Below are positions 1 through 64,000 of a DNA stretch of 64,000 nt, in pieces (the stretch's first letter is position 1; each line of letters begins with the position of its first letter). Position numbers and translations under genes: made by a program. Source of the DNA: Cyanosarcina radialis HA8281-LM2 (GTDB lineage Bacteria; Cyanobacteriota; Cyanobacteriia; Cyanobacteriales; CCAP-1448); NCBI GenBank assembly GCA_019359615.1, contig JAHHHA010000007.1:1-64000 (forward strand), in the 5' to 3' direction. The notes beneath the pieces are model-generated. The model had not been told where the DNA came from. It searched no databases and saw only the letters and a list, made by a program, of their open reading frames with translations.

Positions 1-314
1 GTTAGATTATTGCCCGACTCAGGGGCATCGAAAGAGAGTCGTCGGGCGCGGGGAGTCCATGTATCCCGACGCTGAATCAGAGATTACAGCGCGGGACTTA
101 TTGCCCCCCGAACCCCCCATTAGTTAAGTTATAGCTAGCTTTCTACTTTGCGATCGCAGAGTTGCTCTATCAATTTGTACTGTAAAAGTTTTAACTTGCT
201 ATAGACGACGGCTTAAAGGCGATCTCCTATATTGAATTTATAGCAAACAGTTATGCAGTCAATGGATCGAGCAAGTTAATTGCAAAGTTCCATGCTTGAT
301 ACAGATATAGAAAG
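1..314. other. intergenic, no gene seen
   Basis: No open frame or RNA gene can be supported here. The first 120 bases contain C-rich runs, and the rest is AT-rich leader ahead of the DsbA-like gene. Confidence 0.5.
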
Positions 315-872
315 ATGAACGACGATCGTAGCCAGAGTTCCTTACTTGTACCTCCTTCAACCCAAGATTGGATGCAAGGCGTGCTGAGTGCCAAGGTCGT
401 GCTGGTGATGTATGGAGACTATCAATGTCCTAAAAGTGCAAACGTTTACAAGCTGATTAAAGGGATTAAACGAGAGCTTGGTGCTTCTTTTGGAGAGGAT
501 TATTTATGCTTTATCTTCCGTCATTTTCCGCAAGCACAGATTCATCCTCATGCTCGACGCGCCGCCCAAGCCGCCGAAGCCGCCGCTGCCCAAGGACAGT
601 TTTGGTTAATGAATGATACTTTATTTGCCCATCAACAAAAGTTGGAGAATGGTTATCTTGTAGAGTACGCCAACAATTTAGGGCTTGATATTCCTCAATT
701 TCTCAAAGAGTTTTCTAAACAAGTGCATATCGATCGCATCAATGAAGATATCGAAGGTGGAATACACAGTGGAGTAGCAACTGCTCCAACCCTATTTATT
801 AATAACATTCGATATACCGGACGCTGGAGAATAACAGGGTTGATGGCAGCTATTGTTGGTACAAGTCACTAA
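315..872 (+). CDS. DsbA-family thioredoxin-fold protein with a single active-site Cys
   Basis: This 185-residue protein has the thioredoxin/DsbA fold of the soluble Thioredoxin_4 type. The motif GDYQCPKS at residues 34-41 occupies the CxxC position, so Cys38 remains but the resolving cysteine is Ser41. A TAPT cis-proline motif follows near residues 155-158. No signal peptide is visible, so it is probably cytoplasmic. Without the second cysteine it is unlikely to work as a classical dithiol oxidase. A monothiol, GST-like or peroxide/glutathione role is possible by inference. The ATG at 315 has only a weak GAAAG upstream. Confidence 0.8.
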   Translation: MNDDRSQSSLLVPPSTQDWMQGVLSAKVVLVMYGDYQCPKSANVYKLIKGIKRELGASFGEDYLCFIFRHFPQAQIHPHARRAAQAAEAAAAQGQFWLMNDTLFAHQQKLENGYLVEYANNLGLDIPQFLKEFSKQVHIDRINEDIEGGIHSGVATAPTLFINNIRYTGRWRITGLMAAIVGTSH

Positions 873-979
873 GCTCTTTTCATAACTCATCAACGCTAGT
901 AATAGACGAAAGCAGTTTTGTTATTTCATTGAGGGTAGTTCTATGACGCATTTACTAGTACAAAGCAGAAATGATTCAA

Positions 980-1004
980 GGACATCGAAGCAAATTCGAT
1001 GTCC
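980..1004. repeat. perfect 10-bp inverted repeat
   Basis: GGACATCGAA (980-989) and TTCGATGTCC (995-1004) form a perfect stem with a 5-nt loop downstream of the DsbA-like gene. No T-run follows, so an intrinsic terminator is not supported. The rest of the 873-1171 gap shows nothing recognisable. Confidence 0.5.
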
Positions 1005-1171
1005 CGTAGGAATTCAATAAAACGCTGTAAGAATCTGAAAGTAGCTAAGCATTAAAACTGAGTACGCCTTAGAAGAAATTAGGACAATGGAGGCGATGGG
1101 CGTATCCGATAGTGAGGGAAGGATGACGACACGGGGATACAGGAACTTTTTGCAGACAGGAGGAAGTCAAG

Positions 1172-1906
1172 ATGGTAAACGTTAATAGCAAAGTCATCGC
1201 AATCACCGGAGCGAGTAGCGGAATTGGTGAAGCGACTGCTAGATTACTCGCTCACCAAGGGTTGCGGGTTATATTGGGAGCACGACGTACCGATCGACTT
1301 GCGGCGATCGCATCTGAAATCCGCGATCGAGGTGGCGTAGTAGAATACCGCGCTTTGGATGTGACTAGCCTCGAAGATATGCAAGCGTTTGTTGAGTTTG
1401 CCAAAGCGCGATTCGGTCGCCTTGATGTAATGGTCAACAATGCAGGGGTAAGACCATTCTCGAAGCTAGAAGTGTTGAAGATCGACGAGTGGAACCGCAT
1501 GATTGATGTGAACCTGCGCGGCGTACTTCACGGCATTGCTGCCGCCCTGCCGCTCTTCAAACAGCAACACGCTGGACAGTTTGTGAATCTAGCCTCGGTT
1601 GGCGGACATCTTGTTTTTCCCTATGCTGCGGTTTACTGTGCCACCAAGTTTGCGGTGCGGGCAATCTCTGAGGGATTGCGGCAAGAATCGACAGATATTC
1701 GAGTGACAGTAATCTCGCCCGGAAATACGGAATCTGAAATCGGCAACACCATCACTGATGCGGAAGCGGCGCAGTGGGCAGCAGAATTTCGCACCTCCAT
1801 TATGCCACCAGATACGATCGCGCGTGCCATTGCCTTTGCGATCGAGCAACCAGACGATGTGGATGTGAATGAAATCCTCGTTCGACCGATTGGACAGAGC
1901 GGCTAA
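1172..1906 (+). CDS. SDR-family NAD(P)-dependent oxidoreductase
   Basis: This classical short-chain dehydrogenase has 244 residues. It has the cofactor motif TGASSGIG at 13-20, NNAG at 89-92 and the catalytic set Ser142, Tyr155 and Lys159 (YCATK). The sequence resembles YdfG-like enzymes that reduce small carbonyls or 3-hydroxy acids. The substrate cannot be told. AGGAGGAAG (1158-1166) precedes the ATG at good spacing. It is the first gene of a long same-strand run of detoxification-type enzymes. Confidence 0.9.
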   Translation: MVNVNSKVIAITGASSGIGEATARLLAHQGLRVILGARRTDRLAAIASEIRDRGGVVEYRALDVTSLEDMQAFVEFAKARFGRLDVMVNNAGVRPFSKLEVLKIDEWNRMIDVNLRGVLHGIAAALPLFKQQHAGQFVNLASVGGHLVFPYAAVYCATKFAVRAISEGLRQESTDIRVTVISPGNTESEIGNTITDAEAAQWAAEFRTSIMPPDTIARAIAFAIEQPDDVDVNEILVRPIGQSG

Positions 1907-1989
1907 GTAACACTGTCCCAGGGTCATGTTTTCATGAGTTTCAACCCACTACAACAATTGAACTGAACAACCCCAAAGGAGAGCGCAAC

Positions 1990-2811
1990 ATGAATATGCT
2001 CACCTTCAGGAACAGCATCCGCCTGTTTCTGATTGTCGCCCTCTTTTTGGGAACCATCGCAATCACTTCTCTAGGAGCCATCATGAATACTGCAAATGCA
2101 CAAGCCAGCAAGCCTACTATCGTCCTCGTCCACGGCGCATTCGCCGAGTCTTCTAGTTGGAACGGTGTATTGACGAAGCTAATCGCGAAAGGTTATCCGA
2201 CGGTTGCTGTGGCTAATCCTCTGCGCGGCGTTAAGAGCGACGCAGATTATGTTGCCAGCGCTCTTAAAGACATCAACGGACCGATCGTGCTGGTTGGGCA
2301 TTCTTACGGAGGCGCGGTAATTACCAATGCCGTCAATGGTAACAAGAACGTGAAAGCATTGGTCTACGTTGCTGGCTTTGCTCCTGATACGGGTGAGACT
2401 GCCATTGAACTCTCAGGATGTTATCCGGGCAGTACACTCGGATCGACACTCGCGCCACCAGTTGAACTGCTCGATGGTGGTAAAGACCTCTACATTCAGC
2501 AGGACAAGTTCCACGCCCAGTTTGCTGCGGATGTGTCCTCTAACGACGCACAACTGATGGCTAGCACCCAGCGCCCGATTGCGCAAGCCGCGCTGAACGA
2601 AGCCTCCGGTGCGCCCGCATGGAAATCTACCCCGTCCTGGTTTATTTATGGCGATCGCGACTCGAACATTCCTCCAGCGGCACTGTCTTTCATGGCGAAC
2701 CGCGCTAACTCAAAGGAGACCGTTGTTGTGAATGGCGCGTCCCATGTCGTGATGGTTTCCCATTCAGATGCCGTTGCCAAGATCGTCGAACAAGCTGCAA
2801 CCGCGCAGTAA
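1990..2811 (+). CDS. exported alpha/beta hydrolase (esterase-like)
   Basis: This alpha/beta hydrolase has 273 residues. Residues 1-38 look like a Sec signal peptide: a basic start, a hydrophobic core at about 11-30, and an ANA-Q cleavage site. The oxyanion segment VLVHGAF follows at 45-51. The nucleophile elbow GHSYGG puts the serine at 105. Asp lies in YGDRDS near 222 and His in NGASHVV near 252. It resembles EstC/salicylate-esterase-like hydrolases, but the substrate is unknown. AAGGAG lies 7 nt before ATG 1990. An alternative ATG at 1996 would change only two residues. Confidence 0.88.
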   Translation: MNMLTFRNSIRLFLIVALFLGTIAITSLGAIMNTANAQASKPTIVLVHGAFAESSSWNGVLTKLIAKGYPTVAVANPLRGVKSDADYVASALKDINGPIVLVGHSYGGAVITNAVNGNKNVKALVYVAGFAPDTGETAIELSGCYPGSTLGSTLAPPVELLDGGKDLYIQQDKFHAQFAADVSSNDAQLMASTQRPIAQAALNEASGAPAWKSTPSWFIYGDRDSNIPPAALSFMANRANSKETVVVNGASHVVMVSHSDAVAKIVEQAATAQ

Positions 2812-2855
2812 ACGAGTATGGATATAACTTTGCACACGCAAAAGGATTAGACATC

Positions 2856-3266
2856 ATGAGAAAGCAACTAATCAATCCGCCACAACGCTATGATGGCAAA
2901 CCACACGGACTGTCCCACGCTGTTGTCGATACCGCGACAGGCACCGTTTACATTTCTGGTCAGGTTGACTGGGACATGAACCACCAAGTTTCATCCCATA
3001 CCGTTGAGGGGCAACTCTCGAAGGCGCTGACAAATTTAACCATTGTTCTAGATGCAGCGGGAAGCTCTGTAGAGAATCTGCTGAACCTTCGCATCTATGT
3101 TCGGGGCGAACTTGGAGAGTTCCTTGAGGAAATTGCACCAATTCTGACGCAATATCTGGGAGAGTCGCGTCCAGCACTGACGGGCATCGGCGTTGCCTCA
3201 CTTGCCTCTCTAGAAACATTGGTTGAAATTGAGGCAACAGCAGCACTCTGTCCAGATGGCAATTGA
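2856..3266 (+). CDS. RidA/YjgF-like protein lacking the catalytic arginine
   Basis: The 136-residue chorismate-mutase-like RidA fold shows the core VYISGQVDWD near 31-40 and the closing VEIEATAAL. In true RidA deaminases the PAR arginine (Arg105 in enterobacterial RidA) binds the imine substrate. Here the same place reads PAL (Leu108). The protein therefore probably belongs to a non-archetypal Rid subgroup without standard imine deaminase activity. It lies between the esterase and the azoreductase on the same strand, with a short AAGG ribosome site. Confidence 0.85.
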   Translation: MRKQLINPPQRYDGKPHGLSHAVVDTATGTVYISGQVDWDMNHQVSSHTVEGQLSKALTNLTIVLDAAGSSVENLLNLRIYVRGELGEFLEEIAPILTQYLGESRPALTGIGVASLASLETLVEIEATAALCPDGN

Positions 3267-3285
3267 AATTTCTGGTTGAAGCACT

Positions 3286-3906
3286 ATGGCAAGCATTCTG
3301 CATATTGATTCAAGTCCACGGGGCGATCGCTCCAAATCTCGCCAATTAGCCAAGGAGTTTATAGTTGCTTGGCAAGACCTACATCCTGATGACGCGATCG
3401 CCTATCGCGATTTAAGACAAACGCCAGTTCCTCACGTCACCGAAGACTGGATTGCGGCTTCTTTTACTCCACCAGAAGCTCTTACGCCAGAAATGGCTGA
3501 ACTGCTGAAGTTTTCTGATGAGTTGGTGGATGAGTTTTTGGCAGCCGATCGATGTGTTTTCAGCGTGCCAATGTACAACTTCAGCATTCCGTCCAACTTC
3601 AAGGCTTACATCGATCGAGTGGTTCGTGTGGGTCGCACATTCACGGAGGAGGATGGTCAAGTCAAAGGACTTGCGAACGGTAAAAAAGTGTTGTTCATCA
3701 CATCACGAGGCGCTGAATTTGGAGCAGGTTCTCCTTATGAAGGATGGGATTGTCAAGAACCTGCACTCCGATACGCTTTTCAATTCATGGGTGTGACCGA
3801 TATTCAGTTTATTCATGCCAATGGTCTAGATATGGGAGACGAGGCACGGAAGCGAGGGCTAGACGAAGCACAATCTAAAATTCAAACATTAGTAGGCGGT
3901 TGGTAG
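3286..3906 (+). CDS. azoR: FMN-dependent NADH-azoreductase
   Basis: The 206-residue flavodoxin-fold protein is collinear with AzoR quinone/azo reductases. The phosphate loop is DSSPRGDRSKS at about 8-18. The flavin-contact segment PMYNFSIPSNFKAYIDR lies near 93-110, and TSRGAEF near 140. The family performs two-electron reduction of quinones and azo compounds, which limits semiquinone redox cycling. The ATG at 3286 follows the RidA-like stop by 20 bases, suggesting co-transcription. No strong ribosome site is seen, so translational coupling is possible. Confidence 0.9.
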   Translation: MASILHIDSSPRGDRSKSRQLAKEFIVAWQDLHPDDAIAYRDLRQTPVPHVTEDWIAASFTPPEALTPEMAELLKFSDELVDEFLAADRCVFSVPMYNFSIPSNFKAYIDRVVRVGRTFTEEDGQVKGLANGKKVLFITSRGAEFGAGSPYEGWDCQEPALRYAFQFMGVTDIQFIHANGLDMGDEARKRGLDEAQSKIQTLVGGW

Positions 3907-4157
3907 CACCAGCCAGCTAACAAGTCGATGAAACGGGCAGTTGAGAGATTTTGGTGGTAATGCAAAGGTTATCTGCTGCCACTCATCTTGGTCGTTAGTC
4001 GTTCAAAAGAGAACAAACGGGCTTAATTTTCAGATCGCATCTAAAAGATAGGAGTCCCTCATGGAACGATATTTAGGCACATTGGAACTCAGTAAGCTGT
4101 AGACAAAGCCAGCATAGACAATACAGTCAACACTACCAATCAGGAGACTACATTAAC

Positions 4158-4736
4158 ATGGTCACAGAACAAAGTGTAAATCAAGCAGACAATAGACAGG
4201 CAGATCCTAACCTGACACCTGTCCAGGGAGCCTTGCAAGCAGTCTGGGAAGCACATATACAGTCCGAGTTTGGCACTCACAGCACTAAAGATGCTCTCGC
4301 GACGATGGTTGAAGATGCTTACGTGAACCACATTCCGGTCATGACCGGAGGAGTCGGAAAACCAGAAGTGGGTGAGTTTTATTCCAAATACTTCATTCCA
4401 CAGATCCCGCCAGACTTCGAGCTAGTTCCAATTTCGCGCACGATCGGGACGGATCGACTGGTCGATGAAATGGTGGGTAAGTTCACTCACACGATTCAGA
4501 TGGACTGGATGCTGCCGAGTGTTGCTCCAACCGGGAAACGAGTTGAAGTACCAGTGGTTGCCATTATTCGATTTCGGGATGGCAAGGTCGCCCATGAACA
4601 CCTCTACTGGGATCAGGCGAGTGTATTGGTTCAACTCGGCTTGCTCGATCCGGGCACGTTACCCGTTGCGGGTGTTGAAAGTGCGCGTAAGGTACTCGAT
4701 CCGAACTTGCCTTCCAACGCACTCATCGATCGCTAA
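4158..4736 (+). CDS. SnoaL/NTF2-like protein
   Basis: This 192-residue protein has a SnoaL-like cone-shaped fold. A helical N-terminus with VWEAHIQ is followed by a segment containing HIPVMTGG, and by late strands including VPVVAIIRF and GKVAHEHLYWDQ. That last motif is typical of the NTF2-like family often found with dienelactone-hydrolase-type genes. Such proteins act as small isomerases or hydratases, or have no known activity. The substrate is unknown. CAGGAG (4141-4146) precedes ATG 4158. Confidence 0.8.
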   Translation: MVTEQSVNQADNRQADPNLTPVQGALQAVWEAHIQSEFGTHSTKDALATMVEDAYVNHIPVMTGGVGKPEVGEFYSKYFIPQIPPDFELVPISRTIGTDRLVDEMVGKFTHTIQMDWMLPSVAPTGKRVEVPVVAIIRFRDGKVAHEHLYWDQASVLVQLGLLDPGTLPVAGVESARKVLDPNLPSNALIDR

Positions 4737-4751
4737 GCCAGGAGGCAGCTA

Positions 4752-4822
4752 GTAGGGTGGGCACTGCCCACAAAACCTTACTGTGAAGGGTTTTACAAGA
4801 TGGTGAGCGATGCCTACCCTAC
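4752..4822. repeat. palindromic intergenic repeat
   Basis: GTAGGGTGGGCA (4752-4763) pairs with TGCCTACCCTAC (4811-4822) with one mismatch. An inner AAAACC/GGTTTT stem is also present. The element lies between the SnoaL-like gene and the broken quinone-reductase gene. It looks like a small dispersed cyanobacterial palindrome. Confidence 0.6.
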
Positions 4823-4865
4823 TACTAAATCTAAGCACTACTCTGATAAAGCCAGGAGAAACACC

Positions 4866-5534
4866 GTGAAGGTTTTGATTATTTTTGCCCATCCAGAACC
4901 AAAAAGCTTCAATGGAGCATTGTTTCAAAGGGCGATCGACACACTTCAAAAACTTGGACATGATGTACGGTGTACCGATCTTTATGCTATGAAGTTTGAC
5001 CCCGTATCCGATCGTCACAACTTCACCTCAATGAAAGATCCTAACTACTTCAAACAGCAGATTGAAGAAATGTACGCGACTGAGGTTGAAGGTTTTGTCC
5101 CAGAACTTGAAATTGAACTCCAAAAACTAGAATGGTGCGATTTGATGATTTGGCAGTTTCCTTTATGGTGATTTAGTGTGCCCGCTGTTTTGAAGGGATG
5201 GGTCGATCGCGTCTTCGCAATGGGGCGGGTGTACGGTAGCGGGTATATCTATGAAACAGGACGGTTTCAAGGCAAGAAAGCAATGCTTTCGTTGACGCTA
5301 GGCGGAACAAAGGAGCATTATCTCAAGGATGGCTTCAATGGCGATATCCAGTCTATCCTGCGCCCTATCCAACGTGGCATCTTTCAGTTTACTGGTTTTG
5401 ATGTTCTTGCCCCTCATATCGTTTATGCCCCCGTCCAACAAACTGATGAAGTTCGCCAGGAAATTTTGGATAATTTTTCTCGACGGCTGCAAGCTATTGA
5501 GAATGAGTTGCCGATCGCTGTTGGTAAGTATTAG
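4866..5534 (+). pseudogene. NAD(P)H:quinone oxidoreductase-like flavoprotein interrupted by an in-frame TGA
   Basis: A GTG start at 4866 follows AGGAG (4854-4858). The reading frame then encodes an NQO1/Flavodoxin_2-type NAD(P)H oxidoreductase: VLIIFAHPEPKSFNGALF near the start, then QFPLW. A TGA (5169-5171) interrupts it, and the same frame continues with FSVPAVLKGWVDRVFAMGRVYG. Family members read FPLWWFS(V/L)PA here, so the TGA sits where the second Trp (TGG) is expected. That is a single G-to-A change. Both halves are otherwise intact, about 222 codons in total. Either the gene was inactivated recently or the base is a sequencing error. The 3' half could restart at GTG 5178 but has no ribosome site. 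Confidence 0.85.
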
Positions 5535-5693
5535 ATCCGCTTTCTGACAAATCAATTTAGAGCCAGCTAATACTAGACCTATTGGGAAATAACGAGAAAA
5601 ATCGCTGAAATGTTTACATTGACTGTGTTTCAAGGATTTCGATCGAAAATCGCTGAAATGCTATAGGAAGTTGCCCGATCGCGTCTTTTCGAG

Positions 5694-5724
5694 CGACGAT
5701 CGGACATCTCGCACCCCATTCGCT
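5694..5724. repeat. stray fragment of the FAD-oxidase 3' end (copy A)
   Basis: These 31 bases match the last coding bases of the two FAD-oxidase genes (7094 onward and 9712 onward), but they lie upstream of the first oxidase. See copy B at 8303-8364. Confidence 0.8.
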
Positions 5725-5760
5725 GTCATTCAACAAACAATGACCTGAAAAGGAGAAATC

Positions 5761-7134
5761 ATGACCACTACACACCATCACAGTGATGCTTTTAACGATC
5801 TCGCAGCACTGCTCACCGGACAGCTTTTTCTGCCTCAAGCTGCTGATTATGAACAGGTGCGTCAACTCTGGAATGGCAAGGTGACGACACAACCCGCCGC
5901 GATCGCTCGTTGTCTCACGGTACAAGATGTGATTCATACCGTGCGTTGGGCACGATCGCAGGGGCTACCCCTCTCGGTTCGAGGTGGAGGACACGATTTT
6001 GCAGGACGAGCGTTGTCTGAGGGCGTGGCGATCGATTTGTCTCAGATGAGAACGGTCACCGTCGATCCAGACCAGCGCATAGCTCACGTTCAAGCTGGAG
6101 CAACGATCGGCGATCTGATCGAGACAACCACCCCATATGGGCTGGTGGCAGCGACAGGAACCTGCTCCGCCGTTGGCATGGCTGGATTTACCCTGGGAGG
6201 AGGATACAGCCCTCTCAACGGGGCTTATGGGCTGGGTATTGATAATCTACTGTCTGCACAAGTGGTCACTGCCGATGGGCAACTTCTAACCGCAAACGCC
6301 GAAGAACATCCCGATCTGCTTTGGGGACTACGCGGTGGGGGAGGCAACTTTGGCGTTGTCGTCTCGCTGGAATATCGCCTACATCCATGCCCGACCGTGT
6401 TATCTGGGCTGCTGCTCTATCCGCTAGGGGAAGCTAAAACCGTGTTACGCCGTTTGAACGACTTCATGGCGACTGTCCCCGATGAATTGACGATTTTGTC
6501 TGGGTTTATTCAGATGCCAGATGGCGCGACCGTTCTCTTTCTCTTACCGCTCTACTGTGGTGAGAGTACAGCAGGTGAGCAAGTAATCGCACCTCTACGC
6601 ACCTTTGGGAGTGTGCTAGTCGATCGGGTGCAATCCATGACGTATAACGAATTTATTCATCAGTTGGATGCGAATGCACCGAAGGGTCGTTACTATCATG
6701 CTAAAACACAGTCGATCGAAGGGTTTCAGCCTGAAATCATTGACACACTGCTCGAACAGGGACTGCCATTTTCTTCCCCCTTTTCGTTCATCGCGCTCCA
6801 TCACTTTCATGGAGCCGCGAGCCGCGTCGGTTCGTCGGAAACTGCTTTTGCACTGCGACAGGATCATCTAATGGTTGAGCTAATTGCAGCCTGGGAGCCA
6901 CAGGACGACGAGCAGCAGCATCTTCAATGGGCACAAAACATCTCACGCTCCCTTGCACCCTATGCCTTGAAAGGCGGATACATCAGCCTTCTGGATCGGG
7001 AAGAACAGGAGCGCGTTCGGCTTGCTTTTGGGTCGAACTATGAGCGATTGCTCGATCTGAAGCAAAAATACGATCCAGATGATGTGTTTCGATCGACGAT
7101 CGGACATCTCGCACCCCATTCCCTCACACGGTAA
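5761..7134 (+). CDS. BBE-type FAD-linked oxidase, predicted bicovalent flavin
   Basis: This 457-residue protein combines an FAD-binding PCMH (VAO-type) domain with a C-terminal berberine-bridge-enzyme segment. RGGGHDFAG carries His78 and ATGTCSAVG carries Cys135. These are the two residues that in BBE-like enzymes form 8-alpha-histidyl and 6-S-cysteinyl bonds to FAD. LRGGGGNFGVV (190-200) and the C-terminal RSTIGHLAPHSLT segment are also present. Such enzymes oxidise sugars, alkaloids or secondary metabolites with O2 and produce H2O2. The substrate is unknown. AAGGAG precedes ATG 5761. It is a close paralog of the gene at 8375. Confidence 0.9.
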   Translation: MTTTHHHSDAFNDLAALLTGQLFLPQAADYEQVRQLWNGKVTTQPAAIARCLTVQDVIHTVRWARSQGLPLSVRGGGHDFAGRALSEGVAIDLSQMRTVTVDPDQRIAHVQAGATIGDLIETTTPYGLVAATGTCSAVGMAGFTLGGGYSPLNGAYGLGIDNLLSAQVVTADGQLLTANAEEHPDLLWGLRGGGGNFGVVVSLEYRLHPCPTVLSGLLLYPLGEAKTVLRRLNDFMATVPDELTILSGFIQMPDGATVLFLLPLYCGESTAGEQVIAPLRTFGSVLVDRVQSMTYNEFIHQLDANAPKGRYYHAKTQSIEGFQPEIIDTLLEQGLPFSSPFSFIALHHFHGAASRVGSSETAFALRQDHLMVELIAAWEPQDDEQQHLQWAQNISRSLAPYALKGGYISLLDREEQERVRLAFGSNYERLLDLKQKYDPDDVFRSTIGHLAPHSLTR

Positions 7135-7173
7135 GACGCTGACAAATCATCGTCGCTAAGAGGAAATCTAATC

Positions 7174-8241
7174 ATGTCTAAAGTTGTCAAGTTTTATGAA
7201 TTTGGCGAACCTGACGTTCTGAAGCTCGAAGAAGAACCGCTCCGCCAACCTCAAGCAGGAGAAGTCCGCATCCAGCTGCAGGCATTGGGTCTCAACCGCG
7301 CCGAGGTGATGTATCGTACCAATAGTCACCCCGAGCAAGCCCAATTCCCGTCTCGGATTGGCTATGAAGCCGCAGGGATTGTTGATGCGATCGGGGAAGG
7401 AGTCACCGAGTTTCAGATCGGCGATCGCGTCAGTACCATCCCCGGATTCAGCATGAATCAATACGGTGTAGCAGGTGAAGTTGCTGTCATGCCAGCGACT
7501 CGCGTCGCCAGATATCCAGAACAGTTCTCGCCAGAGGAAGGAACATCCATTTGGATGCAGTACCTAACTGCTTATGGAGCACTGGTTGAATTTGGCAAAC
7601 TCAAACCAGGCGCTGTTGTTGCAATTACCGCAGCTAGTAGCAGTGCGGGTATCGCTGCGATTCAGATGGTCAATGATGCAGGCGGAACCAGTATTGCGAT
7701 GACCCGTAAAGCAGACAAGCTAGAAAAGCTAGTTCGGGAGGGCGCTCACCATGTCATTGTGACTGACCAGGAGAATATGGTTGAGCGGGTCAATGCGATC
7801 GCAGGTGGCAATGGTGCAGATATTGCTAGCAGCTTGACATTTGCAGATGCTTTGGACTGGGTGAATGCGATCGCAGGTGGCAATGGTGCAGATATTGTCT
7901 TTGACCCTGTGAGCGGACCTTATCTGGAAAAATTAGCGGACATTGTTGCTCCTGAAGGGTTGATTGTGGAATATGGTTGGCTTGCTGAAGGGACACCCGT
8001 TTTTCCGTTGGTTCCGGCGACCTTGAAGGGCTTTCGAGTCCAGGGCTTCAACGTGCTCTTTCAGGTCGCGGCTCATCCAGAGCGTTTAAAGGCAGGAATA
8101 AGCTATGTCAACCAGCGATTACACTCCGGGGCTTTTCGTCCAATCATTGCTGAAAAACGATTCACCCTCGATCGGATCGTTGATGCCTACCGATATATGG
8201 AATCAAATGAACAATTTGGAAAAATCGTCGTTGTAGTCTGA
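7174..8241 (+). CDS. zinc-independent quinone oxidoreductase (MDR family) with internal duplication
   Basis: This 355-residue medium-chain dehydrogenase/reductase has a GroES-like N-domain (LQALGLNRAEVMYR) and a Rossmann domain (ITAASSSAGIAA). It lacks the structural-zinc cysteines, as quinone oxidoreductases do. It probably reduces quinones or enones with NADPH. The segment VNAIAGGNGADI occurs twice, encoded at 7789-7824 and 7861-7896. This makes a 24-residue in-frame expansion of the Rossmann domain, so the protein is longer than typical relatives. GAGGAAA precedes ATG 7174. Confidence 0.88.
   Translation: MSKVVKFYEFGEPDVLKLEEEPLRQPQAGEVRIQLQALGLNRAEVMYRTNSHPEQAQFPSRIGYEAAGIVDAIGEGVTEFQIGDRVSTIPGFSMNQYGVAGEVAVMPATRVARYPEQFSPEEGTSIWMQYLTAYGALVEFGKLKPGAVVAITAASSSAGIAAIQMVNDAGGTSIAMTRKADKLEKLVREGAHHVIVTDQENMVERVNAIAGGNGADIASSLTFADALDWVNAIAGGNGADIVFDPVSGPYLEKLADIVAPEGLIVEYGWLAEGTPVFPLVPATLKGFRVQGFNVLFQVAAHPERLKAGISYVNQRLHSGAFRPIIAEKRFTLDRIVDAYRYMESNEQFGKIVVVV
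7789..7896 (+). repeat. direct repeat inside the quinone oxidoreductase gene
   Basis: A 36-bp segment containing a HIP1 site is present at 7789-7824 and again at 7861-7896 with one base difference. The copies are 72 bp apart, so the reading frame is kept. Confidence 0.9.
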
Positions 8242-8302
8242 CATTCTTCCATTCGTCAACCTGAACTGTTATGCCTGTTTCTGATGGCTTTTATCAGCTA
8301 CA

Positions 8303-8364
8303 TTCGATCGACGATCGGACATCTCGCACCCCATTCGCTCACACAGTAAGACGCTGACAAATCA
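8303..8364. repeat. stray fragment of the FAD-oxidase 3' end (copy B)
   Basis: This stretch matches the end of the oxidase genes and their 3' flank almost base for base: TTCGATCGACGATCGG through the stop-codon region and GACGCTGACAAATCA. No oxidase precedes it, so it is a remnant. It runs directly into the ribosome site of the second oxidase gene. Confidence 0.85.
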
Positions 8365-8374
8365 AGGAGAAATC

Positions 8375-9751
8375 ATGACAACTACATACCGTCACAGTGC
8401 TGCTTTCAACGATCTCGCAGCACTGCTCACAGGACAGCTTGTTCTGCCGGAAAACGCTAACTATGAACAGGTGCGTCAACTCTTCAATGGCAGGGTGAAG
8501 ACACAACCCGCTGCGATCGCTCGGTGTCTCACTGTACAAGATGTGATTCATACGATTCGCTGGACACGATCGCATAATCTACCTCTCTCGGTTCGAGGTG
8601 CTGGACATGAGATTTTCGGACGATCGCCGATCGAGAATGGTGTGGCGATCGATCTGTCCCAGATGCGAGCCGTCACCGTCGATCCAGACACGCGCACCGC
8701 TCAAATTCAAGCTGGAGCAACGGCTAGCGACCTGATTGAGGCAGCACAGCAATACGGGTTAGCAACCGTCACGGGAACAATCTCTAGCGTTGGGATGACC
8801 GGACTGACTCTGGGGGGCGGTTATGGTTCTCTAAACGGTGCCTACGGACTGGCTGCTGATAATTTGCTGTCGGCACAAGTGGTCACTGCTGATGGGCAGC
8901 TTATCACCGCAAACGCCGAGGAAAACGCCGACCTACTCTGGGGACTGCGCGGTGGGGGAGGCAATTTTGGTGTCGTTGTCTCCTTGGAGTTTCGCCTGCA
9001 TCCGCTCACAACCGTGTTATCGGGCTTACTGCTCTATCCTTTGGAGCAAGCGAGAGAAGTGCTACACCGTTTCAACGAGTTCATCGCAACAGCACCCGAT
9101 GAATTGACAATTCGGTCTGGGTTCCTTCAGACACCCGATGGTCAGACGATGCTGTTTCTCTCACCCACCTACTGTGGTTCTATTGAAGCGGGTGAGCAGG
9201 CGATCGCACCCCTGCGAACCTTTGGCACCGTACTGGTCGATCGGATGCAACCCATCCCGTATCACGAATTGATTCACAGCCAAGATGCGTATCCCCCGAA
9301 AGGTCGCCATGGCTACCTCCAAACCCGATCGCTTAAAGGTCTACAAACAGAGACGATCGAGGCACTGATCGAACAGGGACTACCATTACCCTCTCCATTT
9401 TCAGCGATTAACATCCATCACTTTCATGGAGCCGCGAGCCGCGTCGGTGCGTCGGAAACTGCTTTTGCGCTGCGTCAGGATCATCTGATGGTCGAGCTAA
9501 TTGCAGCTTGGGAGCCACAGGACGACGAGCAGCGGTATATCCAATGGGCACAGAACCTCTCACAGGCACTAGCACCCTATGCTTTCAAAGGGGGATACAT
9601 CAATCTCCTAGATGAGCAAGAACAGGAGCGCGTTCGGCTTGCCTTCGGGTCGAACTATGAGCGATTGCTCGACCTGAAACGGAAATACGATCCAGATGAT
9701 GTGTTTCGATCGACGATCGGACATCTCGCACCCCATTCGCTCACACGGTAA
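8375..9751 (+). CDS. BBE-type FAD-linked oxidase paralog, Cys linkage lost
   Basis: The 458-residue protein is collinear with the oxidase at 5761 over its whole length. The last 30 codons are almost identical at DNA level. His78 in RGAGHEI is kept. The second flavin-linking position reads GTISSVG, with Ile136 where the first paralog has Cys135. It should therefore bind FAD through the histidine only. The GGG-GNFGVV core and the BBE C-terminus are intact, so the gene looks functional. The pair suggests duplication followed by divergence in redox potential or substrate. AAGGAG precedes ATG 8375. Confidence 0.9.
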   Translation: MTTTYRHSAAFNDLAALLTGQLVLPENANYEQVRQLFNGRVKTQPAAIARCLTVQDVIHTIRWTRSHNLPLSVRGAGHEIFGRSPIENGVAIDLSQMRAVTVDPDTRTAQIQAGATASDLIEAAQQYGLATVTGTISSVGMTGLTLGGGYGSLNGAYGLAADNLLSAQVVTADGQLITANAEENADLLWGLRGGGGNFGVVVSLEFRLHPLTTVLSGLLLYPLEQAREVLHRFNEFIATAPDELTIRSGFLQTPDGQTMLFLSPTYCGSIEAGEQAIAPLRTFGTVLVDRMQPIPYHELIHSQDAYPPKGRHGYLQTRSLKGLQTETIEALIEQGLPLPSPFSAINIHHFHGAASRVGASETAFALRQDHLMVELIAAWEPQDDEQRYIQWAQNLSQALAPYAFKGGYINLLDEQEQERVRLAFGSNYERLLDLKRKYDPDDVFRSTIGHLAPHSLTR

Positions 9752-9798
9752 GACTCCGACAAATCATCGTCGTTCACAACATAAAAAGGAGATTTGCG

Positions 9799-10497
9799 AT
9801 GAAGATTCTCATTGTTCTCACGTCCCATGACCAACTTGGCAATACCGGAAAGAAAACGGGTTTCTGGCTGGAAGAGTTCGCTGCTCCCTATTATGTGCTG
9901 AAGGATGCAGGAGCAGCGATCGCGCTAGCCTCACCGAAGGGCGGTCAACCGCCGCTCGATCCGAAAAGTGAGGTACCTGAGTTCCAGACCGAGTTAACGA
10001 AGCGCTTCCGCACAGACACCGCTGCACAGGCTGAACTTGCCAACACGAAAAAGCTAGCCGACGTGTCCGCAGACGATTTCGATGCAGTCTTCTACCCCGG
10101 TGGGCATGGTCCGATGTGGGACATGCCCGACAACGCAACATCGATCGCCCCGATCGAAGCCTTCGTGAAGTCCGACAAGCCAGTCGGTGCAGTGTGTCAC
10201 GCGCCAGTCGCGTTAGTCAATGTGCGCGGAAAGGACGGCGAATATCTGGTCAAAGGCAAGCGCGTGACCGGGTTCACGAATGCAGAAGAAGAAGAAGTGG
10301 GCTTGACCACGATCGTGCCTTTCTTGTTGGAAGACCGACTAAAGGAACGGGGTAGCATCTACAGCAAAACCGCCAACTGGAATCCCTATGTCCAAGTGGA
10401 CGGGAAGCTCGTGACCGGACAGAATCCGGCTTCTTCGGAACCCGCAGCGGAAGAGTTGCTGAAGTTGCTTCGCTCTGTTCGATCTGAGCTTTTGTAA
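9799..10497 (+). CDS. DJ-1/PfpI-family protein (Hsp31/glyoxalase III-like)
   Basis: This 232-residue class-I glutamine-amidotransferase-like protein is of the Hsp31 type. The nucleophile elbow AVCHAPVAL near 132-140 holds the catalytic Cys followed by His. The segment [12 protein letters not shown] near 96-107 is characteristic. Relatives act as cofactor-independent glyoxalases or deglycases that remove methylglyoxal, and as chaperones. A protective role fits the neighbouring reductases. AAGGAG precedes ATG 9799. The gene is GC-richer than its neighbours but contains a HIP1 site. Confidence 0.9.
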
Positions 10498-10535
10498 TCA
10501 AATTTGTCATCCCTAAACTCAACCAGGAAAACACC

Positions 10536-11288
10536 ATGTCACAAAAACTCTCAGGAAAAGTTGCGCTTGTCACTGGCGGCTCCAGCGGCATCGGTCTTGC
10601 CACTGCCAAGCAATTCGTTGCTGAAGGTGCCTATGTCTTTATCACGGGTCGTCGTCAGACTGAACTGGATGCTGCTGTAAACGAGATTGGTAAAAACGTG
10701 ATGGGCATTCAGGGCGATGTCTCAAATCTAGTAGACCTCGATCGGCTTTACGACACGATCGAGCAAAAGCAAGGTCACTTGGATGTGGTCTTTGCGAATG
10801 CTGGCATTGGCGAACCCATCCCGCTCGGATCGATCGCCGAAGAACACTTTGACAAAACATTCAACACCAATGTCAAGGGTCTACTTTTCACTGTGCAGAA
10901 GGCACTGCCGCTGATACCAGAGGGCGCTTCCATCATCCTGAGTGCCTCAACTGCTTCTATTGTTGGTATGCCAGCCTTCAGCGTGTATGGCGCGACTAAA
11001 GCTGCCGTGCGATCGTTTGCTCGCGACTGGACACTCGATCTTAAAGACCGCAAAATCCAGGTGAATGCGATTAGTCCTGGCACGGTTCCGACTCCTGGTT
11101 ACGATCGGTTTGGATTCAGTGAAGAGCAGGCGAAAGAATTTGTGGCGAGCCAAGCTAAAAATATTCCATTGGGACGAGTCGGCACACCCGACGAGATCGC
11201 CAAAGCTGTTGTCTTTTTGGCTTCCGATGACAGCAGCTTTGTCAACGGCATTGAGCTATTCGTCGATGGTGGCATGGCACAAATCTAA
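10536..11288 (+). CDS. SDR-family oxidoreductase
   Basis: This 250-residue short-chain dehydrogenase has TGGSSGIG near 13-20, NAGIGEP, and catalytic Ser (SASTAS) followed by YGATK. The C-terminal [16 protein letters not shown] is typical of FabG-like enzymes. It would use NAD(P)H to reduce carbonyls or oxidise alcohols. The substrate is unknown. CAGGAAA precedes the ATG. It is only distantly similar to the SDR at 1172. Confidence 0.9.
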
Positions 11289-11350
11289 ATGGGTGCTGTG
11301 TCCAGAGCGGGCAGCTAACTATTCAAATTCAACATTCATAGGAGATTGCA

Positions 11351-12217
11351 ATGCCTTACGTTACTGTCGGTCAAGAAAATTCTGCAACGATCGATCTCTA
11401 CTACGAAGATCTGGGGACAGGTCAACCGATTGTTCTGATTCATGGATTTCCCCTCAACGGTCATTCCTGGGAAAAGCAAGTCTTAGTGCTGCTAAAGGCG
11501 GGGTATCGAGTCATTACCTACGATCGCCGTGGATTTGGTGCTTCTAGCCAACCCTCATTTGGCTATGACTACGATACCTTTGCAGCAGATTTGAACGTAC
11601 TGATGACCCAGCTTGACTTGCAAAATGCCGTGTTGGTTGGCTTCTCAATGGGAACAGGCGAAGTCACGCGCTACCTTGGCAAATATGGCTCGGAGCGGGT
11701 GCAGAAAGCCGTGCTGATGGCTCCAGTACCGCCCTTCTTGCTGAAGACCGATGATAATCCTGAAGGCGTTGACCAAAGCGTTTTCGATGGCATTATGAAA
11801 GCGATCGTTGAAGACCGTCCAGCCTACTTTTCGGCATTTTTCAAAGAATTCTTCAATGTGGATGTGTTGCTGGGTAAGCGGATTAGCAATGAAGCGATTC
11901 AGGCAAGTTGGAATGTGGCAGCAGGGGCTTCTGCGAAAGCGACTTTAGATTGTGTACCGTCCTGGCTCACCGATTTCCGCGACGATCTGCCTCGCATTGA
12001 TGTACCCACCCTAATCGTTCATGGCGATGCCGATCGCATTTTGCCACTTGAGTCCACCGCAGCAAGACTCCCGAAGCTGATTAAACACAGTCAACTGGTT
12101 GTCATTCCTGGCGGACCGCACGCCATCAACTGGACGCACGCCGATCGGGTCAATCCCGTGTTACTAGACTTTCTTCAGCTTAGTTCTAAGATCGAAGAAA
12201 TTCGTCACCATGTCTAA
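11351..12217 (+). CDS. alpha/beta hydrolase of the cofactor-free haloperoxidase type
   Basis: This 288-residue hydrolase has LIHGFPLNGHSWEKQ near 32-46 and the nucleophile elbow GFSMGTGEV. Asp lies in VHGDADRILP and His in GGPHAINWTH. This arrangement is that of non-heme chloroperoxidase or perhydrolase-type esterases. The peroxidase activity of the family is often incidental to esterase or lactonase function. TAGGAG precedes ATG 11351. The 3' end overlaps the AraC gene by 8 bases, indicating co-transcription and coupled translation. Confidence 0.9.
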   Translation: MPYVTVGQENSATIDLYYEDLGTGQPIVLIHGFPLNGHSWEKQVLVLLKAGYRVITYDRRGFGASSQPSFGYDYDTFAADLNVLMTQLDLQNAVLVGFSMGTGEVTRYLGKYGSERVQKAVLMAPVPPFLLKTDDNPEGVDQSVFDGIMKAIVEDRPAYFSAFFKEFFNVDVLLGKRISNEAIQASWNVAAGASAKATLDCVPSWLTDFRDDLPRIDVPTLIVHGDADRILPLESTAARLPKLIKHSQLVVIPGGPHAINWTHADRVNPVLLDFLQLSSKIEEIRHHV

Positions 12218-13133
12218 AGTGTCTTCTAACCACCCGCAGAAGCCCTCTGCCGTGTCCACACCAAACAAAGATTCCCGTCCGGCTGATCTGAGATCGTTGT
12301 TCTACCAGACGACTTATCGACCGCGATCGCCTCTCTCACAATTCGTAGAATTTCTTTGGTTTCGAGAAGGCGATAATCTGTTGCAATCGCAGTCGCGCTT
12401 GCTGCCGATCGGCTCGATGGAGTTGGTGATTAACCTGCACGAGGACAGGATTCCGCTGTTCGATCGTCATAGCAGAGCAGAGTGTGGCAGCACGAACGGC
12501 ACCATGATTTGTGGCGTACATTCCGAAGGCTACATTATCCGCATCGATCGCAAGATATCTGTGATGGGCGTGCATTTCAAACCGGGTGGCACTGCATCAT
12601 TCCTGGCGCTGCCTGCCAGAGAATTGTCTAACCAGCGAATGGGGTTGGATGAATTATGGCAGGGGCGGGCTGCCGAACTGCGCGATCGCCTCATTGAAGC
12701 ACCCACCACCGAAAACCGCTTTCTGATACTAGAGCAATTTCTGCTGATGGTGATGCAGTCGCCCGATCGCGCTACCGTTCTCCAGAAACACCCCGCTGTT
12801 GATTTCGCCTTGCAAGAGTTTAGGCGATCGCCGACTCCCACCGTTAGCGCAGTGACCGATCGAATCGGGTACAGTGCCCGCCATTTCAATCAGCTTTTTC
12901 GCGATCGGGTGGGGCTAACGCCGAAGTTATTTTGCCGCGTCCGACGGTTGCGGCAAGTCCTCTATCTCATTGCTGGCAAAGAGCAGGTCGATTGGACAGA
13001 CATCGCCTTCACCTGTGGCTATTTCGACCAGGCACACCTCATCCACGACTTTCGATCGCTAGCCGACTGCACGCCCACTGAGTATTTAGCACGACGGGGC
13101 TTTCATCCCTGCCATGTGGTTCTGCCCGATTAA
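12210..13133 (+). CDS. AraC-family transcriptional regulator
   Basis: This 307-residue regulator has a DUF6597-like N-terminal sensing domain (about 30-180, with SRLLPIGSMELVINL). The C-terminal AraC double helix-turn-helix (about 205-295) contains RIGYSARHFNQLFRDRVGLTPK and AFTCGYFDQAHLIHDFR. It starts inside the upstream hydrolase gene, so it is part of the same transcript. It is the only transcription factor in the 0.3-16 kb enzyme island and is the natural candidate for controlling it. The inducer is unknown. Confidence 0.9.
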   Translation: MSKVSSNHPQKPSAVSTPNKDSRPADLRSLFYQTTYRPRSPLSQFVEFLWFREGDNLLQSQSRLLPIGSMELVINLHEDRIPLFDRHSRAECGSTNGTMICGVHSEGYIIRIDRKISVMGVHFKPGGTASFLALPARELSNQRMGLDELWQGRAAELRDRLIEAPTTENRFLILEQFLLMVMQSPDRATVLQKHPAVDFALQEFRRSPTPTVSAVTDRIGYSARHFNQLFRDRVGLTPKLFCRVRRLRQVLYLIAGKEQVDWTDIAFTCGYFDQAHLIHDFRSLADCTPTEYLARRGFHPCHVVLPD

Positions 13134-13211
13134 GGTCAATTTTCTACAATCCTTCTGCCTCCAAACTGCGTCACAATCAAAAACGAAATTGGATTCGGCA
13201 ATCTAGTTCTC

Positions 13212-13598
13212 ATGAAACTCAAGCTATTGCTTAGTATCACTGCTGTTTATATGGGACTCCTCGGACTTGGATTCATATTTGCTCCACGGGAAATCGGTAT
13301 CGGTGCCGTTCCAGCAGATGCACCTGCCGCGTTGGTCGCCTATCTCCGAGTGTTCGGCAGTACCTTTCTGGGAATTGCAGTTCTGAACTGGTCGGCTCGA
13401 AAGGCGGAGCCATCGACGGCACGTAGGGCTATTATCCTCGGCAACATCGTTGGGTTTAGTGTTGGCCCTGCTGTAGATGTATGGGGATTGCTCAGCGGCG
13501 CACGGCAATTGGCGGTGATATTCGCTTTCATTCATTTGCTCATCGCGTCGGCCTTCATCTGGGCATGGCGGACGAGCATGTCAGCCAGAACGAGTTAA
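13212..13598 (+). CDS. small four-helix membrane protein, unknown function
   Basis: This 128-residue protein has four predicted hydrophobic segments (about 4-24, 40-60, 72-92 and 100-120). It resembles small DUF4345-like membrane proteins without specific motifs. It lies directly before the cupin gene (14-base gap), so the two are probably co-transcribed. The ATG at 13212 has no clear ribosome site. Confidence 0.7.
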   Translation: MKLKLLLSITAVYMGLLGLGFIFAPREIGIGAVPADAPAALVAYLRVFGSTFLGIAVLNWSARKAEPSTARRAIILGNIVGFSVGPAVDVWGLLSGARQLAVIFAFIHLLIASAFIWAWRTSMSARTS

Positions 13599-13611
13599 AG
13601 AAGGAGTGTGT

Positions 13612-14106
13612 ATGGCAGACCATCCTCACATTGTGAATATGAACGATCTGGAATGGAAAGATGAAACCTATTCCGAACACTACACGGGTTGGTCAAAGCG
13701 CCTAACGCCTTCGATGGATCGTCGCCAAGGGCATCTTGGAGTGGTTATCGAGCGCTTAAAGCCGAAATCGCTATCCTGTCCTTTTCACTATCATGTCCAT
13801 GAAGATGAGTTTTGCTTGATTCTGCAAGGCAAAGCCATGCTGCGCTATGGGGAGCAAACCATTGAAGTTAAAGCTGGAGATGCGATTTCATTTCCACGCG
13901 GAGAACGAGTTGCCCATCAGTTTTACAACCACACAGAAGAAACGGTTGATATTTTGATGCTGGGCGAGAACTTGCCTTACGAAGTCTGTTACTACCCAGA
14001 TTCAGACAAATGGCTATCGCGATCGATTGGAAAAGTGGGCAAGTTTGAAGCGACAGATTATTGGGCAGATGAACCCGATCCGCCTGCGATAAAGGTTGAG
14101 AACTAA
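13612..14106 (+). CDS. cupin-domain protein
   Basis: The roughly 164-residue single-domain cupin has metal-binding motif 1 as CPFHYHVHEDEFCLIL, with two His and one Glu. Motif 2 is PRGERVAHQFYN, with its His. A divalent-metal-binding beta-barrel is expected. Relatives include phosphomannose-isomerase-like and dioxygenase-like cupins. The substrate is unknown. ATG 13612 is chosen over GTG 13606 because AAGGAG (13601-13606) overlaps the latter and sits 5 bases before the former. Confidence 0.82.
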   Translation: MADHPHIVNMNDLEWKDETYSEHYTGWSKRLTPSMDRRQGHLGVVIERLKPKSLSCPFHYHVHEDEFCLILQGKAMLRYGEQTIEVKAGDAISFPRGERVAHQFYNHTEETVDILMLGENLPYEVCYYPDSDKWLSRSIGKVGKFEATDYWADEPDPPAIKVEN

Positions 14107-14170
14107 AACAAATCGCCAGATAACAACGCGGCGGAGCGATCGGATATGACCCACAAAAACGGAGATTTTC

Positions 14171-14518
14171 ATGATTCATTTCCACCGAAATTCTAGAAAC
14201 AAGTCAGATCCGCGCACGCAAAGCACTTCTATAATTTGGGGATGTGCTGTCGGGATGTTCGCGCTTTGCATTCCACTCGTTCGTCTGACCAGAGGCGCTG
14301 CCATTATCCCGTTGGCGATCGCGTTGGGAGCAGGAGCAGGAACGGCTGCGGTTTGGAGATCGGATCGTCGAACCCAGAATCCGTCCGATCGCGAACAACA
14401 GTATTTGCGCTCGCTCGAAGAACGAATTATCAATTTGGAGGCGATCGCAAGTCATGGCGAATTAGACGCGCAACATCAATTCAAACAGTTAGACTCACAG
14501 CAACGCCATAAATCCTGA
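14171..14518 (+). CDS. small membrane protein with coiled-coil tail, unknown
   Basis: This 115-residue protein has two hydrophobic segments (about 20-38 and 42-62) and then a charged helical tail (REQQYLRSLEERIINLE) likely to form a coiled coil. I do not recognise a family. CGGAGA precedes ATG 14171. It lies in line with the cupin and VOC genes. Confidence 0.55.
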   Translation: MIHFHRNSRNKSDPRTQSTSIIWGCAVGMFALCIPLVRLTRGAAIIPLAIALGAGAGTAAVWRSDRRTQNPSDREQQYLRSLEERIINLEAIASHGELDAQHQFKQLDSQQRHKS

Positions 14519-14540
14519 ATGATTCTTGTATTGAGAAGAA

Positions 14541-14954
14541 ATGGAGAAATATCCATCTATGCAAATTACCGCTTCAGCAATCTCGCTCAACGTTGATAAT
14601 GTCACCGCATCGGCTACATTCATCAAACAGCACTTTGGCTTCAAGGAAGAGATGTCAGCCGAAGGTTTTGTATCGCTCTCTCGATCGGACGCAGGATTTA
14701 ATTTAATCTTTCTACAAACCGGGCTGAAGAGCTTTAAGCCAGTCCACCTGCGCGGGCATCGGGCGGATGGCTTGCTAGTTGTCTTTGTTGTCGATGACAT
14801 CGATCGCGAGTACGCCCGCTTGCAAGCTGAAGGAGTCACAATTACAACTCCCATCGAAACGGAACCCTGGGGCGAACGATTCTTTCAAGTAACCGATCCA
14901 AATGGGGTTGTGTTGCAACTGGTTCAATGGGTAACCGATCGGGCAGAATCATAA
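14541..14954 (+). CDS. VOC (glyoxalase/bleomycin-resistance) family protein
   Basis: This single-domain vicinal-oxygen-chelate protein has up to 137 residues. It shows paired beta-alpha-beta-beta-beta modules and the closing GERFFQVTDPNGVVLQLVQW, where Glu and Gln lie at metal-site positions. Family members bind or modify toxic small molecules such as methylglyoxal adducts or antibiotics. The start could be ATG 14541 or ATG 14559. GGAGAA (14543-14548) would serve the second. Confidence 0.85.
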   Translation: MEKYPSMQITASAISLNVDNVTASATFIKQHFGFKEEMSAEGFVSLSRSDAGFNLIFLQTGLKSFKPVHLRGHRADGLLVVFVVDDIDREYARLQAEGVTITTPIETEPWGERFFQVTDPNGVVLQLVQWVTDRAES

Positions 14955-15000
14955 AATGGCGATCGCAATACAGCAATCTTAAATAAGTTGTAAACTTTCC

Positions 15001-15329
15001 GACTCCCCTCTCCAGTAAAAAGAAACTTCCTTTCCCCTCTCCTTGTAGGCTACCGTGTATACACATCTCGCCCTCACCCTAAATCCCTCTCCCACGGGAG
15101 AGGGACGAAAGACTCTAACCGCCTGAATTGGTCATAGAGAATTGCTGGCGGCTGAACTGGGAACTGGTTTGACTCCGGCTCCCCTTCTCCCTGGGGAGAA
15201 GGGGTTGGGGGATGAGGGCCAACTGCGTCTAGCAAAGCTCTGGGGGACTTATGTATACACGGTAGCCTTGTAGGAGAGGGCTTCTTTGAGGTGGGAGAGG
15301 GGTTGGGGGTGAGGGCTGTTGAGCAATCA
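15001..15329. repeat. dispersed palindromic repeat, copy 1, split by an insertion
   Basis: Bases 15001-15048 and 15267-15329 together reproduce, on the opposite strand, the repeat at 53741-53877. The shared parts include CCCTCTCC-AGTAAAAAGAAACTTCC and the GAGGTGGGAGAGGGG arm. The interruption is the element at 15049-15266. A third, shorter copy lies at 57684-57758. Confidence 0.85.
15049..15266. mobile_element. 218-bp MITE-like element with TIRs and 7-bp target duplication
   Basis: Perfect 15-bp terminal inverted repeats GCTACCGTGTATACA (15049-15063) and TGTATACACGGTAGC (15252-15266) are flanked by direct repeats CTTGTAG (15042-15048 and 15267-15273). The uninterrupted target sequence is seen at about 53800-53830. 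No coding capacity is visible. The interior carries two hairpins, around 15085-15104 and 15181-15204. A transposase supplied in trans would be needed. Confidence 0.85.
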
Positions 15330-15435
15330 AATAGGATCGCGATATTAACAATCGATCGATTACCTGTGAGTTAATTGCGACTAATCGATTCTGCTCATCT
15401 AGGCGATCGCCATAACACTATGGAGAAGGGCGAAG

Positions 15436-16008
15436 ATGAAAATCCAGTACTTCACAGCGACCAGTCTCGATGGATTTATTGCCACCGAAGATAACTCACT
15501 AGATTGGCTATTTCCACTTGGCGATCTGAATAACTCCAGCTATCCAGAGTTCATTGCTAATGTAGGTGCGTTAGCAATGGGATCTGCTACCTATGAGTGG
15601 ATGGTGCAGAACGCAGAAAAGGTCGTTGCCGAGGTAGGATCGCCGTGGCCGTATGCTCAGCCAGCTTGGATATTCTCTAGTCGCACGCTTCCGCTCATCG
15701 AAGGTGCGAACCTACATTTTGTCAAAGGCGATGTGCGCCATATTCATGCTGAAATGCGAACTGCTGCAAAAGGTAAGAATATCTGGATTGTCGGGGGAGG
15801 AGATCTCGCAGGTCAGTTCTACGATGTTGGTCTTTTAGACGAACTTATTATCCAAATTGGGTCGGTTACCCTGGGCAAAGGCAAGCAGCTATTTCCTCGT
15901 AGGGTGCTGAGTCCAAGTCTGTGCTTAGTATCTGTCCGGCAGCTTGGAAGTGGCATGGTTGAGTTGCGCTATGAGGTACGTAAAGGCGATGCAGAAGTCG
16001 CCGACTGA
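15436..16008 (+). CDS. RibD C-terminal/dihydrofolate-reductase-like protein
   Basis: This 190-residue protein has the DHFR-like fold of the RibD_C family. The start is IQYFTATSLDGFIATEDNS, with MGSATYEWM near 51 and the NADPH-binding IWIVGGGDLAGQF near 116-128. It is a stand-alone reductase, not the bifunctional riboflavin enzyme. Its substrate is unknown. AGAAGGGCG precedes ATG 15436. It ends the detoxification-type gene run. Confidence 0.88.
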   Translation: MKIQYFTATSLDGFIATEDNSLDWLFPLGDLNNSSYPEFIANVGALAMGSATYEWMVQNAEKVVAEVGSPWPYAQPAWIFSSRTLPLIEGANLHFVKGDVRHIHAEMRTAAKGKNIWIVGGGDLAGQFYDVGLLDELIIQIGSVTLGKGKQLFPRRVLSPSLCLVSVRQLGSGMVELRYEVRKGDAEVAD

Positions 16009-16151
16009 CAAGCTCCATGCAAATCGATCGACCTTCGGCGATCGGTCTATGTCCGATTCTACTCATTTTCGGATTCTACCAAGCAGCCTGAAAAGCAGTA
16101 TTTCTCACCATGGCGCTCGGTTATTGAACGGCACAATCGTGGAATTCGTGA

Positions 16152-18791
<2,640 letters not shown>

Positions 18792-18876
18792 TCGATTTTT
18801 AAAGAACATTGCATTCACAAAAAATGATTTCTGTCTGTTGTATTTGCTGATTCTGCCTACGGGTCAAAACTATTCA

Positions 18877-19173
18877 CTATAAGCCCGTAAAAAAGCCATT
18901 CTTCTGAAAAAAGTCGTCGTTCTCTCCTAAGACAAAATAAAGCGGATTTCTTAGATACGGCTTTTTACCTTTCTGCACAAACTCGTTGTAGAGCCATGCT
19001 TCAACTCTTCGACGTTCTTCAAGATAACCAGGATGCAGCCACGCACGCTTACCACTCTCTTTAAGGCTAGATAGAAATTCCTCAGCTACCTCATCAGACT
19101 GGCTACAAACATTTTTCAAGATGTCACTTCCCGCGTTGTAGTAGTGCGTAATGTAGCTAGGGATCTCGTACAT
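18877..19173 (-). CDS. small hypothetical protein
   Basis: This 98-residue, charged and aromatic-rich soluble protein starts MYEIPSYITHYYNAG and has a helix with EERRRVEAWLYNEF. I do not recognise a family. It is convergent with rph and separated from the GST gene by 48 bases. Confidence 0.6.
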   Translation of the reverse strand: MYEIPSYITHYYNAGSDILKNVCSQSDEVAEEFLSSLKESGKRAWLHPGYLEERRRVEAWLYNEFVQKGKKPYLRNPLYFVLGENDDFFQKNGFFTGL

Positions 19174-19221
19174 CCAGTTTCATCCTCGATTCAAATACTC
19201 CTCAATATGGTCGGGCGTTGC

Positions 19222-19860
19222 TCAGTCTGCCGCAGCAAAATGCGCCATCTGGTCTGCGTGTGCCTTCACGAACGACGGGCGTGCCGTGGCGCGGGCAACA
19301 TAGTCACGACAGGCGGGATATGCCGCTAGCCCGTCGAACCGATCGACAAGGCGCAGCACATCCGCCATCAGGATGTCGGCTACAGAAAAGCTTCCAGCCA
19401 GCCATTCGCGTCCTGCGAGCACCGTTTCCATGTGCTTGAGCCGGGCGGAGAGGAACGCGTCAAAAAACTTCCGCATTTGCGTTTCTTCGGTGTCACCGGA
19501 GAACTTGAAGAAAGACCAGGGCTGGCTTGCCGCCTCGACTGAAGCGAGCGCCGCGAACAGCCATTCTTTAACATCACTGCGACCGCGCGGCTCGGCAGGC
19601 ATCAGCTTGTCACTCAGTTCGCCGAGATGAAGCAGGATTGCGCCGCTCTCGAAGATCGAGATGTCTCCATCGGTCAACCAGGGCACTTGACCAAAGGGTT
19701 GGTGCGAAAAATGCTCGGCACCCCGATCGCGAAATGGCACGCTGTTGACGCGATAGGGCAACCCAGCCTCTTCTAGTGCCCAACGCACGCGGATATCACG
19801 CACATAGCCTCGTGGAGTTTCGGGAACCCAATCGAAAGTGGTAAGAATCAAATCGGTCAT
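19222..19860 (-). CDS. glutathione S-transferase family protein
   Basis: This 212-residue GST has an N-terminal thioredoxin-fold domain with GQVPWLTDGD and the Glu-Ser glutathione-binding pair (IFESGAIL). The all-helical C-domain contains the N-capping motif FSVADILMADVLR. It would conjugate or reduce electrophiles with glutathione. Its codons are GC-rich and the gene contains no HIP1 octamer, unlike its neighbours. This suggests recent transfer, possibly from a proteobacterium. Its ATG follows directly the stop of a truncated upstream gene. Confidence 0.9.
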   Translation of the reverse strand: MTDLILTTFDWVPETPRGYVRDIRVRWALEEAGLPYRVNSVPFRDRGAEHFSHQPFGQVPWLTDGDISIFESGAILLHLGELSDKLMPAEPRGRSDVKEWLFAALASVEAASQPWSFFKFSGDTEETQMRKFFDAFLSARLKHMETVLAGREWLAGSFSVADILMADVLRLVDRFDGLAAYPACRDYVARATARPSFVKAHADQMAHFAAAD

Positions 19861-20025
19861 TCAGTAGCTCCTTGCTCTGTTGTGAGAATCGCGTGCTTCA
19901 GTCGATTCAAAGATGGCTTGCTGGAACGTCATCAACGTTTTGTTGTCCTGTTCCTCAAATGTCACAGTGACCAGCGTTTCATGTTTGGGTTGGCTGTTCT
20001 CATCTTCCCAGGCAAAGGTGAAAAC
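19861..20025 (-). pseudogene. C-terminal fragment of an SRPBCC/AHSA1-like gene
   Basis: On the minus strand this 55-codon frame reads FTFAWEDENSQPKHETLVTV and then FEEQDNKTLMTFQQAIF. These match the end of activator-of-Hsp90-ATPase-like SRPBCC proteins. There is no start, and an in-frame TAG lies just upstream. The TGA stop abuts the GST ATG. Confidence 0.75.
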
Positions 20026-20069
20026 TAAATACTAATACCTCAGTGCTTTTCGTGGCATCATACCAATTC

Positions 20070-20132
20070 TCAAAACTGGATGGACTGCTTCAGATTTTTG
20101 ACAGGTAGGTTTACAAAGATTTTTCTAGACAT
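20070..20132 (-). pseudogene. N-terminal fragment of a VOC-family gene
   Basis: AGGAGAA precedes an ATG (20132). The frame encodes 20 residues, MSRKIFVNLPVKNLKQSIQF, and then hits TGA. This is the start of a PhnB/glyoxalase-type VOC protein whose remainder is missing. With the adjacent SRPBCC fragment it marks an internal deletion in a former gene string. Confidence 0.7.
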
Positions 20133-20322
20133 GAGTTCTCCTGCAAAGATTTACATGATACTGATGCTGTCCGCTGCACGCTCAATCGTGGCAATGTCGA
20201 TCCTTAATACATAGGAATCGCCCTAGAGATAGAGTAGCAACGGGTAAGATTTTGACTAATATGCTTACAAATAATCCACCCAAATAATTCGTCAAAAATA
20301 TAAAAAAATGGCATAAGACACC

Positions 20323-20754
20323 ATGAATTTTCAGGAAGCAATTGCAGCAGCATGGGCAAAAATTGACGGGTTAATTGATGGTTTTATCCTCATACTGCCT
20401 AATATGGTCTTGGCAGCGATCGTCTTCATCGCCTTTTTTTTCGCCGCCAGATGGTCGAAGGCATTTGTTAAACGCCTCACTCGCAAGCATCGACAAGCAA
20501 GAAATCTGGGATTGGTATTGGGACGGTTAGCTCAAGGAACCGTCATTCTCATTGGTTTATTTGTTGCCCTATCGATCGTCATCCCAACATTTAGAGCGGG
20601 AGATATCGCCAAGGCTATAAAAGAGCGCAAAATCCTCTTGCGTCATGCCGAGATGGTAAAGCAAGATAGCCAGCAAGCCATAGCCGAAGAATTAGACAAA
20701 AAAGATATTGAGGAGCGTTACTGGGCGATTAAGAGAGAGCTTTTAGCAAAATGA
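20323..20754 (+). CDS. truncated MscS-like membrane protein with unrelated tail
   Basis: This 143-residue protein starts like a small-conductance mechanosensitive channel: two transmembrane segments at about 22-45 and 68-88, with LGRLAQGTVILIGLFVALSI and PTFRAGD. The pore helix and beta-domain that should follow are absent. The frame goes straight into a charged helical tail (AIKERKILLRHAEMVKQ). It cannot form a normal channel. It is either a deletion product or a small membrane adaptor. Its stop overlaps the next start (ATGA), so the two genes are translationally coupled. Confidence 0.65.
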   Translation: MNFQEAIAAAWAKIDGLIDGFILILPNMVLAAIVFIAFFFAARWSKAFVKRLTRKHRQARNLGLVLGRLAQGTVILIGLFVALSIVIPTFRAGDIAKAIKERKILLRHAEMVKQDSQQAIAEELDKKDIEERYWAIKRELLAK

Positions 20755-21647
20755 AGAAGAAAATTAGATACATTTTATTAGGCCTATTGGGATTTATCGG
20801 TGCCATTTTTATTTGGGGGTTAATCGAACCATACCTACTCGATCGAGAACCTGAAGTCGCAACCATTCCCAATCTTCCCGCCGCTTGGGAGGGACAAAAA
20901 ATCGCTGCCATTGGCGATTGGCAGGTGGGAATGTGGCTCGCTAACACGCCTACCGTCGGTCGGGCTGTCGAGCGGATCGTGAAAGCACGTCCCGCAATCG
21001 CATTAATTCTGGGCGATTTTATTTATCGTGCAGGCGACGATCCCAGTCAAGAAATCGATAAGGCGATCGAGCTAATTCGCCCTTTGGCAGCTTCGGCAAT
21101 TCCTACTTATGCCGTGCTGGGAAATCACGATTATGGTATGACCTCGAAAAACGGTTCAAGAGATGCAGCGCAAGCTGCCAAACTCGTCGAGTCCTTGGAA
21201 TCTGTGGGCGTGCGAGTGCTGCAAAACGAAGCTGTGCCAGTAATATTGCCAAGCGATCGATCGGTGCCTTTGTATGTGGTAGGAGTTGGATCGAGATGGG
21301 CTAATCAATCTCAACCGCAAGTGGCGCTGGCAGGAGTACCAGAGGTTGCCCCCAGGTTCGTCGTGATGCACCATCCCGAATCCTTTGCCGAATTTCCTGC
21401 TAACACTGCACCTGTAGCGGTAGCAGGACACACCCACGGCGGGCAAATTCGCTTACCATTCACCCCCCAATGGTCTTGGTTGACTTTTGTAAAAGAGGAT
21501 GAGGTTCATGCTGATGGTTGGATCGCCCAATACGGGCAGCCAGGAAACCATCTTTACGTCAACAGAGGAATCGGTTTCAGCATCCTACCGATCCGGATTA
21601 ACTGTCCGCCAGAAATCACTTTCTTTACACTTCGCTCCTCTGGCTAA
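20751..21647 (+). CDS. membrane-anchored metallophosphoesterase
   Basis: This 298-residue protein has one N-terminal transmembrane helix (about 6-25). The calcineurin-like motifs are IGDWQVG, LILGDFI, LGNHDYG, VMHHPE and GHTHGGQI. The first motif has Asp but lacks the usual His of DxH. Relatives include YkuE/LpxH-like phosphodiesterases acting on lipids or nucleotides at the membrane. It overlaps the preceding MscS-like gene by 4 bases. Confidence 0.88.
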   Translation: MKKKIRYILLGLLGFIGAIFIWGLIEPYLLDREPEVATIPNLPAAWEGQKIAAIGDWQVGMWLANTPTVGRAVERIVKARPAIALILGDFIYRAGDDPSQEIDKAIELIRPLAASAIPTYAVLGNHDYGMTSKNGSRDAAQAAKLVESLESVGVRVLQNEAVPVILPSDRSVPLYVVGVGSRWANQSQPQVALAGVPEVAPRFVVMHHPESFAEFPANTAPVAVAGHTHGGQIRLPFTPQWSWLTFVKEDEVHADGWIAQYGQPGNHLYVNRGIGFSILPIRINCPPEITFFTLRSSG

Positions 21648-21731
21648 AAATCCACTATTAGAGGGACGTGCCAGGAGGAGAATATTTACGAAACTGGCTA
21701 AGAAAAAACTATTTCATCTTTTCTCTATGTC

Positions 21732-22520
21732 ATGCTCTACGTTAATTTTGGGCTGGCCGTTGTCGAGTCATCGCCATCCAATCCGACATTATTAATTTTG
21801 TCTGGATTATTGGCGATCGCCTTGGCACTAATACATATCTTTGCAGGCAAGTTACGCTTTCTCGAAGTTACCCCTCGCAGCATTTGGCTATCGTTTGCCA
21901 GTGGCGTTTCGGTGGCCTACATTTTCGTCCACATTTTACCCGAACTCAACCAATACCAGGAGACGGTTACAGAAGCAGTAGGCGAGACACTGGCCTTTCT
22001 AGAACATCACGTTTATCTTTTAGCTTTACTAGGATTAGCTGTTTTTTACGGATTAGAGCGGGCAGCATTAGTATCGCGCCAACGGAACCAACAGGCTGGA
22101 AAAGGAGATGTAACAGAAGCCGGAGTTTTTGGGCTGCATATTGTTTCTTTTGCTGGCTACAATGCCCTGATCGGCTATCTACTGTTGCATCGGGAAGAAC
22201 CGGGAATTTTGAGTTTATTTTTCTTTTTCTTAGCAATGGCTTGGCATTTTGTGGTTAATGATTTCGGGTTGCGAGAAAATCACAAACACGCTTATCACTA
22301 TCTCGGTCGTTGGATACTAGCAGCAGCGATTATTTTGGGATGGGCAATCCGAGCGGGCAGCGAACTTCCAAAAGCCGCGATCGCTCTGTTGTTTGCCTTT
22401 CTCGCCGGAGGGGTAATTTTGAACGTGCTGAAAGAGGAACTGCCAGAAGAACGTCAAAGTCGTTTTTGGGCGTTTGCTCTCGGTGCGGGAATATATACAG
22501 TGCTTTTACTGGCATTATGA
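21732..22520 (+). CDS. ZIP-like integral membrane protein
   Basis: This 262-residue protein has about eight hydrophobic helices. SGVSVAYIFVHILPEL near 56-71 and FLAGGVILNVLKEELPE near 222-238 resemble the ends of ZIP metal transporters. The histidine-rich loop and full HNxxD signature are not seen. A distant ZIP-family or related membrane protein is the best reading, and metal transport is inference only. Confidence 0.65.
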   Translation: MLYVNFGLAVVESSPSNPTLLILSGLLAIALALIHIFAGKLRFLEVTPRSIWLSFASGVSVAYIFVHILPELNQYQETVTEAVGETLAFLEHHVYLLALLGLAVFYGLERAALVSRQRNQQAGKGDVTEAGVFGLHIVSFAGYNALIGYLLLHREEPGILSLFFFFLAMAWHFVVNDFGLRENHKHAYHYLGRWILAAAIILGWAIRAGSELPKAAIALLFAFLAGGVILNVLKEELPEERQSRFWAFALGAGIYTVLLLAL

Positions 22521-22544
22521 AATTGCCCAATAGATGATGGTGTC

Positions 22545-22672
22545 GGTGCGTTACGCTGCGCTAACGCACCCTACATTTAGCTTTGCGTAAGTGTATTAAG
22601 TAGGGTGTGTTAGACGGTAATAACCTTTGCTAAGATTTCAACTTAACAATCCGTCGTAACGCACCATTATAG
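22545..22672. repeat. palindromic intergenic repeat
   Basis: GGTGCGTTA (22545-22553) and TAACGCACC (22562-22570) form a perfect stem. Variants of the same arms recur near 22600-22612 and 22653-22664. This is a common type of cyanobacterial dispersed palindrome, here between convergent genes. Confidence 0.65.
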
Positions 22673-22682
22673 GCTGTTGTTA

Positions 22683-23303
22683 TTAGTGCCTATGCCTTCT
22701 TCTTGTTTTACGACGGCGACGGACAAACCAAATTCCAAAAGCTCCCAAGATTACTACTAAAACGATTAGAGATATCGGGCCGAGGAACTGTTTAACTAAT
22801 TGGTAATTTTGCCCCAGGATGAAACCTGTATAGCCCAGCAATCCCACCCAAAGCAGAGTGCCAACGATCGAATACAACAAAAAAGGCAGTAGCGACATCT
22901 CTTGAAAACCAGCCGGAACCGAGATATAAGTCCGAATGGCTGGGAGTAAGCGACCAAAAAGCACTACTGCTCCCCCGTATTTACGAAACCAACTTTTCGA
23001 TCTGTCAATGTCAGAATCCGATAAACTCAGCCATTTGCCATGCCTGTTTATCCACCGACGCAAACGTTTTTCTCCCACCAGCTTGCCGACGTAATACCAA
23101 GGTAACGTGCCCAATACCGAGCCTATCGTTCCTGCCAAAATTACCAAAGGCCAGGTCAACTGACTTTGCCGAACGGCAAACCCTGCTAAAGGCATAATTA
23201 ACTCAGAAGGGATCGGAGGAAAAAGATTTTCCAGTAGCATTAACAGCGCAATACCTACATATCCCAAGGAAGCAACGGTGTTGGTAATCCAATCGAGCAT
23301 CAA
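22683..23303 (-). CDS. DedA-family membrane protein
   Basis: This 206-residue DedA/SNARE-associated protein has ENLFPPIPSELIMPLAG near 24-40 and the re-entrant motif FGRLLPAIRTYISVPAG near 115-131. It is followed by C-terminal transmembrane helices and a very basic tail (RRRRKTRRRHRH). DedA proteins are proposed lipid scramblases or carriers such as the undecaprenyl-phosphate flippases. The gene lies 18 bases after the M48 gene on the same strand. Confidence 0.9.
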   Translation of the reverse strand: MMLDWITNTVASLGYVGIALLMLLENLFPPIPSELIMPLAGFAVRQSQLTWPLVILAGTIGSVLGTLPWYYVGKLVGEKRLRRWINRHGKWLSLSDSDIDRSKSWFRKYGGAVVLFGRLLPAIRTYISVPAGFQEMSLLPFLLYSIVGTLLWVGLLGYTGFILGQNYQLVKQFLGPISLIVLVVILGAFGIWFVRRRRKTRRRHRH

Positions 23304-23321
23304 ACTGTTTCCGATCGACTT

Positions 23322-24098
23322 TTAACGATTTACTTGTCGGGAATTAATAATTTCTTGCAGTCTGGCAATGCGATCGTCTGTTGCTGGGTGAGTGCTTAAA
23401 AATGCAGGCGGTGAGGGTTGGTTGCGTAACTTCTCCAAAAAGTTAATCAAAGCTACTGGTGAATAACCCGTGCGGGCTAAATTCTCTACAGCTAAACGAT
23501 CGGCTTCATATTCGTCTGCTCGACTGCGAGGGCGATTTAGTGCTAGTTCTACCCCGATCCCTACCAGCGCGTTATCTTCTACACCCGCAGCCGTAGCTAC
23601 TCCCCGCGCGATCGCGATTTCTCTCATCTGCTCGATCGCATGACGCTCGGCAATATGACCGATTTCGTGCGCTATTACTGCTGCTAATTGAGCTTCATTA
23701 TCTACTGCATTTAACAAACCCGTGGTGACATAAACATAGCCCCCAGCCGTGGCGAAAGCGTTAACCCTTTCATCTCGCACTATCTGGAAAGTATAGGGAA
23801 TATCGGGACGAGTGCTATTGTTGGCTAAACGCTGGCCGATGCGATCGACATAACGATTGGCATTAGCATTGCGGTAGAGTTGAACTTCCTGACCGACAAG
23901 CTGCTGGTTTATCTGTCTGCCTAAGCGAACTTCTTCCTCATCAGAAATACTGTAAAGTTGAAAGATTTGCGCTCCCCGAAATAGCAGTTCAAACCAAGGT
24001 TGGGCCGAGACTGTTTGAGGAGTGCCGATAGTAATACCAGCCGCTACTGAAAGGCTAATTAACGGGTAATACCAATGACGACGTTGGCGAGAAAACAT
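23322..24098 (-). CDS. M48-family metalloprotease, exported
   Basis: The 258-residue protein has a hydrophobic N-terminal segment with an SAQ cleavage site near 31-33. The zinc motif HEIGH lies at 144-148, and the third ligand is in ADEYEADRLA. This is the BepA/LoiP-type layout without TPRs. It probably degrades or refolds misfolded envelope proteins. It is upstream of, and probably co-transcribed with, the DedA gene. Confidence 0.9.
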   Translation of the reverse strand: MFSRQRRHWYYPLISLSVAAGITIGTPQTVSAQPWFELLFRGAQIFQLYSISDEEEVRLGRQINQQLVGQEVQLYRNANANRYVDRIGQRLANNSTRPDIPYTFQIVRDERVNAFATAGGYVYVTTGLLNAVDNEAQLAAVIAHEIGHIAERHAIEQMREIAIARGVATAAGVEDNALVGIGVELALNRPRSRADEYEADRLAVENLARTGYSPVALINFLEKLRNQPSPPAFLSTHPATDDRIARLQEIINSRQVNR

Positions 24099-24351
24099 CT
24101 TTTTTATCTACTTTTGAAGTTTTTAAATTGCAAAATCTACTTCGCTTTAACTTCTATTATAAACTTTGAAAATCTGTTGCTATTTAAGTTTTAAACTAGC
24201 GTATTTAATCCAAAAGCTTCTCTATCAAAAGACGGACTTTTGTTAAATTCCCTAAAGTGGAATTCTTTCTCATTATTTTGAGTTTCCACCAGTTATCCAC
24301 TATTTATGTATATCTTCAAAACGTAGTCACTAAAAATTTGACAAATTAGCA

Positions 24352-24747
24352 ATGATTACTCTGTTGAAGAAGTTTCAAAACTTGAGAAGTTGGCAAAGAA
24401 TTCGTACTGGAGCGATCGCCACTCTCTTGCTAGCTGCGCTCTCTCCTGTTTATGCAACTCAAAAATCTGTTGCTGCTCCCCTAACTCTTCAGAACCAATA
24501 TCCATTGAATGTCACCGTTGAAGATGTGGCAGAAGATCCAGAAGATTATATCGGTCGGATAGTCACCGTCCGGAGCGAACCCGACCCCATTGACGGCTCA
24601 AACGCCTTTGAGTTAGACGATGAAGGATTCTTGAATCTTGGTTTGATTGACGACGACGAAGTTCTAGTCCTCAATCCTTATAGAATTTCTTTCCCTGCTA
24701 TTGAAAATAACAATCCAGACTTTCAAGTTACGGGTGAAGTGGGTTAG
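24352..24747 (+). CDS. exported hypothetical protein
   Basis: The 131-residue protein has a signal peptide (about 1-41). A small acidic domain follows with VTVEDVAEDPEDYIGRIVTVRSE and a strand-rich end. The pattern of a strand pair around YIGRIVTV recalls small OB-like periplasmic domains, but I cannot name a family. It stands alone between divergent and convergent neighbours. Confidence 0.65.
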   Translation: MITLLKKFQNLRSWQRIRTGAIATLLLAALSPVYATQKSVAAPLTLQNQYPLNVTVEDVAEDPEDYIGRIVTVRSEPDPIDGSNAFELDDEGFLNLGLIDDDEVLVLNPYRISFPAIENNNPDFQVTGEVG

Positions 24748-24881
24748 GTTGCGGGGATACTTTTGTTGAGTAAGAGAGAGCGCCTAACTGCCTAAGCCAA
24801 TTTTATGTACAGCGATCGCTCGGCAATTACTCACAGGAAAAAGCAGCGATAGCTCTCATCAAACTATCAGACTTAAACATT

Positions 24882-25625
24882 TCAAATTTGACAATTCATA
24901 ACTAGCGATCGCATTCCCCAAAAAATTAAATGCGGATCGGCAATTACCGCCGCCGAAATTTCAGGCGAGTAGATTTGAAGATAATGAAGTAAATAAGAGC
25001 GATCGCCCCCTGTAATTACCACTTTACTATCTGGAAATTCTTCACGCCAAGCTGTTACAAAGTCTTGAATTCCAGCTATCAGTGTATAGATCGTTCCACT
25101 TTTAATTGCCTCTGGCGTATTTAACGCCCAGCGTGGGGGCATTTGGGTTGGCAACTCTACCTCTGGTAAAGCAGCAGTATTGGTAGCTAAAGAGCGTAAC
25201 TGCGATCGCAATCCCGATAAAATCGCCCCTCCTACCAGTCGCCCGCTGGCATCGGCCCCTGTAAAAGTCAGCGCCGTTCCCCCGTCGATTACTAGTACGG
25301 GGAATCCATAAATTTCTCCAGCACCCCACAACGCCAAAGCTCGATCGATCCCCAATGTAGGATAGGTTCCCGATAAGGGAATTTGCTCTAGGGCGATCGA
25401 ATGTACGTTTGGGTAACTTTGCCAAATAGCCGTTTGTTCCGGTACGACAGAGGCTAGGTAGAGAGGGGGAGAGGGAGATGGGGAGATGGGGAGATGGGGA
25501 GATGGGGAGATGGGGAGATGGGGAGTGTCCCAAGTTTCTTGGAGCGTGTAGCCTGTAAACTTTGCCCAGTGGAGGCGGGAATTACCGATCGCTAAAGCCA
25601 GCCAATTTTGGTCTGCACGTTCCAC
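24882..25625 (-). CDS. coaX: type III pantothenate kinase
   Basis: This 247-residue CoaX has the ASKHA phosphate motif [10 protein letters not shown] near 12-21, [13 protein letters not shown] near 90-102 and [12 protein letters not shown] near 111-122. It catalyses the first committed step of CoA synthesis, is potassium-dependent and is not feedback inhibited. Residues 35-54 are a low-complexity HLPISPSP repeat encoded by six octamers (25476-25523), inserted before the conserved SVVPEQ. The start is GTG at 25625 with AGAGAG upstream. The gene is divergent from flv3. Confidence 0.9.
25476..25523. repeat. octamer tandem repeat AGATGGGG x6 within coaX
   Basis: Six perfect 8-bp units lie inside the coaX coding region. 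The unit length is not a multiple of three, so gain or loss of one or two units would shift the frame. The same unit, also six copies, occurs at 49466-49513. Confidence 0.95.
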
Positions 25626-25731
25626 AGTCGATCTCTCTTATGGTATTTATAAGAATTTTAATAAAAATTTACAATTAACCCGTGGCAGAATGAAGGCAGG
25701 TAAAAAAGGTTGCCAACAAGGAGACGGAATT

Positions 25732-27450
25732 ATGGTAGCGACTGCCACCCAAATCCAAAAGCGCTTGACCGTGGAAACTAAAGAGATCGCCCAAGAGACG
25801 ACGACTATACGATCGTTAGATTGGGATCGCGATCGCTTCGACATTGAATTTGGCTTGAAAAACGGCACCACCTACAATTCGTTCCTGATTCGGGGTAGTA
25901 AAACCGCTTTAGTTGACACCTCTCACGAAAAGTTTCGCCAACTGTACCTCGATACCCTCAAGGGTTTAATCGACCCCAGCCAGATCGATTATCTAATTAT
26001 CAGCCATACCGAACCCGATCATAGTGGCTTAGTCAAAGATGTATTGGCATTAGCACCGCAAGCGATCGTCGTCGGTTCTAAAGTAGCGATCCAGTTTTTA
26101 GAAGGATTCGTCCATCAGCCGTTTGAAAAGAAAATAGTCAAAAATGGCGATCGCCTAGACTTAGGTAACGGGCACGAACTCGAATTCGTCATCGCCCCCA
26201 ACCTCCACTGGCCGGATACCATCTTCACCTTCGACCATAAAACCCAGATTCTCTTCACCTGCGATGCTTTTGGGATGCACTACTGTTCCAGCAGCACCTT
26301 TGACGAAGATTTAGCCACCATTGAAGAAGACTTCCGCTATTACTACGACTGCTTGATGGGGCCAAACGCCCGTTCGGTGCTATCAGCCTTAAAGCGGATG
26401 AAAGAACTCCCAGAAATTCGCACTATTGGTACCGGACACGGCCCTCTGTTGCACCATAACGTTACCGAACTGGTAGGACGCTATCGGCAATGGAGTCAAG
26501 ACCAAGCCAAAGCCGATACCACAGTTGCCGTATTCTACGCCTCTGATTACGGTTATAGCGATCGCCTCTCGCAAGCCATCGCCCACGGGATTACCAAAAC
26601 TGGAGTCGCCGTCGAGATGCTAGATTTGCGATCGGCAGAACCTCAAGAAATTACTGAAGTCGTTGGCATTGCCTCTGGCTTAGTCATCGGAATGCCCCCG
26701 ATCTCAGATGTCAACGCCCAAGCTAGTTTAAGTACCATTTTGGCAGCCGCCAAACCCAAGCAATCAGTCGGCTTTTTTGAATCTGGTGGCGGAGACGACG
26801 AATCCGTGTACCCACTGCGGATCAAATTCACCGACTTAGGATTGACCGAAGCCTTCCCAGCGATTTTAGTTAAAGAAACCCCCCACGAAACCACTTATCA
26901 AGTGTGCGACGAAGCTGGTACCGACTTAGGGCAATTACTGAGTCGCGATCGCCAGATTAACAAAATCAAATCTCTCGATGCCGATCTGGAAAAAGCATTA
27001 GGGCGGATCAGTGGCGGACTGTATATTATCACTACCAAAAAAGGAGATCTTAGCAGTGCGATGTTAGCCTCTTGGGTATCGCAAGCCAGCTTTGAACCGC
27101 TAGGAGTGACGATCGCTGTGGCTAAAGATCGGGCAATAGAATCGCTGCTGCACGTAGGCGATCGCTTCGTTCTCAACGTCTTGGAAGAAGGCAATTACCA
27201 AGCATTAATGAAGCATTTCCTCAAGCGTTTTGCCCCAGGAGGCGATCGATTTGCTGGAGTGAAGACTCAGCCAGCCGCCAATGGTTCCCCCATTCTTACT
27301 GAGGCTCTAGCTTATATGGAGTGCGAAGTGAGTAGCCGGATGGAATTAGCCGATCACTGGATAATTTACGCTACGGTTGATGCCGGAAGGGTTTCTAAAC
27401 CTGATGCCTTAACGGCAGTTCATCACAGGAAGGTGGGGAATTATTATTAA
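25732..27450 (+). CDS. flv3: flavodiiron protein Flv3
   Basis: This 572-residue three-domain class C flavodiiron protein has a metallo-beta-lactamase-like diiron domain (1 to about 255) with the canonical ligand motif SHTEPDHSG, CDAFGMH and GTGHGP. A flavodoxin domain follows (about 275-415), then a flavin-reductase domain (about 430-572). It is closest to Synechocystis Flv3. With Flv1 it reduces O2 to water downstream of photosystem I, protecting it under fluctuating light or low carbon. ATG 25732 is preferred to the upstream 25690 because AAGGAG (25718-25723) sits at the right distance. Confidence 0.93.
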   Translation: MVATATQIQKRLTVETKEIAQETTTIRSLDWDRDRFDIEFGLKNGTTYNSFLIRGSKTALVDTSHEKFRQLYLDTLKGLIDPSQIDYLIISHTEPDHSGLVKDVLALAPQAIVVGSKVAIQFLEGFVHQPFEKKIVKNGDRLDLGNGHELEFVIAPNLHWPDTIFTFDHKTQILFTCDAFGMHYCSSSTFDEDLATIEEDFRYYYDCLMGPNARSVLSALKRMKELPEIRTIGTGHGPLLHHNVTELVGRYRQWSQDQAKADTTVAVFYASDYGYSDRLSQAIAHGITKTGVAVEMLDLRSAEPQEITEVVGIASGLVIGMPPISDVNAQASLSTILAAAKPKQSVGFFESGGGDDESVYPLRIKFTDLGLTEAFPAILVKETPHETTYQVCDEAGTDLGQLLSRDRQINKIKSLDADLEKALGRISGGLYIITTKKGDLSSAMLASWVSQASFEPLGVTIAVAKDRAIESLLHVGDRFVLNVLEEGNYQALMKHFLKRFAPGGDRFAGVKTQPAANGSPILTEALAYMECEVSSRMELADHWIIYATVDAGRVSKPDALTAVHHRKVGNYY

Positions 27451-27561
27451 GTAGATCGGCTATAAATTTGCGAACCTTGGCGTTAAGTTTTTAATTCCTA
27501 GACCCGCTAGCAACTTTCTAGAGGTTAAGTACGCCAAGGCGAGTACCAAGACACGCCAAGC

Positions 27562-28620
27562 ATGAAAGACAACCTATCGCTGGGAGATTACGATCGCTTT
27601 TTACAGGCTCTCAAAGACCGCATCCGCACCGCCCAAGTTAGGGCATCTCTAGCAGTCAACCGAGAGCTAGTATTGCTTTACTGGCAGATCGGTCGAGAAA
27701 TTCTTCAAAGGCAGCAGCAGCAAGGCTGGGGAGCCAAGGTAATTGAAAAGCTAGCAAAAGATCTGAGACTAGAATTTCCCCAGATGAAGGGTTTTTCGCG
27801 CACCAACCTGCTTTATATGCGGGCGTTTGCTGAAGCTTATGCCGACGAGCTAATTGTCCAAGCACCGCTTGGACAAATTACTTGGTATCACAATATTGCT
27901 TTACTAGATAAACTCAAATCTAATGCCGAGCGTTTGTGGTATGCCAAACAGACAGTTGAGAATGGCTGGAGCCGGAATATTTTAGTTCACCAAATTGAAA
28001 GTAGACTTTATCATCGAACTGGAGGTGCTATTACTAACTTCGATCGCGCACTGCCTAAGCCTCAGTCAGAACTGGCACAGCAACTACTCAAAGATCCGTA
28101 CAATTTTGATTTTCTCGTTTTAAACAAAGAAGCCCAGGAAAGAGATCTAGAGAAAGCCTTGGTAGCTCACATTCGAGACTTTCTGATGGAACTAGGAGTT
28201 GGATTTGCTTTTGTGGGCAGTCAGTATCATTTGGAAGTACAAGGAGATGACTACTATATCGATCTGCTCTTCTATCATCTCAAACTGCGTTGCTATGTAG
28301 TAATTGACCTGAAAATTGGAGAATTCCAACCGGAATTTTCAGGAAAGATGAGTTTTTATGTTTCAGCGGTAGACGATCTACTACGCCACCGAGATGATGG
28401 CCCGACTATTGGCATCATCCTCTGTAAAGGTAAAAAGAAAATAGCAGTAGAGTATGCTCTGCGAGATGTCAATAAACCAATTGGCATTTCCACATATCAA
28501 TTGCAGGATACTTTGCCTGAATCGCTACAAACAAGTTTGCCAACTTTAGAACAACTAGAGATGGAGCTAAATGCAGTAGTTCTGGAAATAGAGACAACTT
28601 CTGACAAAAATAGTGAATAA
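27562..28620 (+). CDS. DUF1016/PDDEXK nuclease-domain protein (YhcG type)
   Basis: The 352-residue protein has a DUF1016 N-terminal helical domain (VNRELVLLYWQIGREIL, GFSRTNLLYMRAFAEAY). The C-terminal PDDEXK-like fold is DDYYIDLLFYHLKLRCYVVIDLKIGEF, written here in two parts: DDYYIDLLFYH and then YVVIDLKIGEF. YhcG-type proteins are linked to DNA metabolism, restriction and phage-defence contexts, but their role is unresolved. The gene sits exactly between flv3 and flv1 and is read in their direction. It is probably a mobile or defence cargo gene. Confidence 0.88.
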   Translation: MKDNLSLGDYDRFLQALKDRIRTAQVRASLAVNRELVLLYWQIGREILQRQQQQGWGAKVIEKLAKDLRLEFPQMKGFSRTNLLYMRAFAEAYADELIVQAPLGQITWYHNIALLDKLKSNAERLWYAKQTVENGWSRNILVHQIESRLYHRTGGAITNFDRALPKPQSELAQQLLKDPYNFDFLVLNKEAQERDLEKALVAHIRDFLMELGVGFAFVGSQYHLEVQGDDYYIDLLFYHLKLRCYVVIDLKIGEFQPEFSGKMSFYVSAVDDLLRHRDDGPTIGIILCKGKKKIAVEYALRDVNKPIGISTYQLQDTLPESLQTSLPTLEQLEMELNAVVLEIETTSDKNSE

Positions 28621-28660
28621 CCTTTAACTTTGTAGACCTCGTTCTCTTTTTAAGTTGCTT

Positions 28661-30388
28661 ATGATTACCACCAAACCCCGCGACGTTCAAGTATTCCCCC
28701 TTAGCCCAGATACTACTATATTGCGATCGCGCACTTGGGATCGGCTCAAATTCGAGATCGAGTACGCCCTTGCTAGAGGCACAACCGCCAATTCTTATGT
28801 CATCAAAGGTGACAAAACTGCCCTTTTCGATCCCCCAGGCGAATCGTTTACCGAGATTTTCCTAGCCGGATTGCAACAGCGATTCGACCTCAAACAGCTA
28901 GATTATGTAATTTTGGGACACGTCAATCCTAACCGGGCGTTTACTATCAAAGCTTTACTAGATTTGGCCCCTCAAATTACTTTTGTTTGTTCCAATCCTG
29001 GGGCGATCGCGTTGCGTTCTTTGTTGGAAGATCGAGAGTTAAAAATTGTCACGATCAAAGGTGAAGAAACTCTCGATTTAGGGCAAGGCCATCACCTGCA
29101 ATTCGTTCTGACTCCCAGTCCCCGCTGGCCCGATAGCATTTGCACTTACGACCCGAAAACGGAAATTCTGTTTACCGATAAGCTCTTTGGAGCGCATATC
29201 TGCGGCGATCAAGTCCTAGATGAAGGGTTTTTGGTGTTTCAAGAAGATCGGCGCTACTATTTCGACTGTTTGATGGCTGCCCATGCGCGGCAAACCGAAA
29301 CAGCTTTAGAAAAATTGAGCGAACTACCAGCTAAAATCTATGCTACGGGACACGGCCCTTTGGTACGCTATGGTTTGGTTTCTCTAACTCAGGATTATCG
29401 CAAGTGGAGTCGGCAGCAACAAGAAAAGGAAATCCAGGTGGCGCTGATTTATGCTTCCGCTTATGGAAATACGGCCACTGTAGCCCAGGCGATCGCGCGG
29501 GGATTGACAAAAGCTGGTGTAGCTGTGGAAACGATTAACAGCGAGTTTGCCGAACCAGCAGAAATTCAAGCAGCAGTGGAAAAAGCAGCGGGTTTCATCA
29601 TCGGTTCGCCCACGTTAGGAGGCCACGCCCCGACACCGATCCAAACTGCTTTGGGAATCGTTCTAGCGACGGCTTCTAAAACTAAACTGGCGGGGGTATT
29701 CGGTTCCTACGGTTGGAGTGGAGAAGCGATCGACTTGCTTGAAGGTAAATTAAGCGATGCGGGATACAATTTTGGCTTCGAGCCGATTCGGGTGAAGTTT
29801 AAACCGACGGATGCAACGCTGAAATACTGCGAGGAAGCTGGTACGGACTTTGCCCAAGCCTTGAAAAAGGCGCAGAAAGTTCGCGTCCCTCGGCAACCAG
29901 TGAGTCAGTCGCAAGCCGATCGCACGGAACAAGCCGTCGGGCGAATTGTCGGTTCTATGTGCGTCGTCACCACCAAACGCGAAGAACTCACCGGGGCGAT
30001 GTTGGCTTCTTGGGTGAGTCAAGCTACTTTTAACCCTCCCGGATTGACGGTGGCGGTGGCTAAAGATCGGGCGATCGAATCGTTGATGTATCCAGGTGAT
30101 GGCTTCGTTCTCAATATTCTGGCCCAAGGGAACCACATCGGTCTAATGAAACACTTCCTCAAGCCTTTCGGCCCTGGAGAAGAGCGATTTGGTGAGATTG
30201 CTACCCAAGAAGCTGAAAATGGCTCGAAAATCCTGAACGATGCCCTGGCTTATTTGGAATGCACGGTCGATCGGCGGATGGAATGCGGCGATCACTGGCT
30301 GGTTTACGCTGTAGTCGAAAAAGGCAAAGTCTTACAAGCTAATGGCTTAACTGCCGTCCACCAGCGCAAATCTGGCAGCCATTATTAA
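28661..30388 (+). CDS. flv1: flavodiiron protein Flv1
   Basis: The 575-residue partner of Flv3 has the same three domains. In the diiron domain the ligand motif reads GHVNPNR instead of HxExDH. These non-canonical ligands are characteristic of Flv1. The flavodoxin domain (SAYGNTATVAQAIARGL, GVFGSYGWSGEA) and the reductase domain are intact. Flv1 and Flv3 are needed together for Mehler-like O2 photoreduction. ATG 28661 is chosen over TTG 28655. The last 135 bases belong to the first unit of a three-copy tandem repeat. Confidence 0.92.
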   Translation: MITTKPRDVQVFPLSPDTTILRSRTWDRLKFEIEYALARGTTANSYVIKGDKTALFDPPGESFTEIFLAGLQQRFDLKQLDYVILGHVNPNRAFTIKALLDLAPQITFVCSNPGAIALRSLLEDRELKIVTIKGEETLDLGQGHHLQFVLTPSPRWPDSICTYDPKTEILFTDKLFGAHICGDQVLDEGFLVFQEDRRYYFDCLMAAHARQTETALEKLSELPAKIYATGHGPLVRYGLVSLTQDYRKWSRQQQEKEIQVALIYASAYGNTATVAQAIARGLTKAGVAVETINSEFAEPAEIQAAVEKAAGFIIGSPTLGGHAPTPIQTALGIVLATASKTKLAGVFGSYGWSGEAIDLLEGKLSDAGYNFGFEPIRVKFKPTDATLKYCEEAGTDFAQALKKAQKVRVPRQPVSQSQADRTEQAVGRIVGSMCVVTTKREELTGAMLASWVSQATFNPPGLTVAVAKDRAIESLMYPGDGFVLNILAQGNHIGLMKHFLKPFGPGEERFGEIATQEAENGSKILNDALAYLECTVDRRMECGDHWLVYAVVEKGKVLQANGLTAVHQRKSGSHY

Positions 30389-30688
30389 GCGATCGAACTT
30401 CGAATGCACGGTTGGCCAGCGGATGGAATGCGGCGATCGCTGGCTGGTTTACGCTGTAGTCGAAAAAGGCAAAGTCTTACAAGCTAATGGCTTAACCGCC
30501 GTTCACCAGCGCAAATCTGGCAGCCATTATTAAGCGATCGAACTTGGAATGCACGGTTGGCCAGCGGATGGAATGCGGCGATCGCTGGCTGGTTTACGCT
30601 GTAGTCGAAAAAGGCAAAGTCTTACAAGCTAATGGCTTAACTGCCGTCCACCAGCGCAAATCTGGCAGCCATTATTAAGCGATCGAAC
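30254..30688. repeat. 145-bp tandem repeat x3 derived from the flv1 3' end
   Basis: The units are 30254-30398, 30399-30543 and 30544-30688, each exactly 145 bp. Unit 1 is the true end of flv1 including its stop. Units 2 and 3 follow the stop and are not translated with it. They share differences from unit 1 (GTTGGCCAGCGG, GATCGCTGG), so they arose by later amplification of a diverged copy. Confidence 0.95.
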
Positions 30689-30704
30689 AGAAATATCGAT
30701 CGTT

Positions 30705-31439
30705 TTAGCTCTTAGTCATTTGCGATATATCTGGCAGTTCGATCGCTTCTTTTTCTGTTTCCTTCACGTATAGCGGCAAGCGAAGCGGTTGCGGTTTTTC
30801 TAGAGAGCAGCTAGCTACAGGTAAAGTCCGCTCTAAGTCTTCTAGAGGTCTGGGAATTACCATCACGGCGTTCAACCCACCGATGCGTTCGGCTTCATAC
30901 ATTCCAGCTTCTACGGCTACAGCTACGTTAGCCACAGTTCCTCGGACGATCGCCGTACATAAACCAGCCCCAATCAGTTCGTAGGCAGTAAATTGAACGT
31001 CTGCCGATTTCAGCATCATGTCAACCGCTCCTACCATGGCAGGAAAGCCCCAAGTTTCTAATAACCCAATAGCTAAATTGCTGGGGCGCGTACTACCGTT
31101 CTGCTGCGCCAATAACGACAACCGACTGCCAATAGGCAGCACTGCTTCTAAATTGGCTAACGGTCTGGGGATAATCGAACTAGAAACTAACTGACCGAAT
31201 TGTTCGGCAATCTCAACTCCCTCTCGGACCGCCAATCGCACGTCAGAAATTCCACCTCTGACTATGGCGGTGCAGTGGCCGTCGCCGATTTTTTCGTACC
31301 CCATCAGCACCACCCCAGACGATTTCAGCATCATGTCAGCAGTACCCACGATCGCTGGAAAACTGCGAGTCGATACCAACCCTAATGCAGTGCCCTCAAC
31401 GTCTTTCTGCCGCTCTGGTTTGTAGATTTTGCTCTTCAT
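30705..31439 (-). CDS. ccmO: carboxysome shell protein CcmO (tandem BMC domains)
   Basis: This 244-residue protein has two fused bacterial-microcompartment domains, about 17-100 (ALGLVSTRSFPAIVGTADMM) and 122-205 (AIGLLETWGFPAMVGAVDMM). A C-terminal extension of about 35 residues follows. CcmO is a pseudohexameric trimer needed to close the beta-carboxysome shell. It is the most downstream ccm gene here, separated from ccmN by an unrelated gene pair. Confidence 0.93.
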   Translation of the reverse strand: MKSKIYKPERQKDVEGTALGLVSTRSFPAIVGTADMMLKSSGVVLMGYEKIGDGHCTAIVRGGISDVRLAVREGVEIAEQFGQLVSSSIIPRPLANLEAVLPIGSRLSLLAQQNGSTRPSNLAIGLLETWGFPAMVGAVDMMLKSADVQFTAYELIGAGLCTAIVRGTVANVAVAVEAGMYEAERIGGLNAVMVIPRPLEDLERTLPVASCSLEKPQPLRLPLYVKETEKEAIELPDISQMTKS

Positions 31440-31583
31440 TTAAGCTTAGAGATTGGGGTCGATACGTGCTACCGCACAGGCTACCGCCAACGCTTTGGCA
31501 ATAAAAATTGGTGATTTCAGAAGTAGTCTAACACTTTTGCTTGAGAAAGCTCTTTGAGGCGATCGTTAAAGGATCGCTTGCTC

Positions 31584-31961
31584 CTAAATATTATTGGGCA
31601 ACGCTTCGATCGTCACCAACCCACCCTCGATTGCGTCTATTTGTAATCGATACCCGCCCAACAAGCTCATTCCCACCAATGGCTCTGTCTCTGCTGCATC
31701 GATCTCGATCTCTCGGTATTGCCCATTCCAAATAACCGTCGCATTATAAACATCAAACACAGTTTCACTGCCATCGCCTAATGTCGCTCGGTCGCGATAG
31801 CTCCAAGGTAGTTCGAGTTCCTCAATGATGGCGTTTGGCAAGCTCAAGAAGCCTGTAAATCCTGTATCAATTACACCATTAACCGATTTGAGTTTACCGT
31901 TATCACTAGCAACCACAGCCACGATCGCTTCATAGCTAGCATTGACGTATCCCTGCATCAT
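31584..31961 (-). CDS. retropepsin-like clan AA aspartyl protease
   Basis: This 125-residue single-domain protein has the aspartyl-protease signature GVIDTGFTGFLSLP near 29-42 and a second conserved LVGMSLLGGYRLQID near 91-105. This is the cyanobacterial COG5550-like retropepsin family, expected to act as a dimer. It overlaps the upstream partner by 4 bases (ATGA). Its position between ccmN and ccmO is unusual. The function of such pairs is unknown, and a regulatory or toxin-like module is possible. Confidence 0.82.
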   Translation of the reverse strand: MMQGYVNASYEAIVAVVASDNGKLKSVNGVIDTGFTGFLSLPNAIIEELELPWSYRDRATLGDGSETVFDVYNATVIWNGQYREIEIDAAETEPLVGMSLLGGYRLQIDAIEGGLVTIEALPNNI

Positions 31962-32233
31962 AGAGCGTCTTTCAAGCTTCGCGCGCCAAATCGGCGAACA
32001 GCACGGTAGCCGATCCGAATCACCCAGGGTTGGGCATCGGGCAAACGTTCGTAGAGTCGCCGAGCGGCAGTCATGGTGTCATCAGCAAGCTCGAAGGCTC
32101 CGGTTTCAATGTCGATTGCCACAATCTTGCCGCGATTGCCTTCCTCGACTTGAGGACGGACCTGAGATTCATAAATCTCATCACCACGTCGGGCAAATTC
32201 CTCTTTGCTATAACGGGGTTGTCGAATTGTCAT
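31958..32233 (-). CDS. small partner protein of the aspartyl protease
   Basis: This 91-residue protein reads RYSKEEFARRGDEIYES, GKIVAIDIETGAFELADD and a basic C-terminus. I recognise it only as a small protein often found beside COG5550-type proteases in cyanobacteria. A VAIDIETG strand followed by acidic residues suggests a compact antitoxin-like fold, which is inference. It is translationally coupled to the protease gene and probably co-transcribed with ccmN. Confidence 0.7.
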   Translation of the reverse strand: MTIRQPRYSKEEFARRGDEIYESQVRPQVEEGNRGKIVAIDIETGAFELADDTMTAARRLYERLPDAQPWVIRIGYRAVRRFGARSLKDAL

Positions 32234-32337
32234 CGCTTTTTCGTCCCAAATCCAGTTTTAAAATGTCGTTGATTCTTTAGTCCGCGCAGGCGGAAGCAAG
32301 TTTGTATAGCTGCGGTTTCGACCGCCTAGCTATTTTT

Positions 32338-32943
32338 CTAGGTCCCATCCCCTTCAAGCTGGGGAGGTGGATCTGAGGGCAATGAAGTTAAGGCATTTCT
32401 ATGAGGAAACAAACTCTCTAGCATTCGGTTGAGATGAGCTTGCCCGTAAACTTGAGTTTTAGTTTTTTGAATGGAAATCGACGTAGTTTCAGCCAAAGCA
32501 GACTTATTGCTTTCTGGAGTCAAATCTTCTGGCTGCGGGTTTGGTGGTGTAACTTCAGACTTATTATTGGCATTTGAGAGATCCGGACTCGGCCTGCCCA
32601 TTTCTCCTATCAAGGAACCAGGCGAAACCACTTGCTGGGCGGCGATCGAGCGATCGATAATTGTGGTCGTCGAACCGATGCAGGCATTGGCTCCAATTTT
32701 GGCACTACCAATTACTAACACCCCCGCACCGATAACGGCTCCGGTTTCGATTTCGATCGCCCCGCCCCGCGCGTGCAGGATCGCTCCCATACCGATACAG
32801 GCTCCAGCGGCGATTTTAATTCGACTGTCAGACTCGGCTTGCAAGATTACTCCAGGGGCAATAGCGGCACTAGGATCGATCTCGACATCGCCACTTACAC
32901 AAGTCTTCAAATCTCTATTTAGCTGTAGTGGCGGCAAATACAT
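32338..32943 (-). CDS. ccmN: carboxysome assembly protein CcmN
   Basis: The 201-residue protein has a left-handed beta-helix of hexapeptide repeats (about 20-120, with GACIGMGAILHARGGAIEI). A proline-rich linker follows. The amphipathic encapsulation peptide YGQAHLNRMLESLF near 166-179 recruits shell proteins. CcmN bridges the CcmM-Rubisco core to CcmK. ATG 32943 (MYLPPLQL) is chosen over the upstream 33024, because the extra 27 residues are translated from an intergenic repeat and relatives start at MxLPPL. Confidence 0.9.
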   Translation of the reverse strand: MYLPPLQLNRDLKTCVSGDVEIDPSAAIAPGVILQAESDSRIKIAAGACIGMGAILHARGGAIEIETGAVIGAGVLVIGSAKIGANACIGSTTTIIDRSIAAQQVVSPGSLIGEMGRPSPDLSNANNKSEVTPPNPQPEDLTPESNKSALAETTSISIQKTKTQVYGQAHLNRMLESLFPHRNALTSLPSDPPPQLEGDGT

Positions 32944-33045
32944 TGGCACTGCTCTAGGAGGGAGGGAAGAGGGGAGTTCGGAGTTCGGAAGAAAGGAGTA
33001 TGCGCCGAGCGCAGGCTGCGCCAACGGAATTCAGAGTTATTTTTA

Positions 33046-33118
33046 ACTCCACACTCCACACTCCACACTCCACACTTCCTACAACACTCCACACTCAACA
33101 CTTAACACTCAACACTTT
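33046..33118. repeat. heptamer tandem repeats between ccmM and ccmN
   Basis: ACTCCAC occurs four times at 33046-33073. CACTCAA/CACTTAA units follow at 33092-33112. These are short tandemly repeated repetitive (STRR) type sequences. Confidence 0.9.
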
Positions 33119-33120
33119 CT

Positions 33121-34758
33121 TCAGGGTTGCTGGATAATCTTCTCCAACACCCGCCGTTTGGCTTTGGGATCGATGCCGATCAAGCGGACGTATTCGCCAG
33201 CGTGTTCCGCTAAGGCTTCCGATAAAGCCGCCACGACATCTGACTCGCGATTTCCCGAAATTGCCGTACCGCTTTTCCAAGAGCTAGTCCGAAAACGCCT
33301 TTCGTCGGCATATTCCCAACCAATTCGACTTCCTTGAGCCAGCAGAGAACGTACTTGATCCACCACCTCGCGACTCAATCCTTGACTGGAAGCTGCCCCA
33401 TAACTGCCGTTATTCTGAGCTTCCGATCGACCTCCCGGTGAGTAGGTAGCACTAGATTGACTTGGTACCGGCCCGCCAGGTTGTTGGATTATCATTTCGA
33501 GGACGCGGCGCTTGGCTTTAGAATCGATGCCGATCAACCGGACGTATTCGCCCTCGTGTTCGGCTAAAGCTTCAGACAAAGCACCTAACACCTCTGACTC
33601 CCGGTTGGCAGCAATGGGAGTGCCGCTTTTCCAAGAGCTTGTACGGAAGCGGCGTTCGTCGGCGTGTTCCGTCCCGATGCGGTAGCCTTGGGATAAGAGC
33701 GATCGCACCTGTTCGACGACCTCAGAACTCAAACCGCTGCTACTTAAAGATGTAGAAGCTGGCGATTGGTATTTAACTTTAGAGGCATTACCACCAGATG
33801 AATTGACGACTTGCCCGTCAGAGCGTTGAATCGTCATTTCTGATATCCGGCGTTTATTTTTGGTATCAATGCCGAACATCCGCACGTATTCTCCAGAATG
33901 GGCTGCCATACAGCTTTCTAAAGCCTGCAATGCTTCTCTTTCCGTTCTGGCAGTAATTGGAGAACAACTGGCCCAAGAACTGGCACGGAACCGCCGAGCA
34001 TCGGCGTGTTCGGTCCCGATTTGATACCCTTGATTGATTAAGGAGCGCACTAGCTCCACAGCATCTTGATTTAAATTTGTAGTTGACATAGCAGGACTTG
34101 GACTAGAATTGGGGCGATCGAGGTCGATCGGATTTAGCTCGTCCCGAATCGGGGCAATGCAGGCAATATCTCCAGCACAGCGATAGCCAGAGCGTAAAGC
34201 GTCGTTGATGCCGATGACGTGAGTAGCAAATTTGAGATCTTCTTGCTGCACGTCCGGCAGGCGATCGGCTTGCTGCTGATTAGTAATAATCGAACCCGAA
34301 GGTATATACTTACCTGGAGGAATTTCCACATCCTGAATCAGGACGTGCATCATCACAATGCAGCCGCTATTCACCCGCGCGTTAAATACGGTCGAGCGAA
34401 AGCCGATAAAACAATCATCGCCCACGTAGGCTGGCCCGTGAATTAAGGCCATGTGGGCGATAGAACAATTTTTACCGATCCATACCGAGTAACGTTCGCG
34501 ATCGTCGCCAACGATCCGACCTTCCTCTAAGCCATGGATGACTACGCCATCTTGAACGTTAGTGTTTTCACCGATATGAAAAGGGGTGCCTTCATCAGCG
34601 CGAATGGAAGTACCTGGAGCGACCAGAACGTTCGGTCCGATCCGCACGTCCCCAATAATGTTGGAAAAAGAGTGGACGAAAGCACTCTCATGAATTGTCG
34701 GCTCAGCCAAACTTCTCGACCAAGGCGTTGGTGGAGCCGCTTGAGCGCGGACTGCCAT
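33121..34758 (-). CDS. ccmM: carboxysome scaffold CcmM with three RbcS-like domains
   Basis: This 545-residue protein has an N-terminal gamma-carbonic-anhydrase domain with His75, His102 and His107 as predicted zinc ligands, plus Cys194 and Cys200. Three Rubisco-small-subunit-like modules follow at about 229-313, 343-427 and 461-545. Only the first module has cysteines (Cys265 and Cys283), matching the redox-sensitive pair described for Synechococcus CcmM. An internal ATG at codon 224 (34089) could start the short M35-type form, though no clear ribosome site precedes it. TTAGGAGAAA precedes the main start. Confidence 0.94.
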
Positions 34759-34853
34759 AACCGAATTTCTCCTAACTGAAACACAAGGACCTATGGGATT
34801 AATAGCCAGTAATTAGCAAGCAGTTAGAAGTAAAAAGCCCAGAACCATTCTTA

Positions 34854-34888
34854 ACTTATTACTTATTACTTATTACTTATTACTTATT
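34854..34888. repeat. heptamer ACTTATT x5 between ccmL and ccmM
   Basis: Five perfect copies of ACTTATT lie in the gap. The same heptamer appears three times at 59433-59453. Confidence 0.95.
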
Positions 34889-34893
34889 ACCCC

Positions 34894-35196
34894 TTACCGT
34901 AATTGGTCTTTTTTGCTGTAGAGCGATCGATTGCCTACATTAACGGTGTCAATAATTCCCACTACCATGGCATCTAGAGGGCGCTGTTCGTTACCAGGAA
35001 TTTGACGGGCGGCACTACCACGGCTGACTAGCACCCACTCATCTATTCCTGCTCCCACGCTATCGGCAGCTACCTCGTATTTGGGTAGCAAGCGACCTTC
35101 CTCATCGATAAATTGCACTAACAGGAACTTAGAGCCTCTCAGACTTGGGTCTTTCTGCGTACTAACGACCGTACCGCGAACTAGAGCGATTTGCAT
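34894..35196 (-). CDS. ccmL: carboxysome vertex protein CcmL
   Basis: This 100-residue EutN/CcmL-type protein forms pentamers at the shell vertices. It starts MQIALVRGTVVSTQK and has KFLLVQFIDEEG and AADSVGAGIDEWVLV. It follows ccmK1 by 5 bases with no strong ribosome site, which suggests coupled translation. Confidence 0.94.
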   Translation of the reverse strand: MQIALVRGTVVSTQKDPSLRGSKFLLVQFIDEEGRLLPKYEVAADSVGAGIDEWVLVSRGSAARQIPGNEQRPLDAMVVGIIDTVNVGNRSLYSKKDQLR

Positions 35197-35201
35197 TCAG
35201 C

Positions 35202-35543
35202 TTATGGGCGGTTGAGGGGACGAATGGCATTGGTGCTTTCGCGGAACTGTTCTACTTCTTCGGTGTAACGAATGGGTAGAACGTATTCGAGGTTTTCGTG
35301 AGGACGAGCGATGATGTGGGTAGACAGCAATTGTCCGCCGTTGACTCGCTTGATCGATTCAATGCCAGCGGCAACTGAGGCTTGCACTTCCGAAACGTCT
35401 CCACGCACGATCACGGTCACGCGCCCGGTGCCGATTTTTTCATAACCGACTAAAGTTACTCGTGCGGCTTTCACCATCGCGTCAGCAGCTTCCACCACGG
35501 CTGGGAAACCTAGAGTTTCTACCATTCCTACAGCAATAGACAT
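35202..35543 (-). CDS. ccmK1: carboxysome shell protein CcmK1
   Basis: This 113-residue single-BMC-domain hexameric shell protein has [31 protein letters not shown] (positions about 23-53, conserved parts VGYEKIG and VRGDVSEV), with the pore loop KIGTG. It is longer than the upstream paralog because of a C-terminal extension after EQFRES. CGGAG precedes the ATG. The assignment as K1 rests on order and tail length. Confidence 0.9.
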
Positions 35544-35667
35544 CTTTTTGACTCCGTAATTAAACTTGGAAAAATTTAGTGAAATTTGTCGTCAGTCATT
35601 AGTTAATTAGCCTGACATCGGCTTTTTGACTGGACGCTGAGCTTGTCGAAGCGTTGACTTGAAGCAC

Positions 35668-35979
35668 CTACCAGGTGCGGAACTGTTCCACCTCTTCGGT
35701 GTAGCGAATGGGTAGGACGTATTCGAGGTTTTCATGGGGACGGGCAATGATGTGAGTAGATACTACTTCGCCACCGTTCACCCGATTAGCCGATTCAATG
35801 CCAGCGGCGACTGAGGCTTGGACTTCCGAAACATCCCCGCGCACGATCACCGTCACCAGACCGCTGCCAATTTTTTCATACCCTACCAGCGTTACCCGTG
35901 CCGCTTTCACCATGGCATCTGCGGCTTCAACCACAGCGGGAAACCCTTTCGTTTCAATCATTCCAACCGCAATTGGCAT
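35668..35979 (-). CDS. ccmK2: carboxysome shell protein CcmK2
   Basis: This 103-residue hexameric BMC protein is the major facet component. The pore loop is KIGSG, followed by [16 protein letters not shown]. It ends at EQFRTW, as K2 proteins do. AAGGAGAT precedes the ATG. It is the first gene of the minus-strand ccm operon and faces ndhF3 across a 751-base promoter region. Confidence 0.92.
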
Positions 35980-36730
35980 TGTTATCGATCTCCTTGAGAT
36001 AAGCTACGTCGAGCAAATTTAGATTTTGCTACTCTTTTGGAAAAAACACGACGAAAATGCCCATATTGGATTCGAGCAAATCATCTACAATTGTCTATTC
36101 TCAGCATAGGTAAGCTTGGCTTCATTGGCAATATAAATCTTTATGATATTTTTTTATTTAAATTATTTATTAAACTTAACACCCTTAGCGCATTTAGATT
36201 TAGGGAGCGTGTTTATTTGGCGATCGCTGATGCTTTATAATTTCTTTATGAGTTACATTGCCAGACTAGATTATTCTCGATGACTGTCAGCAGCGGTAAG
36301 GATTAATACCTAGTCTGAGGTTTGAATTTAAACGGTTGCAGGGTGGGAAAGAGCCGACGATCGCCGATATTTCCGACCTGGATTTTGCCATTTAAAATTT
36401 ATCTAGATCGGCAAAATTTTGCTCGATTGCTGTTAGTAATAAATAAGATTTAAACTTGGTATGGGGATCGGTAAGTGGCGATCGCCAGTCTCATTATTCC
36501 TAAGTGGATCGACGCTAAACGGTTATATAAGCTGGACTTAGAGCAGCGATCGGGGATATTTTGTCATCCAGCATTTATACGTATATAGCTCAAAGTTAAG
36601 ATAAACTGAATACTTAAATTGAGGTTGTTAATATCGCGTCTTAGAGGAATTCCTAAGCGTCAAGCAAGCATTCGAGCTTTTTTATTCGCATTCTTTCAGT
36701 TGACTTAGCAATTTTATTTGGCAAATTTCC
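35980..36730. promoter_or_regulatory. divergent ccm / ndhF3 control region
   Basis: This non-coding AT-rich region of 751 bases separates ccmK2 and ndhF3, so both promoters must lie here. Several short palindromic AT segments are visible, for example around 36240-36290 and 36595-36650. I cannot assign a specific LysR (NdhR/CmpR) box by eye. No convincing gene is present. Confidence 0.6.
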
Positions 36731-38584
36731 ATGAACGATCTTCTCACCCAAAGCACTTGGTGGGTGCCGATTTACGGCCTGATTGGCGCAATTTTAACCT
36801 TGCCGTGGTCAACAGGAATCGTTCGGCGTACAGGTCCCAGACCAGCGGCGTATTTCAATCTGTTGATGACATTGTTGGCGTTCGTTCACGGTTCTCTAGT
36901 GTTCGGCTTAGTGTTGAATCAAGAGCCGCAGCAGATCGTAGTTCACTGGCTTAAAGCTGCCGATCTAGATCTATCTTTCATGCTAGAAATCTCGTCCGTA
37001 ACCGTCGGGGCGATGCAATTGGTAACGGGCTTGAGTTTGCTCGCCCAGTTATTTGCCCTCGGTTATATGGAAAAAGATTGGGCGTTAGCCCGCTTCTTTG
37101 CGTTGATGGGATTTTTTGAAGCAGCAATGACTGGCGTGGCTTTGAGTAACTCTTTGTTCCTCACCTATGCCTTCCTGGAAATGCTTACCCTGTCAACCTA
37201 TCTGCTGGTAGGGTTTTGGTACGCCCAACCTTTGGTGGTGACAGCAGCGCGAGATGCTTTTTTGACCAAAAGGGTAGGAGACGTGCTGCTGTTGATGGGG
37301 GTAGTGGCGCTGGCCACTCAAGCTGGCAGCTTAGATTTTCCCGACTTATACGAGTGGGCGGAAACGGCTAATTTATCGCCGACAGCAGCCACGTTGTTAG
37401 GTTTGGGGTTGATTGCCGGACCTATAGGTAAATGCGCTCAGTTTCCGTTGCACCTGTGGTTAGATGAGGCGATGGAGGGGCCTAACCCCGCCTCGATTTT
37501 ACGAAATTCGGTGGTGGTCGCAGTTGGGGCTTTCGTGCTGATTAAACTTCAGCCAATTTTGAACGTTTCACCTGTGGCTTTGCAGGCTTTGGTGGTAATT
37601 GGAGCCACCACGGCGCTTGGGGCCTCGTTAGTCGCGATCGCGCAAATCGACATCAAGCGGGCCCTATCTCATTCCACCAGCGCCTACTTGGGTTTGGTGT
37701 TTATTGCCGTGGGGATGCAGTGGACGGGGTTTGCTTTGCTGCTGTTATTTGCCCACGCGATCTCCAAAGCCTTAATGTTCATGAGCGTAGGCGGGATAAT
37801 TTTGACCACCAACAGCCAAGATTTGACCGAAATGGGCGGTTTAGGCCCGCGAATGCCAGCCACCACGATGTCCTTTGTAGTGGGTGCAGCGGGGTTAATC
37901 GGCTTGTTGCCTCTCGGTGGATTTTGGGCGTTGCAGCAAGGAGTTGACACCTTTTGGTACGACAGTCCGGGGTTGGTGGCAGTCTTGTTGCTAGTTAATT
38001 TACTGACAGCGCTGAATTTAACGCGAGTATTCCGCCTCGTGTTTTTGGGAGAACCTCAGCCCAAAACCCGACGGGCCCCAGAAGTTCTCTGGCCGATGGC
38101 AGTACCGATGGTCAGCTTGATGGTAGTAACTCTCCTAGTTCCAGTCATGATGGCTCGGCTGTCAATTTTGCCAGATTGGGCTTACATCAACAAACCTGGC
38201 GTGTTATTACTAGTTTTATCTAGTTTGGCGGGAGTGGGAATCGGGTCGAAGATTTATCTGCAAAAAGCTTGGTCGCGATCGCTCCAATTCCACTGGCGGT
38301 TCATCCAAGATTTATTGGGTTACGACTTTTACGTCGATCGCCTTTATCGCTTTACTGTAGTTCTAATCGTCGATCGCCTTTCCCAACTCAATTCTTGGAT
38401 CGATCGCTATCTGGTAGATGGTTTAGTTAACTTCCTCGGTTTAGCTGCCATCTTTAGCGGACAAGGATTGAAATACAGTGCTTCCGGTCAATCTCAGTTG
38501 TACGTGCTAACGATCGTCCTGGGAATGACCGTTTTAGGCGCGATCGTCCTTTATCCCATCCTAGTGTCTTTGGGCGTGCTGTAG
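36731..38584 (+). CDS. ndhF3: NDH-1 subunit NdhF3 (inducible CO2 uptake)
   Basis: This 617-residue multi-spanning NuoL/MrpA-type antiporter subunit has the conserved core FPLHLWLDEAMEGPNPASIL near 238-257 and LFAHAISKALMFMSVG near 339-354. Next to ndhD3 and cupA it belongs to the NDH-1MS complex, which drives high-affinity CO2 hydration at the thylakoid. Plain respiratory NdhF1 is unlikely from context. It is the first gene of the operon. Confidence 0.92.
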   Translation: MNDLLTQSTWWVPIYGLIGAILTLPWSTGIVRRTGPRPAAYFNLLMTLLAFVHGSLVFGLVLNQEPQQIVVHWLKAADLDLSFMLEISSVTVGAMQLVTGLSLLAQLFALGYMEKDWALARFFALMGFFEAAMTGVALSNSLFLTYAFLEMLTLSTYLLVGFWYAQPLVVTAARDAFLTKRVGDVLLLMGVVALATQAGSLDFPDLYEWAETANLSPTAATLLGLGLIAGPIGKCAQFPLHLWLDEAMEGPNPASILRNSVVVAVGAFVLIKLQPILNVSPVALQALVVIGATTALGASLVAIAQIDIKRALSHSTSAYLGLVFIAVGMQWTGFALLLLFAHAISKALMFMSVGGIILTTNSQDLTEMGGLGPRMPATTMSFVVGAAGLIGLLPLGGFWALQQGVDTFWYDSPGLVAVLLLVNLLTALNLTRVFRLVFLGEPQPKTRRAPEVLWPMAVPMVSLMVVTLLVPVMMARLSILPDWAYINKPGVLLLVLSSLAGVGIGSKIYLQKAWSRSLQFHWRFIQDLLGYDFYVDRLYRFTVVLIVDRLSQLNSWIDRYLVDGLVNFLGLAAIFSGQGLKYSASGQSQLYVLTIVLGMTVLGAIVLYPILVSLGVL

Positions 38585-38716
38585 TAAGTGTGGAGTGTTA
38601 AGTGTGGAGTGTGAAGTTTTGACCTCACCCCCTGCCCCTCTCCTCGCAGGAGAGGGGAGTAAGATTCTTCTCGCCCTCTTTTTGACTTTTGACTTTTAAC
38701 TTTTGACTTTTCAAAG
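38585..38716. repeat. repeat-filled ndhF3-ndhD3 spacer
   Basis: The spacer holds GTGTGGAGTGT-type units, a CCCCTCTCC/GGAGAGGGG palindrome (about 38635-38658) and four GACTTTT/AACTTTT heptamers (38684-38711) ending just before the ndhD3 start. Confidence 0.85.
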
Positions 38717-40231
38717 ATGCTTAGTGCTTTAATCTGGTTGCCCATGTTAGGGGCTGCGATCGCAGGTTTTTGGCCTGGAACGCTTTCCCCAAAGTTAGCC
38801 CGTCAATTGGCTTTAGTAGTTGCTGGTGTGACATTTATTTGGTCGCTAGTCGTAGTTAGCCAATTTAATCCCCAAAGTTCCAGCCAGCAGTTTCTAGAGT
38901 TTGTCCCTTGGATCGATGCTTTAGGCTTGACCTATCATCTGGGGATTGATGGCTTATCTCTACCGCTGGTGGTTTTAAACTCTCTTTTGACTTGCATTGC
39001 CCTGTATGCCACCAACGATGCTATTCAGCGCCCTCGGTTTTACTACGCTTTAGTTTTGACTTTGAGTGCAGCCGTGGCTGGTGCATTCGTCGCTCAAGAC
39101 TTGTTGCTGTTTTTCCTCTTTTACGAGTTAGAACTAATTCCCTTGTATCTGTTGATCGCGATTTGGGGTGGTGCCAGACGGGGATATGCCGCCACCAAGT
39201 TTCTGATTTATACGGCTATTTCGGGAATTCTGATTTTGGCATCGTTTTTAGGCTTAGTTTGGTTGAGCGATGCTGCTAGTTTTGCTTACGAACCGCTGCG
39301 TCACCATAGTTTGCCTATGGCAACTCAATTGGTGCTGCTAGGCGGACTTTTAATCGGTTTTGGGATCAAAATTCCCTTAGTACCTTTCCATACCTGGTTG
39401 CCAGACGCTCACGTCGAAGCTTCAACTCCAATTTCAGTGTTGTTAGCAGGCGTGCTGTTGAAATTGGGAACTTACGGTTTGTTGCGGTTTGGATTCTGTT
39501 TGTTTCCCGAAGCTTGGGCCAGCATTGCACCTTGGCTGGCGACTTGGGCGGTAGTCAGCGTGTTGTATGGGGCCTTGAACGCGATCGCCCAAACCGATAT
39601 GAAGAAAATGGTGGCGTTTAGTTCGATCGGTCACATGGGTTACGTGCTAATAGCAATGGCAGCGGCTACCCCGTTGAGCTTGCTATCGACGGTGTTGCAA
39701 ATGATTAGCCACGGATTAATTTCTGCCTTGTTATTTTTGTTGGTAGGGGTGGTATATGCCAAAACTGGGACTCGCGATATTACTGTTTTGCGCGGACTGC
39801 TGAACCCCGAACGAGGTTTGCCGTTAATCGGCAGCCTGATGATTTTAGGGGTCATGGCTAGTGCGGGAATTCCAGGAATGGTGGGGTTTATTTCCGAATT
39901 TTTAGTATTTCGGGCCAGTTTTAAAGCGTTTCCAGTTCAAACCCTATTGTGCATGGTCGGGACTGGTTTAACCGCCGTTTACTTCTTGCTCCTAGTTAAC
40001 CGTGCTTTCTTCGGGCGACTTTCAGAAAATGTCACCAATTTGCCCCCAGTGCAGTGGGCAGATCGCGGCCCAGCGATCGTTTTAGCGGCTCTGATCGTGT
40101 TGCTGGGCTTGCAGCCGAGTTGGATGGTACGTTGGAGCGATGCTACTACGACTGGAATGGCAGTTTCACCTAACGCGTTGGTGCAGCCTGTTGTGAAGCA
40201 ACGTATCGCCCAAATTGATAATTTGAAATAG
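38717..40231 (+). CDS. ndhD3: NDH-1 subunit NdhD3
   Basis: This 504-residue NuoM-type subunit has FYELELIPLYLLIAIWG near 138-154 (with the functional Glu), PLVPFHTWLPDAHVEASTP near 221-239 and KKMVAFSSIGHMGYV near 293-307. It partners NdhF3 and CupA in the low-CO2-inducible NDH-1MS complex. It is co-directional with ndhF3 despite the repeat-rich spacer. Confidence 0.92.
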   Translation: MLSALIWLPMLGAAIAGFWPGTLSPKLARQLALVVAGVTFIWSLVVVSQFNPQSSSQQFLEFVPWIDALGLTYHLGIDGLSLPLVVLNSLLTCIALYATNDAIQRPRFYYALVLTLSAAVAGAFVAQDLLLFFLFYELELIPLYLLIAIWGGARRGYAATKFLIYTAISGILILASFLGLVWLSDAASFAYEPLRHHSLPMATQLVLLGGLLIGFGIKIPLVPFHTWLPDAHVEASTPISVLLAGVLLKLGTYGLLRFGFCLFPEAWASIAPWLATWAVVSVLYGALNAIAQTDMKKMVAFSSIGHMGYVLIAMAAATPLSLLSTVLQMISHGLISALLFLLVGVVYAKTGTRDITVLRGLLNPERGLPLIGSLMILGVMASAGIPGMVGFISEFLVFRASFKAFPVQTLLCMVGTGLTAVYFLLLVNRAFFGRLSENVTNLPPVQWADRGPAIVLAALIVLLGLQPSWMVRWSDATTTGMAVSPNALVQPVVKQRIAQIDNLK

Positions 40232-40555
40232 AAACCACAGATGTAGACGCGATAGCGGCTTCCTGAAGGGTACACGGATCCAGATTCGCACGTTAGCTTT
40301 GACCCCAGTTCAGCGCCTGCTCTCGATAGTCCAGAAGGCAGACAGGCAAAACTGCCTAATAGTGGAATTATTAGGTTAATAATTACAAAAGATCGAGAGA
40401 ACAATTCCTACTCTATGGGAAAAATTTACCTTTCAGATCGTGGTATTTGTGGTTACGAACGAGTAAATAAAATTGAATTTGTTGCTCGATAAACTCCAAT
40501 TCCATAGATTTATCTACAGGTTTTCATAATTCAGCATTCATCATTCATAATTCAG
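40232..40555. other. ndhD3-cupA spacer, no gene
   Basis: These 324 bases lack a credible frame. Short direct repeats of CATTCAT/CATAATTCA type occur near 40530-40553. A promoter for cupA cannot be excluded. Confidence 0.5.
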
Positions 40556-41683
40556 ATGACTACTACTCTCAAATGTTCGACCCACCCACTAGCCGCATAT
40601 ATTAACCGCTTACAATCTGGCGGGGCGCTACTAAAAGATACGCCAGACAATGTATTAGAAGTAGTGGGAATCCTCAAAAGTTACGGTGTAGTTTTAGATG
40701 CCTACTATCAAAATCTACTCTACATTTCCAAAGATCAGTTTTTAGTGCTTTTCCCATTTTTTAAGTATTTCAATGGCGAGATTTCCTTTTCTAAACTGCT
40801 CCGTTTTTGGTGGCACGATCGCATTAATTTTGAATACGCTGAATACTGCATGAAAACTATGATGTGGCACGGCGGTGGCGGGATGGATGCCTATTTAGAT
40901 ACGGAAGAATTTAAACAGCTAGCGCGAGCGGCAATTAAAGCTAAAATCGGCAACAACCCCTTAATGATGTCAGTCGATCGCTTATTTCCAGGTTTTCTGA
41001 CCGAAATGGTGCGGCAACAAGTCTATTACAATGCTTTGGGGCAATTTTGGGATGTAATGAGCGATATTTTTCTTACCTTGTCCGATAGATACGATCGGGG
41101 TGAAATTAAATCGATTTCCGAAGTTGTCGAGCATATCTTAGCAGGTATAGTCGCTGCTGCTAGCGCTCCCATTTATTATTCAGTAAAACTGGAAGGAAAA
41201 GAATACAAAATTCTTCCTCAATCTGCGGGTTTAACTTTCTTGATGGATGTGGCCGTTCCCTATGTAGAGGCAGTATTCTTTCGCGGTACTCCTTTCTTAG
41301 GCACGGTGTCGTACAATGCCCAAGCGCAACAAATTTCTCCAGATCAAAGCCGATTTGCCTATGGTGCTTTGTATGCCGATCCTCTACCAATTGGTGGTTC
41401 GGGAATTCCACCAACATTGCTCATGCAAGATATGCGGCATTTCATTCCAGATTATCTCCACAAGTTTTACGAATCTACTTTACGAGGCGAAGACGATTTG
41501 CGAGTAAAAATCTGTCAGACTTTTCAAAAGTCTATGTTCTGCGTGACCACAGCAGCAATTATCGGACTAGCACCTTATCCTATAACTAGCGAAGCTCCAG
41601 AACAACAACAAGCTAATCGCATCTACTTAGAACAATGGATGGATCGATTCTTGGAATCTCGGTTATTACAGGCTAATGCTTAA
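40556..41683 (+). CDS. cupA: CO2 hydration protein CupA (ChpY)
   Basis: The 375-residue soluble protein of the CO2-hydration family has conserved segments FPFFKYFNGEISFSKLLRFWW near 62-80 and MMWHGGGGMDAYLDTEEF near 101-118, plus LLMQDMRHFIPDYLHKFYE near 290-308. Cup proteins bind the NdhD/NdhF arm and convert CO2 to bicarbonate in a vectorial, carbonic-anhydrase-like way. CupA rather than CupB is inferred from the neighbouring ndhF3-ndhD3. No cupS follows. Confidence 0.9.
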   Translation: MTTTLKCSTHPLAAYINRLQSGGALLKDTPDNVLEVVGILKSYGVVLDAYYQNLLYISKDQFLVLFPFFKYFNGEISFSKLLRFWWHDRINFEYAEYCMKTMMWHGGGGMDAYLDTEEFKQLARAAIKAKIGNNPLMMSVDRLFPGFLTEMVRQQVYYNALGQFWDVMSDIFLTLSDRYDRGEIKSISEVVEHILAGIVAAASAPIYYSVKLEGKEYKILPQSAGLTFLMDVAVPYVEAVFFRGTPFLGTVSYNAQAQQISPDQSRFAYGALYADPLPIGGSGIPPTLLMQDMRHFIPDYLHKFYESTLRGEDDLRVKICQTFQKSMFCVTTAAIIGLAPYPITSEAPEQQQANRIYLEQWMDRFLESRLLQANA

Positions 41684-41810
41684 ATGTCGATAAAAGGCTA
41701 AAAGGCACGAAAGATACCTAGCAAAAACTCTTGGAGATACAGCAGATTGAATCATCTGCGTTTATCAGCGTTTATCTGTATTCATATGCGTTAAATAATC
41801 ACCAACTTCG

Positions 41811-42016
41811 TGTAGGGGCTTAATGCATTGCATGGATGTCGAGTTAACGGTCAAAAGCTCGATCCGACAGGGGTTAAAAACCCCTGTCTCAAAGTTAAAG
41901 TCCTCTAAAGAGGACTCGGTAAGTTCTGGGAAATTTATTCTCTTAGTCCATTCATAGAAGTGAAAAAAATAATTGGGTAATTCTTGTGGGATAGCCCTCT
42001 GGGCTGTCCTACTTAG
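41811..42016. repeat. composite dispersed repeat, copy 1
   Basis: The modules in order are: GTTAACGGTCAAAAGC; a CAGGGGTT-AACCCCTG hairpin; an AGTCCTCTAAAGAGGACT palindrome; and AATTGGGTAATTCTTGTGGGATAGCCC with its inverted partner. The same order appears inverted at 55440-55605, and partially at 44217-44475 and 47424-47475. A frame through it at 41765-42250 is not a gene. Confidence 0.85.
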
Positions 42017-42410
42017 ATTGAATCTGGGGTGTAGTTGCCCGGATAACCCCTCTTGGATACACCCTAGATGACGGAGTATTTTCATTTCTTGTTGGCTTGC
42101 ATTTAACATAGTCTTTGATGGGCAAGCTAGCCGGATCGATCGTTTCTGTTCCGACTGATAATCTTTGGTAACGGGCAGCAGCTTCAACCACAACTTCGCC
42201 GCAACTGTTGGCTGATTTGTCTTGGCGAGTACCAGCTTTGCCTTCGACACTTAGAGTTCTAATTTGATATCTTTGGGTGGGAACTAAACCTGTAACTACT
42301 ACATAACCTCTGCTAGTTTTAAAAGCTTCAGCCGACGCGATCGCACTATTAGTTAATGTCACAATTACTGCGAGGGAAATTGCCGAAAGAGAAAGCAATT
42401 TACGTGTCAT
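42009..42410 (-). CDS. exported hypothetical protein
   Basis: This 133-residue protein has a clear signal peptide (about 1-28, with SAIASAEA). The small domain has GYVVVTGLVPTQRYQIRTL and two cysteines (Cys69 and Cys103, approximately) that could form a disulfide. The family is not recognised. The 3' end runs into the dispersed repeat. Confidence 0.65.
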   Translation of the reverse strand: MTRKLLSLSAISLAVIVTLTNSAIASAEAFKTSRGYVVVTGLVPTQRYQIRTLSVEGKAGTRQDKSANSCGEVVVEAAARYQRLSVGTETIDPASLPIKDYVKCKPTRNENTPSSRVYPRGVIRATTPQIQSK

Positions 42411-42647
42411 TTTGTTAGCTCCGTTCGAGCGAATTTATTTGTTTGGTATATCTTGTTTATATCGATTTCCAAAGACTTATACCATACAGAAAAAGTCAGG
42501 AATTAAATATCTGGTGTTAAATTAGACTTGAGTTCTACGATCGAAAGCCTTGTCAATCGAGAGATCGCCTTCCCCTGACATTGCCCGAACTATCAGCGAT
42601 AATACAGATACTCTCCCTCAATATCTGGAAATGTCAGGAAAGCAATT

Positions 42648-44195
42648 TTGACACCGCAACTGTTGAACAACCGCTATCAGATTATCAAAGCCTTGGGTGC
42701 TGGTGGTTTTGGCGACACCTATCTGGCAGAAGATACCCAGATGCCATCGGCGCGGAAGTGCGTCATTAAGCAACTCAAGCCGATTACTACTAACCCCCAG
42801 ATTTACGAACTGGTGCAACAGCGGTTTCAACGAGAAGCGGCGATTTTAGAACAATTGGGCGAAGGTTGCGATCGCATTCCTCGGTTGTATGCCTATTTTG
42901 CCAGCACCGAGCAATTCTATCTGGTACAGCAGTGGATTGAAGGAGAAACGCTGACTCAAAGAGTGCAGCAACAAGGAGCCATGAGCGCAGTTGCCGTGCA
43001 AGATATGCTGGTGCATCTGTTGCCTATCCTCGATTACGTTCACTCTCACCGGATCGTGCATCGAGATATCAAACCAGACAACATTATTTTGCGGGCTTCG
43101 GATGGCAAACCCGTACTCATCGATTTTGGGGCGGTGAAAGAAGCGATGGGAACGGTGGTGACATCTGCTGGAGATACTAGAAGTTCGATCGTCATCGGTA
43201 CGCCAGGATTTATGCCTTCAGAGCAAGCCGCTGGTCGTCCGCTGTATTCCAGCGATTTGTATAGCTTGGGATTGACGGCAATTTATGCCCTGACTGGTAA
43301 AAGACCGCAAGAGTTAGAAATGAATCCCACTACGGGGGAAATTATCTGGCAGCAGTACGCGGCGGCGGTAAATCCTGAGTTGGTGGCAGTGTTAAATCGA
43401 GCCGTGCAGCCCTATCCGCGCGAGCGGTTTCCTACTGCTGCCGCCATGTTAGAAGCCCTACAAGCCCCTTCTACACCCTCATATCAGCCTACGCTGGCGG
43501 TATCTCCTGCGGCTATAAATCCAGCCGTAGAAGCTAACTACGCGCCTCCCAGCCGACAGCCAAGTGGAGGGAAAAACGTGCTGTTAGGAAGTGCGATCGT
43601 CGGGGGATTAGTCGGTGTCTCCATATTTATTGGATTGGTTCTCTCTAGGAACTTGCAACCCTCACCGCCAACAGCTACCTCTACACCCATCCTGACTGGG
43701 GAAAATCCTACCGATCCGCCGACAACAGATACAGCTACTACGCCTGCTGCTAATACTCCCGCCGCTAGCCCCAATCCTTTAGCGTTTGCTACCCCATCTC
43801 TAGCCCCCATTCCTAGCCCTAGTCGCCCAACGCCGCCTCGATTGAGTCAAGTTATTCCTAGTTACATACCTAATACTTTCTCCCCAGAAAATGCCTTTAC
43901 TACTTGTCCTCAAAGCAGCCAATTGTATTTATTAGGGGATACAGCAAATTTCGACTTTGCGGTTTGTGGGAGCGATGGCAATCCTCAATATTATATTGGC
44001 AAGCACAAGCGAACTGGCAATGCCATAACAGTTCCCTGGGATGGTTCGGAATTTCGTAATGGCAATATTATATATAGTCCGCCCAATTATGAAGATACCA
44101 ACTATCAAGGGGCAAAATTGACGGTAGAGCAAGGAGATGAAGACCTGGTTGATGAAGATGTCATTAATCTATACAAATTAGAAATTAAAAATTAA
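42648..44195 (+). CDS. membrane-anchored Ser/Thr protein kinase
   Basis: This 515-residue Hanks-type kinase has a glycine loop (GAGGFG, 17-22), Lys41, HRDIKPDN with catalytic Asp140, and DFG Asp159. The activation segment is GTPGFMPSEQAAG. A proline/threonine-rich linker and a transmembrane helix (about 310-332) follow. The extracytoplasmic C-terminal domain (about 410-515) has a strand-rich fold with two Cys. TTG at 42648 is taken as start because AGGAAAG lies just upstream and no ATG fits. This layout is common for cyanobacterial SPKs. The ligand is unknown. Confidence 0.88.
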   Translation: MTPQLLNNRYQIIKALGAGGFGDTYLAEDTQMPSARKCVIKQLKPITTNPQIYELVQQRFQREAAILEQLGEGCDRIPRLYAYFASTEQFYLVQQWIEGETLTQRVQQQGAMSAVAVQDMLVHLLPILDYVHSHRIVHRDIKPDNIILRASDGKPVLIDFGAVKEAMGTVVTSAGDTRSSIVIGTPGFMPSEQAAGRPLYSSDLYSLGLTAIYALTGKRPQELEMNPTTGEIIWQQYAAAVNPELVAVLNRAVQPYPRERFPTAAAMLEALQAPSTPSYQPTLAVSPAAINPAVEANYAPPSRQPSGGKNVLLGSAIVGGLVGVSIFIGLVLSRNLQPSPPTATSTPILTGENPTDPPTTDTATTPAANTPAASPNPLAFATPSLAPIPSPSRPTPPRLSQVIPSYIPNTFSPENAFTTCPQSSQLYLLGDTANFDFAVCGSDGNPQYYIGKHKRTGNAITVPWDGSEFRNGNIIYSPPNYEDTNYQGAKLTVEQGDEDLVDEDVINLYKLEIKN

Positions 44196-44216
44196 AAATA
44201 TATAGCCTTTCTCTCA

Positions 44217-44475
44217 TGACTTGTGGGATAGCCGTCCCGGCTGTCCTAGGGGCAGGCTGGAAGCCATTGGTGTCAACTTAAGGCTAGAGCCATTGCTGGG
44301 CCTCGATCTTCAGCCATCTCCGCCAGGGGTTGAAAACCACTGGCTAATAGCAGAAGTCCATTAAAATGGACTAAGCGTGACTACATTTAGTCCTCTTCAG
44401 AGGACTTTAGCTTTGAGGCAGGGGTTTGCAACCCCTGCCGGATGAGGCTTTTGACCGTTAACTTGACACCAATGG
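44217..44475. repeat. composite dispersed repeat, copy 2
   Basis: This copy contains TTGTGGGATAGCCGTCCCGGCTGTCC, given in short form as GGGATAGCC/GGCTGTCC. It also has the GTCCTCTTCAGAGGAC palindrome, the CAGGGGTT-AACCCCTG hairpin and GACCGTTAACTTGACACCA. It fills the gap between the kinase and FG-GAP genes. Confidence 0.8.
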
Positions 44476-44618
44476 CTCCGATGCCTACCCCACAAGATTG
44501 TTCATCAATGATTTAGACTTACTATAGCGTTTCTCGGTTAGATGCCATCTCTAATGTCGATCGTTTTTGGCAAGACGATCGGCTAGAGTAAATCTAAACC
44601 GAGCGATGACTAGCCAAT

Positions 44619-45620
44619 CTACACGCAAGCAGGAGAAGGGCAGCGCGGTGGTCTTGGGATTCTCATTCTCGTCGGCACTGGTTCTGTCAGTAAATAATCG
44701 CCATTAAAGGGATCGGTAGGCAAGGCGGAAAAGGCATTCAAGATGATAGATTGAAAGTTATCGGCCCCATTGGCGGCGAACACTTGCACTCCAGCCCCAG
44801 TGTTCGATGTCTTAATGAAGATTAAATCTCGAATTCGATCGCCGTTGACATCAACCATTGAATAAGTGCCATTAAAGGGGTCAGTTGGCAATACGGAAAA
44901 TGCGTTTAAAACTAGAGATTGAAAGTTATCGGCCCCATTAGCCGCTTGTACCTGCACTCCAGCCCCAGTGTTCGAGGCCTTGATAAATACTAGATCTTGA
45001 AATCCATCGTTGTTGACATCAACTAGCGAGTAAGTGCCATTAAAGGGGTCAGAAGGCAATACCGCAAATGAGTTTAAAACTAAAGATTGGAAGTTATTTG
45101 CTCCATTAGCAGCTTGCACCTGTACCCCAGCCCCAGTATTCGTCACTTTGATGAATACTAAATCTTGAAAACCATCTCTATTCACATCGACCAGCGAGTA
45201 ACTGCCATTAAAAGGATCGGAAGGTAAGGTAGAAAAGGCGTTCAAAATAATAGATTGAAAGTTATCGGCCCCACTAGCTGCTTGTACCTGCACTCCAGCC
45301 CCAGTGTTTGCCACTTTGATAAATACTAGATCTAGAAAACCGTCTCTATTCACATCAACCAGCGAGTAGCTGCCATTAAAGGGATCGGAAGGGAATGCAG
45401 AAAAAGCATTTAAAAATACAGATTGAAAGTTGTTGGCACCGTTAGCCGCTAATACCTGCACCCCAGCCCCAGTGTTTGTCACTTTGATGAATACTAGGTC
45501 TGGACTACTATCTTGAAACTCGCTGGGTGTTTGTGCCCGTGCTGTTGAAGTCGAAAAAGGGAGAAAAGAAACAATTGGCAACATGAAGGACAAAAAGGCC
45601 TTTGTGAGCTTATCTTTCAC
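44619..45620 (-). CDS. exported FG-GAP/VCBS-like repeat protein
   Basis: This 333-residue protein has a signal peptide (1 to about 30, TARAQ). It then has five 56-residue repeats of the type DLVFIK(V/A)xNTGAGVQV...DPFNGxYSLVDVNxDGF. The DVNxDGFxD segments look like calcium-binding loops of FG-GAP/integrin-type blades. The DNA is a 168-bp tandem repeat with little divergence, so copy number may vary. Such proteins are usually surface or secreted. The partner is unknown. Confidence 0.85.
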   Translation of the reverse strand: MKDKLTKAFLSFMLPIVSFLPFSTSTARAQTPSEFQDSSPDLVFIKVTNTGAGVQVLAANGANNFQSVFLNAFSAFPSDPFNGSYSLVDVNRDGFLDLVFIKVANTGAGVQVQAASGADNFQSIILNAFSTLPSDPFNGSYSLVDVNRDGFQDLVFIKVTNTGAGVQVQAANGANNFQSLVLNSFAVLPSDPFNGTYSLVDVNNDGFQDLVFIKASNTGAGVQVQAANGADNFQSLVLNAFSVLPTDPFNGTYSMVDVNGDRIRDLIFIKTSNTGAGVQVFAANGADNFQSIILNAFSALPTDPFNGDYLLTEPVPTRMRIPRPPRCPSPACV

Positions 45621-45760
45621 AGTCGTCTCCTGTTAGATTATTGAGCCTGTTGCTTGCAAGCCGATCGTGGTTCTTATTTGTCTTGTCCAGTTATAGCCTC
45701 TGGAATTTAAGATGGCAAATCGAGACTGACAGAATGAGGTAAGTTCCCAAAATCGTATGC

Positions 45761-45787
45761 GTGGTGCAGGCAGGATGCCTGCACCAC
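45761..45787. repeat. perfect 12-bp hairpin
   Basis: GTGGTGCAGGCA (45761-45772) and TGCCTGCACCAC (45776-45787) form a stem with a 3-nt loop. It is in the 45621-45958 gap, which otherwise holds nothing I recognise. Confidence 0.8.
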
Positions 45788-45958
45788 AAGAGTTAAACTC
45801 AATTTTAATATCTAAATTAGATGCTCTTTAGTTTAGCAAAACAGTTCGATCGACGAGTTGTAAATTAATGAGTGCTAGAGGTGCTATTCAAGCTTACAAT
45901 ATGCAGAATTGTAGGTTGAGTTTGAGCGTAACGAAACCCAATATTCATAATTTTTAAA

Positions 45959-46474
45959 TTATGGCAGTACCTCTTTGGGTGGGTTTATTCGACCTGAACT
46001 ATAGTCATCCCACACTTGAAAAAGTAATTTCTGTCTTGCTTTAGATGAATCACTATAAGACTGAATTTCGTTCTGTAATAATTTTTTCATTACAGGCTGT
46101 TTGGCAAGTTTCAATAATTCTTGCAGTTCTGACTCTGAAAAATCGGCTTCCAGGCGAGCAACATATTGTTCTTCAATTTTTGCCCACCCAGCTTCCCTCA
46201 CCATAATCTCGTGCAACCACTCCCTCAATTTGGCATGGCTACTTGTATCGGCTAATCCTAGATCGATGCTGTTACTAAGATACAAGTTATATCTTTTCGC
46301 GATTCCTATTTCTAAAAGGACTTCTCTCGCTAATTCCTTTTTAGATTGAGATGTGACAACTGTTTCCAAACCGACTTCTGGGGAAGTTTCCTGCTGAGGG
46401 TCAACTGCGCAAGAAGCCAGTAAAATACATAATGTCAGTAGCAATACTGAAGGCTTTACGATCGACTCGAACAT
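45959..46474 (-). CDS. lipoprotein with DUF2059-like domain
   Basis: This 171-residue protein has a lipobox LLASC (Cys about 22) after a hydrophobic stretch, so it is a likely lipoprotein. The mature part is helical and contains FSESELQELLKLAKQPVMKKL, typical of DUF2059. It is divergent from the fructosamine-kinase-like gene. The function is unknown. Confidence 0.78.
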   Translation of the reverse strand: MFESIVKPSVLLLTLCILLASCAVDPQQETSPEVGLETVVTSQSKKELAREVLLEIGIAKRYNLYLSNSIDLGLADTSSHAKLREWLHEIMVREAGWAKIEEQYVARLEADFSESELQELLKLAKQPVMKKLLQNEIQSYSDSSKARQKLLFQVWDDYSSGRINPPKEVLP

Positions 46475-46551
46475 CTAAACTCCTATCGAAAAGGATCGAT
46501 CGAGATTATAAAATAAGGTAATCAACTCTCGTATATTACTAGCAAGCGATC

Positions 46552-47415
46552 GTGTGGACAGAAATTGCCGATCGAATCTCGGAAGTCACGGGCGATAAAT
46601 TTGAGATCGAGCGCCATCGTTCTGTCGGTGGAGGTTGCATCAATCGCGGTTATGTAATTAGTAACAGCGACGATAGCACCTACTTCGTCAAACTCAACGA
46701 AGGATCTCTGGTAGAGATGTTTGCGGCTGAGGCCAAAGGATTGCAGCAAATGCGATCGACTCAAACGATCCGCGTCCCCCAGCCAATTTGTTGGGGAACG
46801 GCAGCCAATAGTTCTTATCTGGTAATGGAGTGGCTCGATCTAGGCGGTAGCGGCTCCTGGGAAGAAATGGGGAGACAATTAGCCGCGATGCACCGATCGC
46901 CTCAAAAGGAAGCTAAATTTGGTTGGGAGATAAATAATACGATCGGTTCGACTCCCCAAATTAACACCTGGACATCTGATTGGGCGGAGTTTTTCGCCAC
47001 TCAGCGGATCGGCTATCAATTAAAGTTAGCTCGGCGGCGCGGCGGCAATTTTCCCCAAGGAGAGCGATTGGTCGAGGTAATCCCGGAATTGTTATCAGAT
47101 CATCAACTATCACCTTCTATAGTCCATGGGGATTTGTGGGGAGGAAATGCCGATTTTACTGCTTCGGGGGAACCGATAATTTTTGACCCAGCTACATATA
47201 TAGGCGATCGCGAGGTCGATCTGGCCATGACCGAACTATTCGGCGGGTTTCCAGCGGGGTTTTATCGCGGCTATAACCAAGTTTTCCCACTTGAGCCAGG
47301 TTACGAGCACCGGAAAACCCTTTACAACCTCTATCACATCTTGAATCACTTCAATTTATTTGGTGGAAGCTATGGTTCTCAAGCTAATAATGCGATCGCT
47401 AAGATTTTAGGTTGA
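46552..47415 (+). CDS. fructosamine kinase family protein
   Basis: This 287-residue APH-fold kinase has SVGGGCINRGYVI near 24-36, YFVKLN near 44-49, LVMEWLDL, the catalytic loop VHGDLWGGN and IFDPATYIGDREVDLAMTELFGGF. The last is the hallmark of bacterial FN3K. It phosphorylates ketosamines so that sugars come off glycated proteins. GTG at 46552 begins the frame at the conserved N-terminus. Confidence 0.9.
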   Translation: MWTEIADRISEVTGDKFEIERHRSVGGGCINRGYVISNSDDSTYFVKLNEGSLVEMFAAEAKGLQQMRSTQTIRVPQPICWGTAANSSYLVMEWLDLGGSGSWEEMGRQLAAMHRSPQKEAKFGWEINNTIGSTPQINTWTSDWAEFFATQRIGYQLKLARRRGGNFPQGERLVEVIPELLSDHQLSPSIVHGDLWGGNADFTASGEPIIFDPATYIGDREVDLAMTELFGGFPAGFYRGYNQVFPLEPGYEHRKTLYNLYHILNHFNLFGGSYGSQANNAIAKILG

Positions 47416-47423
47416 TACCAATT

Positions 47424-47475
47424 AGAGGACTTTCGCTATGAGACAGGGGTTTTCAACCCCTGGCGGTTGTTGCCA
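47424..47475. repeat. composite dispersed repeat, partial copy 3
   Basis: AGAGGACTTTCGCTATGAG, the CAGGGGTTTTCAACCCCTG hairpin and a GCCATCAAC remnant match the repeat at 55525-55605. Confidence 0.75.
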
Positions 47476-47520
47476 TCAACCTTAATGTGCTTCGATCGCC
47501 CTTTACAATTCGCCTAAACC

Positions 47521-48471
47521 TCATTCACCCTCTCCAGCGTGATAGGAACTGCGCACCAACGGGCCGGAACGGACGTGGGAAAAGCCCATACTTTTAGCTA
47601 TTGCCCCTAACTCGTCAAACTCTTGAGGTGTCCAATATTTCTGGACGGGAAGATGTTCTAAAGAAGGACGCATATATTGTCCCAGAGTGAGGCGATCGCA
47701 ATCTACCGCCCGCAAATCTGCCAAAGCTTCGACAATCTCAGCTTCGGTTTCTCCGTGTCCCAGCATCAACCCCGATTTGGTGGGAATAGTAGAGTCAAAC
47801 TCTTTCACCCAGCGCAAAACATCTAAAGAGCGATCGTACTGCGCCCCCCGCCGCACTTTCCCTTGCAGGTGTCGTACCGTCTCGATATTGTGGTTGTAAC
47901 AAGCTGGTTTGGCCCCGACCACTGCTACTACTCGCTGCCGCTGCCTTTCTATCAAAGAAATCTCATCTGTTGCCCTGCCGCCCCAAAAATCCGGCGTTAA
48001 CACCTCAATTTCGGTTTCGGGGTTGAACTCTCGCACCGCTGCCATCGTCGCCACAAACCAACTCGCACCCCCATCGCCCAGATCGTCTCGCGCCACCGAA
48101 GTCAGAACCACATAGCGCAAGCCCAAGCTGCGTACTGCGTCTGCTACCTTTTGCGGTTCCTCTGGATCTAAAGGCATCGGGGCGTGACCTTTATCTACTT
48201 GACAAAAAGCGCAAGATCTAGTACAGGTCGGCCCCATCAGCAAAAAAGTTGCTGTCTTCTGGGCGTAGCATTCTCCTCGATTCGGACAGCGGCCCTCTTC
48301 GCAAATCGTGTGAATTTGCCGCTGCTTGATAATTCGTTGCACCGTCGAGATTTCGCTAGCTTTCCCTAAAGGCGATCGCAGCCAAGGCGGCAAAGAGGTA
48401 ATTTCCGATCGCCACTGGGCTTGATTTGTCTTTGGGCTGGCAGCATCGAGGTTTTCAATCGGGCGATCCAT
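47521..48471 (-). CDS. lipA: lipoyl synthase
   Basis: This 316-residue radical-SAM enzyme inserts two sulfurs into octanoyl groups on lipoyl-dependent enzymes. The auxiliary cluster ligands are Cys57, Cys62 and Cys68 (CX4CX5C). The radical-SAM cluster ligands are Cys83, Cys87 and Cys90. The C-terminal RSSYHAGE supplies the conserved Ser ligand. Length and motifs are complete. It stands alone here. Confidence 0.95.
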
Positions 48472-48826
48472 ATACTAGTGTATGAAAAATAGTTTTCTCG
48501 TACCCAAGCGATCGCGATCGCTAAGAGATGGGTATTCTATAGTAGTGTAACTAGGCAGAAATCAGTAACAAGGCAGAACATTGTCAAAACTTTACCAATT
48601 AATCCTTTTGACTTTTGAGTTTTGTTTGGGCAAAACATTTGGCGAAAAACCTTTAGGCTCGACCGAAATGCGATCGCCCCGAAGCTCTATCCTTACTACT
48701 ATTTGCTGGGATCGTAGTGGCAGTAGTCTCTATTTCGAGGAAACTGCATCTGCTGAGGATTTTTAAATTGTTAAGCATTTAACTATATGGCTGTAGTCGT
48801 TTTAATGAATTATAAAGGAGTCGATC
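48472..48826. other. lipA / response-regulator divergent spacer
   Basis: These 355 bases have no convincing gene. A 61-codon frame at 48581-48766 has no ribosome site or family resemblance. AAAGGAG just before 48827 belongs to the next gene. Confidence 0.5.
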
Positions 48827-49387
48827 GTGACAACTCATAAAATCCTGGTTATTGATGATAGCGGAGTGATCAGAAAGACGGTGAGAGAAATGTTACCAGC
48901 GGGTAACTTTGAAGTTCTCGAAGCCAAAGATGGCGCGGAGGGCATGAATTTAATCCGTCAGGAACGTCCGAATCTAATTATGTTAGATTTCATCTTACCG
49001 AAGCTCAGCGGCTGGGAGATCTTTCAGCAGATTCAAGTGCAGCCAGAACTGCAAAAGATTCCTTTAGTGGTGATGTCAGGTCGGAAAGAAGAAGTAACTG
49101 GAAAAATTGCCGAACCCTTTGAATATTTTGAATTTATTGAAAAACCTTTTGATAAAAGGGGACTGACAGAAGCAATTAAAGAGGCGATGCGCAAAGCCAG
49201 ATTGCGCCCCACGGTCTTGTCATCTACTTCCGCGCAGTCAAGCTCCACCTCAGAAGCCTCAGCCTCAACTGCCAGTGCGGCTGAAATTCAGTTGCTCAAC
49301 AACAAAATCAGCCAAATGCAGTTAGAAATTGATGGTTTGAAAAAACAAATGGCTCAAGTTTTGGCTTTTATCAAACAGAAAATGTAA
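48827..49387 (+). CDS. response regulator with coiled-coil tail
   Basis: The 186-residue protein has a receiver domain (5-125) with Asp10/Asp11, phospho-acceptor Asp54 (MLDFILP) and the Lys in IEKPFDKRG. A Ser/Thr/Ala-rich linker (about 130-155) and a heptad coiled coil (IQLLNNKISQMQLEIDGLKKQM) follow. There is no DNA-binding output domain, so it is a CheY/PatA-like protein likely to act through protein contacts. GTG 48827 follows AAAGGAG. Confidence 0.9.
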   Translation: MTTHKILVIDDSGVIRKTVREMLPAGNFEVLEAKDGAEGMNLIRQERPNLIMLDFILPKLSGWEIFQQIQVQPELQKIPLVVMSGRKEEVTGKIAEPFEYFEFIEKPFDKRGLTEAIKEAMRKARLRPTVLSSTSAQSSSTSEASASTASAAEIQLLNNKISQMQLEIDGLKKQMAQVLAFIKQKM

Positions 49388-49465
49388 TTGAGGAGTTCAG
49401 AAGTTCAGGAGTTCAGGAGGTTAGGAAGTGTGAAGTGTTGAGTGTTGAGTGTTGAGTTAAAAATT

Positions 49466-49513
49466 CTCCCCATCTCCCCATCTCCCCATCTCCCCATCTC
49501 CCCATCTCCCCAT
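49466..49513. repeat. octamer tandem repeat CTCCCCAT x6
   Basis: Six perfect units, the complement of the coaX array, lie between the response-regulator and ffh stops. A GTGTTGA/GTTCAGGA-type repeat precedes it at about 49392-49455. Confidence 0.95.
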
Positions 49514-49520
49514 CTTTACC

Positions 49521-50942
49521 TTACAAGTCCCCAAACCCTTTTTTCTTCTTGTCCTTTTTCTTTTTAGACTTAGCAGCGCCGCCAGGATAGCCGCGATGAC
49601 CGGGTGGGGTTCTGCCGCCCATGCCGTCAAACATTCCCGGCATTCGGCCTTGGCTCATATCTTGCATGAACGATCGCATTTGAGTAAATTTAGTCACCAA
49701 GGCGTTGACATCTGATTCGTCGAACCCAGAACCGTTGGCAATCCGGCGGCGACGGGCAGGAGAACCGGCCAGTAAATCGGGATTTTGGCGTTCTTCTTTG
49801 GTCATGGAATTAATCATGGCCTCGGCCCGCTTGAGTTCGACTTCTCCTTTTTGCAACTGTTCGCCAGATAATTTACCCATGCCAGGGATCATTTTCATAA
49901 TCCCGCCCAGCGAACCCATATTTTTCAGCAGCCGCATCTGCTTGAGAAAGTCGGTGAAATCGAATTTCGCCTCCATGATTTTCTCTTGCATTTTGGCGGC
50001 ATCGGCGATGTCGATCTCTTCTTGGGCTTTTTCAACCAGGGTGAGAACGTCTCCCATCCCTAGAATGCGAGATGCCATGCGATCGGGATAAAAGGGTTGC
50101 AGAGCCTCGACTTTTTCCCCAACCCCGACAAACTTAATTGGCTGACCGGAAATTTGCCGGACAGAAAGGGCGGCCCCGCCGCGAGTATCCCCATCTAGTT
50201 TGGTGAGAATGGCCCCAGTAATGCCGATTTCTTCGTGGAAGGTGCGAGTGAGGTTGGCGGCTTCTTGCCCCATCATTGAGTCCACCACCAACAGGGTTTC
50301 GTCGGGTTGGATGGTTTCTTTAATTCGGGCTAACTCCGCCATCATGTTCCGATCGATTTGCAATCGTCCTGCGGTATCGACGATGACGGTATCGACACCG
50401 AGTTCTTTGGCTTTTTCTATCCCTTGGCGGGCAATTTCTACCGGATCGGCATCACTACCGAGTTCAAAGACGGGGACTTTAATTTGTTCCCCTAAAGTCA
50501 GCAATTGATCGATCGCCGCTGGTCGATAAACGTCGGTAGCGACTAACAGGGCAGTGCGATCGCTTTTGGCCAAGTGCAAGGCCAGCTTGGCGGTGGCGGT
50601 GGTTTTCCCGCTACCCTGCAATCCAGCCATGAGAACGACTGTCGGCGCTCTTTCGGACTGGGCTAGAGGGACGTTAGTTTCCCCCATCACCTCAACTAAT
50701 TGGTCGTAGACAATTTTGATAAATTGCTGGTCGGGACGCACGCCAGAAATGACATCTGCTCCCATGGCGTTGGTTTCGACCTCAGCCACAAAATCTTTGA
50801 CTACCTGAAGGTTGACATCTGCGGCCAACAGGGCGCGACGCACTTCTTTCAGGGCATCTTGGATGTTCGACTGGCGGATTTTATCTTGACCGCGCAGTTT
50901 CTTCCAGGCACTTTCCAAACTTTCGGCTAGGGCATCAAACAT
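49521..50942 (-). CDS. ffh: signal recognition particle protein Ffh (SRP54)
   Basis: This roughly 473-residue protein has an N domain, a GTPase G domain (GLQGSGKTTATAKLA, DTAGR, TKLDGD) and a methionine-rich M domain. It ends in a glycine-rich and Lys-rich tail (KSKKKKDKKKKGFG). It binds signal sequences and 4.5S RNA for co-translational targeting. ATG 50942 (MFDALAESL) is preferred to 50960 because it is the conserved start. Confidence 0.94.
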   Translation of the reverse strand: MFDALAESLESAWKKLRGQDKIRQSNIQDALKEVRRALLAADVNLQVVKDFVAEVETNAMGADVISGVRPDQQFIKIVYDQLVEVMGETNVPLAQSERAPTVVLMAGLQGSGKTTATAKLALHLAKSDRTALLVATDVYRPAAIDQLLTLGEQIKVPVFELGSDADPVEIARQGIEKAKELGVDTVIVDTAGRLQIDRNMMAELARIKETIQPDETLLVVDSMMGQEAANLTRTFHEEIGITGAILTKLDGDTRGGAALSVRQISGQPIKFVGVGEKVEALQPFYPDRMASRILGMGDVLTLVEKAQEEIDIADAAKMQEKIMEAKFDFTDFLKQMRLLKNMGSLGGIMKMIPGMGKLSGEQLQKGEVELKRAEAMINSMTKEERQNPDLLAGSPARRRRIANGSGFDESDVNALVTKFTQMRSFMQDMSQGRMPGMFDGMGGRTPPGHRGYPGGAAKSKKKKDKKKKGFGDL

Positions 50943-51069
50943 AAATCTATCTTTTCTCAAACGATCGCCTGTTCTTAGTATCGAACATTCCAGGACTTAC
51001 GCCAGACCTCTAGTGTATCGGCTATGCCGCAGGAAGATGCAGCTAGATATAGCGTTTCTCAAATTAGTG

Positions 51070-51150
51070 AAATCCAGACCTAACCCCCCTACCCCCCTTC
51101 CCTTGTAGGGAAGGGGGAAAGCCCCTCCCCTCGCAGGGGAGGGGTTTGGG
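51070..51150. repeat. C/G-rich palindromic repeat
   Basis: CCCTTCCCTTGTAGGGAAGGG and CCCCTCCCCTCGCAGGGGAGGGG arms lie between ffh and the catalase-like gene. They are of the same general type as the palindromes at 15.0 and 53.8 kb. Confidence 0.7.
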
Positions 51151-51198
51151 GAGAGGTCAAAATGTATCGCATCAAATCGAGAACTGCTATATTTAGGA

Positions 51199-52236
51199 TT
51201 AATTCTCTATAGGTTCTCGGCGCGGGGTCTGGTTCATCTGATGGCGAAACTTGGAAACCATCTCGTAGACCTTGCGGCGAACGCGATTGGTATTGCCTAA
51301 CGGTTGATGTTCCGGTAAGGTATGCCACGGCGTGAACGATAAATTTTCTGCGAACTCCATCTGTGCGGGCGAATCGAAACTCTGTACTGGAATGCGGATG
51401 GTAGCAACTTTTTCAAAGGGCGACAAAGCCTCATCCCAAACAATAGTCGCATCTTCGATCGGCATCTTGACAGGATCGGTTTGCAACTGCACTAAAAAGT
51501 CAAAATCAACCTCTTCGGTCTTTAATTGCTCTGCCATGACTTCTTGTAAAAAATCCGATCCTGGGGCAGCAGGCATGGGATCGACTTTAGAGGAGCGAGG
51601 CTTGGCCGAAAATTTGATGGCATGGGGACCGAGCTTGGAGGGAGTCTGACTCCAATACTGAATTTGTAGCGGGTTAGAGACGCTCTTCTGGGTGGCAGAT
51701 AAAAGATTCTTGAACTCGTGCCAGCGCCATTTAAACGGATTCCAGCCGAAAAAGAACGACAGCAAATTTCCTCGACTAAATGCGGAGATAAAAACTACAT
51801 AGTCGGCGGTGTTTCTGACAAAGAACGCTTGGTTATTTGCCAAGATAAAATCCTGAGTCGTCTCAGACTTTTCCTCTTCCAACACTTTCTCACCCTCGAC
51901 TCCCAGTAATTTAATCGACATCCCGTGGGCATCTTTCTGGGTATCCGGTTTCATTTGTGCCGAACTCGAAGAAAACCGAATCCAAGCTTGATACGTTCGC
52001 GGTTCTTTGAATACGCCGTAACGAAGTCGCTCTGGAAGATTGTCATCGACGATAAATTCAGCTTGGACGCAACCGTGAGCTTTGGGGTGTTGGTCGCGCC
52101 GCACGGGTCGTATGCCTTGTTGATAGTCGCGATCGAGTTGTTGTTCGATCGCCTCCTGGATTTTCTGTATATCTGCTTCCTCCCCCGGAGGCGGATATTC
52201 TCGACCGAGTTCTAAAGTGGCATCTGTTTTACTCAT
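51199..52236 (-). CDS. catalase-like heme protein
   Basis: This 345-residue protein is of the small catalase-related family (SrpA/allene-oxide-synthase-like). QHPKAHGCVQAEF near 51-63 resembles the distal-His region of catalases. RYGVFKEPRTYQAWIRFSSS follows, and later DAHGMSIKLLG. It is much shorter than true catalases, so peroxide or lipid-hydroperoxide metabolism is likelier than H2O2 dismutation. It lies 53 bases after the DyP gene on the same strand. Confidence 0.78.
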   Translation of the reverse strand: MSKTDATLELGREYPPPGEEADIQKIQEAIEQQLDRDYQQGIRPVRRDQHPKAHGCVQAEFIVDDNLPERLRYGVFKEPRTYQAWIRFSSSSAQMKPDTQKDAHGMSIKLLGVEGEKVLEEEKSETTQDFILANNQAFFVRNTADYVVFISAFSRGNLLSFFFGWNPFKWRWHEFKNLLSATQKSVSNPLQIQYWSQTPSKLGPHAIKFSAKPRSSKVDPMPAAPGSDFLQEVMAEQLKTEEVDFDFLVQLQTDPVKMPIEDATIVWDEALSPFEKVATIRIPVQSFDSPAQMEFAENLSFTPWHTLPEHQPLGNTNRVRRKVYEMVSKFRHQMNQTPRREPIEN

Positions 52237-52269
52237 ATTTCTCGCGTCCCTTTATAGGTGTGGTAATTT

Positions 52270-52297
52270 CATAATTCATAATTCATAATTCATAATT
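52270..52297. repeat. heptamer CATAATT x4
   Basis: Four copies lie in the short gap between the DyP and catalase-like genes and run into the DyP stop region. Confidence 0.9.
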
Positions 52298-53708
52298 TTT
52301 TGACCCCTGCGAGGAAGTACAAAGCCGAAATACTGGGCAAAAAGAAGTAGCCGCCACCTTTGACTGAGACAAAACGGGGCAAATCGGTCAGTCGCCGACG
52401 CAGCAATTCGTGCTGGATCGTCATGCCGTCAGAGCCATCGTTATCCCCCAGCAGCGGATCTTTCTCGTCGTATAAGCCGTTGAATTTCCGGTTATCGATC
52501 CAGGTTTGCTGGACGAACTCAAACTGCCGCTGGATATTGGCATTGATAGAAAAGAACAGAACACCACGATCCTTACGGTCATCCTCAAAAATTCCTGGAG
52601 GTAACTTCTCGCCGTAAAGCGCCCCGCGTCGCACTAGGCGATGGCGGTTAACGCTTTTAATCGAGTCTTGAGGATTATCTCCCAGAGAATCGCGGGGGTT
52701 GACCCGGCGAACGTGCGCCCCTAGAGGACAGCGATATCCTCTAGGATCTTTTTCCATGTAATAGAAGTCGTTCTCAAAAGGCTTTGAAGGATCTTCGCGA
52801 TCGGGGGAATTTACCAAAGGAGTGCCATCGGGCCAGCGCCCCACCAACTTAGCCGCCCCTAATTCCCTTTCTGATTCGCTGAAGTTATCTCTGATATATC
52901 TGCGGAATCCAGCCACATCTTGATGCAGCTTGCGAAATACTAGATAGGTGCCGTTGCGTCCCAAGTCTTTTTGCTGCCCTTCGTTCGACTCTGGTTTCAA
53001 GTTGTTGTGGATATCGTCGCCAGCGGGGACAGTGGGCGTGGATGGTAGCAACTCGTACTCGTTCGGATAGCCTAAAATAAACTCCCCAGGTTTGATGACA
53101 GGTTGGTTGTCTGTATGTTTTCTAGGACTACCCTCAATGTTGGGCTGCGAGATCGCATCCTGGAAGCCAAAATGCTCTCTATCGTCGTCAGGTGGGGGTA
53201 AATATCCATGTTGTACCTCGCCCGCCAGTCGCAGGCTGTGGGACTGGGCTAGATCTATCTGGATTTGGCAGAGTTTTTCGATTTCGTTTGGCTGCCCTTG
53301 GACTATTAACAGGGCGTGGATTTCTGGCTTGGCTGTTCGATCGCCGCCAATCTCCCAGTTTTGGGGGGCGCTGTCTCCCGTATCGCCCAAGCGTCGCGAT
53401 CGCGCCTCTTCCGCTATGCCTTCAACAAATTCTGGGGAAAAGGTTTCGATCGACTTTTGCTTCAGTCCCATTGCGGCCAGTCCTTGGCAGGTGAAGGCAA
53501 CGTTCAGAGCCAATTCGGGTTTCTGGATTTTGCCATCAGGTCCCACGGGCCACTCGACACCAGTAGTTATTTGAGGGGCGATCTTCGCCAGCCATGCTTT
53601 AGCCTTAGCAGGATCGTCCGCGTGCAGAAAGAGATAACTAGAGTGTGAAAGATGACCGTAACCAGTGATGATGATTCCTTGAATATCTTGGGTTTCGAGG
53701 TCAGTCAT
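52290..53708 (-). CDS. DyP-type heme peroxidase
   Basis: This 472-residue dye-decolorising peroxidase has the distal GFQDA motif with Asp184 (family GxxDG variant). The proximal heme ligand is His332 in GAHVRRVNPRD. The length suits the larger C/D (class V) type, such as the enzyme known from Nostoc. No Tat or Sec signal is visible, so it is cytoplasmic. ATG 53708 is used, because the longer frame to 53777 reads into a dispersed repeat. It is flanked by two same-strand genes likely to form one operon. Confidence 0.9.
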   Translation of the reverse strand: MTDLETQDIQGIIITGYGHLSHSSYLFLHADDPAKAKAWLAKIAPQITTGVEWPVGPDGKIQKPELALNVAFTCQGLAAMGLKQKSIETFSPEFVEGIAEEARSRRLGDTGDSAPQNWEIGGDRTAKPEIHALLIVQGQPNEIEKLCQIQIDLAQSHSLRLAGEVQHGYLPPPDDDREHFGFQDAISQPNIEGSPRKHTDNQPVIKPGEFILGYPNEYELLPSTPTVPAGDDIHNNLKPESNEGQQKDLGRNGTYLVFRKLHQDVAGFRRYIRDNFSESERELGAAKLVGRWPDGTPLVNSPDREDPSKPFENDFYYMEKDPRGYRCPLGAHVRRVNPRDSLGDNPQDSIKSVNRHRLVRRGALYGEKLPPGIFEDDRKDRGVLFFSINANIQRQFEFVQQTWIDNRKFNGLYDEKDPLLGDNDGSDGMTIQHELLRRRLTDLPRFVSVKGGGYFFLPSISALYFLAGVKKL

Positions 53709-53740
53709 TGTATCTTTGCTCCTCAAGGATCGGGTGATGC

Positions 53741-53877
53741 TAAATCCGGTTATTAAAAGCATGAATCCAGCCCTCACCCCCTCCCCTCTCCCACCTCACC
53801 CTGCCCTCTCCTACAAGGAGAGGGAAAAGGAAGTTTCTTTTTATTGGAGAGGGGTGCCGGAGGCGGGGTGAGGGCAA
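53741..53877. repeat. dispersed palindromic repeat, copy 2 (uninterrupted)
   Basis: TAAATCCGGTTATTAAAAGC leads into a CCCTCTCCTACAAGGAGAGGG hairpin and GGAAGTTTCTTTTTA. It is the intact counterpart of the split repeat at 15.0-15.3 kb. Its first part is repeated at 57684-57758. Confidence 0.88.
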
Positions 53878-53925
53878 ACAACTTTTGCTAAGTGGATTTC
53901 ATATCATGCTCTCTCGCGATCGAAC

Positions 53926-55101
53926 TTACAAATTATAAGCACCCGTTAAAAACCGAGTGACGGCTCTGCTGAGTTCGAGATCGTTGAGAATATTCTTGAC
54001 CGTAAGATCGGGATAAGCGCTGTAGAAAACCTGAGTTGGGACTTGGTAATAGCGAATGATCTGCTTAAATCCTTCGATGTCGCGGCATCCACCCGTCGGG
54101 AAATTTATCGCACTGCCCCAAATGCTATTCATTCCCGTGCTGGCAAGGTCTACAAAATCGTCAATATAGTTTTCCCAACTCCCGTCGTAATTGCTTTCAA
54201 ACAGCAAATTCTCACCGTTATCGATGATGACCCAGCGGGCAAAGTGGATCGTAGCAATACCGTTCAGAGTACCCGGTTTAGTTTGAGGCCGTTTTTGGGC
54301 TTCCCCCAAAACCCATTTGAGTAAAGCTCGCTGGAACCACTGCGGTCTAATCGGTGAAACGATCGTCATTTGATTTTGCACTAGTACCGACTTATCTTCA
54401 ATCTGTGCCAACTGCTTAATCAGGTCTGGTTTTAAGGCGACTGGGTGGCGATTTTTTTTCCCAGGGCGCACGCCTACGAGCCATTCGATCGCCCTAGCAC
54501 GCAGCGATAGTTGAGGTTGGCGATCGATCTTTTCACCGGGCGACCATTTAGTCCCAGAGGATGTTGGTGTCGTGCGGGGCAGCAATTTAGATAACTGGTC
54601 TAACCATGTTTTGGCTTCCTGACGGTCTAGACCATCTAAGATTCGATCGATGGTTGTTCTCGTCTCCATCCCGTTGAGGATATTCTCGACTGTCGCTCCA
54701 GGAATGCCCACATAGAAGGTGTTAGCTTTAACTGAATGCTGTTGGATGAACTCTCCAAACAGCGTCGGGTCTTTGGCCGTACTAGGATCGTAATCGACAC
54801 ATTTGCTCCAGATCGATTCCATCCCCGAACCGATTTTTTCTACGAGTTCCTTCATGTAGTTTTCAAAAGTGCCATCGTAGTTGCTAGTAAAAAGCAAGCG
54901 CGGCTGTTTCGGATCGGTACCTAAGCCTCGATCTTTTAAAATTACCCATCGAGCGAAATGAGTCGATGGCGTGTCGCGGAAACGAACGTATTGATTTTCT
55001 TCAATATTGTTGCCGATTTCAGTCAAAATTGCGGTGAGAGCCTCAACTTCAACTTCTGTATCCTTAATCGGAACGATGACTGTTAATGCGTTTTGTTCCA
55101 T
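53926..55101 (-). CDS. two-domain protein of unknown function beside DyP and catalase-like genes
   Basis: This 391-residue protein is built from two related halves, about 20-165 and 265-391. Each half carries HFARWVI, a segment LLF(T/E)SNYDG(T/S)(F/W)ENY, then GM(E/N)SIW and a Pro-Gly or Gly-rich turn. The repeated halves suggest a pseudo-dimer with conserved His, Arg, Trp, Asn and Tyr around a pocket. I do not recognise the family. Its position as first gene of the heme-peroxidase string suggests a role in peroxide or lipid-oxygenation chemistry. Confidence 0.75.
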   Translation of the reverse strand: MEQNALTVIVPIKDTEVEVEALTAILTEIGNNIEENQYVRFRDTPSTHFARWVILKDRGLGTDPKQPRLLFTSNYDGTFENYMKELVEKIGSGMESIWSKCVDYDPSTAKDPTLFGEFIQQHSVKANTFYVGIPGATVENILNGMETRTTIDRILDGLDRQEAKTWLDQLSKLLPRTTPTSSGTKWSPGEKIDRQPQLSLRARAIEWLVGVRPGKKNRHPVALKPDLIKQLAQIEDKSVLVQNQMTIVSPIRPQWFQRALLKWVLGEAQKRPQTKPGTLNGIATIHFARWVIIDNGENLLFESNYDGSWENYIDDFVDLASTGMNSIWGSAINFPTGGCRDIEGFKQIIRYYQVPTQVFYSAYPDLTVKNILNDLELSRAVTRFLTGAYNL

Positions 55102-55872
55102 AGCCTCATCCTTTGGCTAATCTTGAGTTATGTAATAGAAATCTCTAACAATTCTTGTGGGATAGGTATCCTGCCATCGGTGTCAACTTAGAGCTATAGC
55201 CTTTGCTACACCATGGATTTCAGCCATAACCGCCAGAAGTTCAAAACTCCACAGCTTAAGCCCAAGTCCACTGATGAAGGTTAAGAATTAAATCCGGTAA
55301 TTGTGGGGCAGGCATCTTGCCTGCCTTCTTGTGGGACGGGCAAGATGCCCATCCCACAAGAATTACCAAATTATTTTTTTAACTTCCATAAGTGGACTAA
55401 ACTTACCAGAATTCAGTCCTCTTATGAAGGTTAAGAATTAAATTCGGTAATTGTGGGGTGGGACTCTTGTGGGACAGCCCAGAGGGCTATCCCACAAGAA
55501 TTACCCAATTATTTTTTTAACTTCCATTAGAGGACTTTAGCTATGAGGCAGGGGTTTTCAACCCCTGACGGATCGAGGCTTTGACCGTTAACTTGACACC
55601 AATGGCATCGGAGCCTGCCCTCAACCTTAATTTCTGGAGATATCTGTCTGAAAATGTTACTGCCCTGGGGTTTCAGCCATAGTTCTTCTTCTAACCAGAC
55701 TGACGCACAAGCAAAGGCGCTGTCTATAGCGTATGCGCTCAAACCAACTTCAGGCTAATTTTTTACTATTATTTATAAGTTTTAAAAGAATTTTCATAAT
55801 TGACGATCGCCTTTGGGTAAGATCGCATTATTATTGGGGTCAAGGGCGCTATTTTCCTGGTGAAAGTTAGAT
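55102..55872. repeat. repeat-filled intergenic region (composite repeat copies 4-5)
   Basis: Several modules of the composite repeat occur: CTTGTGGGAT palindromes near 55150, 55320-55365 and 55465-55500, AGAGGACTTTAGCTATGAG at about 55527, the CAGGGGTTTTCAACCCCTG hairpin at about 55547, and GACCGTTAACTTGACACCA. No gene is supported, and a frame at 55527-55742 lies over the repeat. Confidence 0.8.
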
Positions 55873-57183
55873 ATGGTTAAAATTCTCCACGTATCGGATA
55901 CGCATATCGGGTCGGGTTTTCAGCATGGCAGCATCAATCCAGAAACCGGACTGAATACGAGGCTGGAAGATTTCGTCAATACTTTGTCGCAATGTATCGA
56001 TCGCGCCTTATCCGAACCAGTAGATTTGGTCTTATTTGGGGGAGACGCTTTCCCGGATGCCACGCCACCGCCTTACGTTCAAGAAGCTTTTGCCGGACAG
56101 TTTCGCCGCTTGGTAGATGCTAAAATTCCGACTGTGTTGCTAGTCGGCAATCACGACCAACATTCTCAAGGACAAGGGGGCGCGAGTTTGTGCATTTATC
56201 GTACCTTGGGAGTGCCTGGATTTGTAGTAGGCGATCGCATTACTACTCATCGGTTGGAAACTCAAAATGGTGCGGTTCAAGTTATTACTCTGCCTTGGTT
56301 GACTCGTTCGGCATTGTTAACTCGTAAAGAAACAGAAAGTCTCTCTTTAGTTGATGTCAACAAATTATTAATTCAACGCCTCGAACCAGTTTTAGAAGCT
56401 GAAATTCGGCGATTAGATCCGAATGTACCAACCATACTTTTGGGGCATTTAATGGCAGACAATGCTAATTTGGGGGCCGAACGCTTTCTGGCAGTTGGTA
56501 AAGGCTTTACCATTCCCCTGTCTATGTTGACTCGTCCTTGTTTCGACTACGTAGCTTTAGGGCATATTCATCGCCATCAGAATTTGAATAAATCTAACGA
56601 TCCGCCAGTAGTATATCCAGGTAGTATCGAACGGGTAGATTTTAGCGAAGAGAAAGAAGATAAAGGCTTCGTGTTAGTAGAACTAGAAAAAGGCAAGGTG
56701 GCATGGGAATTTTGCCCTGTAGCTGCTAGACCTTTTCGGACGATCGAAGTCGATGTCTCTGAAATAGAAGACCCACAAGCGGCAATTATCAAAGCGATCG
56801 AGAAAAAACCGATCGCCGATGCCGTGGTGCGGTTGATCTACAAATTGCGTTCCGAACAATTAGAATCGATCGATACTCCTGCTTTGCATCAAGCTTTAAG
56901 TTCGGCCCACACTTATACGATTCAAGCGGAGTTAGTCAGTCAGTTAACCAGACCCCGCCTACCAGAATTGGGAATTGGAACCAGCATCGATCCGATGGAA
57001 GCCTTGACGACTTATTTAGATAATCGCACCGATCTCAAAGACATTGCCAGTCAAATGTTAGAAGCCGCCCAAAAGTTGCTGGCAGCCGAAGAAGATTCGT
57101 GGTTGGCTACAGTCGAGATTGCAGAAGAAGAATCGAAAAAATTAGTAGGAAGTAAAAGCGATCGGCAGTTACGATTGCTTTGA
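55873..57183 (+). CDS. sbcD: SbcD/Mre11-type DNA repair exonuclease subunit
   Basis: The 436-residue metallophosphoesterase has DTHIGSGFQHG near 9-19, FGGDAFPDA, VGNHDQHSQG near 95-104, LLGHLMAD and LGHIHRHQ. These are the two-metal nuclease motifs of SbcD. A capping domain and C-terminal helices would bind SbcC. SbcCD cleaves hairpins and protein-blocked ends, which is relevant in such a palindrome-rich genome. No sbcC gene is adjacent. Confidence 0.88.
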   Translation: MVKILHVSDTHIGSGFQHGSINPETGLNTRLEDFVNTLSQCIDRALSEPVDLVLFGGDAFPDATPPPYVQEAFAGQFRRLVDAKIPTVLLVGNHDQHSQGQGGASLCIYRTLGVPGFVVGDRITTHRLETQNGAVQVITLPWLTRSALLTRKETESLSLVDVNKLLIQRLEPVLEAEIRRLDPNVPTILLGHLMADNANLGAERFLAVGKGFTIPLSMLTRPCFDYVALGHIHRHQNLNKSNDPPVVYPGSIERVDFSEEKEDKGFVLVELEKGKVAWEFCPVAARPFRTIEVDVSEIEDPQAAIIKAIEKKPIADAVVRLIYKLRSEQLESIDTPALHQALSSAHTYTIQAELVSQLTRPRLPELGIGTSIDPMEALTTYLDNRTDLKDIASQMLEAAQKLLAAEEDSWLATVEIAEEESKKLVGSKSDRQLRLL

Positions 57184-57209
57184 AAAAGGCTACTTTGCCC
57201 TGGCGTAGG

Positions 57210-57545
57210 ATGTCTAATATTTTCAATTTATCTCTAGAATTGCCTAATGAAGAATTATTTGAACCTTTATTAGCTACTAGCAACGTTTTAATCGAGCGCA
57301 TTATTTCTACGGGACAAATTACACCGCTAGGAGATTGGTACGACCAAGAAAAAGATGAGTGGGTAATCTTATTGCAGGGGCAAGCAGAACTATCATATTT
57401 TGATGGTTCTAGAAAGCAGCTTGCAGCAGGCGATTACGTGTTTATTCCCGCTCGGCAAAAGCATCGAGTTGAATATACTAGTGTCGAACCTCCCTGCATT
57501 TGGTTGGCGGTTCATTTTGCAGCTACAGCAGGCCTAGATCGTTAG
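57210..57545 (+). CDS. single-domain cupin protein
   Basis: This roughly 111-residue cupin has WYDQEKDEWVILLQGQAEL (motif 1, Glu kept) and PARQKHRVEYTS (motif 2, His). The start ATG 57210 (MSNIFNLSLELP) matches relatives. An in-frame TTG at 57180 overlapping the sbcD stop is possible but less likely. It probably shares the sbcD transcript. The ligand is unknown. Confidence 0.8.
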   Translation: MSNIFNLSLELPNEELFEPLLATSNVLIERIISTGQITPLGDWYDQEKDEWVILLQGQAELSYFDGSRKQLAAGDYVFIPARQKHRVEYTSVEPPCIWLAVHFAATAGLDR

Positions 57546-57683
57546 ATCTCTCCAACAATTATTGTCAGGTAGGCATCGGAGTCTGCCTTTGAGTTCTGAA
57601 GAGGTCTATTGATGAAATATTCTTGTGGGGTAAGGATCTGGCCTGCCGTGGGACAGCCGGGACGGCGATCCCACAAGTCATAG

Positions 57684-57758
57684 TAAATCCGGTTATTAAA
57701 AGCATGAATCCAGCCCTCACCCCCATCCCCTCTCCCACCTCAAAGAAGCCCTCTCCTA
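57684..57758. repeat. dispersed palindromic repeat, copy 3 (partial)
   Basis: Identical to 53741-53780 at its start. It then has CCTCAAAGAAGCCCTCTCCTA, which matches the right arm of the split copy at 15268-15300 instead. Confidence 0.85.
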
Positions 57759-57811
57759 CCGATCGATTTGGGTTGATACCATAAAAGCTTTTTTGTTGCG
57801 ACACATCCTGG

Positions 57812-57839
57812 GTAGGGGCGCAATGCTTTGCGCCCCTAC
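57812..57839. repeat. perfect 12-bp hairpin
   Basis: GTAGGGGCGCAA (57812-57823) and TTGCGCCCCTAC (57828-57839) form a stem with a 4-nt loop. It is in the 57546-57942 gap, which holds only repeats. Confidence 0.85.
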
Positions 57840-57942
57840 GAGGAATTTATGCGTGGCAGATATTTAGCAAAATGGTATGAGAACATCTGGCAATTCTTGT
57901 GAGGTAAGCATCCTGCCTGCCCTAGATCTTAGGAGATGACTA

Positions 57943-58620
57943 TTAGATATTGGCTTCCCGCTGGAGAACTACCATATGCTGTCCGACTACAGGAGAACGA
58001 GCCAAGAGCGTACCTTTCGAGTCAAAAATTTCTAAGTTGTTAAAATTGAGCTTTTGAGAGCGGTTTAACATCCGATCGGCTAATTCGTCTTGCCTAGCAG
58101 TATCGAAAGTATACCAGTCATCGCTGACTTTGAGCGTCAATTGACTGGTTTGAAAATTAGCTTCAAAAGAGCGCACTAGTTCGTCCCCGTACTTTTTGGT
58201 AGTTTCAGCTACTTGTTTTTGAATCGAAGCAATTAGCTTTTGCTCTGGTGTCATCCCCAGAGTTGGAGCGGCATTCACCTTAACAGATTTTGGCGATTTG
58301 GGCGCTTGCAATTCTGGAGGAGCCTGAATTTCGCCTGTTGGCGACACCTTTGCCACTTCACTACTAGGGCCGCCAGAAAGGATGGCAACTGCAATCCAAA
58401 GAAAAAGGACGATAATGCCAGCAATAATTCCCGTCAATCCTAGATCGGAAAGCTTTTGATTGGTAGATTCTGGCAGTAAAGCCCGTACTTTCTGCAAAAG
58501 CACGTTCCACCAACTCTGAAGGCGCTCGAAACTAGGCAAGAATTTATCGACTAGAGTAGTAGCCGATTTCTCGGAGGTTTGGTTGTTTGGTTTTGGTGGC
58601 TTTGGTTGATTCTGTGACAT
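57943..58620 (-). CDS. membrane protein with cytoplasmic N-terminus, unknown
   Basis: This roughly 225-residue protein has a Pro/Asn/Gln-rich start, one transmembrane helix (about 65-82, GIIAGIIVLFLWIAVAIL), a Pro-rich linker and a soluble C-domain (about 120-225) ending VVLQREANI. ATG 58620 (MSQNQPKPP) follows a GGGG-containing ribosome site and is preferred to 58635. I recognise no named family. Confidence 0.72.
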   Translation of the reverse strand: MSQNQPKPPKPNNQTSEKSATTLVDKFLPSFERLQSWWNVLLQKVRALLPESTNQKLSDLGLTGIIAGIIVLFLWIAVAILSGGPSSEVAKVSPTGEIQAPPELQAPKSPKSVKVNAAPTLGMTPEQKLIASIQKQVAETTKKYGDELVRSFEANFQTSQLTLKVSDDWYTFDTARQDELADRMLNRSQKLNFNNLEIFDSKGTLLARSPVVGQHMVVLQREANI

Positions 58621-58766
58621 TTTATTCCCCTTCATTGCTAGATATCGATCGGCTAATATATTTGTTTCTTAAACGAGACTGTCTCGATCGCCAGTAGTTC
58701 TTTCTGTAGTCTTAGCCTGCGATCGATATCAATCCTGAAATCTTTATTATCGATCTTTTTGTTACC

Positions 58767-59009
58767 CTATTGCCCGTCGGCGGTGGTGTCAGTGTTAATT
58801 TCTACCAATTTGTGTCGCGAGGAAAATCCAGATTTAATTGTAATGCTAGATTTGCAAACATTAAATTTGGTGGCTAATAATTTAATCAATTCTTCATTAG
58901 CTTTCCCCTTTACGGGTGGCGATTTCAGACAAGCGACGATGCTACCATCAGGGAATTCCTCAATTTTTTGCTGTTTAGAGTTCGGCTTAACCTTAACTAA
59001 TCTTTTCAT
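58767..59009 (-). CDS. DUF167/YggU family protein
   Basis: This 80-residue protein has [30 protein letters not shown] and [14 protein letters not shown], all collinear with the YggU fold. The family is conserved but its function is unknown. It lies 18 bases after the DUF2809 gene on the same strand. Confidence 0.88.
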
Positions 59010-59027
59010 TTGTTTAGCAAAAATATG

Positions 59028-59420
59028 TTATCGATCGCTAATTTTATTTAAACACCACCACCCGATCGCGCTCCCGATCCCGTAGTGAGGGAAATCCCAC
59101 CAAGAAAAGGTAGTGCCGAGGATAGTTCTACCCACCAACGAAGAACGCAGCGATTGCAGCCATAGGGGATGCCACAATTGCAGCAATTCTAAAACACAGG
59201 TAACGCCAAAAACTCCCACAGCAATCTGAGTTATCCAAGTTTTTCGAGGAAATAGAAAAAATATAAATAAACACCAAAACACTTCATAAAGTATATCGCC
59301 AGAATAATCTTTAACCCACTCGCTACCAAATCCAGAATAGGATTTAGAGAGCAAGCCTAAAAGGGTAACGATCGGTAATAAGACGATAATGAGTTGGCGA
59401 TCGCTAATCTTTAATTTCAT
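59028..59420 (-). CDS. DUF2809 family membrane protein
   Basis: This 130-residue protein has about four transmembrane helices and the conserved segment CVLELLQLWHPLWLQSLR near 75-92. SWWDFPHYGIGSAIGWW lies near the end. It is VanZ-like in general appearance and its function is unknown. It is part of a short minus-strand string with the YggU gene. Confidence 0.82.
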   Translation of the reverse strand: MKLKISDRQLIIVLLPIVTLLGLLSKSYSGFGSEWVKDYSGDILYEVFWCLFIFFLFPRKTWITQIAVGVFGVTCVLELLQLWHPLWLQSLRSSLVGRTILGTTFSWWDFPHYGIGSAIGWWCLNKISDR

Positions 59421-59448
59421 TTATTATATTCGACTTATTACTTATTAC

Positions 59449-61359
59449 TTATTGCTCTGGCAGCCAGACGGTAAAGGTCGAACCCACACCTACAGTGGAT
59501 TCAACTTCTATTTTTCCTTTATGTAGTTCGACTAATTGTTTGGTTAAAGCCAGTCCCAATCCGGTGCCTTCATATTGACGCTGACGAGAAGAATCTAGTT
59601 GCTGAAATTTTTGAAACAATAGCGATCGCTGCTCTTGAGAAATCCCAATTCCCGTGTCCTCAACTTGAAAAACAGCCGTGTTTTGTTCTACCCAAACCCG
59701 CAATATTACTTGTCCGCCAGCAGGAGTAAATTTGATAGCATTGCTAACTAAATTCCAGAGAATTTGTTCGAGACGCTTAGGATCGAATTTCAGGCGATCG
59801 CTTACAGGTTGAGCGGGAAAATCTACCATGAGATTAATCTGCCCGCTGGCTGCTTCTTTTTGAAATGTTTGTAAAGTGCGATCGGCTATTTCTCTCAGAG
59901 AACATTCGCTAACGTTGAGGATGATTTTCCCTGCTTCTAGTTGAGATATATCTAAGATATCGTCGATGGTCGCTAGCAAATGGTTGCCGCGATCGTGAAT
60001 TATTTGCAAGTAATCTTGATATTTTGACGGCAATTCTGCTGTTTGCCAGCGTAGTAAGGTGGCAGATAAACCGATGATTGAAGTTAGAGGTGATTTTAAC
60101 TCATGACTCATAGTGGCGAGAAATTCGCTTTTAGCTCGGTTAGCCGATTCTGCCATTACTAAAGCATCGCGCAGTTCTTGGGTGCGTTCGATCGCTCGTC
60201 TTTCTAGATTTTGTTTTTGCTCTTGCAATTCGGCGTACAATTTAGACTGATAGATAGCGATAGCCAAATGCTCGCTAATCTGTTGGAGAAACTTTTTCTC
60301 GTTATCTTTCCACTGTCGGGGTTCTTGGCATTGATGAGCGATCGACAAACCCCATAATTGCGATTCTACTATTAATGGAACGATCAGTTTTGCCCTAACT
60401 CGTACTTGTCGCATTAATTCTAAAAAACAGGGAAATAATCTATACGCACTTTCGACATCTGATACAGCTTGAGTAAAGCCATGGCAATATTTTTCTCGCA
60501 AGTTAGGAACATCAATAAAGCATTCTTCCCCCTCTTTGAAACCCAACACGGATGGAATTGAATCATTAGCTCTAGACTCATAAATAATTTCACCAATTCC
60601 ATTCAGAATGCGATCGTTCTCTGTAGTTATCGCTCCAGATATATCTTCAGCTTTTGTCTTGACCTCTGAAGCGATCGCTTGACGACTCATTCGAGCAGCG
60701 AATTGATAAATTACCAATCTATCTGCTTGCAGAAATTGTCTTACTTGTTCGACGGCTGTTGTTAAGATTACTGGGAGTTCTAAACTTTGACGAATTTGAG
60801 TGGTTACTTGATTTAACAGCCTCTCTTGCTCGACTTGTTGGCGGAGAGCATCTTCTATCGGTTGACAAACAGAAACATAAGGGTAGCTCGTCTCTAATTC
60901 TTCACTCGATTCGATATTATTTGCTAGAATTTCAATTAAGCTAAGAGTAAACTGGCTTTGAATATTAGGGTCATTGGGTTTGATTTTGCGGCAAGCTCGT
61001 TCGACGCTAGAGATGATTTCCTGTTGCGATCTTTGCTTGACGATTTTAAGTAAAAATGAGGCAATTTCTTGAGGGTCGAAAGTTAACCTTACATTCACAA
61101 GATTGCGAGTTATTAATTTTTCTGCCTGCTCGTTTCCTGAGACTTCTACTAGTAAAGCACTAAATCGATCGGAAATTAACGCCATGAAGCGTTTTTCGTT
61201 CGCTTCTAAATTAACCGTTACTTCAGAGAGAATATCTTCGGTTAAAATTACAGCTTCTCGGCCAAGATTATGAGCCATCTGCTGCCACAAAGAACGCAAT
61301 CGATCTACAGTCGCTAATGGCAAACTTCGACTAAGGCTTGACGATCGATAATCTGGCAT
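59449..61359 (-). CDS. hybrid-free sensor histidine kinase with CBCR-like GAF domain
   Basis: This 636-residue soluble kinase has an N-terminal helical domain (about 15-150), a GAF domain (about 182-372) ending LWGLSIAHQCQEPRQW, a coiled coil and a HisKA domain (His419 in MSHELKSP). The HATPase_c domain has NLVSNAIKFTP, DTGIGIS and GTGLGLA. The GAF resembles cyanobacteriochromes. Cys311 is at the bilin-attachment position, but the following residue is Phe312, not His. ATG 61359 follows AAGGGAGCGG. The stop overlaps ACTTATT heptamers (59433-59453). Confidence 0.88.
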   Translation of the reverse strand: MPDYRSSSLSRSLPLATVDRLRSLWQQMAHNLGREAVILTEDILSEVTVNLEANEKRFMALISDRFSALLVEVSGNEQAEKLITRNLVNVRLTFDPQEIASFLLKIVKQRSQQEIISSVERACRKIKPNDPNIQSQFTLSLIEILANNIESSEELETSYPYVSVCQPIEDALRQQVEQERLLNQVTTQIRQSLELPVILTTAVEQVRQFLQADRLVIYQFAARMSRQAIASEVKTKAEDISGAITTENDRILNGIGEIIYESRANDSIPSVLGFKEGEECFIDVPNLREKYCHGFTQAVSDVESAYRLFPCFLELMRQVRVRAKLIVPLIVESQLWGLSIAHQCQEPRQWKDNEKKFLQQISEHLAIAIYQSKLYAELQEQKQNLERRAIERTQELRDALVMAESANRAKSEFLATMSHELKSPLTSIIGLSATLLRWQTAELPSKYQDYLQIIHDRGNHLLATIDDILDISQLEAGKIILNVSECSLREIADRTLQTFQKEAASGQINLMVDFPAQPVSDRLKFDPKRLEQILWNLVSNAIKFTPAGGQVILRVWVEQNTAVFQVEDTGIGISQEQRSLLFQKFQQLDSSRQRQYEGTGLGLALTKQLVELHKGKIEVESTVGVGSTFTVWLPEQ

Positions 61360-61456
61360 TTCCCGCTCCCTTAGAAGCTCCAATCTTCAAGAAAACTAGA
61401 TAGCAATAAGTTTTTATACCCAATAGAGGTAATTTCTACTACAATTTAGTTTACAG

Positions 61457-61523
61457 AAAAAAAGCCCTCAATGGAAGCCCGCACCGTTTGCTAGTGCGAT
61501 TCCATTACCCAGATATGGCTTTT
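61457..61523 (-). terminator. structured intrinsic terminator candidate
   Basis: On the minus strand a nested structure ends in seven U. The inner stems are AATGGAA/TTCCATT (61470-61476 with 61500-61506) and CGCAC/GTGCG (61480-61484 with 61494-61498). The outer AAAAGCC/GGCTTTT stem adjoins the U-run (61457-61463). It lies downstream of the TPR gene and could also be a small RNA. Confidence 0.6.
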
Positions 61524-61629
61524 CTTAGATTGTTAATAGAGCCACAATTATGTTGTTAAGTATATTTCTTCGATCGCTTATCTAGTAAAGTGGCTATATG
61601 GCAATATTTAAGTAGTGCTTTCAGGCGTG

Positions 61630-61655
61630 TAGAGACGTAGCAGTCTACGTCTCTA
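61630..61655. repeat. perfect 11-bp hairpin
   Basis: TAGAGACGTAG (61630-61640) and CTACGTCTCTA (61645-61655) form a stem with a 4-nt loop 33 bases after the TPR gene stop. It is a common cyanobacterial palindrome type. Confidence 0.8.
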
Positions 61656-61687
61656 TACGTCCGACTAAGATAACATTTCGGTCCGCG

Positions 61688-62323
61688 TTACTCTCCTAAT
61701 TCTTTTAAAATCGACGTTACTTGTTGGTAGCCCTCTGTATCTTTTTGCTCTTGGAATAGTTGTGCTGCTACTTTTAGATCGGCAACCCCACTATCGCGAC
61801 CTTCAACCTGAAGGCGGACAACTCCTCGACCGAAGTAAGCCAAAGCCAATTTAGGATCGAATTTAATCGCCTGATTGAAGTTATCTAATGCCGAGTTCCA
61901 GTCTTTTTGACCTAGATAAATAGTTGCCCGTCCGAGGTAAGCTAATTCATTAGTCGGTTCGAGTTCGATGACTTTGTTGAATTCAGCTAAAGCTAGTTCG
62001 TACTTTCTTTGCTTGAAGTATTCCGACGCTTGCTGAAAGTGAGTTTGAGCTTTGGTAGGGGTAGATGGCTGGCTCTGGGTAGGAGTAGATGGCTGGCCCT
62101 GCGTAGGGGTAGATGGCTGACTCTGGGCAGGGGTAGATGGCTGGCTAGGGGCAGATTGAGCGAGCAAACGGCTATTCTGTAGAGAGCTATTAGTTGCCGA
62201 TTGAAGAGTGTTTGGTGTCATTAGCTCCACAGAATTTCTGCTAGTAGCATTGGCGCTAGTCTGGGCTAGGATACCCATGGGCAACACTAATAGAGTCGAA
62301 ATTAAAGCCAAAGAACGGTTCAT
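61688..62323 (-). CDS. exported TPR-repeat protein
   Basis: This 211-residue protein has a signal peptide (about 1-26). The low-complexity Gln/Ser/Pro/Thr linker (about 58-92) consists of QPSTPTQ(S/G) octapeptide repeats encoded by 24-bp units. Three TPR motifs follow (about 93-195, with YFKQRKYELALAEFNKVIEL and LGRATIYLGQKDW). It is a likely periplasmic protein-interaction scaffold. The partner is unknown. Confidence 0.85.
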   Translation of the reverse strand: MNRSLALISTLLVLPMGILAQTSANATSRNSVELMTPNTLQSATNSSLQNSRLLAQSAPSQPSTPAQSQPSTPTQGQPSTPTQSQPSTPTKAQTHFQQASEYFKQRKYELALAEFNKVIELEPTNELAYLGRATIYLGQKDWNSALDNFNQAIKFDPKLALAYFGRGVVRLQVEGRDSGVADLKVAAQLFQEQKDTEGYQQVTSILKELGE

Positions 62324-62736
62324 AGCAATGCTTTTCCTATTAACGAAAGGTCAAATCAAGTCAAAAGTCAAAAGTCAAAAGTCAAAAATTGGTTTTCCTC
62401 TGACTTTTGGTAACTTGACAATAGCCATCAAAAATTGATGGTATTTTGATGGGCGATCGCACTCCCAATGAAGAAGATAAAGATTTTCTTCACGAGGAGT
62501 CATTTGCAGAAACTTCTTGGGATCGATTTGGTAGTAAACTTGTGGTTCTCCCGAACTGCGATCGACGGTTTAGTTGTATGTCGCCTAAGAAGATCTCTGA
62601 GCGTGCTGAGAATCTCGATCGGAAGGGCCGATCGCCTGAGAGTTAACAGAACGACATCGCCAGACCCACCTCGACGATCGGAGGTGAAAATTATAGGTTG
62701 GGCGTTAACTTTATTATTTTAACTGCTAAATTGCTT
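62324..62736. other. TPR / cobN divergent spacer with GTCAAAA heptamers
   Basis: Four GTCAAAA units occur at 62360-62387. The 66-84-codon frames around 62446-62722 show no family resemblance or ribosome site. I looked for a cobalamin riboswitch core ahead of cobN and did not see one. Confidence 0.55.
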
Positions 62737-64000
62737 ATGCACCGGATCGCTGCCATCCCAGGAGGCTGGAACCCCCAAGGTGAGGGCGTAATTTTTATCG
62801 AACAAACACCAGCCCCCATAGCATTTCTGACGGCGGCCGACACCGACATTCAAACTTTATCTGTAGCAGCGTCTCAGTTACCGCCTGACTTTCCAGGTTT
62901 ACGAGTTGCCAATTTGTTGCATTTACAGCAGCAACTAACCATTGATACCTACGCTGAAGAAGTTTTAGAACCAGCTAAAGCGATCGTGCTGCGATTGCTA
63001 GGAGGTAGAGCTTACTGGACATACGGGTTAGAAGTAGTTAAAGAAACCGTAGAACGCACTGGTGCTGCTCTCATAGTTTTACCTGGAGACGATCGCCCAG
63101 ATCCAGATCTCATCGGTCACTCCACCATATCTCTAGCAGCAGTCGATCGATTGTGGCGTTACTTCACAGAAGGGGGAGTTGAGAATTTCGTCAACGCCCT
63201 CAAGTCGATCGCTGACACTTCTTTGGGACAAGCATACAATCCGCCCCCACCAAAAGTCGTTCCTCGCGTAGGAGTTTATGAGTGGAGAGAGAGGGAGAGG
63301 GGAAATACGGAGAATAATCTATGCCCCATGCCCCATGCCCCATGCCCCATGCCCCCTGAAAAAGTGGGGATTTTGTTTTATCGCGCTCATTATTTGGCTG
63401 GGAATACCAGGGTAATAGATGCGCTCTGCCAAGCTTTAGCCGAACGACAACTACAACCAGTACCCGTTTTCGTTTCTTCCCTGCGAGAACCTGACGTGCA
63501 AGCAGAACTGTTGGAGTATTTTCAACCGCCAGAGGAAGAGGGCATTGGCTTGTTGCTCAATACCACTAGTTTTTCGGTTGCCAAACTGGAAACAGAAACA
63601 CCCCAAGTAGATTTATGGCAGCAAATAGATGTGCCAGTATTGCAAGTAATTTTGAGCAGCGGTACTAAAGAGCAGTGGCAATCTCAGTTTCAAGGGCTAT
63701 CGCCGCGAGATTTGGCAATGAATGTCGCTTTGCCAGAAGTAGACGGGCGCATAATTAGCCGGGCGGTTTCCTTTAAAGCCGTACAAACTTGGAATTCGCA
63801 GTTAGAAACCGATGTTGTAGTATACGAGCCAGTTAGCGATCGCATTGCCTTTATCGCCGATTTAGCCGCCAACTGGATGAAATTGCAGCAAACGCCGCCT
63901 GAAGAGCGACGCATCGCCCTAATTTTGGCAAATTACCCCAACCGCGACGGACGGCTAGCTAATGGCGTAGGATTAGACACGCCTGCTAGTTGCATAGAGA
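62737..64000 (+). CDS. cobN: cobaltochelatase subunit CobN (5' part)
   Basis: The frame is open from ATG 62737 to the window edge, giving 421 residues of a protein normally over 1200. MHRIAAIPGG, RLLGGRAYWTYGLE, VGILFYRAHYLAGNT and LANYPNRDGRLANGVGLDTP are CobN/BchH-family segments. CobN inserts cobalt into the corrin ring, and a chlorophyll BchH/ChlH is less likely from these signatures. Just before VGILFYRAHY a segment CPMPHAPCPMPP is translated from a heptamer array (63321-63355). The gene is cut by the window end, not broken. Confidence 0.9.
   Translation, partial: MHRIAAIPGGWNPQGEGVIFIEQTPAPIAFLTAADTDIQTLSVAASQLPPDFPGLRVANLLHLQQQLTIDTYAEEVLEPAKAIVLRLLGGRAYWTYGLEVVKETVERTGAALIVLPGDDRPDPDLIGHSTISLAAVDRLWRYFTEGGVENFVNALKSIADTSLGQAYNPPPPKVVPRVGVYEWRERERGNTENNLCPMPHAPCPMPPEKVGILFYRAHYLAGNTRVIDALCQALAERQLQPVPVFVSSLREPDVQAELLEYFQPPEEEGIGLLLNTTSFSVAKLETETPQVDLWQQIDVPVLQVILSSGTKEQWQSQFQGLSPRDLAMNVALPEVDGRIISRAVSFKAVQTWNSQLETDVVVYEPVSDRIAFIADLAANWMKLQQTPPEERRIALILANYPNRDGRLANGVGLDTPASCIE
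63321..63355. repeat. heptamer ATGCCCC x5 inside cobN
   Basis: Five perfect copies lie within the cobN reading frame. Gain or loss of one unit shifts the frame. Confidence 0.95.

Follow-up and report, generated by a model that had tools for sequence, protein, structure and literature searches.

A tandem-duplicated protein of predicted alpha+beta barrel fold encoded beside DyP-type peroxidases in Cyanosarcina radialis and other bacteria

In a 64,000-nucleotide stretch of the Cyanosarcina radialis HA8281-LM2 genome (contig JAHHHA010000007.1, positions 1 to 64,000; hereafter the window), a 391-amino-acid protein is encoded next to a DyP-type peroxidase and a catalase-like protein. What does this protein do, and how firmly does it belong with its two neighbours? 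A sequence-only reading had taken the three genes as one string, noted that the third protein was internally duplicated and outside any recognised family, and suggested a small-molecule or lipid-binding enzyme in an oxylipin or peroxide pathway. The locus was followed up by profile searches, structure prediction and a scan of other genomes, and the role that we tentatively favour is that of an accessory subunit of DyP.

Organization of the locus

All three ORFs were recovered on one strand in close order, as had been proposed (Table 1). Transcription on the minus strand runs from the gene for the 391-residue protein through the DyP gene to the catalase-like gene, with gaps of 217 and 53 nt; the DyP start was placed by eye at ATG 53708 in preference to GTG 53777. 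The trio is followed, 238 nt further on, by an SRP54 gene on the same strand and is bordered on its other flank by a divergent calcineurin-type phosphoesterase gene. Promoter-like sites (4 vs 6.0) and terminator-like sites (9 vs 5.7, sd 2.6) in the region were close to shuffled expectation.

Table 1. Features of the peroxidase locus in window coordinates (DOM, partner domain)
Feature	Position	Strand	Basis
391-aa tandem-duplicated DyP-partner gene (DOM-DOM)	53926..55101	-	ORF
First ferredoxin-like half, residues 1-157 (predicted)	54631..55101	-	AlphaFold secondary structure
Inter-domain linker, residues 158-240 (predicted)	54382..54630	-	model low-confidence at 175-190
Second ferredoxin-like half, residues 241-386 (predicted)	53944..54381	-	AlphaFold secondary structure
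DyP-type heme peroxidase gene, class V-like	52290..53708	-	Pfam match above cut-off
Catalase-related protein gene, 345 aa	51199..52236	-	PF00199, His50, RxxxY

The DyP gene product matches the DyP_N and Dyp_perox_C domains of Pfam (PF21105, 36.4 vs a cut-off of 27.5 bits; PF20628, 20.7 vs 20 bits) and falls just below the cut-off of the NCBIfam Dyp_perox_fam model (TIGR01413, 97.7 vs 100.5 bits). Its nearest solved structures are those of Deinococcus radiodurans DrDyP (8re3 and 8re2; E 1.6e-63 to 8re3). The distal, catalytic Asp of the GXXDG motif, the proximal His and the distal Arg are present in 87/87 aligned DyPs, a set that includes the window and D. radiodurans and is made up of matches covering 80–85% or more of the profile. 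In the window DyP the fifth GXXDG residue is Ala, and Val stands at the position of DrDyP Leu373.

Duplication, family and predicted fold of the 391-residue protein

The N- and C-terminal halves of the 391-residue protein align with 32% identity (89 bits, E 4e-27), and both are predicted to fold alike. The protein is a tandem duplication and not a chance resemblance, which bears out what was read from the sequence. Neither Pfam nor NCBIfam assigned it to a family above cut-off, the one Pfam line being a chance-like match to Bacillus_HBL (E 0.2). For the 71 family members (the protein and 70 relatives), Pfam gave scattered weak matches to five families in one or two members each and NCBIfam a weak match to one family in a single member. 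The family, as had been supposed, lies outside those named in the libraries searched and is an addition absent from both collections. A search of PDB sequences returned one chance-like stretch, and PADLOC gave no match for the five proteins submitted. A phage origin was considered and dropped, there being no match in phage records. Profile matches to CSC1-like ERD4 (E 7e-4) at positions 80-230 were also seen, with the hydrophobic linker as a possible cause.

The AlphaFold model (pLDDT 87.6, pTM 0.88) shows two predicted ferredoxin-like halves, each with the order beta-alpha-beta-beta-alpha-beta-alpha. The closest solved fold is that of WhiE-ORFI (9lmn; Foldseek E 5.7e-6; VIA Z 14.7 over 223 residues), followed by Abx(+)O (9ltx; Z 11.4). 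The order of elements and a Z of 14.7 across both halves place the predicted structure in the alpha+beta barrel (ferredoxin-like) superfamily, whose ABM/SchA-like barrels share it with DyP. Membership by sequence in the ABM (PF03992) or SchA/CurD-like families was rejected, since the 391-residue protein matched neither profile at E<=1, and these families were likewise absent from the matches of all 71 members at E<=0.01. Structure prediction, which the earlier reading had proposed, yields a putative tandem barrel resembling the ABM/SchA-like proteins.

Conserved residues and linker

A histidine on strand 2 of the domain is present in 181/183 domains. In the first half it is His48 (codon 54958-54960; His in 82/83 first halves), accompanied by Asp76 (Asp in 82/83). 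Its counterpart in the second half, His286 (codon 54244-54246), lies on strand six of the model, counted over the whole protein, and, with Trp290, is found in 71/71 rows of the two-domain alignment. Seven of the 82 two-domain references (L028, L053, L054, L065, L070, L081 and L089) were excluded from the two-domain alignments, being taken as near copies or truncated. The second common His (70/183 domains) is residue 122, where an additional helix ends ahead of strand 4; His is rare on helix 1 (at most 6/183) and helix 2 (at most 22/183) of a half. The genome scan used a pattern covering residues 301-310 in the second half, so part of the conservation there reflects how the loci were selected; the pattern did not reach the first half or the strand-2 His.

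The inter-domain linker carries a hydrophobic segment in 72/83 two-domain proteins, among them 40/41 in loci with a P450 and 2/6 of the scored proteins of catalase-type loci; unlike most of its relatives, the protein of the window has none. A ligand-binding role is a reasonable reading of the predicted fold, because the barrel superfamily has heme-binding and other members and each half retains a His. It agrees with the earlier suggestion of a small-molecule or lipid-binding protein, of which the lipid part is weakly supported.

Conserved neighbourhood

Relatives are encoded in 563 stretches of the genomes scanned, of which the best 80 were retained; in 77 of these best 80 of 563, DyP is beside the domain or fused to it, and in the other three the contig ends there. 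A wider set gave the same picture, the domain adjoining or being fused with DyP in 93/96 loci and the remaining three ending at a contig edge. Domain and DyP share a strand in 90/95 loci (19 fused, 70 with domain then DyP, one in the reverse order), at a median distance between domain ends of 49 nt; a single distance exceeds 300 nt (L012, 1097 nt). These main counts were made over all six frames without the copy of the window (L001), and they are not independent, because the loci were drawn from the best matches and include close relatives. The neighbourhood that the sequence-only reading asked to have counted is thus conserved far outside this genome. That reading named two outcomes against itself, a well-studied family with an unrelated role and a neighbourhood confined to this genome; neither occurred, since no named family was matched and the neighbourhood recurs elsewhere. 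We regard the coupling of the duplicated protein to DyP as very likely. No description of the pairing was found in the open-licence literature searched, and one may be published elsewhere.

The place of the third gene varies. Among the best 80 of 563 loci it is taken by a P450 in 38/80 and by a catalase-like protein in 5/80, never by both; over the 96 loci the numbers are 44 and 9, again with no overlap. It is unusual for one slot of a gene unit to be occupied by either a P450 or a catalase-like protein. DyP, P450 and catalase-like proteins have each been seen fused to the domain, the last two as P450-DOM-DOM-DyP in 11 loci and CAT-DOM-DOM in two (L019 and L024). The partner domain with DyP spans about eleven phyla, in many cases with no more than these two genes in the unit, and neither P450 nor catalase-like gene was detected in 40/95 domain and DyP loci, a maximum because short loci are included. 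Twenty neighbour proteins, taken from 18 of these 40 loci and scanned, had mixed identities, and because of both observations no fixed pathway shows. The commonest neighbour clusters included P450 (25 loci), cyclase-like (10), ABC-type ATPase (8), Crp-like (7) and enoyl-CoA hydratase-like proteins (7), with labels given partly by eye to clusters built with a rough gene caller, which missed some of the genes. A single three-gene pathway was discarded as the core because of the 40/95 loci in which neither third gene was detected. The trio is present here, and the conserved unit is two genes, the 391-residue type of protein and DyP, with the catalase-like protein as one of two alternative third partners.

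Replacement of the I-helix acid of a P450 by proline suggests use of peroxide rather than O2. Proline is found in 13/40 aligned P450s, including all 11 fused ones, and the acid is kept in 27/40, whose sequences would allow ordinary O2 chemistry; the alignment comprises 40 of 44 matches, those covering 80–85% or more of the profile.

The catalase-related protein

Against PF00199 the catalase-like protein scores 26.2 bits, barely above the cut-off of 25 bits. His50 and the Arg320 and Tyr324 of a C-terminal RxxxY motif are invariant in the eight aligned catalase-like sequences, window included, a partial copy in L023 having been left out. The core, the distal His and the RxxxY motif, a putative heme ligand, mark it as a catalase-related protein. 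The nearest solved relative that also covers the C-terminal motif is 3e4w/3e4y from M. avium paratuberculosis (profile E 3.3e-8); yeast catalase A (1a4e) has a marginally better score (E 1.3e-8), but over the core only. The two proteins have 320 and 345 residues and match up to the C-terminal region at low similarity; the 3e4w protein is reportedly a peroxidase of organic peroxides. In the window protein and its four closest complete relatives Gln or Glu precedes the distal His; three others have Ala there.

A putative accessory subunit of DyP

The explanation that we prefer, while stopping just short of calling it probable, is that the 391-residue protein serves the neighbouring DyP as its dedicated accessory subunit, with a docking and a substrate role. 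A direct complex of the two proteins is likely; chemistry on organic or lipid hydroperoxides is possible, with the balance somewhat against it. How the partner works, including any peroxide or lipid role, we infer as follows. The partner would dock DyP together with a second heme enzyme in a single assembly, and its barrel would hold a hydrophobic substrate or peroxide by the conserved His and Asp, which might activate DyP or bring it the substrate that it truly uses. That peroxide, or what is made from it, would also be the substrate of the third enzyme, which is catalase-related in the window and a P450 in other loci. The likeliest substrates would be hydroperoxides of organic, perhaps lipid, compounds or other lipid-like molecules, and in the P450-type systems the hydrophobic linker may place the barrel on the membrane. 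The model of a natural DOM-DOM-DyP fusion (L044), built on 12 sequences, was of too low a quality (pLDDT 57.9) to reveal an interface. Set against this picture are the linker of the window protein, which has no hydrophobic segment, the 2/6 scored catalase-type proteins that have one, the 27/40 P450s with an I-helix acid, the 40/95 loci in which no third enzyme was detected, the mixed neighbours and the weak lipoxygenase negative described below.

Alternative explanations

The catalase-related gene had led the earlier reading to an oxylipin pathway, and such synthesis, with this protein as allene oxide synthase, would be in keeping with its sequence and RxxxY motif. Allene oxide synthases come in two kinds, P450 and catalase-related, which the alternation of third partners parallels. 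The coral enzyme, however, has Thr before the distal His, not the Gln, Glu or Ala seen here, and DyP is not known to produce fatty-acid hydroperoxides. Catalase-related allene oxide synthase converts such hydroperoxides and is coupled to lipoxygenase. Lipoxygenase (PF00305) was not found in this genome, a weak negative because the Pfam DyP profile missed a known DyP in the same genome and because 14 control genomes also gave none. We consider oxylipin synthesis very unlikely. The broader idea of a lipid hydroperoxide pathway is weakly supported by the likeness to 3e4w/3e4y, the P450/catalase-like alternation and the strongly hydrophobic linker of most relatives, against which stand the lipoxygenase result and the linker of the window. 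The trio might instead be a general H2O2 stress operon in which the duplicated protein merely stabilises DyP and no special substrate is involved. DR_A0145, which is DrDyP, and DR_A0146 both rise in D. radiodurans after UVC/vacuum (PMC5731708), and in the absence of H2O2 a CRP mutant has 2-fold less DRA0146 transcript (PMC4868304). DrDyP is, however, inactive near neutral pH (PMC10820274), another study describes KatE1 and not DR_A0146 as the most important catalase (PMC7143949), and a P450 as alternative partner ill fits simple detoxification, which makes the stress operon quite unlikely.

Could the duplicated protein itself carry heme or a heme-like cofactor, with the strand His as axial ligand and the trio as a multi-heme redox unit? 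The near-invariant His, at residues 48 and 286 on model strands two and six, recalls siroheme decarboxylase, and the proteins that recur beside it (DyP, P450, catalase-like) all belong to heme-enzyme families. Conservation of His and Asp would be expected equally of a cofactor-free active site, and the best folds are of ABM type; we think this reading unlikely. Its extension, in which a heme-binding barrel, DyP and the catalase-related protein or P450 form a lipid- or membrane-facing multi-heme assembly that produces or removes oxidised lipids, is distinctly improbable; if true, it would be a bacterial counterpart, built of other parts, of the fungal dioxygenase-P450 fusions. Those ABM-type folds, the polyketide proteins WhiE-ORFI and Abx(+)O, favour another reading, in which the protein would be an ABM-like oxygenase or cyclase that needs no cofactor and serves a small biosynthetic pathway, with a radical step by DyP. 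Yet the commonest neighbours are those listed above, polyketide synthase was not named among the neighbours scanned, and the spread over about eleven phyla, often as two genes, also counts against it; this too is decidedly unlikely.

Comparison with known systems

WhiE-ORFI and Abx(+)O align over both halves of the model. ABM proteins are reported as monooxygenases or as members of chaperone-like complexes (PMC6689052). The 391-residue protein differs from both in its neighbourhood, its strand-2 His/Asp signature and its lack of a Pfam or NCBIfam match, and most of its relatives in their hydrophobic linker. Siroheme decarboxylase belongs to the fold class predicted for the 391-residue protein; its axial His is placed on beta2 or beta6, and several heme sites are noted for the superfamily (PMC4835899), so that His48 and His286, on strands two and six of the model, would be candidate counterparts. 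The sites of IsdG, OxdA and DyP, with axial His on alpha2, alpha4 or alpha3, are not matched by the partner domains because His at helix positions is rare.

A further parallel is the DrDyP locus (DR_A0145; 8RE2/8RE3). The D. radiodurans record has the order domain, DyP and catalase family, as in the window, with the domain and DyP genes 1 nt apart, and its DyP matches 8re2/8re3 over the whole length; its partner (WP_051618841) has one domain where that of the window has two, and the fifth GXXDG residue is Met in DrDyP. At pH 7.5 DrDyP is in a six-coordinate low-spin state and shows no activity; the inactivity at physiological pH has causes beyond the mutation that its authors tested, and they speculated that activity is governed by interactions with other proteins (PMC10820274). 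According to the same paper, it is unclear what DyP peroxidases do in the cell and which substrates they use. With a partner gene 1 nt upstream of the DrDyP gene, and the pairing spread over about eleven phyla, the question of the DyP role becomes directly testable.

Organization of the three-gene row

The genes for the 391-residue protein, the dye-decolorizing heme peroxidase (DyP) and the catalase-like protein form a row on one strand, as the sequence-only reading had described, with intergenic gaps of 217 nt (391-residue gene to DyP) and 53 nt (DyP to catalase-like gene). On its outer sides the row is bordered by an SRP54 gene and by a phosphoesterase gene that is transcribed divergently. 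The internal duplication was borne out, the two halves of the 391-residue protein aligning to each other at 32% identity (E 4e-27), and neither Pfam nor NCBIfam gave a match above cut-off, in line with the description of this protein as belonging to no recognised family.

Genes of the row in the window
Feature	Position	Strand	Basis
391-aa duplicated protein	53926-55101	minus	ORF
DyP peroxidase	53708 (ATG) to 52290	minus	passes Pfam cut-off
Catalase-like protein, 345 aa	52236 to 51199	minus	passes Pfam cut-off

Upstream of the duplicated gene, positions 55150-55540 hold two similar blocks with palindromic cores, comprising repeats of 72 nt (88% identical) and 55 nt (87%) at spacings of 138 and 150 nt, suggestive of a small repeat of mobile or intergenic type. 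The 14-nt unit TTCATAATTCATAA is repeated exactly at 52268-52295, between the DyP and catalase-like genes. The octamer GCGATCGC occurs 62 times in the window versus 1.3 expected; its abundance is a cyanobacterial habit. The 4-kb block at 36001-40000 has an AT skew of -0.207, far off the rest of the window.

Distribution of the duplicated protein

The gene is present as one copy in the Cyanosarcina radialis genome, and the phylum survey yielded a match in only 5 of 292 genomes, with either the single protein or a profile as query. Matches were found in 55 plasmid records and in no phage record. A scan of genome contigs with the second-half profile returned 563 stretches encoding relatives, the best 80 of which were analysed and span, as read from record titles, about ten phyla: Bacteroidota, Cyanobacteriota, Armatimonadota, Myxococcota, Gemmatimonadota, Acidobacteriota, Planctomycetota, Actinomycetota, Chloroflexota and Pseudomonadota. 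The Deinococcota representative came from the plasmid set. Neither Pfam nor NCBIfam gave a convincing match for any of the 71 two-domain members aligned.

Association with DyP

Our own profiles for the partner domain, DyP, the catalase-like protein and P450 were searched against all ORFs of 95 loci (the window, 4 from the phylum survey, 10 plasmid loci hand-picked from the 40 plasmid matches listed, and the 80 scan loci). In 90 of the 95, DyP was found along with the domain. Two of the five remaining loci (L003, L004) are short, and both DyP and P450 appear when these sites are taken as wider stretches (L104, L105); in the other three (L032, L065, L082) the contig edge lies 1-159 nt past the domain. 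With these wider stretches and the D. radiodurans locus (L096), picked because its DyP is known, DyP is present in 93 of 96 loci, the three at contig edges being uninformative. The scan loci alone give 77 of 80, again with three at contig edges, so that the association noticed in the sequence-only reading holds outside this genome.

Among the 90 loci there are 19 fusions, 70 cases with the domain upstream of DyP and one reversed (L045), with a median of 49 nt between domain ends. A search with the window DyP revealed just one other DyP gene in the 6.5-Mb genome, and chance adjacency would therefore be rare. For comparative data, the genetic coupling of the duplicated protein to DyP is as firm as it can be.

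Two genomes of the same class, at L104 (4030-9764) and L105 (3942-9774), carry two separate domain genes in one string with DyP, matched in two pieces, and P450, a long ORF.

Third partners and fusions

P450 was detected in 44 of 96 loci and the catalase-like protein in 9, never both; the chance of zero overlap is 0.003 if kinship among loci is ignored. Where neither was detected (40 loci), Pfam revealed no recurring theme among 20 neighbouring proteins taken from 18 of these loci.

Fusion partners of the domain pair are DyP, P450 together with DyP (11 loci), and the catalase-like protein (L019, L024). Two scanned P450 proteins adjoining a domain-DyP pair carry an N-terminal glutathione S-transferase (L059:5194-7209, L052:5051-7159). 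Directly upstream of the alphaproteobacterial fusions of P450, tandem domain and DyP lie related genes in 10 loci (L006, L007, L009, L066, L079, L081, L089, L093, L094 and L095); the one in L006 is annotated as adenylate/guanylate cyclase, but that in L007 as a SARP-type regulator. Downstream, 7 loci have a Crp-like gene. With cyclase-annotated and Crp-like neighbours, control of this heme-enzyme fusion by cAMP is possible.

The I-helix acid of P450 is replaced by proline in 13 of 40 proteins, including all 11 domain-fused ones, and the Thr is missing in 5 of 40. Such changes are reminiscent of peroxide-using P450s, but 27 proteins retain the acid.

DyP and the catalase-like protein

The catalytic Asp, His and Arg of DyP are present in 87 of 87 proteins, and the closest match of the window DyP is 8re3/8re2, structures of D. 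radiodurans DyP (DrDyP, DR_A0145). In D. radiodurans isolate DRR11 the partner domain gene stops 1 nt before DyP. This DyP aligns with 8re2/8re3 across the entire length of those structures; apart from the engineered change, one natural difference was seen. Next in order comes a catalase family gene. Passages of one paper report DR_A0145 and DR_A0146 both up after UVC/vacuum (PMC5731708). At pH 7.5 DrDyP is described as low-spin and inactive, with the authors speculating that it may be under the control of other proteins; searching the text for operon or catalase gave no hits (PMC10820274). The catalase-like protein retains the distal His and RxxxY, and 3e4w is the solved relative whose match reaches near the C-terminus.

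Predicted fold and function

AlphaFold on 71 sequences (pLDDT 87.6, pTM 0.88) modelled the 391-residue protein as two ferredoxin-like halves. Foldseek ranked WhiE-ORFI (9lmn, E 5.7e-6) first and Abx(+)O (9ltx, 7.3e-4) next, and VIA-align gave Z scores of 14.7 and 11.4 to these, 10.5 and 10.0 to two putative monooxygenases, and at most 6.9 thereafter. On these matches the model places the protein in the alpha+beta barrel superfamily, which also takes in DyP (PMC4835899).

Most widely shared of all features is a His where strand 2 begins, kept in 181 of 183 domains. In first halves, which lay outside the scan pattern and whose conservation is therefore unselected, this His and an Asp are each kept in 82 of 83; second halves keep the Asp in 70 of 83.

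A hydrophobic segment between the halves (19 residues, mean hydropathy at least 1.6) occurs in 72 of 83 proteins, and in 65 at the stricter threshold of at least 2.0; within the halves, the corresponding numbers are 7 and 26 of 83, falling to 0 and 5. Two or more such segments, present in 36 of 83 proteins, would suit a membrane hairpin. By locus type, the hydrophobic linker accompanies P450 in 40 of 41 cases and the catalase type in 2 of 6.

The observation made on 51199-55101 stands, and the oxylipin or peroxide pathway suggested with it is a possible reading. The fusions, the predicted barrel fold and the conserved His and Asp are most simply explained if the duplicated protein is a subunit for docking and for holding a ligand. 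The kinds of third partner and the hydrophobic linker lead us to infer a lipid or organic hydroperoxide as ligand, most weakly for the window protein, in whose linker the same hydropathy test detects no hydrophobic segment. Siroheme decarboxylases, of the same superfamily, carry their axial His on either strand 2 or strand 6 (PMC4835899), the strands on which His48 and His286 are predicted to lie in the 391-residue model.
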